Assembly: GCA_025612375.1 (NCBI GenBank)
Contig: JAAXKN010000038.1
Location: 1-39,083, forward strand
Direction of reading: 5' to 3'
Source of the DNA: Ignavibacteria bacterium
Lineage (GTDB): Bacteria > Bacteroidota > Ignavibacteria > Ignavibacteriales > SURF-24
DNA length: 39,083 nucleotides
Both the position numbers and the translations under genes were made by a program. Position 1 is the stretch's first letter; each line of letters opens with the position of its first letter. A model generated the notes under the pieces. It was not told where the DNA came from. It searched no databases and saw only the letters and a program-made list of their open reading frames with translations. Shown piece by piece: positions 1-39,083 of this stretch.

Positions 1-49
1 AATACTTATGACCCTAATGCCATTTTACCTGGGGAATACTTATGGCCCC
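1..49. repeat. Two direct copies of an AATACTTATG-CCC motif at left edge
   Basis: AATACTTATG followed by (A/G)CCC occurs at 1-14 and again at 35-48, a spacing of 34 bp. Closely spaced terminal repeats of this kind occur at the ends of some insertion sequences (IS21-like elements, for example), so an element may lie just outside the window on the left. That is inference: no transposase is visible here. The bases from about 50 to 164 hold no convincing gene. A short open frame from 42 to about 160 has no recognisable features. Confidence 0.35.
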
Positions 50-164
50 TGACATGAATGAAAGAAGAGATCTGAGTACGGGTCAGAACCAATCCCCCGA
101 GCCGCGGCAACCGCGACTCTTTGTCGGAGGAATCGGGCTTACTTATAGGCAATCAAACTAAAAA

Positions 165-824
165 TCATTTCAGCACTTCATCAAATTTAATTTTGCAGTT
201 TGCAGCCAGCAGTTTGGAGCAGTATCTTCCCTGTTCAGAAAAATCTTTATGTAATGGAACAGTCATCCCTAATGCAGTCACTAGTCCACCGCTTCTAAGA
301 GTCCCATTTAGCTCAAGATTTACATTATCGTTATAATAAAAGATGATGTCACCGCTTTTTAGGTCGTAGCATGTATTTACCACTTTCCCCACTACTAAAA
401 TTGTAGGTGCAGGTGTCTGCTCAATTGAAAGCGTGCCTGGAACCAGCAGAATATCGGCGCCCGGGAAAAAGGATTTCAGCTTTTCAAAGCTGTCTTTGCC
501 GATCTTTTTATCCAGAGTTATTTTTGATTCCAGTTCATCATCGGTGTAATTAGCATCCAGGACAGTTTTCCACAAACTGATATTATCCTGATTTGCATTG
601 AGGCCGGGTCTTATTTCAAAAGTGTTCAAGGTCTTATTATTTCTCTTAAAAGCAAAATAATAAGCAGAATCAGGATCAAAATTCAGTTCATGCTGAATAG
701 GGAGAATGGCAATCGTGAGATTACCTGCTGGTGAGCTGCTCTTATAGCTTGAATTAACATATGAACTGCTGCCGCATCCATAAGCTGAAAGCAGCAGGAG
801 AAACAAAGGAATTAACTTTTTCAT
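165..824 (-). CDS. Hypothetical lipoprotein
   Basis: The 219-residue product starts with a lysine pair and a hydrophobic stretch ending in LLLSAYGC, a lipobox-type signal with the acylated cysteine at position 17. A Gly/Ser/Tyr-rich tether follows, so the mature protein should be anchored to the membrane from the periplasmic or outer side. The body mixes predicted beta strands with Asp/Asn-rich turns, and three cysteines (including one in VNTCYDL and one near RYCSKL) remain in the mature part. I do not recognise a domain and assign no function. It is the most downstream gene on the minus strand of the AT-rich island, and 77 bp separate it from the nuclease-like gene upstream, so co-transcription is possible. 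No strong Shine-Dalgarno precedes the ATG. Confidence 0.75.
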   Translation of the reverse strand: MKKLIPLFLLLLSAYGCGSSSYVNSSYKSSSPAGNLTIAILPIQHELNFDPDSAYYFAFKRNNKTLNTFEIRPGLNANQDNISLWKTVLDANYTDDELESKITLDKKIGKDSFEKLKSFFPGADILLVPGTLSIEQTPAPTILVVGKVVNTCYDLKSGDIIFYYNDNVNLELNGTLRSGGLVTALGMTVPLHKDFSEQGRYCSKLLAANCKIKFDEVLK

Positions 825-901
825 CGCTTTACACTATTGAATTGTTGGTAGAACATAAAATAAATAAATTACAGATCATTCCAAGTTCTTAAGCCCAATA
901 C

Positions 902-1903
902 TTAATAGATTATTTTTGTGGCATCATATAAATATTCTAAATTATGAAGGCACTGCAGTATAAAATCCTTAATGAACTTTAGCTGTTGGTCTTTGCCGCC
1001 TAGGCAAAGGAAGCTTTCCTGCCAGTTTTTAGGCATTATAACCAATTCATTTTTATCGGCTTTACAATGAAATTCTGATTCCGGGAATAATTTATTTTTA
1101 AGAATAGAATCCGCTGAAAGACTCCTGGCAGCTTTAAGATGCATGCTGTGGTGTCCATTCAGCCACAACATTAAGCCAAAAGGATTCCCTGATTCTGTTT
1201 CGACATTATAATTAATGCCAATCCAGGGCTGAAAATATTTATCATCTAAGCTATAAGTAAAATAGTAGCCAGATCCGTCTACAAAAAAGGTTCTGACACC
1301 GGAGGTTAGCTTAACCTTAAAGGTACCTTCATTTCCAATCTCCAACAATGCAGCTTTTATCATCCGATTCAGGTATATCAGATATTTAATTTCAAATTTT
1401 TCTATTTTCTGAATGTCTTCCATGTAGAATACTCCTTTTAAAAATTCTGCAAAACCTACAATTAAGTCGTTATCTGACTTTATAATATGGTCATGTAATT
1501 CTTTCCATGTAAAGTTAACCCATCCGGGATCAAGCAAATCTTTAACATTGCTAATTGTAAGAAGGCCAATATCTGCATTTCCCAAATCACTATAATTGCT
1601 GTGATAATTTTTGTCACCTACCTTTACTTCTAATATGAATACATGGTCGTTTAAAAACTCAAACCTCAGATCAGGTCTTCCGCTAATTTCCTTAGCATTA
1701 AACTCTCTCTCAACGTCGAGATAATTTTCAGAAGTAAGATAAGATAGGTCTTTGGGATTCCCTTTAGAACGTAAAAGATCAAAAAAGATCTTGCGAAAAT
1801 CCTCACTTACTTTTAATAGTGACCACATCATATCTGATAAGTCATTTTCTATCCAATGCCTTTCAGATAGCTTTTTGAAGAATTCTACTATTTCATTTCT
1901 CAT
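902..1903 (-). CDS. PD-(D/E)XK superfamily nuclease-like protein
   Basis: The product has 333 residues. The signature lies at residues 75-96: GRPDLRF, then a short hydrophobic strand, then FILEVKVG. This gives Pro77-Asp78, 13 residues, Glu92-Val-Lys94, the metal-binding and catalytic pattern of PD-(D/E)XK enzymes (restriction, repair and many defence nucleases); Glu65 or Glu67 could supply the helix acid. The N-terminal 60 residues look helical, and the C-terminal half (about 160-333) is unassigned and may bind DNA or a partner. No transmembrane segment or signal peptide is seen, so it should be cytoplasmic. The ATG has a strong Shine-Dalgarno (AGAGGTGAT). It lies 34 bp downstream of the DUF2971 gene on the same strand, so the two are probably one operon. 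The superfamily call is fairly safe; the exact family and a defence role are inference. Confidence 0.8.
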   Translation of the reverse strand: MRNEIVEFFKKLSERHWIENDLSDMMWSLLKVSEDFRKIFFDLLRSKGNPKDLSYLTSENYLDVEREFNAKEISGRPDLRFEFLNDHVFILEVKVGDKNYHSNYSDLGNADIGLLTISNVKDLLDPGWVNFTWKELHDHIIKSDNDLIVGFAEFLKGVFYMEDIQKIEKFEIKYLIYLNRMIKAALLEIGNEGTFKVKLTSGVRTFFVDGSGYYFTYSLDDKYFQPWIGINYNVETESGNPFGLMLWLNGHHSMHLKAARSLSADSILKNKLFPESEFHCKADKNELVIMPKNWQESFLCLGGKDQQLKFIKDFILQCLHNLEYLYDATKIIY

Positions 1904-1937
1904 TAAAACATCACCTCTAATTAATTATGGAATGAAA

Positions 1938-2846
1938 TTAAAGTTTATTAACCGATAATTTGTAAGACCTTCGGTCAGGTAAGGCTTCATGCAAGGTAAT
2001 ATGTTCATATTCTTTACGAGTCTTAATTAATTCAAATATTCTGTTCTTATTGGCGGCATTAATTCTGCAACCAAATGTAATTGATGTTATCATATCGGGG
2101 GGAAAATCAAAAAGGTAAATGGGGTAAGGGCTCCCATTCTTGGTTACAGATTTGGATTCTCTTAGCAGGCGGACGACTCTATATTCTTGTTCATGTTTCC
2201 ACAATTCATATTTGAAATAGAACAACTCCTTCAATACTCTTGAAGGATCGCTTTGATCGGGAATAATTTCTAAAGAAGGGCGGCTCTCCACGTACTCAAC
2301 TTCTCCCGACCAATACAACCTCGTGGCATCTTTGTGCGATAAAAAATGATGGTCGGCATTAAAACCAAATACGACACCTTTGTGAGAATCAGCATAATAA
2401 GACCACATTAAGAGGTCATTATTTTTCTTGGATAAGCTAAGAATTCCGACTTGCTCCCATAATAGCGGCATTGCTAAATCTTGGGTTGATTGTTTCAATT
2501 GATTGATAGTACTTTCGTGATGAATAATGTCCAGAAATCCTTGCCAATTAACATTAAGCAATTTTATTGCGAAAGATTCAAACTGTTCAAATGACATTCC
2601 CCCCCTTTGCTCAGGAGGTGTTGAGTAATAGGTTTTTAAGACAGTAGGGTAAAATTGTTTAGCAACTAAATTCCCAATTTCAGTCTCATTCATAATACTT
2701 AGAATTTGCTCTTTCGGCAATAAATCTTCGACACAAGGAAAACTATCAAAGGGATCATTGAAAGCATGAGGTTGAGTGAATCGAATTTGAGATTCAGATA
2801 GCACCTGAATTGCCACATCAGCAGAAGTATATTTGTAAAGACACAT
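1938..2846 (-). CDS. DUF2971 family protein
   Basis: The 302-residue product carries the hallmarks of DUF2971: LYKYTS at the start, FNDPFDSFP around residues 29-37, LLMWSYYADSHKGVVFGFN near the middle, a strand ending in VEYVESRP, and ELWKHEQEYRVVRLL towards the C-terminus. The family has no established biochemical activity that I can state, but its members are often found in defence islands and near mobile elements. No signal peptide or membrane segment is seen. The ATG is preceded by AGAAAGGTG at good spacing. It is the first gene of a likely operon with the PD-(D/E)XK gene and sits about 95 bp from the insertion-sequence remnant. A divergent pair effector-plus-nuclease or toxin-plus-partner arrangement is possible but unproven. 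Confidence 0.82.
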   Translation of the reverse strand: MCLYKYTSADVAIQVLSESQIRFTQPHAFNDPFDSFPCVEDLLPKEQILSIMNETEIGNLVAKQFYPTVLKTYYSTPPEQRGGMSFEQFESFAIKLLNVNWQGFLDIIHHESTINQLKQSTQDLAMPLLWEQVGILSLSKKNNDLLMWSYYADSHKGVVFGFNADHHFLSHKDATRLYWSGEVEYVESRPSLEIIPDQSDPSRVLKELFYFKYELWKHEQEYRVVRLLRESKSVTKNGSPYPIYLFDFPPDMITSITFGCRINAANKNRIFELIKTRKEYEHITLHEALPDRRSYKLSVNKL

Positions 2847-2993
2847 AAAACACCTTTCTGAAGACCAGTGGATAATATTTTTATGGCTTTAATTTTAAGA
2901 CTAAATATAAATATCCTTTTTGAAAAAAGCTCATAGCGTATTGACTCATAATAAAAAGTAACTTTGGTGGTCAACAATAAACTGTTTTTCTTT

Positions 2994-3018
2994 GTGGCTA
3001 AAGCTAACCTTTAGCCAC
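2994..3018. terminator. Perfect hairpin inside the IS remnant
   Basis: GTGGCTAAAG, a 5-base loop and CTTTAGCCAC form a perfect 10-bp stem just downstream of the transposase remnant's last stop codon. No clear U-tract follows on either strand, so it may be a transcriptional barrier of the element rather than a classical intrinsic terminator. Confidence 0.4.
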
Positions 3019-3036
3019 TTATATTTCAAGTAAACA

Positions 3037-3379
3037 TTATCTACGGATAAGATTCAGTATCTCAAGTATTTTGCTGTGGATTATATTCTGAAGCTCGAAA
3101 GGGTTATACTCCCTGTACTTTGCCTGCAATATTTTTTAGTCCTTGAAAGTGAATTATTACGGGGTCATTGTATCTTTTAGGCCTTCCTATGGGCTTATTC
3201 TTTTTCTTCTTACTCCTTACTGCAGTCTCTTTCCCATTAAGAAGCCTGATTGCATACTTTCTGTTGTAGCCGCACGTAGTACAGAACTCGTCTAAGATCT
3301 TCTGCTTTTCCAGCTTACCGGCCCTCTTGTATCTTGGCTTTATTTCCCTTAAATATTCTTCCTTTGCTTTCTGACTCAT
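3037..3379 (-). pseudogene. Transposase remnant with large internal deletion
   Basis: The first ~75 codons read as the N-terminal helix-turn-helix region of an integrase-core (DDE) transposase: MSQKAKEEYLREIKPRYKRA, then CGYNRKYAIRLLNG, then a Lys-rich stretch and GRPKRYNDPVI. The frame then drifts and stops at 3104. In the next frame the bases down to 3037 encode KYREYNPFELQNIIHSK, which resembles the C-terminal tail of the same transposase type. Head and tail are therefore joined with the catalytic core missing, so the gene cannot be active. The assignment to a DDE integrase-core family rests on recall of the N-terminal motif; the exact IS family is uncertain. Confidence 0.72.
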
Positions 3380-3696
3380 ATTGCACCCTTTATTTTACAG
3401 AGGTACTTTATACTATGAGTCAGTGCCTTATGTACCCGTAAAATCAGCCTGAAAACATAAAATTCAGGCAAATCTTTCGGTTACATTTCTTTTTGAGGCA
3501 ACGAATCATTTTTCAATACCCCAGGGTTACATTATTTATGAGTCAACTCTAGTTAACGCGATATTGAAAGAAAAAGTTGCGTCTGCTTAAGAAATGTTTT
3601 AATTTCAGATGCAACTAAAAGGCAGGCAGGTAATTAGATGTTTATTGTCAAATATTGATTTTTCATTCATTTTTATTAAGTAACAACAAATCTCAA

Positions 3697-4263
3697 ATGA
3701 ATACTGAAGAACTGGAATCAAAATTAGAGGCTAGAACTGAAAGTCAGACCTTGGATTTCAAAGCGGACTGTCCATGGGATGTAAACCAATATGCAAAACA
3801 TATTTTGGCCATGTCAAATTTGAAGGATGGAGGTTCCATTATAATAGGTGTTGAAAATGGAACATTTGAGCGGCAAGGTGTTTCGGTGGACAATCAAAAG
3901 ACATACAAAATTGATGAAATGAAAGATCAGATGACCCAGTTTGCTGATCCCCATGTAGATTTTTCAGTTGATTCTGTAAGAGATAATGTAGGTAAAGAAT
4001 ATATTATTATAAAAGTTTTTCCATTCAAAGAGATACCTGTTATTTGTAGAAAGGATTCAATAAGAGCGGATCTGAAAGCCGGAATAGTATACTATAGAAA
4101 CAGCAATAGAAGAGTTGAAAGTGCTCCTGTATCCAACTCTACGGACATGAGAGATATTATTGAGGTTGCCACAGTTAAAATGATGAGGAGGAAAACAGAA
4201 TTAGGCTTCACTGTCTCTCCTGAAGATAAAATAAAACTTGATGAGGAGTTGAATGGCTTATGA
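3697..4263 (+). CDS. Schlafen AlbA_2 domain protein
   Basis: The product is 188 residues from the ATG at 3697; an earlier in-frame TTG at 3655 adds 14 residues unlike the family and is less likely. [10 protein letters not shown] near residue 14 is the AlbA_2 opening motif, followed by [23 protein letters not shown] (read in two strands) and, later, [13 protein letters not shown], the family's closing strand. AlbA_2 domains bind nucleic acid or nucleotide and occur in regulators and in antiphage systems. Here the domain makes up nearly the whole protein, with a short helical tail. The stop overlaps the next ATG by 4 bp, so the partner is probably translated by coupling. No strong ribosome binding site precedes either start. 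A defence role is inference from context. Confidence 0.82.
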
Positions 4264-4970
4264 AAGAAGGATTATTGGAAAAGATAAAGTCAAGAGGTTA
4301 TTGGAGAATTAATTTTCAACCACTCAAAATTGATATCAAGTTTGATCTCCTTAAGGAATGCAAAGATATAGTTTTAAAAAATGCGGTTAATTTAAGGGGG
4401 TGGGATTATCCGCATGTTCCTCTTAGAAATGATGAGAATGGTGCAATACTAAAAAAAAATAATTTCGTAGAGGGATTTGAAGATTTCGGTAATCATAAGG
4501 AATTCTGGCGCATGTATCAAAGTGGGCAATTCCTATATTATCGTGGCCTGAGAGAAGATTGGTTTGATGAAGACCCTTGGAAAATAAGATATGTAAAAGA
4601 AATAAAACCAGGGAAATACTTAGGAATATTTATGTCTGTTATTTTTGAAATAACAGAAGCCTATCTTTTTTTATCACGCTTAACTCAATCAGGACTTTAC
4701 AGTAAGGGTGTCTTATTAAATGTTTCTTTACGTAATACGGAGAAAAGAGAACTTTGGACTGAATATAAGGGAATGCCTTTTGTAGAACCAAGATTTACGG
4801 GTGCTAAGGATCTTAACTTTTCTGTGCAGTATACAAAAGATGAAGTAATTTCAAATCCAAAAGAATTAGCAGCAAAACTTATCGAGCAGATATTTGATAG
4901 ATTTGGATGGAATCCAGATCCAGGATTAATAAAACAAAGTCAAGAAGAACTTCTTTCAGGAAAAATATAG
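4260..4970 (+). CDS. Unrecognised partner of the AlbA_2 protein
   Basis: The 236-residue product starts inside the stop of the AlbA_2 gene (ATGA overlap), with a GAGGAG site 11 bases upstream. It has no signal peptide and no clear membrane helix. Notable features are [12 protein letters not shown] near the start, a tryptophan-rich block ([31 protein letters not shown]), a central helix [16 protein letters not shown], and a C-terminal helix [15 protein letters not shown] do not recognise a Pfam family. I have a general impression that proteins with RGWDxPH and a YYRG motif accompany AlbA_2-type genes, which would make this a conserved two-component unit, but this has not been searched. Codon and base use match the AT-rich island rather than the genes after 6 kb. 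Confidence 0.8.
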
Positions 4971-5161
4971 GAAGAAAAATATTTCGATTTTAAACGACCA
5001 AAAAATAATTGTAGTGATTATAAACACATAGGAATCAACTGATTTAAAGTTGGTTTATTATTCCCCTCTGAGGATTATCAAAACAATATTATTTACTGTA
5101 CTTAAGTAAAAATATTAATTTATCTATAGGTTATTTATTCTGAAATTGATGAATTGAAAAA
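4971..5161. other. AT-rich intergenic stretch
   Basis: The bases between the AlbA_2 partner and the next gene are very AT-rich with many short A and T runs. No gene, tRNA or convincing terminator was seen. The only structured element is the inverted repeat at 5162-5183, listed separately. Confidence 0.6.
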
Positions 5162-5183
5162 GTTATTTGTTTATGCAAATAAC
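5162..5183. promoter_or_regulatory. Perfect inverted repeat, candidate operator
   Basis: GTTATTTG, six bases, CAAATAAC: a perfect 8-bp inverted repeat 42 bp upstream of the ATG of the small-gene pair. The half-site geometry suits a dimeric repressor. The first small protein is a candidate binder if the pair is autoregulated, which is inference. Confidence 0.42.
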
Positions 5184-5225
5184 AATTACTAAATAACAAA
5201 ATAAATAAAATAGGAGTTAGTTGTC

Positions 5226-5408
5226 ATGGGAATTCTACTTGGTCCATTCGATCCTCTTCAGTTAATTCTTAATACTTTAGATAAGTTATTAAGAAAGAAT
5301 CTTATTACTGTTCAAGAAGCAAAAGATATTTTGTATCGTTCCCTGGATCCCAGTATGGCTGAATCAGAGAAACAAAAAGTATTGGATGATATTGTGCGGG
5401 TACAATAA
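5226..5408 (+). CDS. Small hypothetical protein (60 aa)
   Basis: The start ATG is preceded by TAGGAG at about 10 bases, a good Shine-Dalgarno. The product is a short, probably all-helical protein: a hydrophobic start (MGILLGPFDPLQLILNTLD), then a Lys/Arg-rich turn and an amphipathic helix (LITVQEAKDILYRSLDP) of the sort seen in short oligomerising proteins. No DNA-binding motif is obvious. Its stop is one base from the next ATG at 5410, so the two genes are almost certainly co-translated. The pair follows a candidate operator. It could be a toxin-antitoxin-like or defence-accessory pair, but no family is recognised. Confidence 0.6.
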   Translation: MGILLGPFDPLQLILNTLDKLLRKNLITVQEAKDILYRSLDPSMAESEKQKVLDDIVRVQ

Positions 5409-5409
5409 C

Positions 5410-5727
5410 ATGGAAGCAAATGGCAAAATTGAAATTGAAAATGTTTTAAAAGCCTATGTTGAAGCCGATGACCTTATTCTTGTGGATCGTTCAAAATTAT
5501 TTGTTTCTCATGAGGCGAGATTATATTTCGAGATATGTTTGGCAATATGTATGAGCTTTCTTGGTGCAACTATTTCCAAGTACCAATTATGGTCTTTTAT
5601 CATTGCTATACTATTTGGCCTGTTGACAATATTTTTTGTTATTCGTTTTAAAAAACTTAGTAAGACCGGAAAAGTTGTTGAGTTGAATGGTGTTTTCAAA
5701 TATGGTCAAAATAGTACTTCAAATTAG
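5410..5727 (+). CDS. Small protein with two membrane helices
   Basis: The product is 105 residues from the ATG at 5410. An upstream in-frame ATG at 5386 lies inside the previous gene and is less likely. Residues ~40-60 (YFEICLAICMSFLGATI) and ~65-82 (LWSFIIAILFGLLTIFFVI) form two adjacent transmembrane helices separated by a tight polar turn. A ~35-residue N-terminal cytoplasmic segment and a short basic C-terminus follow the positive-inside rule for both ends in the cytoplasm. Membrane proteins of this size paired with a small soluble partner occur as effectors in defence or toxin systems, but nothing here proves that. A strong hairpin follows the stop. Confidence 0.65.
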   Translation: MEANGKIEIENVLKAYVEADDLILVDRSKLFVSHEARLYFEICLAICMSFLGATISKYQLWSFIIAILFGLLTIFFVIRFKKLSKTGKVVELNGVFKYGQNSTSN

Positions 5728-5734
5728 CAATCAA

Positions 5735-5769
5735 TTTAGCTGGCTATGTCTACAATATAGCCAGCTAAA
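5735..5769. terminator. Hairpin after the small-gene pair
   Basis: TTTAGCTGGCTA and TAGCCAGCTAAA form a 12-bp perfect stem around an 11-base loop, starting 8 bases after the stop of the small membrane protein. The U-tract on the plus strand is poor, so this is a likely but not textbook terminator. It also marks the right boundary of the AT-rich island. Confidence 0.55.
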
Positions 5770-5976
5770 CAATATTAACTTGAGAAGAAGTAGGAATTTC
5801 CAACCTAAAATAAGTAAAGTTACATAGCTTCTGCATCCCTTGATTGTGAGGGGACTTCCGTGTTATAACTCCTCTTCGAAGACCCCTTCAGGGCTTTGGT
5901 GTTTTCCCGCTTATATTCTCAAATTGCATTTTCTCCCCGTGCTTTGCTGGGATAATCTCGTTTATATACATCTTAC

Positions 5977-6090
5977 ATGTCGCCTCGCTGAGGCTCCGGT
6001 GGTGGGGGGATGCAATCTCTTTCTACAGCCAAGTCGGTCCTCCGGACCTCTGATATGAGGGGATTAATGTGTATTAAGATTGAGATTAAT
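5977..6090. repeat. Paired-hairpin repeat, family B, copy 1
   Basis: This ~114-bp unit recurs at 7153-7269. It has a first hairpin (GCCTCGCTGAGGC), a G-rich linker ending TCTTTCTACAGCCAAGT, a second hairpin (GGTCCTCCGGACC) and a conserved tail ending in TTAAGATTGNNATTAAT. The rest of the 5770-6200 intergenic stretch shows no supportable gene; an open frame at 5840-6058 overlaps this repeat and is not coding. Confidence 0.75.
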
Positions 6091-6200
6091 ATATTGCGGT
6101 GATTTCCTGCTTTAGTTTTGCCTTTGGACAAATTCGCCATTTTTATTATGTTGTGAAGACAAAGTTGTACCCTTATCTGTAAAATCTAAATGGGCCACAT

Positions 6201-7130
6201 ATGTCTATCCAAAAATCATTGAACACTATTGCTGCAGTCCTTTTCTTTATCATTGTTTTGCCAAACCTGCTTTTCTCACAGTCTGTCCAGGTTACTAATG
6301 TCCTTGACGGGAATTTGCTTCAGCTGCGGAATGGCCAAATTGTCAGGCTGTCTGGCGTTTATGTCCCAAGCACGATTGATACTAATGAAACTTTGAGCCA
6401 AATCGCCGGCGAAATAAAGAAGTTTAGTGAAATGTATTTTGTAAATAGATATTTCAGAATTAAGTATAACCAATCATTGCCCGACAGCACAAAACTCGTC
6501 TGCCTCTACCGCGAATATGCCATGGGAGATGATGAGGATGTGGCAACGGTATTCCTCAAAAACGGGTTCGCCGCCTGCATCGATAGTTCGGATCCGGCTA
6601 AACAGCATAATTATGCCCGGTATGAAAAGGAAGCACAGAATTCCCAAACCGGAATCTGGTCCCTGGTTCCATCTGACTATTTTAAGAACGGTGTTCCGCC
6701 GGCATCTTCTAAAGTGAAGGATATTAAAAGTGACAGGTATTTACCCATGGCCGGGAACACACAAAGAAGAATGCAGCTGCAGAATTATAACTATATGAGA
6801 CCGCCAATCCTTAAGGATCCTACACTGGCCGGCGTGCTGTCATTTATTGTCCCCGGAACGGGCCAGTTCTATAATGAAGATCCTTTCGGCGGCTTACTGT
6901 ATTTCTTCGGTACCGGATTTTGTTATTATAAGTACTTCTCCTCTATTCGTAATGATAACGGGGAATTTAAGTCCGACTTTGGCTACTTGTTGGCTGGAAC
7001 GGTTATTCATATCTTGTCTATTTTCGAAGCTGCAAAAAGTGCTAATGAATATAATAAGGAAGTTTATTTTTCCCTGAATAAGGTGAAGGATAACTATTAC
7101 GTTTCTTTAAGGCTTCCTTTGAATTTTTAG
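6201..7130 (+). CDS. Exported SNase-fold protein, catalytic residues lost, with C-terminal membrane domain
   Basis: The 309-residue product starts with a signal peptide (basic start, hydrophobic core, probable cleavage after LLFSQ). Residues ~28-155 match the staphylococcal-nuclease fold: VTNVLDGNLLQLRNGQIVRL at the start, VATVFLKNGFA in the middle and a closing AQNSQTGIW. The residues that bind calcium and activate water appear replaced: DGD becomes DGN, and the usual VDTPE after the conserved Arg becomes VYVPS. Residues ~210-300 are a TM2/DUF5683-like membrane domain (AGVLSFIVPGTGQFYNEDPF and GGLLYFFGTGFCYY). It is probably a non-catalytic, envelope-anchored binding module. It stands alone between two copies of a repeat. 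The SNase fold is fairly sure; loss of activity is inferred from the alignment by eye. Confidence 0.78.
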   Translation: MSIQKSLNTIAAVLFFIIVLPNLLFSQSVQVTNVLDGNLLQLRNGQIVRLSGVYVPSTIDTNETLSQIAGEIKKFSEMYFVNRYFRIKYNQSLPDSTKLVCLYREYAMGDDEDVATVFLKNGFAACIDSSDPAKQHNYARYEKEAQNSQTGIWSLVPSDYFKNGVPPASSKVKDIKSDRYLPMAGNTQRRMQLQNYNYMRPPILKDPTLAGVLSFIVPGTGQFYNEDPFGGLLYFFGTGFCYYKYFSSIRNDNGEFKSDFGYLLAGTVIHILSIFEAAKSANEYNKEVYFSLNKVKDNYYVSLRLPLNF

Positions 7131-7152
7131 ATGGACTGATAATCTCTGGAAT

Positions 7153-7269
7153 ATGTCGCCTCGCTGAGGCTCCGGGAGATGGGGGAGGATGCCATCTCTT
7201 TCTACAGACAAGTCGGTCCTCCGGACCTCTGATATTAGGTGATTTGTGTGTGTTAAGATTGCAATTAAT
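7153..7269. repeat. Paired-hairpin repeat, family B, copy 2
   Basis: Near-identical to 5977-6090: the same GCCTCGCTGAGGC hairpin, TCTTTCTACAGACAAGT linker, GGTCCTCCGGACC hairpin and TTAAGATTG tail. The two copies are in the same orientation and frame the SNase-like gene, so recombination between them could delete it. Confidence 0.75.
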
Positions 7270-7349
7270 TTATCTTCCATAATTCCCCCTCCCCCCGCCT
7301 CCCCTGCATTTCTTCACTTTTTAATTTTTCATTTTTAATTTTTAATTGA

Positions 7350-7620
7350 CTTCCGTTGCGCTAAATCACTGCTTTTCTAAAAAGCCTCCTGAGAGGATAT
7401 CAGGACCCGCAAAATACTTTGCTTTTTTAAAATCTTATTGCAATCTTGCAGTTGCAGCTTCGTTTGCCACTCATTTAAGCCTGAACTCTATGCCGATAAA
7501 TGACAATGGCGCGAAGTCCTATTCTCACACTTTTCCCTTCAGTCTCATCTCCAAATTATATTGGAGCAGAGAACCCAGCGTTAATTCCTCTACAAATGTC
7601 CAGCTTTTCCGCTAAGGCGG
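7350..7620 (-). pseudogene. Possible decayed 3' end of an outer-membrane-protein gene
   Basis: Read on the minus strand from about 7618, one frame gives RKSWTFVEELTLGSLLQYN, then after in-frame stops DFAPLSFIGIEFRLK. Alternating polar and hydrophobic residues ending in an aromatic/basic tail resemble the last strands of an outer-membrane beta-barrel. Three to five in-frame stops show it is not functional. A TCCTGATATCCTCTCAGGA hairpin with a T-run lies further down the same strand, like a leftover terminator. An open plus-strand frame over the same bases (7346-7615) has no features of a real gene. The rest of 7270-7727 shows nothing I can support. Confidence 0.22.
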
Positions 7621-7727
7621 ATTTGACCTTTTTCTATTCTAAAAAAAAGTACTCAGATATGTAATTTCTGACGTAATAAAAAAGAAGGCGAAACGCCGCA
7701 CGTAGAACCTTTAAACACGGAGGCACT

Positions 7728-8456
7728 ATGAAAGGCTATATCAAACTCCCAAGGGAACTGACCCGGGATGAAATGTATTACCGCTCCCCTTTTGAACGCC
7801 CGAGGGCACTGCTGGACATCATCCTTCTGGCTACCTATAAGGAAAGAACTTTAAGAAAAGGAAATGCTGAAATTAAAATTGAACCGGGTGAAGTCGCTTA
7901 CTCCACTGTCGCCCTGTCCAAAAGATGGAAACGCAGCAGGAATTTTGTCCTTAAAGTACTTAAAGAGTTTGCTTCGATGGGACTTATTGAGGTAAAGACA
8001 AACCCCTATACAACAATCATTAAAATTAAAAACTGGGAACAGTACCGGAATAATCCTGATTGTAACGGGCAGGATGAAAAGGAAGTCCCGCTCAGGCAGA
8101 ATGAAAACATAAAGCCGCCTGAGGAATTAAATCAAAATACCGCTGCAGCTTCAGATCCTGAGGCGCGGGGACTTGCCGCTTTCCTTCTTTCTGAAATCAG
8201 GAAAAACGATCCTTACATCGTAATACAGGATACGGCAGAGTGGGACCTTGAAATAAGCAGAATATTAAATGAATTCGGAATTCCACCTGTGGAACTAAGG
8301 CGTGTTATTGAACTGTCGCAATCACATCCTTTCTGGAAAAAACACGTCGTCTCCCCTTCCACACTCAGGCTGCACTTTCACGCGCTTTTTATAGAGATGA
8401 AAGAAAAAACTAAAAAACAAATCCCTGAAGAATGGAGGCTTTGCTATGAAAGATAA
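7728..8456 (+). CDS. Phage/plasmid-type replication initiator-like winged-helix protein
   Basis: The 242-residue product matches the layout of phage replisome-organiser proteins. MKGYIKLPRELTRDEMYY at the start, LLATYKERTL, a Gly-Glu turn (IEPGEVAYSTVALSKRWKR) and SRNFVLKVLKEFASMGLIEV form a winged helix-turn-helix over residues ~1-110, closing with IKNWEQYRNN. A charged linker follows, then a C-terminal helical domain (~145-240) with SQSHPFWKKHVVSPSTLRLH, like the helicase-loading or DNA-binding tail of DnaD/replication-protein-O types. GGAGG sits at good spacing before the ATG. The gene overlaps the helicase gene by 11 bp, so the pair probably acts together: origin recognition and helicase loading. 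The N-terminal half is paralogous to the 107-residue protein at 9846. No phage structural genes are nearby. Confidence 0.78.
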   Translation: MKGYIKLPRELTRDEMYYRSPFERPRALLDIILLATYKERTLRKGNAEIKIEPGEVAYSTVALSKRWKRSRNFVLKVLKEFASMGLIEVKTNPYTTIIKIKNWEQYRNNPDCNGQDEKEVPLRQNENIKPPEELNQNTAAASDPEARGLAAFLLSEIRKNDPYIVIQDTAEWDLEISRILNEFGIPPVELRRVIELSQSHPFWKKHVVSPSTLRLHFHALFIEMKEKTKKQIPEEWRLCYER

Positions 8457-9801
8457 TTCAAATCTCAAACTGGAGTATTCGGCCCTTCACTCAATGCTTA
8501 TAAGCGAGCAGGGCTTCCTTAGCGCCGCGGCGGTTAATCCCCCGGCTGAAATATTTTCATGCATGGAAAACAGAATAATCTATTCGGAAGCGATGAACTA
8601 TTTCTATTCCACAGGCCGCGCACCGGGACTAAGAACTCTTCACGAGAAGCTGATACTGGAAGGCAAACCTGAAAACCTCAGGGCGCACCTCCGCGAAAGA
8701 ATTGGCGACGCGGAGTTTATGCGTAATACCGGGGATGCGATAAAACTTCTTACAGAAATTAAAATTGAACGGGAGATCAGGGAGTATTTCGCTTCCACCA
8801 GGGAAACAGGCCTCGATTTTGCGATGGATATTATATCATTTATAAATGAAACTTTTAAGGAATATATCGGCGGCTGCGTCAGGGAAAGGAAAAATAGTAA
8901 TGTGGCCGAAACCGTGCTTAAGGAAATCCAGGACGCCGTGGAAGGTAAGTCTAGCCAGTATATCCGTACCTTAATACCGGAACTTGACCGCCAGGTAATT
9001 GGAATTCCTAAAAACCACCTGACTGTAATTGCGGCCAGAACAGGCATGGGAAAAACCGATTTCATGCTTCAGCTTATGAGGAATTTTATGAAGCAGGGCT
9101 TGAAGCCGGCCGTGTTCAGCCTTGAAATGGAATCGGAAAGCCTCTTTATGAGAAATATTTCCGAGGCGGCACGGATCGATTCAATGCGGATTGAAAACGG
9201 AGAACTGAACCAGGGGGAAATGGAAATGCTGTCCGAGGCTTCTAAAAAATATTCGGGCGACGACTATTTAATTGACGACGGCGCGGCTGAAACCCCGGAA
9301 ACTATTAAGGCAAAAATCAATTACTGGCGCCTGAAACATAATGTGAATGTGATTATGGTCGATTACATAACGCTTATTGATACTTCCTACCATAAGGAAC
9401 GCTACGACCTGGAGATCGGCGCCCTTATGCGCGAAATGAGGGTGTTCGCTAAGGATACGGGAATTCCTATTATTCTCATCAGCCAGCTCAACCGCGATTC
9501 TGAAAAACGGCAGGACCACAGGCCCCAGATATCGGATCTCAAAGAATCCAGCTCAATTGAACAGGAAGCAAAGCTTGTTATGATGCTCTACCGCCCCAAA
9601 AAGTACGGCATCGATCCTTTCGAGGGGAAGGAGTATACCTTTTATGATATGTTCGGCAACCAGATTAAGGCCGATGAGTATATGGAAATAATAGTAAATA
9701 AGGCGCGAAACGGCAGGACGGGCATTGTACCCGTTCAGTACATCCCGGCAATGCACCGCATTGAAGGAGTAAAGTGCATAAAGTCAAAGCTGGTGTCATA
9801 G
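8446..9801 (+). CDS. DnaB-type replicative helicase (accessory copy)
   Basis: The 451-residue product has a short N-terminal helical domain (~1-140), a linker, and a RecA-like SF4 helicase core. Walker A is ARTGMGKT at 197-204, followed by VFSLEME (223-229), Walker B IMVDYITLI with Asp306, ISQLNR (345-350), SDLKESSSIEQEA (363-375), and an NKARNGRTG segment with the arginine-finger region at 418-426. All motifs expected of DnaB are present, so ATP-driven 5'-3' unwinding is likely. The length is close to chromosomal DnaB, but the neighbours make this an accessory phage- or plasmid-derived copy. The ATG is preceded by GGAGG inside the upstream gene. It lies 44 bp before the second winged-helix gene. 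Confidence 0.9.
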   Translation: MKDNSNLKLEYSALHSMLISEQGFLSAAAVNPPAEIFSCMENRIIYSEAMNYFYSTGRAPGLRTLHEKLILEGKPENLRAHLRERIGDAEFMRNTGDAIKLLTEIKIEREIREYFASTRETGLDFAMDIISFINETFKEYIGGCVRERKNSNVAETVLKEIQDAVEGKSSQYIRTLIPELDRQVIGIPKNHLTVIAARTGMGKTDFMLQLMRNFMKQGLKPAVFSLEMESESLFMRNISEAARIDSMRIENGELNQGEMEMLSEASKKYSGDDYLIDDGAAETPETIKAKINYWRLKHNVNVIMVDYITLIDTSYHKERYDLEIGALMREMRVFAKDTGIPIILISQLNRDSEKRQDHRPQISDLKESSSIEQEAKLVMMLYRPKKYGIDPFEGKEYTFYDMFGNQIKADEYMEIIVNKARNGRTGIVPVQYIPAMHRIEGVKCIKSKLVS

Positions 9802-9845
9802 AACATTCAATGATGTAATTTAACAGTATAATAGCAGGAGGTTTT

Positions 9846-10169
9846 ATGAAGGGTTATGTGTGTCTTCCCAGGGATTTTATACAGTTTCCCGTATGGACGG
9901 AGGAGCCGCGCGACAGGGTTATGGCGTTTGTGGAGCTGCTGGCATTGGCTTCGTACACTGAAAGGATAGTTGCACAAAGCAAAGGCAGGATCCATCTGGA
10001 TAAAGGAGAAATAATGGTGCCCATTTCCTACCTTGCAAAGAGGTGGAAGCGCAGCCGCAACTATGTGTATAAAGTTCTTAATTATTTTTCTTCAAGAGGA
10101 CTTATTGAAGTAAGGGCAGATTACTGTAATAATATTATACGTATTGTGGACTGGGAGAAATACCAGTAA
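9846..10169 (+). CDS. Short winged-helix protein, paralog of the initiator N-terminus
   Basis: The 107-residue product repeats the pattern of the 7728 gene's first domain: MKGYVCLPRDFIQFPVW, LLALASYTERI, a turn before ISYLAKRWKRSRN, YVYKVLNYFSSRGLIEV and a closing IVDWEKYQ. It ends exactly where the domain ends, so it is either a single-domain DNA-binding protein or the surviving head of a longer initiator. The second view is favoured because the same frame continues past the stop with linker-like and tail-like sequence (see next entry). AGGAGG before the ATG is the strongest ribosome binding site in the module. It could compete with or regulate the full-length initiator. Confidence 0.8.
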   Translation: MKGYVCLPRDFIQFPVWTEEPRDRVMAFVELLALASYTERIVAQSKGRIHLDKGEIMVPISYLAKRWKRSRNYVYKVLNYFSSRGLIEVRADYCNNIIRIVDWEKYQ

Positions 10170-10400
10170 GCGTTCTTTCTTGTTTATATTTGACTTTTAT
10201 ACCTGTCCAAAGCGGGACACCGGGAGCCCTTAACCGGGACGCATAGCGGGACGCCGGGCGGGTCACAGGGTACAACCGGCAGAAACGTTGAAATCAGCTC
10301 AAATTCTAAAGAAAATTACCTTTTTTTATTTTATTACCTTTTTTCAGGATTCAATCCGGGTACAGGCTTAAGCCTAAAGGAGTGCCCTAAACGGGTACAT

Positions 10401-10463
10401 AAACAAGAATGTATTAACAAGAAAGAAATTAAAACAAGAATGTATTTAAACAAGAAAGTATTT
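10401..10463. repeat. Four tandem 16-bp repeats, iteron-like
   Basis: Copies of AAACAAGAAWGTATTT begin at 10401, 10416, 10432 and 10448, a period of 15-16 bp. The second copy is the most diverged. They lie directly downstream of the initiator-helicase module and could be initiator-binding iterons. They also fit the Lys/Asn-rich linker codons of the degenerate reading frame, so an origin function is only a suggestion. Confidence 0.7.
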
Positions 10464-10480
10464 AAAGAAACAAAACAGTA

Positions 10481-10520
10481 CAGAGTCCTGATAAAATCAG
10501 GACTCTGAGGGTTCTTCTTT
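10481..10520 (+). terminator. Hairpin after the replication module
   Basis: CAGAGTCCTGA, loop TAAAA, TCAGGACTCTG: a perfect 11-bp stem at 10481-10507, followed by a pyrimidine-rich GGTTCTTCTTT. It is a plausible intrinsic terminator for the module. Confidence 0.55.
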
Positions 10521-10698
10521 AATAAAATTAAAAAGAGAAAAAAGATTCCCCAAATAGATTCGCCGCGCATAGAAAAGGGGGAAATTAGCGACGAGGAATT
10601 CAAAATGCTTGAAGGCAATTAAAAATTGACTATTCACTGTGGCTGTTCAGTCTATTTATTACCCCCGGAACACCCGGTTTATGCGGAAACAACTGATG

Positions 10699-10741
10699 GT
10701 TGTCATATTACAACGACAAGTAGCGGGATTACAACGATAAG
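10699..10741. promoter_or_regulatory. Candidate operator of the XRE-pentapeptide regulator
   Basis: GTTGT, six bases, ACAAC (10699-10714) overlaps two direct copies of ATTACAACGAYAAG at 10707-10720 and 10728-10741. The direct copies are 21 bp apart, two helical turns, so bound proteins would sit on one DNA face. The site lies about 84-125 bp upstream of the regulator's ATG, as expected for autoregulation by an XRE protein. Confidence 0.5.
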
Positions 10742-10824
10742 TTATTGGATCTCAATTGATTTGGAAATCGAATCCGTATATCTTTGAAGCATTGAATCAA
10801 AAAGCAAAAGAAAGGATTGTTGCT

Positions 10825-11766
10825 ATGGAAGCTAAGATGATCGGCAGCAAAATTGCCGAAGCCAGAAAGAAAATAAATATGTCACAGGCCGAGCTCGCCA
10901 AACAAATGTTCATTAGTCCGCAGGCGGTCGGCAAATGGGAGCGCGGAGAGTCAATCCCAAATATCATTACTTTTAACCGCCTGGCTGAAATTCTGGGCGT
11001 TGACCTTAATTATTTTTCAGAGAACCCGCAGCCGGCCGGCAGTGAAAAGGCTTCTGATACAACCGGTGCCGGCAGCCGGGAACAAACACCACCATTGGCT
11101 GAGGATTCCTCCCGCCCGGAAGAGCGGCAGGCGCGAATAAGACTCACCGCCGCCAACCTGCAGCAGAGCGATTTTGCGGGCGTCACTCTGCATAAAGGGA
11201 AATTCAAGGCAAGCGCATTGCATGGGGCTGATTTTAGCGGCGCCGACCTTACAGGCAGTTCCTTCGAGTCCAGTGACGCCGGTGAAGCTAACTTTAACAG
11301 GGCGAACCTGACGGACTGCAGCTTTTCGGCTATCGACCTTTCGGGTGCGGACTTCAATAAAACTATTCTTGTACGCACCGAATTCAATAAAGCGGCGATG
11401 ACACGCGCAAAGTTCACCGATGTGAAAATGAAAGACGTGAAGATCACGGTATCCGACCTGAGTGAAGCGGTTTTTGAAAACTGCACCTTTAACGGCGTGG
11501 ATTTTAAGCATTCCGACCTGCGGGGACTGAATTTCGAAGGGCAGACCTTTATTGACGTCAGGTTCGACAAGTCGGCACTGACCGATGTTTCCTTCAAAGG
11601 CGCCACATTCAGGAATGTATCGTTTACACTCCCTTTTTCCGTGACTAACAAATCTTACCTTGCCATGAAGACTGTCTGCTTCGATGGCGCGACGATGGAT
11701 AAGCTTACTTATTTGGCGCTTAAAGGCTTGTGGGTAATAGACCTCTCGAAGGTAACGGTTGTTTGA
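10825..11766 (+). CDS. XRE-type regulator fused to pentapeptide repeats
   Basis: The product has 313 residues from the ATG at 10825, which has AAAGGA at good spacing; an upstream TTG frame at 10756 is rejected. Residues ~8-65 are a Cro/C1-type helix-turn-helix (IAEARKKINMSQAELAKQMF, then SPQAVGKWERGESIPN). A Pro/Ser-rich linker follows, then about 170 residues of pentapeptide repeats with the A(D/N)(L/F)xx pattern (ADFSGADLTGSSFESS, ANFNRANLTDCSFS, ADFNKT), which fold as a right-handed beta-helix, and a short C-terminal cap. It probably represses or senses for the ABC exporter encoded 58 bp downstream. The repeats might bind a ligand or partner. Regulation of the exporter is inferred from gene order and the operator-like site upstream. 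Confidence 0.88.
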   Translation: MEAKMIGSKIAEARKKINMSQAELAKQMFISPQAVGKWERGESIPNIITFNRLAEILGVDLNYFSENPQPAGSEKASDTTGAGSREQTPPLAEDSSRPEERQARIRLTAANLQQSDFAGVTLHKGKFKASALHGADFSGADLTGSSFESSDAGEANFNRANLTDCSFSAIDLSGADFNKTILVRTEFNKAAMTRAKFTDVKMKDVKITVSDLSEAVFENCTFNGVDFKHSDLRGLNFEGQTFIDVRFDKSALTDVSFKGATFRNVSFTLPFSVTNKSYLAMKTVCFDGATMDKLTYLALKGLWVIDLSKVTVV

Positions 11767-11824
11767 GAAACTTTAGCCCCCGGTTTCCCGGGGATAATTC
11801 GATATCAATTAATATGTGAGGAAT

Positions 11825-12586
11825 ATGCAAAGCAAATCAATAATGGTAAAAGGACTGCGGAAGGCGTACAAAGATCTGCATGTCCTTAAAGGTGTGGATT
11901 TTGAGGTGGAAAAAGGAAGTATTTTCGCACTTCTCGGCTCTAACGGCGCGGGTAAGACGACAATTGTAAAAATTCTCACTACACTTCTGAAACAGGATGG
12001 CGGAAGCGCTGAAGTTAACGGGTTCGATGTTACTGCAAAGCCCCAAAGCGTGCGGCAGTCAATCAGCCTTACCGGGCAGTTTGCAGCAGTGGACGAGATT
12101 CTGACCGGCCGGGAAAACCTGGTTATGATTGCCCGGCTCAGGCACCTTAAAGATCCGAAACGGGAGGCCGATGACCTGCTGAACCGCTTCGGCCTTAATG
12201 AGGCCGCCGGGCGCAGGGTTTCTACATATTCAGGCGGTATGCGCCGAAGACTCGATATTGCAATGAGCCTTGTGGGAAAATCGCAGCTGATTTTCCTCGA
12301 CGAGCCTACGACGGGGCTCGATCCTGAGGCGCGCATCGAAGTCTGGAAAATGGTTAAAGAGCTCGCTCAAAACGGCACTACGGTATTTCTTACTACACAA
12401 ATCCTGGAGGAGGCTGAACAGCTGGCCGACCGGATTGCAATTTTGCACGAGGGCAGAATTATTGCCAACGGCACGCTGGCCGAGCTTAAGAACCTGTTCC
12501 CGCCGGCAAAGGTGGAGTATGTGGAAAAACAGCCCTCGCTGGAGGAAATATTTCTTGCAATTATAGGCAAAAAGGGGATGGATTAA
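11825..12586 (+). CDS. ABC transporter ATP-binding protein, drug-export (DrrA-like) type
   Basis: The product is 253 residues from the ATG at 11825, which follows GTGAGGAAT; a GTG at 11816 lacks a ribosome site. Walker A is GSNGAGKTT, the Q-loop region follows, the ABC signature reads YSGGMRRRLD, Walker B is LIFLDEPTTGLDP, and the H-loop region reads TVFLTTQILEEAEQ, where the usual switch His (TH in most families) is replaced by Gln. That TTQ(Y/I)LEEA form is normal in the DrrA/daunorubicin-resistance subfamily. ATP hydrolysis would drive export with the permease encoded immediately downstream, whose ATG abuts this stop. A short C-rich/G-rich hairpin lies at 11776-11792 between regulator and ATPase. 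Confidence 0.93.
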   Translation: MQSKSIMVKGLRKAYKDLHVLKGVDFEVEKGSIFALLGSNGAGKTTIVKILTTLLKQDGGSAEVNGFDVTAKPQSVRQSISLTGQFAAVDEILTGRENLVMIARLRHLKDPKREADDLLNRFGLNEAAGRRVSTYSGGMRRRLDIAMSLVGKSQLIFLDEPTTGLDPEARIEVWKMVKELAQNGTTVFLTTQILEEAEQLADRIAILHEGRIIANGTLAELKNLFPPAKVEYVEKQPSLEEIFLAIIGKKGMD

Positions 12587-13351
12587 ATGGAAACAAAGAA
12601 TTATTTATTCAGCGATATGAGCGTTATGCTTGGCCGTTCCATGCGCCATCATTTCCGCAGCATGGATACAATAATTACGGCTACAATCATGCCTATTGCC
12701 CTTATGCTGCTGTTTGTTTATGTTTTAGGCGGCGCAATTCAAAGCGGCACGGATAACTATATAAACTACCTGCTGCCCGGGGTTTTGCTTATTACCATTG
12801 CAAACAGTATAGGCTACACGTCTTTCCGCCTTTATAACGATGTGCACCGGGGAATATTCGAGCGTTTCCATTCCATGCCGGTTGCACGTTCGGCCGCGTT
12901 GTGGGGGCATGTTTTAACCTCATTGGCGTCAAACGCCGTTTCAGTTGCAGCGGTAATCCTTGTGGCGCTTGTTATGGGGTTCCGGTCTCCGGCGGGAATA
13001 TTGGCGTGGCTTTCCGTAGCCGGTACACTCGCGCTGTTTACTCTGGCTTTGACGTGGATTGCGGCTATTCCGGGCTTATCGGCAAAAACGCAGGATGGCG
13101 CAATTGCAATTGCCTATCCCATTCATCTTCTGCCTTTAATCAGCTCGGCCTTTGTGCCTACGGCTTCCATGCCGGGGCCTGTCCGCGCCTTTGCCGAAAA
13201 CCAGCCGGTAACATTCATTGTCGATGCAATCCGTCTGCTGCTGGCGGGAAAGCCTGCAGGTAACGACATATGGATTGCCCTGGCGTGGTGCCTCGGGATT
13301 ATGCTGGCGGCTTATGCCCTGGCGGTCAGGACGTACAAAAAGCATTTGTGA
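12587..13351 (+). CDS. ABC-2 type permease, partner of the exporter ATPase
   Basis: The 254-residue product has six predicted membrane helices, for example IMPIALMLLFVYVLGGAI, YLLPGVLLITIANSIGY, VSVAAVILVALVMGF and IALAWCLGIMLAAYALAV. Between helices 2 and 3 lies RLYNDVHRGIFERFHSMPVARS, the amphipathic coupling segment typical of DrrB-like ABC2_membrane permeases. It starts directly after the ATPase stop, with GGGGATGG as ribosome site, so the two are translated together. Substrate is unknown: lipophilic drugs, peptides or lipids are all possible in this family. Confidence 0.92.
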   Translation: METKNYLFSDMSVMLGRSMRHHFRSMDTIITATIMPIALMLLFVYVLGGAIQSGTDNYINYLLPGVLLITIANSIGYTSFRLYNDVHRGIFERFHSMPVARSAALWGHVLTSLASNAVSVAAVILVALVMGFRSPAGILAWLSVAGTLALFTLALTWIAAIPGLSAKTQDGAIAIAYPIHLLPLISSAFVPTASMPGPVRAFAENQPVTFIVDAIRLLLAGKPAGNDIWIALAWCLGIMLAAYALAVRTYKKHL

Positions 13352-13410
13352 AAATTAAAAATTGACTAACCCGGATTCCTCAGGTCCCGGGCTAGTCATA
13401 AAACGTCGAA
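13350..13410. terminator. Convergent terminator hairpin; short member of repeat family A
   Basis: GACTAACCCGG and CCGGGCTAGTC (13364-13397) form an 11-bp stem with one mismatch between two convergent genes. On the minus strand the hairpin is followed by AATTTTTAATTTTC, so it should stop the FnIII gene. The flank CTAGTCATAAAACGTCGAAC matches the end of the repeat at 24570-24662, so this terminator appears to be a reduced copy of the same repeat. Confidence 0.6.
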
Positions 13411-13412
13411 CG

Positions 13413-15230
13413 TTATTTCACTAACAGCATCTTCTTCACGCTCTTGAACTCCTGCCCGTTGTAGGGAGACCTGGCGTCTATGGCGTAAAAATACAGGCCC
13501 GAGGGCAGTTCACTTGCCTCAAACCTAACCTCGTATACTCCCTGATGCTGCACCCCGTTTACAAGCTCACGTATCACCTTACCCAGTGAATTGTAAACCG
13601 TCAGCTTTACGCTGCTCTCAAAGGGAATGGCGTAATTGATCTTTGTCGAGGGGTTAAAAGGATTCGGGTAGTTCTGGAACAGGTCAAATTCCAATGGCAG
13701 CATCCCCCCTTCAGTCTCAACCGAGCTTATTGTGGTAACATTAGCCTCGTTGCTGTACTGCGAGGCGGCCGCGGCGTTGAAAGACTTTATGCGGTAAATA
13801 TATGTCGTTCCCATCTGAACGGTGGTGTCTATAAAACTCGTCTTGTTGGCCAGGGCGGTGTCAACTGTTTCATAACTGCCCGTGGCCTTTCTTTCTATAA
13901 TAAAGCCCGCCTCGTTATCCGAATTGTCGCTCCAGATGAGCTTTACTTTCTTTAAGCCGTATGAACTGGCTGCAAGGCCGTCGGGACGGACCATTACCGT
14001 AACAAAACTGCATGCGTTCGAATACGGGCTCGATCCCGTGACATTCTTTGCGCTTACCCGCCAGTAATACCTTGTCCCGTTCTTAAGATTATAGATCTCC
14101 TGCGAGGTTTTGGTTATTGTCGAGTCTTCAAAGAGTATAGTGGAAAAATCGTTTTTTTCTGACACCTGCAGGTGGTACATAAGCGCGTTCGGTGCAGTAT
14201 TCCACATCAGCGTTATGGTTACGGGCTGGAAAGTCGACCCGTCGGCAGGCGAAGCAAGTATCGGCACGTTCGGCATAGGCTTAATTGTTGTGAAATTCCA
14301 CGTGTCGGAAAATATTCCCGCGTTATTGCCCTGCTTTGCCCTGACCCGCCAGTAGTATGTTGTACCGTTCGATAAAGGCGGGAGATCCCGGGAAGTCTCT
14401 TTTACGGCCGCGTCCTCAAAGAATATGGTGGAAAAAGCAGGAAGCGTTGAAACCTGCAGCTGATAGCTGTCGGCAAATGCAACGGGTTTCCATTTCAATG
14501 TAACATTCAGGGGCTGGTTGTTCGACGAATTTGCCGGGGATAATAGCGGCGTCTGCGCCATTACAACTGAAAACTTCCACACATCCGACCAGTCGCTAAG
14601 CCCCCCTTTATTGTACGCGTTTACGCGCCAGAAGTATTTCATGCCGTTTTTAAGTCCGCTTATCTGCATGGAATTGGTCTTAAGTGTGTCAATGTGATGC
14701 GTTACATTATTAAAGAACGTGTCTGCCGCAAGCTCCAGCGTGTAGATCTTTGCCCCTTCCGCGGGGTACCACTTGAAAAGAATGCTCTGAGGCTGGCCGG
14801 TAAGGCCGTCCGAGGGGGACTGAAGTACAGGTTTCGGGGGTGCGGCCGATACAGTTGTAAATCCCCATGTAACCGACCACGGGCTTTCCTGCCCGAAGTA
14901 GTCGATGGCTTTAACCCTCCAGTAGTATTTCCTGTTATTCTGAAGCCACCACAGCTCGCGGTAAATTGCTGTAACAACGGTATCCCTTACACCGGAATAA
15001 AAAAGGCTGTCGTTAGCAACCATAACCTCGTAAGAAATTGCGTCTGAAATAGTAGACCAGCTTACCGACTGCGTAAGCGGCCTGTCAACCGACTGGTTGG
15101 CGGGTGAATAGAGCTGCGGCGCCTCAGGCACTAAAAGCGCATTAAGAGAACCTGTGTATTCGGAGGCAAAATTGATCGTGGAATTCAGGAAAATATAACA
15201 TAACATTAACAGCATACTTGTCCGTTTCAT
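13413..15230 (-). CDS. Secreted FnIII multidomain protein with type IX sorting domain
   Basis: The 605-residue product has a signal peptide (basic start, LLMLCYIFLNSTINFAS). Five fibronectin type III-like modules follow at about 33-128, 130-225, 227-317, 319-413 and 415-500. The first four share a rhythm: P.L.SPA near the start, a central W, an NG(T/M)(K/R)YYWRV strand and a closing W.FTTV. The C-terminal ~90 residues are a type IX secretion (Por) sorting domain: FDLFQNYPNPFNPSTKINY, then VYNSLGKVIRELV, LPSGLYFYAI and KKMLLVK. The protein is therefore exported across the outer membrane and probably attached to the surface, where FnIII repeats usually mediate binding. GAGGG precedes the ATG. 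It is monocistronic; the ligand is unknown. Confidence 0.92.
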   Translation of the reverse strand: MKRTSMLLMLCYIFLNSTINFASEYTGSLNALLVPEAPQLYSPANQSVDRPLTQSVSWSTISDAISYEVMVANDSLFYSGVRDTVVTAIYRELWWLQNNRKYYWRVKAIDYFGQESPWSVTWGFTTVSAAPPKPVLQSPSDGLTGQPQSILFKWYPAEGAKIYTLELAADTFFNNVTHHIDTLKTNSMQISGLKNGMKYFWRVNAYNKGGLSDWSDVWKFSVVMAQTPLLSPANSSNNQPLNVTLKWKPVAFADSYQLQVSTLPAFSTIFFEDAAVKETSRDLPPLSNGTTYYWRVRAKQGNNAGIFSDTWNFTTIKPMPNVPILASPADGSTFQPVTITLMWNTAPNALMYHLQVSEKNDFSTILFEDSTITKTSQEIYNLKNGTRYYWRVSAKNVTGSSPYSNACSFVTVMVRPDGLAASSYGLKKVKLIWSDNSDNEAGFIIERKATGSYETVDTALANKTSFIDTTVQMGTTYIYRIKSFNAAAASQYSNEANVTTISSVETEGGMLPLEFDLFQNYPNPFNPSTKINYAIPFESSVKLTVYNSLGKVIRELVNGVQHQGVYEVRFEASELPSGLYFYAIDARSPYNGQEFKSVKKMLLVK

Positions 15231-15464
15231 GGCTACCCTCTCTGTATGTTGATATATAGTCAGTATTTATGGCTTATTTAAGCATAAATTTATTAAAAGC
15301 CGTGTCTGTGTTTTTAGGCCTGTTATGTTTTGAAAGAACATGGTTTTACCCGCGTGCATTAAAATACTGCAGGTACTTTTAATTATAAATTTCCTGGAAT
15401 AACTTGCAAGTGCGCACGTCACTAAGTGCTGGAGGGTAAAAGACTTGCAAATATTAAAGCGCTA

Positions 15465-15751
15465 AAAACCACGGCAGTGGTTTTCTATCTGTAGCCCAGG
15501 GTTTGCCGCCAACGCCGAAGGCGGGGGCCAAAACCCTGGGTAAATATCAAAAATCCCCCACCCCACAAAACCACGTAGTGGTTTTATGTCTGTTACATGC
15601 GCGTTTAATATTGCGGGATTCCGGTAACATATATAAAACCACTGACGTGGTTTTTTGTGGGTGGTGGTTGTTATTAAAACCCAGGGTGTCTACATCCCCT
15701 TCGGGGATTTGATACCCTGGGCTACAGATAGAAAACCACTATCGTGGTTTT
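15465..15751. repeat. Large imperfect palindrome with four short palindromes (family C)
   Basis: Four copies of AAAACCAC-N3/4-GTGGTTTT occur at 15465-15484, 15567-15585, 15635-15654 and 15732-15751, with loops GGCA, GTA, TGAC and TATC. Between copies 1-2 and 3-4 are longer hairpins with CCCAGGG/CCCTGGG stems (15494-15540 and 15680-15719). CTATCTGTAGCCCAGGGT after copy 1 is the reverse complement of the bases before copy 4. The whole block is thus a ~287-bp inverted repeat around a 49-bp centre. It lies in the 15231-15903 intergenic region, where no gene is supported; an open frame at 15503-15712 lies within the palindrome and is not coding. Confidence 0.85.
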
Positions 15752-15830
15752 ACAGGCGGAATTCCGGATATTCAAATATTCTACGGGGTTTTCAATCTTA
15801 GGACATATAAAAAAGGGGCAAATACGACAA

Positions 15831-15877
15831 AACCTGCCGGAAAAGTTTCATATTTCAAAAACTTTCTCCGGCAGGTT
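15831..15877 (-). terminator. Hairpin after the DUF4142 gene
   Basis: AACCTGCCGGAAAAGTTT pairs with AAACTTTCTCCGGCAGGTT across a short loop, 26 bp beyond the stop of the minus-strand DUF4142 gene. On that strand TTTTGTCGTATTT follows, a modest U-rich tail. Confidence 0.55.
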
Positions 15878-15903
15878 ATGCCTGTCAGGTTAAAAAACGG
15901 GAT

Positions 15904-16515
15904 TTATTTATTTCCCATCTTGTCCTGTATATCCTGTGCCATTTTCAGGTGCTGGCGCAGTGTAGGAAGTGTTTTCTGGGCAAACTGCTTCAGCTCGGGG
16001 CTTTGTGCATTCTGAGCCATATCCTCGAAGTTCTTGATATCCTTTTGGTGGTCTTTTACCATCATATCAATGTACTCCTTGTCAAAGTCGCTGCCCGAGA
16101 GCTTGGAAAGCTTATCCACGTCGTCGCGGTTCTCATCTTTGAGGGCCGCGGGAACGGGGATGTTTTCCTTTGCGGCAATGGATTTCAGCTCATCGTTCGC
16201 CTTGGAGTGATCATCAATCATCCTGCGCCCGAAATCCTTTACTTCCTGGCTCGAGGCATTCTGAACGGCCATTGTACCCAGCTCAACTTCCATCATTCCT
16301 CCGCTTGCGGCGTCAGAAACGAACTCCTGGTTAACACTGGAGGCCGTTGATCCGGTTCTTGAGGATCCGGTTGCGCCAGTGTTATCAGTCGTCCCTCCTG
16401 TACCGGTGCCTGTTGTGGAGCCGGTGCCGCTGCCGGTGGTGGACCTTGTAGTTGAACATGCATCTATAAAGAACAGCATTGCGATCAAAGCTAATATTAC
16501 TGATAACTTTTTCAT
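15904..16515 (-). CDS. DUF4142 lipoprotein
   Basis: The product is 203 residues from the ATG at 16515, chosen because GGAGGAG lies 8 bases upstream; a GTG at 16524 overlaps that site. MLFFIDAC is a lipobox with the acylated Cys at 20. A ~40-residue Gly/Thr/Ser tether follows, then a four-helix, ferritin-like DUF4142 domain: QEFVSDAASGGMMEVELGTM, EVKDFGRRMIDDHSKANDEL, FDKEYIDMMVKDHQKDIKNF and QKTLPTLRQHLKMAQ. The His residues in DDHSKAN, KDHQKD and RQHLKM are the conserved ones of the family, whose function is not established; members are often induced by stress. It should face the periplasm or be on the outer membrane. The gene is monocistronic. Confidence 0.9.
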   Translation of the reverse strand: MKKLSVILALIAMLFFIDACSTTRSTTGSGTGSTTGTGTGGTTDNTGATGSSRTGSTASSVNQEFVSDAASGGMMEVELGTMAVQNASSQEVKDFGRRMIDDHSKANDELKSIAAKENIPVPAALKDENRDDVDKLSKLSGSDFDKEYIDMMVKDHQKDIKNFEDMAQNAQSPELKQFAQKTLPTLRQHLKMAQDIQDKMGNK

Positions 16516-16770
16516 CTTTCTCACTCCTCCTTTTTGTTATTGAACAAACCTTCCCATAGTCACATATTAATCAAAATCGGCCTTTTCATGCCTAAATATT
16601 AACTTAACGAGTTTTATTTTAATTGCAATGCTATATTTTTTAGCTCCCCCGGCGTGAAAAGAAAGCCGGACTTATTAATTATTATGCAAATAAGGCCGGA
16701 AAGCCTTAAATTATGCCGTCCGGTTTTTCGATAATAAACTACTTTTTATAACTTATTCTTACGAAGTAAA

Positions 16771-18672
16771 ATGAAAATTAAAAGGATCCGTGACTGGGGA
16801 GTCTTCTCTAAAATCCTGAGCTTCAGCATTTTCTTTTCCGTATGCCTTTGGGGGGCGTTTGAATTCTATTTCCTTCCTCAAATAGAAGACAATATATACG
16901 AAAATAAAAAACTGGGACTTAAAAATGTGCTGGACGCTACCTGCTCTATACTCGAAAACCTGCAGAGTAAAGTTGATAACGGCACGATGACACAGGACAG
17001 CGCGAAGGCCGTGGCCTTCAACCTGATACAGAATATGAAATTTCACGAAAAGGACTACCTTTTTGTTAATGACCTCGACGGATACTGCCGCGTTTCGCGC
17101 AATATGGCAAACGTCGGGAAGTTTGTAGGCAACGATCACGACGATATGGGGAACTACACACAGAGGATCTGGAGCAGCATGAGCGAGGAAAAAGGGGGAG
17201 GCTCAACTATCTTCCATTATATGAAAGAAAATGGAATGGTCTCCAAACTCTACTGTTTTGAACTCTTCCGCCCATGGCGCTGGATTGTGGTTAACGGCAT
17301 GATGATTAAGGATATTCAAAAAGAAGTTTCCGAGGTCAGAAATAACTTCTATCTTGCCATACTACTGATTACCCTTCTTACCCTTGGAAGCGCTTTCTTT
17401 TATGCACGGAATATCTCAAAACCTATTAAAATGCTTTCCGACGGCGCCCAGAAGGTCTCGCGCGGCGATTATACGGCTACAGTCTCAATTAACAGCCGGA
17501 ACGAGGTAGGACAGCTGGCCGAGGCGTTTAACGCAATGGTAGAAAATATACGTAAGCTGGTCGACCAGTTTAAGCAGAAAAAAGACGAGGCCGAAGAGGC
17601 GGCACAGCAGGCTGAAAAAGCCAAGACCGAGGCACTGGAACAGAGCCGCTACCTCAGCGAAAGCACAAACGAAATGCTGCGCGCAATTGAAAAGCTGGCC
17701 GAAGGCGACCTTACAGTTTCTCTTACAGCCCGGAAGCAGGATGATGTGGGAAGGCTTTATAACGGATTTAACAGGGCGCTTGGAAGAATAAGACAGATGT
17801 TTGAAAATATAGTTGAAGCCGTCAGCGCAACTGCCAGTGCAACAGGCGAGATCTCATCAAGCACCGAGGAAATGGCAGCAAACTCCAGCCAGCAGACTAT
17901 GCAGGCCGCCGAAGTAGCCGGGGCAGTTGAAGAGATGACAAGAACTATACTTGCAAGTACGGAAAATTCCAGGACCGCAGCAGGCTCGGCTTCGGAAAAT
18001 GGCGAAATGGCGCGTCAGGGCGGACAGATTGTAATTGAAACCATTAACGGAATGAATAAAATTGCCGAGGTGGTCTTAAGCGCCGCTGAAACGGTTGAAA
18101 AACTTGGCACCAGCAGCAGCCAGATCGGCGAAATTATACAGGTAATTGACGATATTGCAGACCAGACTAATCTGCTTGCCTTAAACGCCGCAATTGAGGC
18201 TGCCCGTGCCGGTGAGCAGGGACGCGGTTTTGCCGTCGTAGCGGATGAAGTGCGCAAACTTGCCGAGCGTACAACGAAGGCTACAAAGGAAATTGCGCTT
18301 ATGATCAATAAAATACAGCAGGATACGGAACTTGCGGTATCTTCAATAAAACAGGGTACAGCGGAAGTTGAAAGGGGTAAAAACCTGGCTGAAAAAGCGG
18401 GAAAATCGCTGAAGGAAATCATTGTCGGGACTGAAAAGGGAGCCGACCTCATCAATCAGCTTGCACAGGCAAGCGAGCAGCAGGCTGCAACAAGCGAAGA
18501 GATGAGCAAAAATATCGAAGGCATCAGCACCTCAATCAGGCAGTCGTCCTCAGGCATTCAGGAGATTGCCAGAGCCTCCGAAGGCCTCAACCGCCTAACA
18601 ATGAACCTGCAGGAGATGATCTCAAAGTTCACAATCTCAGAAGAAAATGAATCAGGTTTGAGAAGAAGTTAA
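16771..18672 (+). CDS. Methyl-accepting chemotaxis protein with single Cache sensor
   Basis: The 633-residue chemoreceptor has a first membrane helix at ~14-36, a periplasmic single-Cache (sCache_2) domain at ~40-185 ([20 protein letters not shown], then [14 protein letters not shown]), a second helix at ~192-212, a HAMP domain at ~213-265 and a second HAMP-like unit at ~302-345. The kinase-control hairpin follows, with the invariant tip [20 protein letters not shown] then [20 protein letters not shown] at 461-500. Glu/Gln/Ala pairs for methylation are visible in the flanking helices. A long coiled coil lies between the HAMP units (265-295). Cache domains of this type often sense small carboxylates. 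No che genes are adjacent, so signalling partners must be elsewhere. The ATG lacks a strong ribosome site. Confidence 0.94.
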
Positions 18673-18693
18673 TATAAGTAAGACAGTAATAAA

Positions 18694-18735
18694 AAAGGGA
18701 GAGGCTGCTTAAATGCGGCCTCTCCCTTTATTTTT
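18694..18735. terminator. Bidirectional intrinsic terminator
   Basis: AAAGGGAGAGGC and GCCTCTCCCTTT form a 12-bp perfect stem (18694-18705 with 18718-18729), followed by ATTTTT on the plus strand and by T-rich sequence on the minus strand. It lies between the convergent chemoreceptor and symporter genes and should serve both. Confidence 0.88.
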
Positions 18736-18756
18736 ATAAGCTGTTTTTGACTGAGA

Positions 18757-20535
18757 TTATGCGCTCAGGGTTTCCCAGCCTTTTCTGTTCATATTGTAAT
18801 AAATCAATCCGCCGAAGAAAATTCCTATAGCGAGCAGCACTATGCCTAAGAGGGTATCTCCCAGAACAATGCGTCCCACACCAAAAAGAGTGCAGTATAT
18901 CATAATTACACCGCTTACCCAGTTCATGAGGTTGAACAGACCGTCTTTCTGGGGAACTATGTCTGTAGCCTGCTTTGCAATGGGAGCCCACATGGTTGCA
19001 TTAGGACGTACCCTGCGGTAGAATGAAAGAAGAACTTCATTCGGCTCGGGCTTTGTCAAAAATGTAACTGTAAGCCATACGGCTGTGGTAACGCCGGTTG
19101 TAATTAAGAGAAGATAAGCAAAATCTTTCGGGTTGCTTTCGGTCAGACCGAAACCGAACTGCAGTACAAGTGAAACAACGAACGCTGAAGCCATGGCTGA
19201 AATTTCGCTCCATGCGTTAATTCTCCACCAGAACCAGCGGAGTATGTATACAAGGCCTGTTCCGGCGCCGATGGCCATAAGGAACTGCCATGCGCTTGCA
19301 ATTGAATCCATATAGAAGGTTACAATAGCCGATAATATCATAAGAACCATTGTAACAACCTGTGAGAACTTAACGTAGTGCTTTTCGCTCTTTTCAGGAA
19401 TGAACCTTCTGTAAACGTCGTTTACAAGGTAGCTTGCACCCCAGTTAAGCTGTGTGCCTATGGTTGACATGTAAGCCGCAGCAAAAGCCGCAAGCATAAG
19501 TCCCCTGAAGTAAGCCGGAAGGTCGCTTATTAAAATTCTTATATATCCCGATTCCGGATCGGCATGGAAAGCAGGATCGTTATTATAGCGCACCACTGCA
19601 ACAAGGGCTACAATCACCCACGGCCAGGGGCGGAGGGCGTAATGAGCAATGTTGAACCAGAGTGTTGCAAGAAGTGAATGCTTTTCGTTCTTTGCGCAGA
19701 AGATTCTCTGTGCAACGTATCCGCCGCCGCCGGGCTCGGCACCGGGGTACCAGCTTGCCCACCAGTTTACGGCAATAAATACAAAGAACGTTATCATCGG
19801 CATCCAAGTCGAGTTCAGATCGGGCACAAATGACAAAATTGAGCTTGAAGGATCACGGCTCTGATCGATCTCATGCAGCTTTGTAACAAGCGTACCCATG
19901 CCGCCTGTAGCCGAAACGGCATAAACTGCAAGGAGGATAACCATACTCATTTTCAGGAAGAACTGGAACATGTCTGTCCAGAGTACGCCCCAGAGGCCTG
20001 AAAGAGATGAAATTGAAGCCGTAATGAACATAATTAAAATTGCAAAGAAGAGGGCTTCGATCTTTGAGATGCCGAGAACGGACATCATGATCTTAACGAT
20101 AGCCAGGTTAACCCAGCCCATAATGATCAGGTTGATCGGAAGTCCCAGATAAATTGCGCGGAATATGCGCAGGAAAGCCGCCGGTTTACCGTGATAGCGG
20201 ATTTCGGCAAACTCAACGTCAGTCAACACCCCGGCGCGGCGCCAGAGTTTTGCATAGAAAAATACGGTCAGCATTCCGCTGAAAACCATGCTCCACCAGA
20301 TCCAGTTGCCTGCAATGCCGTTACGGGCAACGAGGCCTGTTACAACAAGCGGGGTATCGGCGGCAAAGGTAGTGGCGACCATGGAAGTACCTGCCAGCCA
20401 CCAGCTGACATTACGACCCGAGACGAAGAAGTCGCTTACGCTTTGCGTAGCTCTTTTGCGGAGATAAAGAGCCACAGCCAGGTTGAAAAGAAAATACAAG
20501 GCAATTACCAGCCAGTCAACATAATTTAGCTGCAT
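18757..20535 (-). CDS. Sodium:solute symporter (SSS family)
   Basis: The 592-residue product has about 13 membrane helices and the LeuT-like layout of the SSS family. Family marks are YVDWLVIALYFLFNLAVALY at the start, SVSDFFVSGRNVSWW (the conserved S.xFF.agR), GTSMVATTFAADTPL, a VLTDVEFAEIRY segment, and AAFAAAYMSTIGTQLNWGAS, the sodium-site helix with the Ser/Thr pair. It would couple the sodium gradient to uptake of an organic solute; the substrate (sugar, amino acid or carboxylate) cannot be read from the sequence. GGAGA precedes the ATG. It is flanked by a terminator and a repeat, so it is probably transcribed alone. Confidence 0.93.
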   Translation of the reverse strand: MQLNYVDWLVIALYFLFNLAVALYLRKRATQSVSDFFVSGRNVSWWLAGTSMVATTFAADTPLVVTGLVARNGIAGNWIWWSMVFSGMLTVFFYAKLWRRAGVLTDVEFAEIRYHGKPAAFLRIFRAIYLGLPINLIIMGWVNLAIVKIMMSVLGISKIEALFFAILIMFITASISSLSGLWGVLWTDMFQFFLKMSMVILLAVYAVSATGGMGTLVTKLHEIDQSRDPSSSILSFVPDLNSTWMPMITFFVFIAVNWWASWYPGAEPGGGGYVAQRIFCAKNEKHSLLATLWFNIAHYALRPWPWVIVALVAVVRYNNDPAFHADPESGYIRILISDLPAYFRGLMLAAFAAAYMSTIGTQLNWGASYLVNDVYRRFIPEKSEKHYVKFSQVVTMVLMILSAIVTFYMDSIASAWQFLMAIGAGTGLVYILRWFWWRINAWSEISAMASAFVVSLVLQFGFGLTESNPKDFAYLLLITTGVTTAVWLTVTFLTKPEPNEVLLSFYRRVRPNATMWAPIAKQATDIVPQKDGLFNLMNWVSGVIMIYCTLFGVGRIVLGDTLLGIVLLAIGIFFGGLIYYNMNRKGWETLSA

Positions 20536-20692
20536 TTAGGAATCTCCAGTTTAATAGTCTTAAATAATAAGGGCAGTCCAACAAAAAACAATATATCGAG
20601 TGCAAAGTTAAATAATATTGAAAAATAAACAAAAGAGGGGATTCAAATTCCCACAGAAATCTTTTTATAAAATTGTGCTTGACATTTGCCCG

Positions 20693-20817
20693 TCCCCCAC
20701 GGTCTGAAGGCCGTGGCTATTCATCTGAGAAAAGCCCTCCGCGGAGGGTTTCAAATTGAGCCCTCCTTGGAGGGCTTTCTCAGCCTGAATAGCCACGAGC
20801 TTTAGCTCGTGGAGCCC
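20693..20817. repeat. Nested paired-hairpin repeat, family A, long form
   Basis: The block opens with CCACGG/CCGTGG and closes with CCACGAGCTTTAGCTCGTGG. Between them GGCTATTCA pairs with TGAATAGCC, TGAGAAAAGCCCTCC pairs with GGAGGGCTTTCTCA, and two small hairpins (CCCTCCGCGGAGGG and CCCTCCTTGGAGGG) sit inside. As RNA it could form a long rod with two side hairpins. The linker CTATTCATCTGAGAAAAGCC matches that of the 24.6-kb repeat while the stems differ. Confidence 0.8.
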
Positions 20818-20823
20818 GAAATC

Positions 20824-20848
20824 AAAAAAGATAGGGGCTTCAGCCCCC
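20824..20848 (-). terminator. Intrinsic terminator of the EFR1 gene
   Basis: On the minus strand GGGGGCTGAAGCCCC forms a hairpin followed by TATCTTTTTTGAT, six bases past the stop of the flavodoxin/ferredoxin gene. It is a clear Rho-independent terminator. Confidence 0.75.
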
Positions 20849-20853
20849 GATTC

Positions 20854-21918
20854 TCATTTCTTCTGCCGGAAATCCGAGGCCTTTACGCCGGGGGCCCTGT
20901 AGCGCCTCCAGTATCGGGTAAGAGATGTGTAGGTGAAAAAATCGCTGATCACTCTGTTCTTTATCATAAAATGAAGCACATGGTAGGCTATGAACAAAAA
21001 GAGCATCCGAAAGCTCCAGCCGGCGGCTTTATATAATAGATCAAACGCAAGTCCCGAAGCCCCGAAGAAGTATTTTGAAGCTATTGCCGTAAGCCAGAAC
21101 GAATATGGTATAAAGGATAAAACGATAAACGCTAAAACAACAAATGTATGCGCCGTCTGTATCGAGTTCTTAGGACATATATTCATGCACCTCATGCAGC
21201 TTTCGCACTTAAACGACCAGTAGGGGCGCCCGTCCATGATCTTAAGAGCTCCCGTTGGGCATTCCTCCTCGCAGAGCCTGCAGCTGCCGCAGTCCGCTGA
21301 AGCGATAAACGACTTTGCAAGTATAAAGCGCCCGAAGAAAGTATACCCTATTGCAACAGGAATTACAGCAATGTCTATGGGAAGTGACCAAAGCCCCCTA
21401 TAGACTCTTTTTCCCGCCAGTATCCTTTCAGAGAAATTATCTATTACGCCCCGGCACCTTTCAACAATTGAGTCCACAGTTTTCTTATTAAGTCCCGGAT
21501 GGATAGATATCCAGTTTGAAGGCATATCCAGGGGGAGGAGGCCTTTAATGTTAAAGCCCTTTATTTTAAGCACGAACATTGCAAGAAGCTGTGCCATGCC
21601 GCTGAGCCCGGGAGTAAACCATCTGCCTGCTTTCATTCCGGCTCTTGTATTCATTAGGAAAGCATCCTGTTTAGGGGCGAGCGGGAATTTGAGCATAAAT
21701 TTCAGCATTATCCACGGCAGGCTGAAGCCGTGCGTGGGATAAAGAAACCCAATCAGCGTTTTGCCTTCATGAAAAGGAATGGAAGGCTTCTTAAAGCGGT
21801 CAATCGGGACGAGTGAAGTTTTAATTCCCATGGAATCTGCCTTTGCTGCCATCCACCTTGCCGCGGTAAGCGCATTGCCCGTCCCGCTGAAATAATATAT
21901 AATGAGGCTATTGTACAT
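20854..21918 (-). CDS. EFR1-type flavodoxin/ferredoxin membrane protein
   Basis: The 354-residue product begins with a flavodoxin-like phosphate loop (IIYYFSGTGNALTAARW, residues ~6-22), which binds FMN. Two 4Fe-4S ferredoxin clusters follow at about 216-260: CGSCRLCEEECPTGAL and CESCMRCMNICPKNSI, each with CxxCxxCxxxCP. Hydrophobic segments before and after (IAVIPVAIGYTFFGRFIL, TFVVLAFIVLSFIPYSFWL, and one near 305-325) suggest attachment to the inner membrane with the clusters in the cytoplasm. EFR1 proteins are presumed electron carriers; the partner is not known. The next gene is divergent, leaving a 229-bp shared upstream region. The ATG lacks a strong Shine-Dalgarno. Confidence 0.87.
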   Translation of the reverse strand: MYNSLIIYYFSGTGNALTAARWMAAKADSMGIKTSLVPIDRFKKPSIPFHEGKTLIGFLYPTHGFSLPWIMLKFMLKFPLAPKQDAFLMNTRAGMKAGRWFTPGLSGMAQLLAMFVLKIKGFNIKGLLPLDMPSNWISIHPGLNKKTVDSIVERCRGVIDNFSERILAGKRVYRGLWSLPIDIAVIPVAIGYTFFGRFILAKSFIASADCGSCRLCEEECPTGALKIMDGRPYWSFKCESCMRCMNICPKNSIQTAHTFVVLAFIVLSFIPYSFWLTAIASKYFFGASGLAFDLLYKAAGWSFRMLFLFIAYHVLHFMIKNRVISDFFTYTSLTRYWRRYRAPGVKASDFRQKK

Positions 21919-22147
21919 TCTGATTGGGCTTCAATGTTTGGTAAAAGATGATGGAATAAATTATGTAATTCCGCAGCAAAAGACAAAAGGGGGAAATGTC
22001 TGCTTCTGTATACATTGTAAGTACATTTGTTTGTACAATATTTCCCGCGGGGGATAATACAAATCCGCATTAATCCCAAAATATTAATCTTTTATAATGG
22101 GCATGGATTTTGACCTCACAACATTAAATATTTAATCAGAGGCAAAA

Positions 22148-22903
22148 ATGACCCGCAGGCTGAAACCTTTAGCTCTTGTTTTAATTGTATTCATTTCATT
22201 TCTGCAGTTTAACTGCGCAGGCTCGGCGGTCTACAGGCTATCCCCCATCGACGCTGAACCTGTCTGGGATTATGGCCGCGAGGTGATAGGCAAAGAGGAT
22301 AATCAGGGTAAGGTCCATTTGAGCCTTGTGGAAGTGCAGGAAGGCCGTTTTGTCTTTCTTGTTAACTACGAAAACCTTACTGAAAAACCGGTCCTGCTCG
22401 ATCCCGGAGAAATTTATTATGAGCCATTCCGTGACAGCATCCCTAAGAATACACGCTCTGCCGGGAGGATCTATGCCGTGGATCCCGAGCTGAAACTTGC
22501 GGGAATAGAAAAGGAATCGAACGATATGGAGGCCAGTGAAAGAACCCGCCTTACCCTTAGCGCCATAGGCAGTACAATTGACCTGGTGGGTTCCATAGCT
22601 TCAATAGGCACAAAACGCTCGGCTGAGGAATTGAAAAAAGAGGAAAAAGAGCGCGAGGAAAGAAGAATTGCGGATGAAAACGCGGAAATCAGCTACGAGA
22701 ACAACAAGACAAAGCTTGGCGGTGAAAAAGACTACTGGATGAACGATGTGCTAAGAAAGGTAACCGTATTCCCGGGTGAAAAGGAAGGGGGATTTTTTCA
22801 CATACCAATCCGGCGTGATGCTGAATTTATAAGGCTTGTAATACCTGCAGGCGGAAACGAATACTCATTTGACTACAGGCAATACAAGGTAAAAACATTT
22901 TAA
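22148..22903 (+). CDS. Hypothetical lipoprotein
   Basis: The 251-residue product has a basic start, a hydrophobic stretch and FLQFNC, an atypical but acceptable lipobox with Cys at 23. The mature part starts with a beta-rich domain (WDYGREVIGKED, VQEGRFVFLVNYENLTEKPV, LLDPGEIYYEP), followed by a glycine/hydrophobic helix (ASERTRLTLSAIGSTIDLVG), a strongly charged helix (EELKKEEKEREERRIADE) and a closing beta segment (GGFFHIPIRRDAEFIRLVIP). The layout suggests a periplasmic lipoprotein with an immunoglobulin-like head. I assign no function. AGAGG precedes the ATG, and a bidirectional terminator follows. The shared upstream region with the EFR1 gene holds TGTACA/TGTA-rich palindromes around 22007-22037. 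Confidence 0.78.
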   Translation: MTRRLKPLALVLIVFISFLQFNCAGSAVYRLSPIDAEPVWDYGREVIGKEDNQGKVHLSLVEVQEGRFVFLVNYENLTEKPVLLDPGEIYYEPFRDSIPKNTRSAGRIYAVDPELKLAGIEKESNDMEASERTRLTLSAIGSTIDLVGSIASIGTKRSAEELKKEEKEREERRIADENAEISYENNKTKLGGEKDYWMNDVLRKVTVFPGEKEGGFFHIPIRRDAEFIRLVIPAGGNEYSFDYRQYKVKTF

Positions 22904-22919
22904 CCCCCTCAAAAAACAA

Positions 22920-22964
22920 AACCCCGTGGTGCCAGGAACCATTTCCTGGCGCCTCAACGGGGTT
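22920..22964. terminator. Bidirectional terminator, convergent genes
   Basis: AACCCCGT pairs with ACGGGGTT (with a spare A) and encloses a second stem, GGTGCCAGGAA with TTTCCTGGCGCC. On the minus strand TTTTGTTTTTTG follows; on the plus strand ACCAATTTTATT. It serves both the lipoprotein and the lyase gene. Confidence 0.82.
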
Positions 22965-22971
22965 ACCAATT

Positions 22972-24495
22972 TTATTCCAGGCTCCCAACAGCCCTTTCAA
23001 CTTCCTCCAGTATCTCGCAGCTCTTTACCACCTCTTTCATTTTTGTGTGATCGGGATACAGGGGCCTGTCTTCTTCCAAGTGAGCGACATATTTGCGTAC
23101 AATATTCTTTGCCGTGCATACTCCTGTGCCGGGATTGAATTCCCTGAAATCCAGAGCCTGGCTTGCGGCAATAAACTCTATTCCCAGAACGCCGTACGCG
23201 TTATCAAGTATCTGGGCGTTCTTGATTGCCGTATTCATTCCCATCGAGACAAAATCCTCCTGGTCGGCAGCCGCGGGAATTGACTGAATGGAAGCCGGGT
23301 TTGAGAGTATCCTCTGCTCCGCTATCAGTGTATCCGCCGTGTACTGGCTCAGCATGAGGCCTGAGAACATGCCGGCTCCCCTGGTTAAAAACGCAGGAAG
23401 GCCAATGCTTAAGGCGGGATTAAGAAGACGGTTTAGCCTGCGCTCGGATAAAATGCTTACCATTGTTATTGCGGCGCCTGCCATATCCATCGGGAGGGAG
23501 ACTGGTGTGCCCTGGAAGTTGGCTCCCGTAAGGGTCAGCTTTTCCTCGGGAAGAAATATAGGGTTATCCCCTACGCCGTTAAGCTCTGTCTCAACCTGCT
23601 CTTTAGCGTATGCCAGGGCGTCGTGTGCCGCGCCAATTACCTGGGGCGTTGAGCGCATGGAATACGCGTCCTGGACTTTCATTTTGAGTTTCCCCGTTAA
23701 AAGGTCGCTTCCTTCAATACACTTCATAATGGAGTGTGCGCTTCTAACGGCGCCTTTGAAGCCGCGGATTTCATGCAGGCGGCTGTCGTAGGGTTTCATG
23801 TTTGCGTAAAGGGCTTCAAGAGTCATTGCGCAGGCAATTTCGGCCTGTTTAAGAAAACGGTTCATGTCGTAAAGGTGAATTGCGCTCATTGCGGTAAGGA
23901 GGTTGCTTCCGTTAATGGTTGCCAGGCCGTCGCGCGCCTGAAGTCCGGGTATCGCAATGCCCGCGCGGTCGAAAGCCTCGCGCCCGGGAAGCCTTTCGCC
24001 TTTATAGAAAGCCTCTCCTTCACCCATCATCAGAAGCGCAATCTGCGACATTGGCGCCAGATCGCCGCAGGCGCCAACCGATCCCTTCTGGCAGACGACG
24101 GGTGTAACGCCTTTATTCAGCATCTGGACAAGTGTAAGAGTGACCTCGGGCCTTACGCCGGAGTTGCCATGGGCATGGACGTTAATTCTGCCTGCCATGG
24201 CGCCTCTTACGTATTCGATTGGCGCGGGCTCCCCGATTCCCGCCGAGTGATTATAGATGAGATATTTCTGAAACTGTTTTACCTGCTCGTCGTCGAGCAC
24301 CACTTCAGAGAATTCCCCTATGCCGGTATTAACGCCGTACATTATTTCGTGAGTGCGGATTTTCTCTTCCAGCATTTTGCGGCAGAGATTAATGCGCTGC
24401 AGTGCCTCGGGGCTTAATTCCACTTTCTCGTTGCGGCGTGCAATTCTGACGAGTTTTTCAATTGTGAGACCTGAACCGGAAAGTACAACAGACAT
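22972..24495 (-). CDS. hutH: Histidine/aromatic amino acid ammonia-lyase with Ala-Cys-Gly triad
   Basis: The 507-residue product has the length and fold marks of histidine ammonia-lyase, which removes ammonia from histidine to give urocanate. Active-site residues in classic HAL positions are Tyr53 (MYGVNTG), His83 (YNHSAGIG), Asn195 (INGSN) and the YSMRSTPQ block at 278-284. The MIO cofactor segment reads GSVGACGDLAPM with Ala142-Cys143-Gly144 where most enzymes have Ala-Ser-Gly. The C-terminal QEDHVSM of HALs reads QEDFVSM. Family membership is certain; the substrate is not, and tyrosine or phenylalanine is conceivable. AAGGAGAG precedes the ATG. No urocanase, imidazolonepropionase or other hut gene is nearby, which weakens the histidine assignment. 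Confidence 0.88.
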   Translation of the reverse strand: MSVVLSGSGLTIEKLVRIARRNEKVELSPEALQRINLCRKMLEEKIRTHEIMYGVNTGIGEFSEVVLDDEQVKQFQKYLIYNHSAGIGEPAPIEYVRGAMAGRINVHAHGNSGVRPEVTLTLVQMLNKGVTPVVCQKGSVGACGDLAPMSQIALLMMGEGEAFYKGERLPGREAFDRAGIAIPGLQARDGLATINGSNLLTAMSAIHLYDMNRFLKQAEIACAMTLEALYANMKPYDSRLHEIRGFKGAVRSAHSIMKCIEGSDLLTGKLKMKVQDAYSMRSTPQVIGAAHDALAYAKEQVETELNGVGDNPIFLPEEKLTLTGANFQGTPVSLPMDMAGAAITMVSILSERRLNRLLNPALSIGLPAFLTRGAGMFSGLMLSQYTADTLIAEQRILSNPASIQSIPAAADQEDFVSMGMNTAIKNAQILDNAYGVLGIEFIAASQALDFREFNPGTGVCTAKNIVRKYVAHLEEDRPLYPDHTKMKEVVKSCEILEEVERAVGSLE

Positions 24496-24569
24496 AACAA
24501 CTCTCCTTTATTTATGGTAAATGTTCATGCCTATGCGAAACGGTCAATCCCGGATGATCTGTGGCTAAA

Positions 24570-24662
24570 GCCCAACGGAGGGGGAATCTCCGGGTACCCC
24601 GAGCTAAAGCTCGGGTCTAGTCAATTGAGAAAGCCCGCTAAAGCAGGCTCATAAGAACGTCG
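24570..24662. repeat. Paired-hairpin repeat, family A
   Basis: CCCGAGCTAAAGCTCGGG is followed by the linker CTAGTCAATTGAGAAAGCCC and a second hairpin GCCCGCTAAAGCAGGC, then CTCATAAGAACGTCGAAC. The linker matches the 20.7-kb repeat, and the tail matches the 13.4-kb terminator. On the minus strand the second hairpin is followed by TTTCTC and may end transcription of the asparaginase gene. The short gap 24496-24569 holds nothing else supportable. Confidence 0.75.
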
Positions 24663-24664
24663 AA

Positions 24665-25675
24665 CTATTTATAGATCTCGATCTCAATCGTCCCGTCTTC
24701 TTTTATATAGCCGCGGTACATGCCTTCGGTGTTAAAGGGCATGGCTATGTTGCCCTGTCTGTCGAGCGCAATTACGCCGCCGTCGCCGCCAAGGTCTTTA
24801 AGCTTTTTATTGATGACGAAGTCGGCCGCATCCTGGAGGCTCATCTCCTTATATTCCATTAAAGCCGAGATGTCGTATGAAACTACGTTGCGTATAAAAT
24901 ATTCGCCGTAGCCCGTTGCGGACACAGCACAGGTTTTGTTGTTTGCGTATGTGCCGGCCCCTATTATCGGGCTGTCGCCAACTCTCCCGTATTTTTTGTT
25001 CGTCATGCCTCCGGTTGAAGTGCCGGCGGCAAGGTTGCCTGAACGGTCGAGCGCAACACAGCCCACGGTGCCGAATTTGTAATCGTTTACCACTTTCTCA
25101 TGGATGCCCATTTTGTGACCCTGAATGGAATCCTGTCTTTCTTTTTCCTTTATCTTCTGGAGCTGCTCATATCTTTTTTCATAGTAGAAGTAGCTCTCCG
25201 GCATCATGGTCATTCCCTGGCTTCTGGCAAATTCCTCTGCGCCGTCGCCTGTCATAATAACGTGCGGCGATTTTTCCATTACAAGGCGGGCGAGGTTAAT
25301 AGGGTTTTTAATGTGGTGCACTCCCGCAACGGCGCCTGCCATGAGGGTCTTGCCGTCCATAATGGCCGCGTCCATTTCATTCTGTCCCTTGCTGTTGAAT
25401 ACGGCGCCTTTACCGGCATTAAACAATGGAGAGTCTTCCATTACATTAATTGCAGCCGTTACAGCGTCCAGGCTTGAGCCGTTACTTTTCAGTACATTGC
25501 TTCCGGCCGCGAGGGCTTCTTTCAGTTTTGCGCGTATGGAGTCTTCCTCCGCCTGCGTCATCATGCCTTTTACGATTGTGCCTGCCCCGCCATGTACAAC
25601 AAGAACGTATTTATTCTGTGCCTGAAGGAGGGTAAAATTAAAAAGGAAAAGTGTTATAAATAAAAACCTTAACAT
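24665..25675 (-). CDS. Exported isoaspartyl peptidase / plant-type L-asparaginase
   Basis: The 336-residue product is an Ntn-hydrolase of the asparaginase-2 (IaaA) family with a signal peptide (FLFITLFLFNFTLLQAQ), so it works in the periplasm or outside. VVHGGAGTI at 26-34 is the family start motif. The precursor is expected to cleave itself before Thr203 in DYKFGTVGCVALD, freeing the catalytic threonine. TSTGGMTNKKYGRVGDSP at 219-236 holds the second conserved Thr and the Arg/Asp pair that bind substrate. GTYAN at 241-245 is also conserved. It hydrolyses L-asparagine or beta-aspartyl dipeptides. A purine-rich GGGGAGAAAG precedes the ATG. The spacer before the autocleavage site (165-200) is long and charged. 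Confidence 0.93.
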   Translation of the reverse strand: MLRFLFITLFLFNFTLLQAQNKYVLVVHGGAGTIVKGMMTQAEEDSIRAKLKEALAAGSNVLKSNGSSLDAVTAAINVMEDSPLFNAGKGAVFNSKGQNEMDAAIMDGKTLMAGAVAGVHHIKNPINLARLVMEKSPHVIMTGDGAEEFARSQGMTMMPESYFYYEKRYEQLQKIKEKERQDSIQGHKMGIHEKVVNDYKFGTVGCVALDRSGNLAAGTSTGGMTNKKYGRVGDSPIIGAGTYANNKTCAVSATGYGEYFIRNVVSYDISALMEYKEMSLQDAADFVINKKLKDLGGDGGVIALDRQGNIAMPFNTEGMYRGYIKEDGTIEIEIYK

Positions 25676-25797
25676 GGCTCTTTCTCCCCTTTAATGGATA
25701 AAATAAATTGCAGATGAAAGTTAAAGCTGTAAACTAAAGAGTTAAAGAAAGAAAGTCAAAGCGATAAAATGGGAGGGTTCCGGAAGAAACTACAGCC

Positions 25798-28700
25798 TCA
25801 TAGCTTCCGCGCAACAACGACGACGGATTTTATGGTGTCGGCAACAATATTGCTGCTGTCCAGGGCCTGAAGGAGAACTATGTAAATCCCCATCCTTAAG
25901 GGGCTTCCGTCCTCACCCATGCCGTCAAAGACAAATGAGCCTTTGCTGCCGTATCCCGCGGGTGTAATCGTTCTTACCAGGCGGCCCTGACTGTCGAATA
26001 TTTTTACCACTACGCCCGTAACGCCTTCGGAAAGGTTGTAGTTTATTATTGTGAAATCTTCAAAGCCGTCGTTGTCGGGAGAAAATGGATTGGGCAGTAT
26101 TGAAAAACGGGCTTCTGCTTTTTGATTAAGTACAAATATGCTGTTGAGCCTTCCCGGGGTGGCCCCTTCTTTTGCTACGCACGTGCGCCAGTTGCAGGGA
26201 TCATTGGAGCTTAAGAGCGGATTTATCCTCTCAAGCGAGCGGTCGCGTGTAGCCTCAACTGTTTTTGAGTGCCATGAACTGAGGTAGTAAACGGAATCCA
26301 CCGTGTTCTTAAAGCCATCCTTAAGAAGGATACGCCCGCCCTGGTTCGTAAGGCCGAGCGATGTGAGATTCTTAATCGTATAATGCGCCGAGTCCTGAAG
26401 CCATTTGTAATTCCTGAATACCATGCTGTCGGAAGCTATAACAAAATATCCTCCCTTGGAAAGCCTGAAACTGCCATCGGTAAGATAAAATGAAGCGCCT
26501 TCGTTATTTATTATTTTCCAGTTCGCAAGGTCTATCTCTTCGCCTGAAGTGTTGCAGATCTCAATAAATTCGGAATTACTTTTCCCCGGCTCGTACATTA
26601 TTTCATTTATAACTGCGGAATTTCTTTGGTAGCTGTGAAGCCCGATAGCCGAATTGGTTTTACCCGGCGTGCCGCCTCCTAAGCCTGAAGATACTATCCA
26701 GTTTGTACTGTCGCAGGTGTCTTCTGTAAATGAAATCCTTTCTATTGAGGAGTATTTCCTGTCGCACCACGAGCCCATGTATTTGAGGCTGTCAATTACT
26801 TTTCCCTTAAGGTCGCGGATAACAATTACGTCTCCCGTGTTATTTAATGAGCCGAAGCGCGTAATGAATATGCTTTTACCCGTACTCTCATGGCTTTTTA
26901 AGAGAGATGAATCCTTCGCAATAATTATAAATTCCCCGGGATAAACAGGTGCGCATTCTGCGGTAATTCCGGCCTCTGAAAACTGCGGGATAAACTGGCA
27001 TACTTTCCAGCCTTTTAAGTCAAGCGTATCGCTGGAGACATTTACAAGTTCAAGCCACTCGCTTTCTCCTGAGTGAGGCGCAAACATTACTTCATTAATC
27101 AGAAGCGCGTTTCTGCCGTAGCCCGGTTCAATAAGCCTCTGCAAATAGTTGTTTGTAGTGTCCTTATCCATGTCATATGAAATAAGGGCGGAAACATACA
27201 TCCCTCTTTTAAGCCCCTGAAGCAGGTTCTCAAAATTTAATGTGATGGTATCCGAACTTTCCAGCGACGGCACTTCCGCCGCGGCGATGGAATTATAGAC
27301 TCCTGAATTATAGCTCCTGGAATAAAGTTTTACCTGGAAATTCTCTGCCTCCTTAAGCCCCGGGTTGGAAATTGAAACACTTATGGAAACATTGTCTCCC
27401 GAGAGGGGTTCCTTTGGCCCGGTTGAAATTTCTTCCAATGCAAGATCGTACTCTTTACGGGTAACGCTGTTAACTTTGCCGGGTGTGCTTTTCTCCGGGG
27501 ATCTGCTGAAAGACCAGTTGTCTATGGAGGCTGAAGGCTTATTTATTTCTTTGCGCTCAAGTGAATACCCGGCCTTTGCTCCCGCGGGAGTTATATAAGC
27601 TGCGGAATCAATTACAGTGCCTTTGGCGTCTTTTATTATTACGCCGTCTTTATCGTTATTGAAAGGCGGCAGAGCGGGGTAAATTATTTTTGATGGAATA
27701 TTTTTGTGGAATGTATGAATAAGCGAGTCCCGGCTTAGCACCATAAAGCATCCGGGCTGAATGAATTCATCTTTTCTGCTTAATATGATACTCGATGGTG
27801 CGGCATATACGTCGCAGACACTCCACCCTTTAAGATTAACTGAATCCAGCGAGGTATTATAAATCTCTATCCACTCGGGCTCAGGACTTTCAGGCATGTA
27901 CATAATCTCATTTACCGCAATTGTATTGAAAGGGTATGAAGGAAGAGCCTGCTTTACAAGTTCGTTGTTCGCGGGGTTTTCATCATTGTCCGTAAGTATC
28001 CTTACAACAAATATCCTTTCATTTAGAAGTATTTCGGAATAGCCGAACTGAAAGACCAGGCTGTCTTCGGGATTAAGGTGCAGAGCTCCGGATTCGGAAA
28101 GTTTTTCTTCCTTCTGAAGGCTGTCACTTCTGCCCAAAAATAACTGCAGGCGGAAATCCATAGGGTTCCTTCCTGTATTCATTACTTTTGCCGTAAGGGC
28201 AATTCTGCTTCCGGAGAACGGGTTCCCGGGCCTGAGGATTACTTCTCTAAGCTCAAGATCACGGTCCAGCCTGCGGACAGAATTTGGTTTTCCGGGCGTT
28301 GCCTTAAAGGGTGAAACCGATATCTTCCAGTTTGATGCCTCCACGGAGGGGCCTGACGGGTCCACCCTTTCAAGTGAACGCCCCGTGCCGTAAGGCGCCT
28401 TAAATTCCAGGCTGTCTATTATAAGTCCCGTGGAATCACTGAGGACTATCATGTCACCATCATTATTTAACTGCGGCAGGCTGCACTTTATTATTTCTGA
28501 AGGGATATCGTAGTAGTTCCGGAGCGTGGAGTCGCGGCTTAATACAACAAAACTTCCTGCCTTAAGAAGAAAGTTTTTTCTTATTATATAGCTTTGTGTT
28601 ACCCTGTCGGAAACCTTCCAGTTCTTTAAGTTTACGGTGGAATTGGATGGATTAAAAAGCTCAATCCATTCGGGCTCTCCCGTAGAAGGGGCAAACATAA

Positions 28701-29643
28701 TTTCATTTATTACGAGGTCATTGTACCTGCCTGCAATGGGGCTTACGCTGAAATTAAGTGTTCTTTTATTATTGACGGGAATTTCATCCTTGGGGAAATT
28801 AACCATTCCTGTTATCCTGCAGCTTCCGCCCGGAAGCCCCGCAAGCCTAAAAGTCAGAATGGCTGAATCCTTTGCCGCAAGGATGCTCACCCTGTCCGAG
28901 TATACCTTTTCAGTTGCCGCAGAATCCATATCTGTTTCCAGAAATGCCTCAACCTGGAAATCCTCCGCGTTTTTTATTCCAAAGTTTTTCACCGTAAGGC
29001 TTAAGCTTATTGCCTCATCCTGCTTCGGGTAAAGGGGTGACAACTTTATTGCCGAAAGGCTCAGGTCAAAGTCCCTGGGGGTTACGGAATTCCTGTAGCC
29101 CGGTGTACCTCCCTGCAGAAGCGAATTTGCCCAGTTGGATGGGGCATTGCCTTCATCCGGAATTATCTTTTCGTCAGAGATTCCCGCCTTGTTATCGGCT
29201 GAATAGCTGTAGGTGTCCAGCGTATCGGACTTTGAATTTAGGATAGAAACGTTTCTATTTGCGGTGTTAGACATGCCGGATGATCCGAAGCTGCCGCTTT
29301 TGATCTTAAGAAGGAGTGCGCCTTCGGGAACGAGACCATGATAAACGCCTGAGGAAATGTCGTAATCACCTTCAAATATAACGGCGTATGAACGGGGTTT
29401 AAGAGCAAGCCCCATGCCTGAAGAGATAATTGTATCGGGACGGGAGGTGTAGTACTTTACGGCAAAACCTGTCAAGTCCACGGCCTTATCATAGTCGGAA
29501 TTGAAGATTTCCACGTACTCGTTATTGCCCGAAAGTCCGTAGAACATGACCTCGGAAATCTTAACGGAGCCTTGCGGAAAAGCTGCATTTGGAACAATAA
29601 AGAACAGTACACAGAACAGCGAAAAAGTATACTTACTTTTCAT
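25798..29643 (-). CDS. Giant secreted protein with five lamin-tail domains
   Basis: The product is 1281 residues from the ATG at 29643 (signal peptide LFCVLFFIVPNAAFPQ); a GTG 33 bases earlier is less likely. Five lamin-tail (LTD) domains are recognised by openings such as INEIMFAPSTGEPEWIELFN and INEVMFAPHSGESEWLELVN and by closings such as ATPGKPNSV, STPGKVNSV and GTPGKTNSA. Three CARDB-like immunoglobulin modules lie between LTDs 1-2, 2-3 and 3-4 (DLSLSAIKLSP, DLELREVILRPGNP, DLALEEISTGP); LTDs 4 and 5 are adjacent. The C-terminal ~100 residues start ILPNPFSPDNDGFEDF and hold a FlgD-like Ig fold, a form of type IX sorting tail. It is a surface or extracellular adhesin-like or nuclease-associated scaffold; no catalytic domain is seen. 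It is monocistronic. Confidence 0.9.
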   Translation of the reverse strand: MKSKYTFSLFCVLFFIVPNAAFPQGSVKISEVMFYGLSGNNEYVEIFNSDYDKAVDLTGFAVKYYTSRPDTIISSGMGLALKPRSYAVIFEGDYDISSGVYHGLVPEGALLLKIKSGSFGSSGMSNTANRNVSILNSKSDTLDTYSYSADNKAGISDEKIIPDEGNAPSNWANSLLQGGTPGYRNSVTPRDFDLSLSAIKLSPLYPKQDEAISLSLTVKNFGIKNAEDFQVEAFLETDMDSAATEKVYSDRVSILAAKDSAILTFRLAGLPGGSCRITGMVNFPKDEIPVNNKRTLNFSVSPIAGRYNDLVINEIMFAPSTGEPEWIELFNPSNSTVNLKNWKVSDRVTQSYIIRKNFLLKAGSFVVLSRDSTLRNYYDIPSEIIKCSLPQLNNDGDMIVLSDSTGLIIDSLEFKAPYGTGRSLERVDPSGPSVEASNWKISVSPFKATPGKPNSVRRLDRDLELREVILRPGNPFSGSRIALTAKVMNTGRNPMDFRLQLFLGRSDSLQKEEKLSESGALHLNPEDSLVFQFGYSEILLNERIFVVRILTDNDENPANNELVKQALPSYPFNTIAVNEIMYMPESPEPEWIEIYNTSLDSVNLKGWSVCDVYAAPSSIILSRKDEFIQPGCFMVLSRDSLIHTFHKNIPSKIIYPALPPFNNDKDGVIIKDAKGTVIDSAAYITPAGAKAGYSLERKEINKPSASIDNWSFSRSPEKSTPGKVNSVTRKEYDLALEEISTGPKEPLSGDNVSISVSISNPGLKEAENFQVKLYSRSYNSGVYNSIAAAEVPSLESSDTITLNFENLLQGLKRGMYVSALISYDMDKDTTNNYLQRLIEPGYGRNALLINEVMFAPHSGESEWLELVNVSSDTLDLKGWKVCQFIPQFSEAGITAECAPVYPGEFIIIAKDSSLLKSHESTGKSIFITRFGSLNNTGDVIVIRDLKGKVIDSLKYMGSWCDRKYSSIERISFTEDTCDSTNWIVSSGLGGGTPGKTNSAIGLHSYQRNSAVINEIMYEPGKSNSEFIEICNTSGEEIDLANWKIINNEGASFYLTDGSFRLSKGGYFVIASDSMVFRNYKWLQDSAHYTIKNLTSLGLTNQGGRILLKDGFKNTVDSVYYLSSWHSKTVEATRDRSLERINPLLSSNDPCNWRTCVAKEGATPGRLNSIFVLNQKAEARFSILPNPFSPDNDGFEDFTIINYNLSEGVTGVVVKIFDSQGRLVRTITPAGYGSKGSFVFDGMGEDGSPLRMGIYIVLLQALDSSNIVADTIKSVVVVARKL

Positions 29644-29838
29644 AAAACCCCCGATAGTTTGCCTCCTGAGTGCCACGAACTACCAACGGGGAACAGTTTT
29701 TGCGCACCCCTCTCCCTCCCGACTATTTAAAATACACGGGAATTTGTAAAAAGCAAACCGGACGGGTAAATATAAAACGGAAAAAAGGACATTATGGCGT
29801 ATTAATGTTATAATTTTAATAAAATCTTTAAATAATAT

Positions 29839-29867
29839 TTGCACGATCAAGAAAATAGCTGTATATT
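29839..29867 (+). promoter_or_regulatory. Sigma-70-like promoter of the Lrp-type gene
   Basis: TTGCAC, 17 bases, TATATT: near-consensus -35 and -10 hexamers at ideal spacing, giving a leader of roughly 60 bases before the ATG. Housekeeping promoters in this lineage may deviate from the E. coli form, so this is a candidate. The rest of 29677-29932 is AT-rich with no gene seen. Confidence 0.45.
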
Positions 29868-29932
29868 ATTAGAGTAAAAAATATTTATTCTAAATATTAT
29901 TCGGGGCTGGCCCGGCTTAAACACCTGACGCA

Positions 29933-30409
29933 ATGAAGCTCGACGAAACTGACAGGAAAATACTCGAAAGACTGCAGACTGACGCAAACATTACAAATGC
30001 GCAGTTGGCCTCGGAATTTAACATCTCCCCGGCCGGAATGCTCGACAGGGTAAAACGCCTGGAAAATTCAGGTATTATAAGACGTTATGTGGCCCTTGTG
30101 GACGCGGAAAAAGCTGGTAAGGGGATGTGGGCTTTTACTTCGGTGTCTTTATCGGTGCACCAGGTTAATTCCCTCGAGAACTTTAGGGAAGAAGTAAAAA
30201 ACTTCAGCGAAGTGCTCGAATGCTATTATGTTGCCGGAGAAGAGGATTTTATTCTTAAGGTCGCTCTTAAAGATATGAGGGAATATGAGGAATTTCTCCT
30301 GCACAAGCTGACAAAAATACCAGGCGTCAACAAAATTAAAACTACTTTTGTACTCTCTTCTGTCAAGTTCGATACAAAAATCGACGTGGCTGTTAATAAT
30401 AAAGATTAA
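29933..30409 (+). CDS. Lrp/AsnC family transcriptional regulator
   Basis: The 158-residue product has the two Lrp domains. An N-terminal winged helix-turn-helix reads LDETDRKILERLQTDANITN then AQLASEFNISPAGMLDRVKR and LENSGIIRRYVALVD. The C-terminal RAM (ligand-binding) domain (~70-150) ends in TKIPGVNKIKTTFVLSSVK. In this family octameric rings or dimers bind DNA in response to amino acids. The aldehyde dehydrogenase gene begins about 210 bp downstream beyond a terminator, so it could be a target, and the asparaginase and lyase nearby suggest amino-acid control; both are inference. No Shine-Dalgarno is evident. The length is normal for the family. Confidence 0.93.
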   Translation: MKLDETDRKILERLQTDANITNAQLASEFNISPAGMLDRVKRLENSGIIRRYVALVDAEKAGKGMWAFTSVSLSVHQVNSLENFREEVKNFSEVLECYYVAGEEDFILKVALKDMREYEEFLLHKLTKIPGVNKIKTTFVLSSVKFDTKIDVAVNNKD

Positions 30410-30465
30410 GGATGTTATACACTCTGTAGAATTTTCGCAAAACAAATACTCTCTGTATAAAACCG

Positions 30466-30505
30466 AACCCCTGGCTTTCGCTGAGCTAAGGGGTTTTTTA
30501 TTTAT
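30466..30505 (+). terminator. Intrinsic terminator of the Lrp-type gene
   Basis: AACCCCT and AGGGGTT close an inner stem-loop and are followed by TTTTTTATTTAT. It sits 56 bp after the stop, separating the regulator from the aldehyde dehydrogenase gene. Confidence 0.82.
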
Positions 30506-30618
30506 GGATTATTTAATAGATTCTGTTTATTATATTCTGAGTAGTTGTATGGCGTAAGGAAGGCCCGGAATATTTTTCGGCCCTGCCTTAATTTTATAAT
30601 TTTCCGGAGGAGATCTTT

Positions 30619-31983
30619 ATGTCAATGAAGGCTGTAAATCCGGCAACAGAAGAAGTAATTGCAACCTACGATGAACTTACCGAAGACCAGGTTAACGTCG
30701 AAATAGACAGATCCTATGATGCTTTCCATGAATGGAAACGAAAAACCTTCCCCGAACGGCGCGACCACATGCTTAAAGCCGCCGGCATTTTAAGAGACAA
30801 CCGTTCAAGCTATGCTAAAATACTGACCCTCGAAATGGGTAAACCGGTAAATCAGGCCATGTCGGAAGTGGAAAAGTGCGCCTGGGTATGTGAATATTAT
30901 GCCGGAAACGCCGAAAGGATACTGGGACGCGAAAACGCGGAAACCGACGGCTCGGAAAGTTACGTGCAGTTTGACCCCCTGGGCGTCATACTTGCCGTCA
31001 TGCCCTGGAACTTCCCCTACTGGCAGGTCTTCCGTTTTGCCGCCCCGGCATTGATGGCCGGTAACGTGGGACTCTTAAAGCATTCCTCCAACGTCCCAAT
31101 GAGCGCAATGGCAATTGAGGAGGTTTTTACCAAGGCGGGTTTCCCTCCGAACGTATTTAAGACACTCATGGTCGGATCCAACATGATTGAAAAAATCATT
31201 TCGCACCCGAAGGTAATGGCGGCAACTCTTACAGGAAGCGACGGCGCAGGGCGCCAGGTGGCTTCCATTGCAGGACGCAACCTCAAGAAAACCGTGCTTG
31301 AACTTGGCGGAAGCGACGCCTTTATTGTACTTAAAGATGCGGATATAAACGAGGCCGCCAAAACCGCCGTGGCCTCAAGAATTATTAATACGGGGCAGAG
31401 CTGCATTGCGGCAAAAAGATTTATTGTCGTAAAAGACGTTTTAAGAGATTTTGAAAGCAGGTTTATTTCAATTGTAAAGGACCTTAAAATAGGCGACCCG
31501 ATGGATGAACGTAACGACGTGGGCCCTATTGCCAGAGAGGACCTGATGCAGGAGCTCGACAGGCAGGTGCAGGAATCGGTTAAAATGGGCGCCCGCCTTG
31601 TTACAGGCGGCAAAAGGCTCGGCATGAAGGGCTACTTTTATCCAGTTACTGTACTTACCAACGTTACTAAAGGCATGCCCGCCTACGAAGAGGAGACCTT
31701 CGGCCCCATTGCCGCAATTATTCAGGCTGAAGATGAGGCAGATGCCATTAGAATTGCAAACGATACCGAATTCGGGCTGGGGGCAAACCTGTGGACACAG
31801 GATATAGAAAGGGCAAAACGCCTGGCTCACTCTATTGAGGCTGGCTCCATTTTTATTAACGGCATGGTCCATTCAGACCCCAGGCTTCCTTTCGGCGGAA
31901 TTAAAAACTCGGGCTACGGGCGCGAACTTGCCCATTACGGCATTAAGGAATTTGTGAATATTAAAACCGTCTGGATTAAATAG
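30619..31983 (+). CDS. NAD(P)-dependent aldehyde dehydrogenase, succinate-semialdehyde type
   Basis: The 454-residue product belongs to the ALDH superfamily. MPWNFPYWQVFRFAAPALMA marks the cofactor-binding region, LTGSDGAGRQVA the Rossmann glycine motif, Glu228 in VLELGGSDAF the general base, and Cys262 in NTGQSCIAAKR the nucleophile. The C-terminus LPFGGIKNSGYGRELAHYGI is typical. Length and sequence are closest to the shorter succinate-semialdehyde dehydrogenases (Sad/YneI-like), which convert succinate semialdehyde to succinate at the end of GABA or 4-hydroxybutyrate use; other semialdehydes cannot be excluded. GGAGGAG lies 7 bases before the ATG. A small membrane-protein gene follows after 51 bp and may be co-transcribed. 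Confidence 0.92.
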   Translation: MSMKAVNPATEEVIATYDELTEDQVNVEIDRSYDAFHEWKRKTFPERRDHMLKAAGILRDNRSSYAKILTLEMGKPVNQAMSEVEKCAWVCEYYAGNAERILGRENAETDGSESYVQFDPLGVILAVMPWNFPYWQVFRFAAPALMAGNVGLLKHSSNVPMSAMAIEEVFTKAGFPPNVFKTLMVGSNMIEKIISHPKVMAATLTGSDGAGRQVASIAGRNLKKTVLELGGSDAFIVLKDADINEAAKTAVASRIINTGQSCIAAKRFIVVKDVLRDFESRFISIVKDLKIGDPMDERNDVGPIAREDLMQELDRQVQESVKMGARLVTGGKRLGMKGYFYPVTVLTNVTKGMPAYEEETFGPIAAIIQAEDEADAIRIANDTEFGLGANLWTQDIERAKRLAHSIEAGSIFINGMVHSDPRLPFGGIKNSGYGRELAHYGIKEFVNIKTVWIK

Positions 31984-32034
31984 ATACCGGCTTAAGAGTT
32001 TTAAGAAATAAATTATTACCGGAGGGGTTTTGTT

Positions 32035-32427
32035 ATGTTAAAACTTAAAATCACCGCTGTAATTACACTGATTCTTGGCCTTATATCCATGGTGTGGATA
32101 TTTTATGACTATTTTGCCCTTACAAACATAGTCTATAACCCGGGGCAGGACATGACCGATATGCGCAAAATCGTTACTCTCGGCTTTATTCCCATCATTC
32201 TTTTTCATTTTGCTTTCTTTACAACAATGTACTTTTTGTTTGATTTCCTGAAAAAACAGAAGCCTATAATTAAAGAACATGCCCGCCTTAAGGCCGATCA
32301 GCTGAAGGCTGAAGGGTTAAAAGCTGAAAAGCCGGTGTCAGGAGAGCTAAATCCGGGGCAGATGAAATCAGGGAATATTAAGACTGATGTTCCCGGTAAG
32401 GATAAGGATAAAAACATTTATCCCTGA
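32035..32427 (+). CDS. Small two-helix membrane protein with charged tail
   Basis: The 130-residue product has two membrane helices (ITAVITLILGLISMVWIFYDY at ~6-26 and ILFHFAFFTTMYFLFDFL at ~55-72), joined by a short polar loop. The C-terminal half is a Lys/Glu-rich tail with imperfect repeats (KADQLKAEGLKAEKP) that looks disordered. GGAGGGG precedes the ATG, and the gene lies 51 bp after the aldehyde dehydrogenase, so it probably shares its transcript. No family is recognised; the first half resembles generic DUF-type inner-membrane proteins. Nothing supportable is seen in the 172 bp that follow apart from an AT-rich imperfect inverted repeat around 32494-32540. Confidence 0.72.
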   Translation: MLKLKITAVITLILGLISMVWIFYDYFALTNIVYNPGQDMTDMRKIVTLGFIPIILFHFAFFTTMYFLFDFLKKQKPIIKEHARLKADQLKAEGLKAEKPVSGELNPGQMKSGNIKTDVPGKDKDKNIYP

Positions 32428-32599
32428 GTCTTAAAAAACCTAAAGTCTTAAAATAAGCGCAGTTCCCCTGCCCATAACTCTTACTTCTGAAATGAGGAAA
32501 TAATTAATTTTTAAAAAATTATGTTTTCTCATCCTTTAATTATTATTTTTGCAGTCGTAAGAAATCCTAATGCATTAAATTTTTAATCCCAGGGACAAA

Positions 32600-33133
32600 A
32601 TGAAGAAGGAAGAAAAAAATAAAAAACCGGCAGAAGAGAAAGAAAAAAAGCCGGTATTTGTTTCAAAAAGAGTTAACAGAAGCTATATACAGAAAATCAG
32701 TTCAACGCCCGATAAAATTTTCCCGCTCCTGTGTCCCAGAAGAGAGCTCGACTGGCTCGACGGCTGGCATTATGAAATGATCTATTCGGAATCAGGCTTT
32801 GCCGAAGAAGGCGCGGTTTTTAAGACCAAGCACGAAGGCGAGATAAACACGATCTGGACAGTTACAAAATACGACAGGGAAAACTACGAGATTGAATTCG
32901 TAAGAATGACCTGGGAAGTGGTGGTCGTAAGGATTAAAATGCGCATTGAGGATAACCGCGACGGCTCCTCCAACCTCCATGTTGAATACATCTTTACGCC
33001 TATTACAGAAAAAGGCAACGAGTTCATTGACGGCAAGTCGGCTCGTCAGTTCCTGGAGATGATGAAGTGGTGGGAAAAATCTCTGAACTACTATCTTGAA
33101 ACAGGCGGAAAGCTCCTGGCTCTCAAATTATAG
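32600..33133 (+). CDS. SRPBCC-fold protein (START/polyketide cyclase-like)
   Basis: The 177-residue product opens with a ~22-residue Lys/Glu stretch (probably disordered) and then follows the SRPBCC (Bet v1/START) pattern: YIQKISSTPDKIFPLLCPRR, ELDWLDGWHYEMIYSESG, then alternating strands (EGAVFKTKHEGEINTIWTVT, YEIEFVRMTWEVVVVRIKM, SNLHVEYIFTPITEKGNEFI) and a long C-terminal helix (ARQFLEMMKWWEKSLNYYLE). Such domains form a deep cavity for a hydrophobic ligand. The ligand and role are unknown. No signal peptide is seen. AGGGA precedes the ATG. It stands alone, 166 bp before the lipase gene. Confidence 0.83.
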   Translation: MKKEEKNKKPAEEKEKKPVFVSKRVNRSYIQKISSTPDKIFPLLCPRRELDWLDGWHYEMIYSESGFAEEGAVFKTKHEGEINTIWTVTKYDRENYEIEFVRMTWEVVVVRIKMRIEDNRDGSSNLHVEYIFTPITEKGNEFIDGKSARQFLEMMKWWEKSLNYYLETGGKLLALKL

Positions 33134-33299
33134 GACTTTTCCCCCGGTAATTGTGCCGGAAACTTGTGATAATAAAATCTGTAGACTTAATGAAACTTTC
33201 AGCGCCCTGTTTTTTGTTACGGCTAAAAAGTAATGCAACAAAAATACACGACAGACGGTAGAATATAATAAGCTGAATTTTAATTAGGATTCTGATTGG

Positions 33300-34145
33300 A
33301 TGATACACAGGGAATTTAACTGGATAACAGAAGACGGCGCTGCGATCTACGGACAGATGTGGCAGCCTGAGGATGAAATTAAAGGCGTGGTCTGCCTTAT
33401 TCACGGTCTGGGCGAGCACTGCAGCCGCTATAAAATACTCCCCCTTAAACTGACAGATGAAGGTTTTGCGCTCATTGCTTTCGACCAGTACGGTCATGGG
33501 CGCTCTGAGGGAAAAAGGGGTCATGCCCCGTCATATGAAGCGATGATGGAAAATATTTCGCGCCTGCTTGAACAGGCGGCGCTCCATTTCCCGGGTAAAG
33601 ACCTCTTCCTCTACGGCCACAGCATGGGAGGAAACCTTGTTATCAACTACGCACTTCGCTACAGGCCTGAGATTAAAGGCGTTATTGCCACGGGGCCCTG
33701 GCTTAAGCTTGCCAAACCTCCTAAACCGGCACTCGTTTCTATGGTTAAATGGCTGGATAAATACTGGCCGAGCCTTAGGTTATGGAACGGCATAAAGCCC
33801 AGGAAACTTTCCCATAAGGAAAACGCCTCCGGCGGGCAAAGGCAGAGGGACCCATATCTCCACCCCTGGATTTCCATTCACACTTTCTTAGGCGTCCATG
33901 AGGCCGGAGAGTATGCCTTAAAGCACGCCTCAGAGTTCAGCTACCCGTTACTGATACTACACGGCGGCGAGGACCATATTACCTCGGCAGAAAGCAGCCG
34001 TGAATTTGCCTCCAAAAATAAGGAGTACTGCACTCTTAAGATATTCCCCGGGCTTTACCACGAAATCCACAATGAGCCGCACAGCGAAGAGATCTTCCCG
34101 GCAATAGTGGACTGGCTACAAATAGGTATCCGCGAGCGCGGATAG
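33300..34145 (+). CDS. Monoacylglycerol lipase-like alpha/beta hydrolase
   Basis: The 281-residue product is a serine hydrolase of the Hydrolase_4 (S33) family. CLIHGLGEHCSRY at 32-44 forms the oxyanion-hole region, AFDQYGHGRSEG (60-71) is the family's D.xGhGxS motif, and YGHSMGGNL at 105-113 holds the nucleophile Ser108. Asp225 in HGGEDHIT and His254 in GLYHEIHNE (or His257) complete the triad. The cap region (135-200) is short. The probable reaction is hydrolysis of monoacylglycerols or lysophospholipids in the cytoplasm; no signal peptide is present. The last codons and stop lie in an ATCCGCGAGCGCGGAT palindrome belonging to the family B repeat just downstream. AGGA precedes the ATG. Confidence 0.9.
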   Translation: MIHREFNWITEDGAAIYGQMWQPEDEIKGVVCLIHGLGEHCSRYKILPLKLTDEGFALIAFDQYGHGRSEGKRGHAPSYEAMMENISRLLEQAALHFPGKDLFLYGHSMGGNLVINYALRYRPEIKGVIATGPWLKLAKPPKPALVSMVKWLDKYWPSLRLWNGIKPRKLSHKENASGGQRQRDPYLHPWISIHTFLGVHEAGEYALKHASEFSYPLLILHGGEDHITSAESSREFASKNKEYCTLKIFPGLYHEIHNEPHSEEIFPAIVDWLQIGIRERG

Positions 34146-34262
34146 AAAGGAAAAACCTGGTACTGCTTTAAAAATTGTCCTATCCGCATAGCGGATATAT
34201 ATTTGTAGAAAAATGTATCCAATACCAATTCAGAACCGCGTAGCGGTTCTATATTTGTAGGG
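34126..34262. repeat. Paired-hairpin repeat, family B, variant stems
   Basis: Hairpins ATCCGCATAGCGGAT (34182-34196) and AGAACCGCGTAGCGGTTCT (34232-34250) are separated by a linker containing TATATTTGTAGAAA, whose reverse complement matches the TTTCTACA linker of the 6.0- and 7.2-kb copies. ATATTTGTAGG follows the second hairpin again. A third ATCCGC...GCGGAT palindrome overlaps the lipase stop codon (34128-34143). The remaining bases up to 34407 show no gene. Confidence 0.75.
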
Positions 34263-34407
34263 GTCCATATTTGTACAATTATCCATCCTTTCCTTGTTAT
34301 TGGTCCTCTTATTCCTTAATTTAATTCTCGCACAATTGAACTTACTGAACCCTTTCGTTTTGAAATCTCGGTCTTAATCATATATCCTTCAAACTATCGG
34401 AGATAAA

Positions 34408-37221
34408 ATGAAACGAATTCTTTTATCCTTTTCAGCTTTTTTCTTTATCCTTTTCTTTAACCTGAATGCCCAGGAAGTTAGCCTGGATAGCAAACTGCCT
34501 GTTGACCCCGAAATTAAAACGGGTAAACTTTCAAACGGCATGACGTACTACATAAAAAAGAACCTTAAGCCCGAAAAAAGGGCCGAACTGCGCCTTGTAG
34601 TTAACGCCGGCGCGATTCAGGAAGACGACATACAAAACGGCCTGGCACACTTTTCTGAGCATATGGCCTTTAACGGCACGAAAAATTTCAAGAAGCAGGA
34701 AGTCATTAATTTCATGGAGTCTATAGGCATGCGCTTCGGCCCCGAGGTTAATGCCTACACCTCGTTCGACGAAACGGTCTATATGCTGCAGGTCCCAACA
34801 GACACGATGAAAATCCTTGAGAAGGGATTCCAGGTCCTGGAGGAATGGGCGCACAACGTGAGCTATGATAACGAGGAGATTGACAAGGAAAGAGGCGTTA
34901 TAATTGAAGAATGGCGCTTAGGGCGCGGCGCCGAGGCAAGAATGTGGGATAAACAGTCCACCATAATTTTCAAAGGCTCAAAATATGCCGTGCACAACGT
35001 GATTGGTCAAAAAGAAATACTGGAAAAGTTTGACTATGAGACTCTGAAAAAGTTCTATAGGGACTGGTACCGCCCCGACCTGATGGCGGTTGTTGCCGTG
35101 GGTGACTTTGATGTAAATACCATAGAACAAATAATTAAAAGCCGCTTCTCCGGCATTGAAGCTCCAAAAAATCCAAGGGAGCACACTTTAAGCCCTGTGC
35201 CCGACCATAAGGAGCCGTATTTTGCGATAGCCTCCGACAAGGAAGCCTCCAGTAGTTCTGTGTCAATTTACTACATGAGGCCGGTTGAGACTGATGTTAC
35301 AGTTAAAGACTACAGGCGTAGAATTGTTGAGAACCTTTATAACAGCATGTTCAATAAGCGCCTTTATGAGCTCTCAAAACAAGCCGATCCTCCCTTTATC
35401 AGTGCATACTCAGGAAAATATGATATCGTAAAAACAAAGAGCAGCTACATTCTTGGAGCCATGTTTAAAGATAACGGAGTAAACAAGGCTCTTGAAACAC
35501 TGCTCAGGGAAGCTAAAAGAGTGGACCAGTTCGGCTTTACGCAAAGTGAACTCGAGCGTCAGAAAAAAGAAACTCTGAGATGGATAGAGCAGGCATTTAA
35601 AGAAAAGGACAAGATGGAAAACGTCAGGTATGCCTCCGAATACGTCCAGAATTTCCTTATGAATGAACCTATCCCCGGCATAGCTTATGAATATGAGCTT
35701 TATAAGAAATTTGTTCCTGAGATTACTCTTGAGGAAATAAACAAGCTTGCCAGCGACTTCATACGCGACGAAAACCGCGTGGTTACGGTAAATATGCCTG
35801 AAAAAGAAGGCGTGGCAATCCCCAAGGAAGAAGAACTTGCAAAGATCTTTGAGGCCTCTTCGAAAGAGACTGTAACGGCCTACGTCGATAAGACGGTTTC
35901 GGATGACCTCCTGGATAAGGCTCCAACTCCGGGCAAAATAACATCGGAAAAAAAGCGTGATGATCTGGGTCTTACGGAACTTACACTTTCAAACGGCGTG
36001 AAGGTGGTCTTAAAGCCAACAGACTTCAAGAATGATGAAATCCTGTTTATGTCGTACTCCAGGGGTGGGAATTCACTTGCTCCGGACAGCGACTATGTAT
36101 CGGCTGCCCTTTCCTCGCCCATTATTACTGAGGGCGGAGTTGGAAAGTTCGACCAGATTCAGCTTCGGAAAGTTCTTTCAGGCAAGGTGGTAAGGGTAAA
36201 TCCTTCCATAGCCGATATACAGGAGGGAGTCTCGGGCTCCGGAAGCGCGGCTGATATGGAAACCATGTTTAAGCTCATTTATCTTTACGTAACTTCGCCC
36301 CGCATGGACTCGACGGCATTCCTATCCTTTAAGGGGAGAATGAAGGCCTACCTTGAGAACAGGAGCCTCGATCCTTACTCGGCTCTTCAGGATACCTTTA
36401 ACCTGACGCTCTGGAACTATCACTTCCGCTCTAATCCCTGGACGGTAAAAACCCTGGACAAGATAGACCTTAAGAAAGCATTTAATTTCTACAAGGACCG
36501 CTTCAGCGACGCGGGCGATTTTACATTCTTTTTCGTAGGCAATTTCGACGTTGAGAAGATAAAGCCGTTCCTTCAAACATATCTCGGCAGCCTCCCTTCA
36601 ACCGGAAGAAAAGAAAGCTGGAAGGATACCAAAATGGAGTACGCCAGGGGCGTTATAGAAAAGCAGATATATAAGGGAATTGAACCCAAAAGCCAGGTTG
36701 TTTTAAGCTTTAACGGGCCTTTGGAATGGACGCAGCAGAATATATACGACTTGGGAGCGATGGCCGACGTGCTGGATATTAAGCTCCGCGAGGTAATAAG
36801 GGAAGAAAAAGGAGGAACCTACGGCGTAAGCGTGAACCATGGAGTCAGCCATTACCCGAAGGAGGGCTACAGCCTTAATATTTCTTTCGGCTGCGACCCG
36901 AAGAAAGCCGCGGAGCTTACTAAGGCGGTCTTTATGCAGCTGGACAGCCTGAAGAATTTCGGCCCTGCCCAGACATACATACAGAAGGTAAAAGAGACGC
37001 ACATAAGATCGAGGGAGACCTCCTTAAAGAGGAACGAAGTGTGGCTTAACAGCCTCCTGGGCGCTTATTCCAACGATGAGGACCCGAAAGAGATCCTTGA
37101 TTACATCAAGCTCATTGAGAATATTTCGGCTAAGGAAGTCCAGACTGCGGCACAAAAGTACCTGGACGATAAAAACTACATTATTGTGGTGCTTTACCCC
37201 GAAGGCTTTAAGGGGAGCTAA
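34408..37221 (+). CDS. Exported M16 family zinc metalloprotease
   Basis: The 937-residue product has a signal peptide (SFSAFFFILFFNLNAQ). The first M16 domain (~30-260) carries the inverted zinc site HFSEH at 81-85 with Glu84 as base; Glu161 in DKERGVIIEEWR is the third ligand. The second half (~520-930) repeats the M16 fold without the metal site (DLGLTELTLSNGVKVVLKPT at the start, GGTYGVSVNHGVSH near 805). Together they form the clam-shell chamber of pitrilysin-like proteases. It resembles PqqL-type periplasmic or outer-membrane proteases of Bacteroidota, which degrade peptides. GGAGA precedes the ATG and a strong terminator follows. Confidence 0.93.
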   Translation: MKRILLSFSAFFFILFFNLNAQEVSLDSKLPVDPEIKTGKLSNGMTYYIKKNLKPEKRAELRLVVNAGAIQEDDIQNGLAHFSEHMAFNGTKNFKKQEVINFMESIGMRFGPEVNAYTSFDETVYMLQVPTDTMKILEKGFQVLEEWAHNVSYDNEEIDKERGVIIEEWRLGRGAEARMWDKQSTIIFKGSKYAVHNVIGQKEILEKFDYETLKKFYRDWYRPDLMAVVAVGDFDVNTIEQIIKSRFSGIEAPKNPREHTLSPVPDHKEPYFAIASDKEASSSSVSIYYMRPVETDVTVKDYRRRIVENLYNSMFNKRLYELSKQADPPFISAYSGKYDIVKTKSSYILGAMFKDNGVNKALETLLREAKRVDQFGFTQSELERQKKETLRWIEQAFKEKDKMENVRYASEYVQNFLMNEPIPGIAYEYELYKKFVPEITLEEINKLASDFIRDENRVVTVNMPEKEGVAIPKEEELAKIFEASSKETVTAYVDKTVSDDLLDKAPTPGKITSEKKRDDLGLTELTLSNGVKVVLKPTDFKNDEILFMSYSRGGNSLAPDSDYVSAALSSPIITEGGVGKFDQIQLRKVLSGKVVRVNPSIADIQEGVSGSGSAADMETMFKLIYLYVTSPRMDSTAFLSFKGRMKAYLENRSLDPYSALQDTFNLTLWNYHFRSNPWTVKTLDKIDLKKAFNFYKDRFSDAGDFTFFFVGNFDVEKIKPFLQTYLGSLPSTGRKESWKDTKMEYARGVIEKQIYKGIEPKSQVVLSFNGPLEWTQQNIYDLGAMADVLDIKLREVIREEKGGTYGVSVNHGVSHYPKEGYSLNISFGCDPKKAAELTKAVFMQLDSLKNFGPAQTYIQKVKETHIRSRETSLKRNEVWLNSLLGAYSNDEDPKEILDYIKLIENISAKEVQTAAQKYLDDKNYIIVVLYPEGFKGS

Positions 37222-37249
37222 AAAAAATCCTGTAAAATCCTGAAATATT

Positions 37250-37280
37250 AAAGGCGGAGACATTTTCTCCGCCTTTTGAG
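37250..37280 (+). terminator. Intrinsic terminator of the protease gene
   Basis: AAAGGCGGAGA, loop CATTT, TCTCCGCCTTT: an 11-bp perfect stem followed by TGAGTTTGT. It lies 28 bases past the stop. Confidence 0.8.
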
Positions 37281-37350
37281 TTTGTCCTCCAGGCTGTCCA
37301 GCCTTTCTAAGATCCTGCTCATGAACTCTTCTTCTATGTCCCTTAGGCTA

Positions 37351-37400
37351 CAACGAATAATTTGCCAATACCTCAGGGTTACATAATTTATTAGTCAACT
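37351..37400. repeat. Solitary insertion-sequence end
   Basis: This 50-bp block matches the right end of the 3-kb IS remnant (3499-3548) at about 44 of 50 positions, in the same orientation and with no gap. There is no transposase or second end nearby, so it is a relic or a recombination scar. The region 37222-37714 otherwise contains the terminator, an isolated TTGACA at about 37424 without a convincing -10, and the (CT)11 tract; no gene is seen. Confidence 0.65.
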
Positions 37401-37647
37401 CGACTTGCTATATTATTTCTTGACATAAAATATTATAAGTCTTAAGTTAACGCACAAGATTTATATGATACTTTCACCTGCTGCTTAAAAGAGTATATAA
37501 CTACAATTATGGAACTATGGTTTTAGGCAATTTACAGCAGGAATATTTATTCATAGCACTTAATTTTTATTTCCTTTCCGAAAAGTCTTATTTTTAGATA
37601 AATAGAACAGTCACATTCTGTTGATCCGGAATGATAAACGTTTCCGG

Positions 37648-37669
37648 CTCTCTCTCTCTCTCTCTCTCT
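37648..37669. repeat. (CT)11 dinucleotide tract
   Basis: Eleven uninterrupted CT units lie 45 bp upstream of the beta-propeller lipoprotein's likely ATG. An upstream in-frame ATG at 37631 would place the tract inside coding sequence. Short tandem repeats like this change length by slippage and can switch expression. Confidence 0.9.
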
Positions 37670-37714
37670 TTCAGCTTTAATAACAAATTGTTTTTGTCTT
37701 TACCAGAGGTAAAT

Positions 37715-38836
37715 ATGTTAGCATCATTTAAGCGCTACTCCATTCTTTTAACTCTTTGCAGTATGCTGATTATGTCTGCCATATCGTGCAAGAAATCCCC
37801 GGTTGCCCCGGTTGAAGCGGGAAGTGGGAATTATGATGTGTGTTATATAAAACTTGCAGGTCTTAATTGGGAGGTTTTCCTCAATTCTGCAGGAGGAACT
37901 AATTCTCTTAATATCTCAAAAGGTGAATACGAAGATTCATCGCCTTACTGGTCACCGGATGGAAGATACATCCTTTACAATCATCATTATTATACCAGCT
38001 CTTCCACAGGAGGAGTGACACTTTTGCTTTGCGACCTGGAAAAAGACAGCACCAGGAATCTTACTTCTGAGGTAAACTATTCGCCGAGTGCTCTTGGCTT
38101 CACTCCCGATGGTAAAAAGATCATCTATGGAGTCCATGTAATAGGTGAAAAAAACCGTATATATACCATGAACTTGGACGGGACACAGAAAAGAAAGCTC
38201 CTGGATTTTGATGCCGTTGTTTTCTTCTATCCAGACAGCTATACTTTTCTTTACTGGATGCCTGATGCCCCGACAGCGGAATATCATAAGATATATAAGA
38301 GCAATCTGGATGGGACCATGAATATTGAGGTCCTGGATCTGAAGGACTGGGGAGAAAATGCAGGGCTTTGCGATATATCTCCATCAAAGAATGAAGTGAT
38401 CTTCACGATATCCAATGAACCCCTAAACTGCGATTTCCTCCTAAGATATAACTTCAGTTCACATGAGTGTGATACACTCTACCGCTCAGAAACTAACTAT
38501 CAGATTCTTTCAGCACAGTATTCAAATGATTACTCGAAAATATGTTTTGAGGAAATAGGAAATAGCAGCTCGTCCAAAACCCGCCTCCGTTTAATAGAAG
38601 GAAGCTCAAATATGTTACTTGCTGAAATGAAATTTCCCGAGATGCTGAATCTTCAAGAAGGAGCATTTTCTCCCAACGGGAATAATATCCTTTTCCGGAA
38701 GTTTACAATTGTGACAGGCGGGGGAGTTATGCAGAAAAGCAAGCTCTATTCAATAAACGTTTCTACCAAAGAGATGCGATTCATTGAAGACGACGTAGAA
38801 CCGCGGATTCAATGGAATCCCAAATCAGAATATTGA
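37715..38836 (+). CDS. Lipoprotein with TolB/PD40-like beta-propeller
   Basis: The product is 373 residues from the ATG at 37715, which has AGAGG at good spacing and opens directly onto a lipoprotein signal ending SAISC (Cys25). Translation from 37631 would add 28 residues encoded by the CT tract and bury the signal peptide. The mature protein has WD40-like PD40 blades: SPYWSPDGRYILYN, ALGFTPDGKKIIYG, NRIYTMNLDGTQKRKLLDF, ISPSKNEVIFTIS and GAFSPNGNNILFRKF. Such propellers bind proteins or peptidoglycan-associated partners at the outer membrane (as TolB does). No enzymatic domain is attached. The neighbour downstream is another secreted-protein gene on the same strand. Confidence 0.85.
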   Translation: MLASFKRYSILLTLCSMLIMSAISCKKSPVAPVEAGSGNYDVCYIKLAGLNWEVFLNSAGGTNSLNISKGEYEDSSPYWSPDGRYILYNHHYYTSSSTGGVTLLLCDLEKDSTRNLTSEVNYSPSALGFTPDGKKIIYGVHVIGEKNRIYTMNLDGTQKRKLLDFDAVVFFYPDSYTFLYWMPDAPTAEYHKIYKSNLDGTMNIEVLDLKDWGENAGLCDISPSKNEVIFTISNEPLNCDFLLRYNFSSHECDTLYRSETNYQILSAQYSNDYSKICFEEIGNSSSSKTRLRLIEGSSNMLLAEMKFPEMLNLQEGAFSPNGNNILFRKFTIVTGGGVMQKSKLYSINVSTKEMRFIEDDVEPRIQWNPKSEY

Positions 38837-38913
38837 TTACGAAAAAAAGTAACTAGCGATATATGAACCTTAGGTCCTAATAAATCCATCATTACTAAAT
38901 ATCGGAGGATATA

Positions 38914-39051
38914 ATGCACAATCATCAAAAGTTCCTCTTAACTTTTTTACTTGTTGTATTTTTCAGTAGTTATTTATATTCGCAATCGGGTAAAATTTCG
39001 GAATCGGTCCCGGGAAAGCAAAAAGATCTATGCCCTCTGTGCCTATATTAG
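38914..39051 (+). CDS. Start of a secreted-protein gene, probably frameshifted
   Basis: GGAGG precedes the ATG at 38914, and the first 22 residues form a clear signal peptide (FLLTFLLVVFFSSYLYSQS). The frame ends after 45 codons at TAG 39049-39051. From about 38995 another frame stays open to the window end and reads ESKKIYALCAYISETKNNKK, which looks more protein-like than the last residues of the short frame. A single-base indel near 38995-39010 (real mutation or sequencing error) would join signal peptide and body. The gene is cut by the window edge, so its function cannot be judged. Confidence 0.55.
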   Translation: MHNHQKFLLTFLLVVFFSSYLYSQSGKISESVPGKQKDLCPLCLY

Positions 39052-39083
39052 TGAGACAAAAAATAATAAAAAAACAGTTAACT

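Follow-up and report, generated by a model that had tools for sequence, protein, structure and literature searches.

The two overlapping genes at positions 3697-4970 of the DNA analysed here (a stretch of 39,083 nucleotides from an Ignavibacteria contig, JAAXKN010000038.1, referred to as the window) encode a small Schlafen-like AlbA_2 protein and a partner that we term X. We give about even chances to the reading that this pair is a mobile AlbA_2-X device in its two-gene form, of the defence or toxin-antitoxin-like kind, and that its Schlafen-like RNase is restrained or triggered by X. Our confidence falls a little short of that for the broader proposal that X is a new hyperpromiscuous sensing and control domain of prokaryotic immunity, which responds to a ligand or a phage and is exchanged among four or more unrelated toxins (Schlafen RNase, HipA kinase, RelA/SpoT alarmone synthetase and TIR), either fused to them or encoded by a coupled separate gene. 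The pair is a variant of known toxin- or effector-plus-control devices; what raises its interest above that of the first description is that the partner appears to be a shared module.

A coupled gene pair and its fused relatives

The AlbA_2 gene lies at 3697-4263 (+, 188 aa) and the X gene at 4260-4970 (+, 236 aa). The two reading frames share the stop/start ATGA at 4260-4263 (+), as can be read from the sequence and as the original prediction had described. A TTG at 3655 would allow a longer AlbA_2 reading frame; since the N-termini of the homologues line up with ATG 3697, we take the latter as the start. Two small coupled genes are what is expected of a type II toxin-antitoxin system, and the overlap is conserved. 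Each of the six nearest split relatives has it, as ATGA in five (L018, L020, L021, L023 and L056) and as GTGA (GTGA/TGATG) in L022, so that the objection named beforehand, an overlap absent from homologues, does not apply to close ones. Distant split forms have a looser junction, with a 2-bp gap in L057, an 8-bp overlap in L058 and a short gap in L061. The fixed stoichiometry that had been read from the overlap holds as 1:1 in the fused relatives, because there AlbA_2 and X form one chain; for the split pair, which shows a conserved coupled junction, it may be presumed.

The family is not reached easily. As a single query, the window protein gave no match in 96 near relatives, phage records and viral contigs, and only sub-threshold matches in 395 genomes of its phylum. 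A distant Deinococcus fusion, used as intermediate query, opened the family. A Rhizobium plasmid carries both genes with identities of 46% (AlbA_2) and 37% (X), and further copies came to light when species genomes were scanned, in a small-genome MAG (54% in X), Agrobacterium, Martelella and Rhizobium sp. LC145. The latter copy matches the viral contig L020, in which the pair lies near a phage integrase. A search of the phylum of the MAG, whose genomes are mostly 0.5-2 Mb, yielded L056, L057, L058 and L061. The two-gene unit thus recurs in other phyla at identities of 45-67% for AlbA_2 and 36-54% for X, and dN/dS values of 0.09-0.17 for both genes, from a comparison of close rhizobial copies, indicate purifying selection. 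Together with the overlap kept in 6/6 relatives, this argues that the pairing is not due to chance.

In the Deinococcus plasmid pDrdVI (L019) AlbA_2 and X form a single protein of 465 residues. Further AlbA_2-X fusions are found in Pseudonocardia (L025), on haloarchaeal plasmids (L026), in Burkholderia (L028) and, frameshifted, in Sinorhizobium (L030), and also on the phage-like contigs L032, L034, L051 and L054, in other alphaproteobacteria (L042, L045), in an actinobacterial-class genome (L055) and in small genomes (L060, L064). The X HMM finds each of these fusions at E <1e-29 (L030 left out). With family membership defined as X placed C-terminal to, or directly after, AlbA_2, the window pair belongs to the same family. 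The AlbA_2 and X trees contain the same six-member clade (support 99/98 and 96/98), and the two distance matrices correlate with r 0.92, a value reached in 0 of 5000 permutations, which reports co-inheritance and not binding. AlbA_2 and X act together, as co-inheritance, fusion and coupled reading frames show.

The partner X and the effectors it accompanies

X was originally described as unrecognised, and indeed it has no match in Pfam, NCBIfam, PADLOC, PHROG or the PDB sequences. The other objection named beforehand, a match to a known housekeeping family, does not apply either. A literature search found no description of it either. Judged by its homologues and fusions, X is not an orphan; it is an unnamed family of about 240 residues that serves as C-terminal module in every fusion found. 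The two Trp-rich motifs pointed out at the outset are located in X. The first, ten residues long (4392-4421, +), holds a GW that is invariant in the family, and the second is YYRGLREDW (4536-4562, +), with a nearly invariant D100. Between them lies HKEFW (4494-4508, +), with H79 and W83 invariant or nearly so. The GW and ED cores and the intervening H-x-(E/D)-(F/Y)-W belong to the best-conserved positions in the family. A PHROG family of unknown function, phrog_38563 (464 aa), covers the AlbA_2 part of L034 (9.2e-36) and the X part of L040 (1.5e-13), and hence is the fused AlbA_2-X protein; it was never named, and it does not reach the window X at E 0.001.

The X sequence profile gave no match in the PDB up to E 10, and the model of the window X (six-row alignment, pLDDT 69.8, pTM 0.74) gave no Foldseek match at E 0.001. 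The best match of this model, VIA with Z 4.8, is not trusted. In the L034 model, whose relative placement of the two domains is not to be trusted (pTM 0.57), X resembles AdoMet decarboxylase (Z 6.1, 127 residues, 3.8 A), a fold that is not listed for the window X model; a Z of about 6 is below the level where it means kinship, and we keep this as a lead only. Hints of GluQRS and NucT were far below the cut-off and were dropped.

X swaps partners. In Azospirillum, Sphingobium, Ensifer, the pSymA plasmid of S. meliloti and several alphaproteobacterial genomes, X is joined to a Cro/C1-type HTH, and the HTH-X gene directly follows a HipA kinase gene. In L031 and L040 the two genes again share ATGA, and in others they overlap by 25-34 bases. 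The HTH-X proteins form one clade (97/94). In the model symbiosis plasmid pSymA of S. meliloti 1021 (L065:2565-4744), the record has no annotation at the place where the HipA-like gene and HTH-X lie; this copy would be convenient for laboratory work. Two single-chain proteins from small genomes extend the range, namely a RelA_SpoT-X protein (L062:673-2112; Pfam RelA_SpoT 5.5e-12, X 9e-25) and a LexA-type HTH followed by TIR and X (L063:709-2094; TIR_2 8.4e-22, X 2.5e-14). Both may be new effectors, of the alarmone and the NADase kind, that are governed by this one control domain.

The recurrence of X with four unrelated effector kinds suggests that it carries a shared function and not the effector function itself. 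The original prediction had left open whether the partner is a new effector or a sensor. X occurs outside this pair too, with HipA kinases, a RelA/SpoT synthetase and a TIR protein, which favours a sensor or control module over a new effector. In plasmids, prophages and defence regions it is joined to toxins or effectors of four or more unrelated kinds, or encoded next to them, so that it looks like a shared control and sensing module of bacterial immunity. A comparable principle is that of Panacea, a hyperpromiscuous antitoxin domain in which one control domain is joined to many unrelated toxins. The likeness of X to Panacea-type domains is one of description; a difference is that X in many cases lies C-terminally in one chain with its effector.

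Known systems also exist for the HTH-X arrangement. In reversed-order HipBA modules (hipAB, hipEB) and with HipR/Stl antitoxins, an HTH protein adjoins a HipA kinase, as in the HTH-X relatives. The reversed hipAB order is known, antitoxin sensing has been proposed for HipR, and the nearest published idea to the role of X is that of Stl-like sensing antitoxins for HipF/HipG (PMC8262856). The window pair itself differs from HipBA-type modules, as no HipA match was found among its neighbours; a HipA gene in the operon is confined to the HTH-X relatives.

We infer the following sequence of events. AlbA_2 would be the effector, a Schlafen-type domain acting on tRNA or other RNA, and X a control and sensing module bound to it, as natural fusions and co-inheritance indirectly suggest. 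X would hold the effector quiet, or arm it, until it is altered by a trigger, for example a stress ligand or a component of a phage. At that point the effector would stop translation and the infection would abort. In the same manner, HTH-X after HipA would be a repressor or antitoxin that senses through X, and in RelA_SpoT-X and TIR-X the same device would be contained in a single chain. If one unnamed domain indeed accompanies Schlafen, HipA, RelA/SpoT and TIR effectors, it would be a common switch, and finding what X binds would bear on all four effector kinds. X would also provide a sequence handle for new defence modules in plasmids and prophages.

The foremost alternative is a plain type II toxin-antitoxin system, with AlbA_2 as toxin and X as antitoxin only, which maintains mobile elements without sensing. 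Although a pair of short, overlapping genes carried by plasmids, prophages and islands fits this type, and HTH-X adjoins HipA kinases just as HipB would, in the reversed order that is known for hipAB, we regard it as unlikely. Dedicated antitoxins are as a rule tied to a single toxin family, whereas X goes with four unrelated effector kinds, and many AlbA_2-X copies are single-chain fusions. Moreover, X is frameshifted and AlbA_2 open in two records, L018:4885-5585 (Rhizobium beringeri) and L030:5111-6453 (Sinorhizobium sp. B11). For L018 we rejected a programmed frameshift at the A-AAA-AAG run, because in intact relatives this stretch is one base longer; an ordinary one-base loss or a sequencing error explains the break. 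If the break in L018 is real, it speaks mildly against a mere antitoxin and mildly favours an X that arms the effector, since a free toxin without its antitoxin is expected to kill; otherwise it is a record error.

Schlafen likeness of the AlbA_2 protein

The first protein had been described as almost only an AlbA_2 domain, and Pfam bears this out, assigning SLFN_AlbA_2 alone to residues 15-138 of 188. The match to PF04326 reaches 55.8 bits against a gathering score of 25.3 (8.2e-15). A profile of 14 AlbA_2 homologues finds solved Schlafen structures in the PDB, with CbCash (9ylu) at 4.5e-10, SLFN11 at 2.3e-8 and rat Slfn13 (5yd0) at 9.4e-8. The predicted fold of the fused relative L034 resembles the bacterial 3lmm (Z 11.7, 141 residues, 3.2 A), the SAMD9 tRNase domain 9o0d (Z 9.6, 172 residues, 4.7 A; SAMD9 range Z 9.6-10.5) and SLFN14 (Z 8.4, 115 residues, 3.1 A; Slfn13/14 range Z 8.2-8.4).

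Slfn13 cuts tRNA with E205, E210 and D248 as catalytic residues (PMC5862951). According to the alignment to 5yd0, the motif E15-SQTL-D20-F-K22 (3739-3762, +) is equivalent to E205...E210-x-K of the Schlafens, so that the first two acids have counterparts in E15 and D20 of the window protein. Among 22 AlbA_2 homologues E15 and K22 are invariant and position 20 is always D or E. In the same alignment D248 falls on N54, with E53 adjacent (E53-N54, 3853-3858, +), at or beside the third catalytic acid; D or E occupies this site in most homologues, and the site is variable in the family. The domain probably acts on tRNA or other RNA, by cleavage or by binding. RNase activity seems likely for the family, given the match of the first two acids, and uncertain for the window copy, which may bind rather than cut, because D248 is replaced by N54 and the third acid is not strictly kept.

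Compared with the Schlafen and SAMD9 tRNase domains, including bacterial Schlafens, the window protein has in common the AlbA_2 fold, the E-x4-(D/E)-x-K motif and a GG...G strand; RNA cleavage on the side of the known systems comes from Slfn13 and SAMD9. It differs in its minimal size of 188 aa, in N54 at the third acid and in the lack of an ATPase or helicase part, and the partner X is not seen in Schlafens. The PADLOC candidate PDC-S50 matches AlbA_2 residues 3-151 (2.4e-7) over profile positions 6-156 of 387, hence its N-terminal 156 positions only, and X has no match to it. In a preprint cited in PMC12839542, bacterial Schlafens are proposed as anti-phage RNases. The suggestion that the pair takes part in an antiphage or nucleic-acid-targeting system is consistent with the Schlafen homology and with the defence neighbourhoods described below, and the AlbA_2-X arrangement may bear on how small AlbA_2 proteins are controlled.

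A further alternative starts from N54, which stands where the third catalytic acid would be expected. AlbA_2 could bind DNA or RNA without cutting, and X could sense a ligand, so that the pair regulates how defence or mobile-element genes in its vicinity are transcribed. Annotations frequently call AlbA_2 proteins DNA-binding, and X is also joined to HTH and LexA-type DNA-binding domains. We consider this distinctly improbable, as E15, D20 and K22 are kept, the partner in TIR-X and RelA_SpoT-X is an enzyme and not a regulator, and the modelled fold has its nearest counterparts in the domains of bacterial AlbA_2, SAMD9 tRNase and Schlafen proteins.

Genomic setting and distribution

AlbA_2-X genes are found on plasmids, prophages and islands and in the company of defence genes; the neighbours were tallied by eye and are observations, not a controlled enrichment. 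A type III-like restriction-modification (RM) pair adjoins AlbA_2-X in L021 and L054, and other RM genes do so in pDrdVI (L019), L057 (DNA methylase) and L058 (HsdS). CBASS-type genes (nucleotidyltransferase, ThiF, SAVED) lie beside it in L068, a TIR gene in L051, and PRTase-CE, NADAR- and DUF2971-like genes in L034; in L032 the neighbour is an FRG-like PDC-S15 gene that adjoins phage portal- and terminase-like genes. That AlbA_2-X is an RM accessory, such as a reserve effector that acts once restriction has failed, would suit these RM neighbours, and Schlafen RNases are described as back-up effectors in BREX loci (PMC12839542); we hold it to be very improbable, since most copies, that of the window included, have no adjacent RM gene.

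X is rare. It was found in 9/385 genomes of the Agrobacterium class, 2/296 of the Pseudonocardia class and 9/380 of the phylum of the MAG. Within the phylum of the window it occurs in this genome only (1/375), and the pair was therefore probably acquired horizontally. An empty site was sought in relatives via the SNase-like neighbour, and no orthologous locus was found. Upstream of the pair lies an N-terminal remnant of an ISNCY-like transposase (3104-3379, -; tblastn 34% over 87 aa, E 2e-6), which is a single copy in the genome.

In L051, L052 and L054, both AlbA_2-X and HipA/HTH-X genes adjoin serine-recombinase-like genes, as if they occupied the same kind of cargo site. The upstream neighbour of the window pair is a DUF2971 gene (1938-2846, -) that matches the PADLOC candidate PDC-S31 (1.6e-40); a DUF2971-like gene is thus near both the window pair and the L034 fusion. 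At 902-1903 (-) the window encodes a 333-aa protein without family match, which may be a PD-(D/E)XK-like nuclease to judge by an E-x-K stretch, ILEVKVGDKN. The segment 7728-10169 (+) encodes a DnaB-type helicase (8446-9801) surrounded by phage-like replisome-organiser proteins, perhaps what is left of an integrated element. Finally, at 10756-11766 (+) a Cro/C1 HTH is fused to pentapeptide repeats, an unusual combination.
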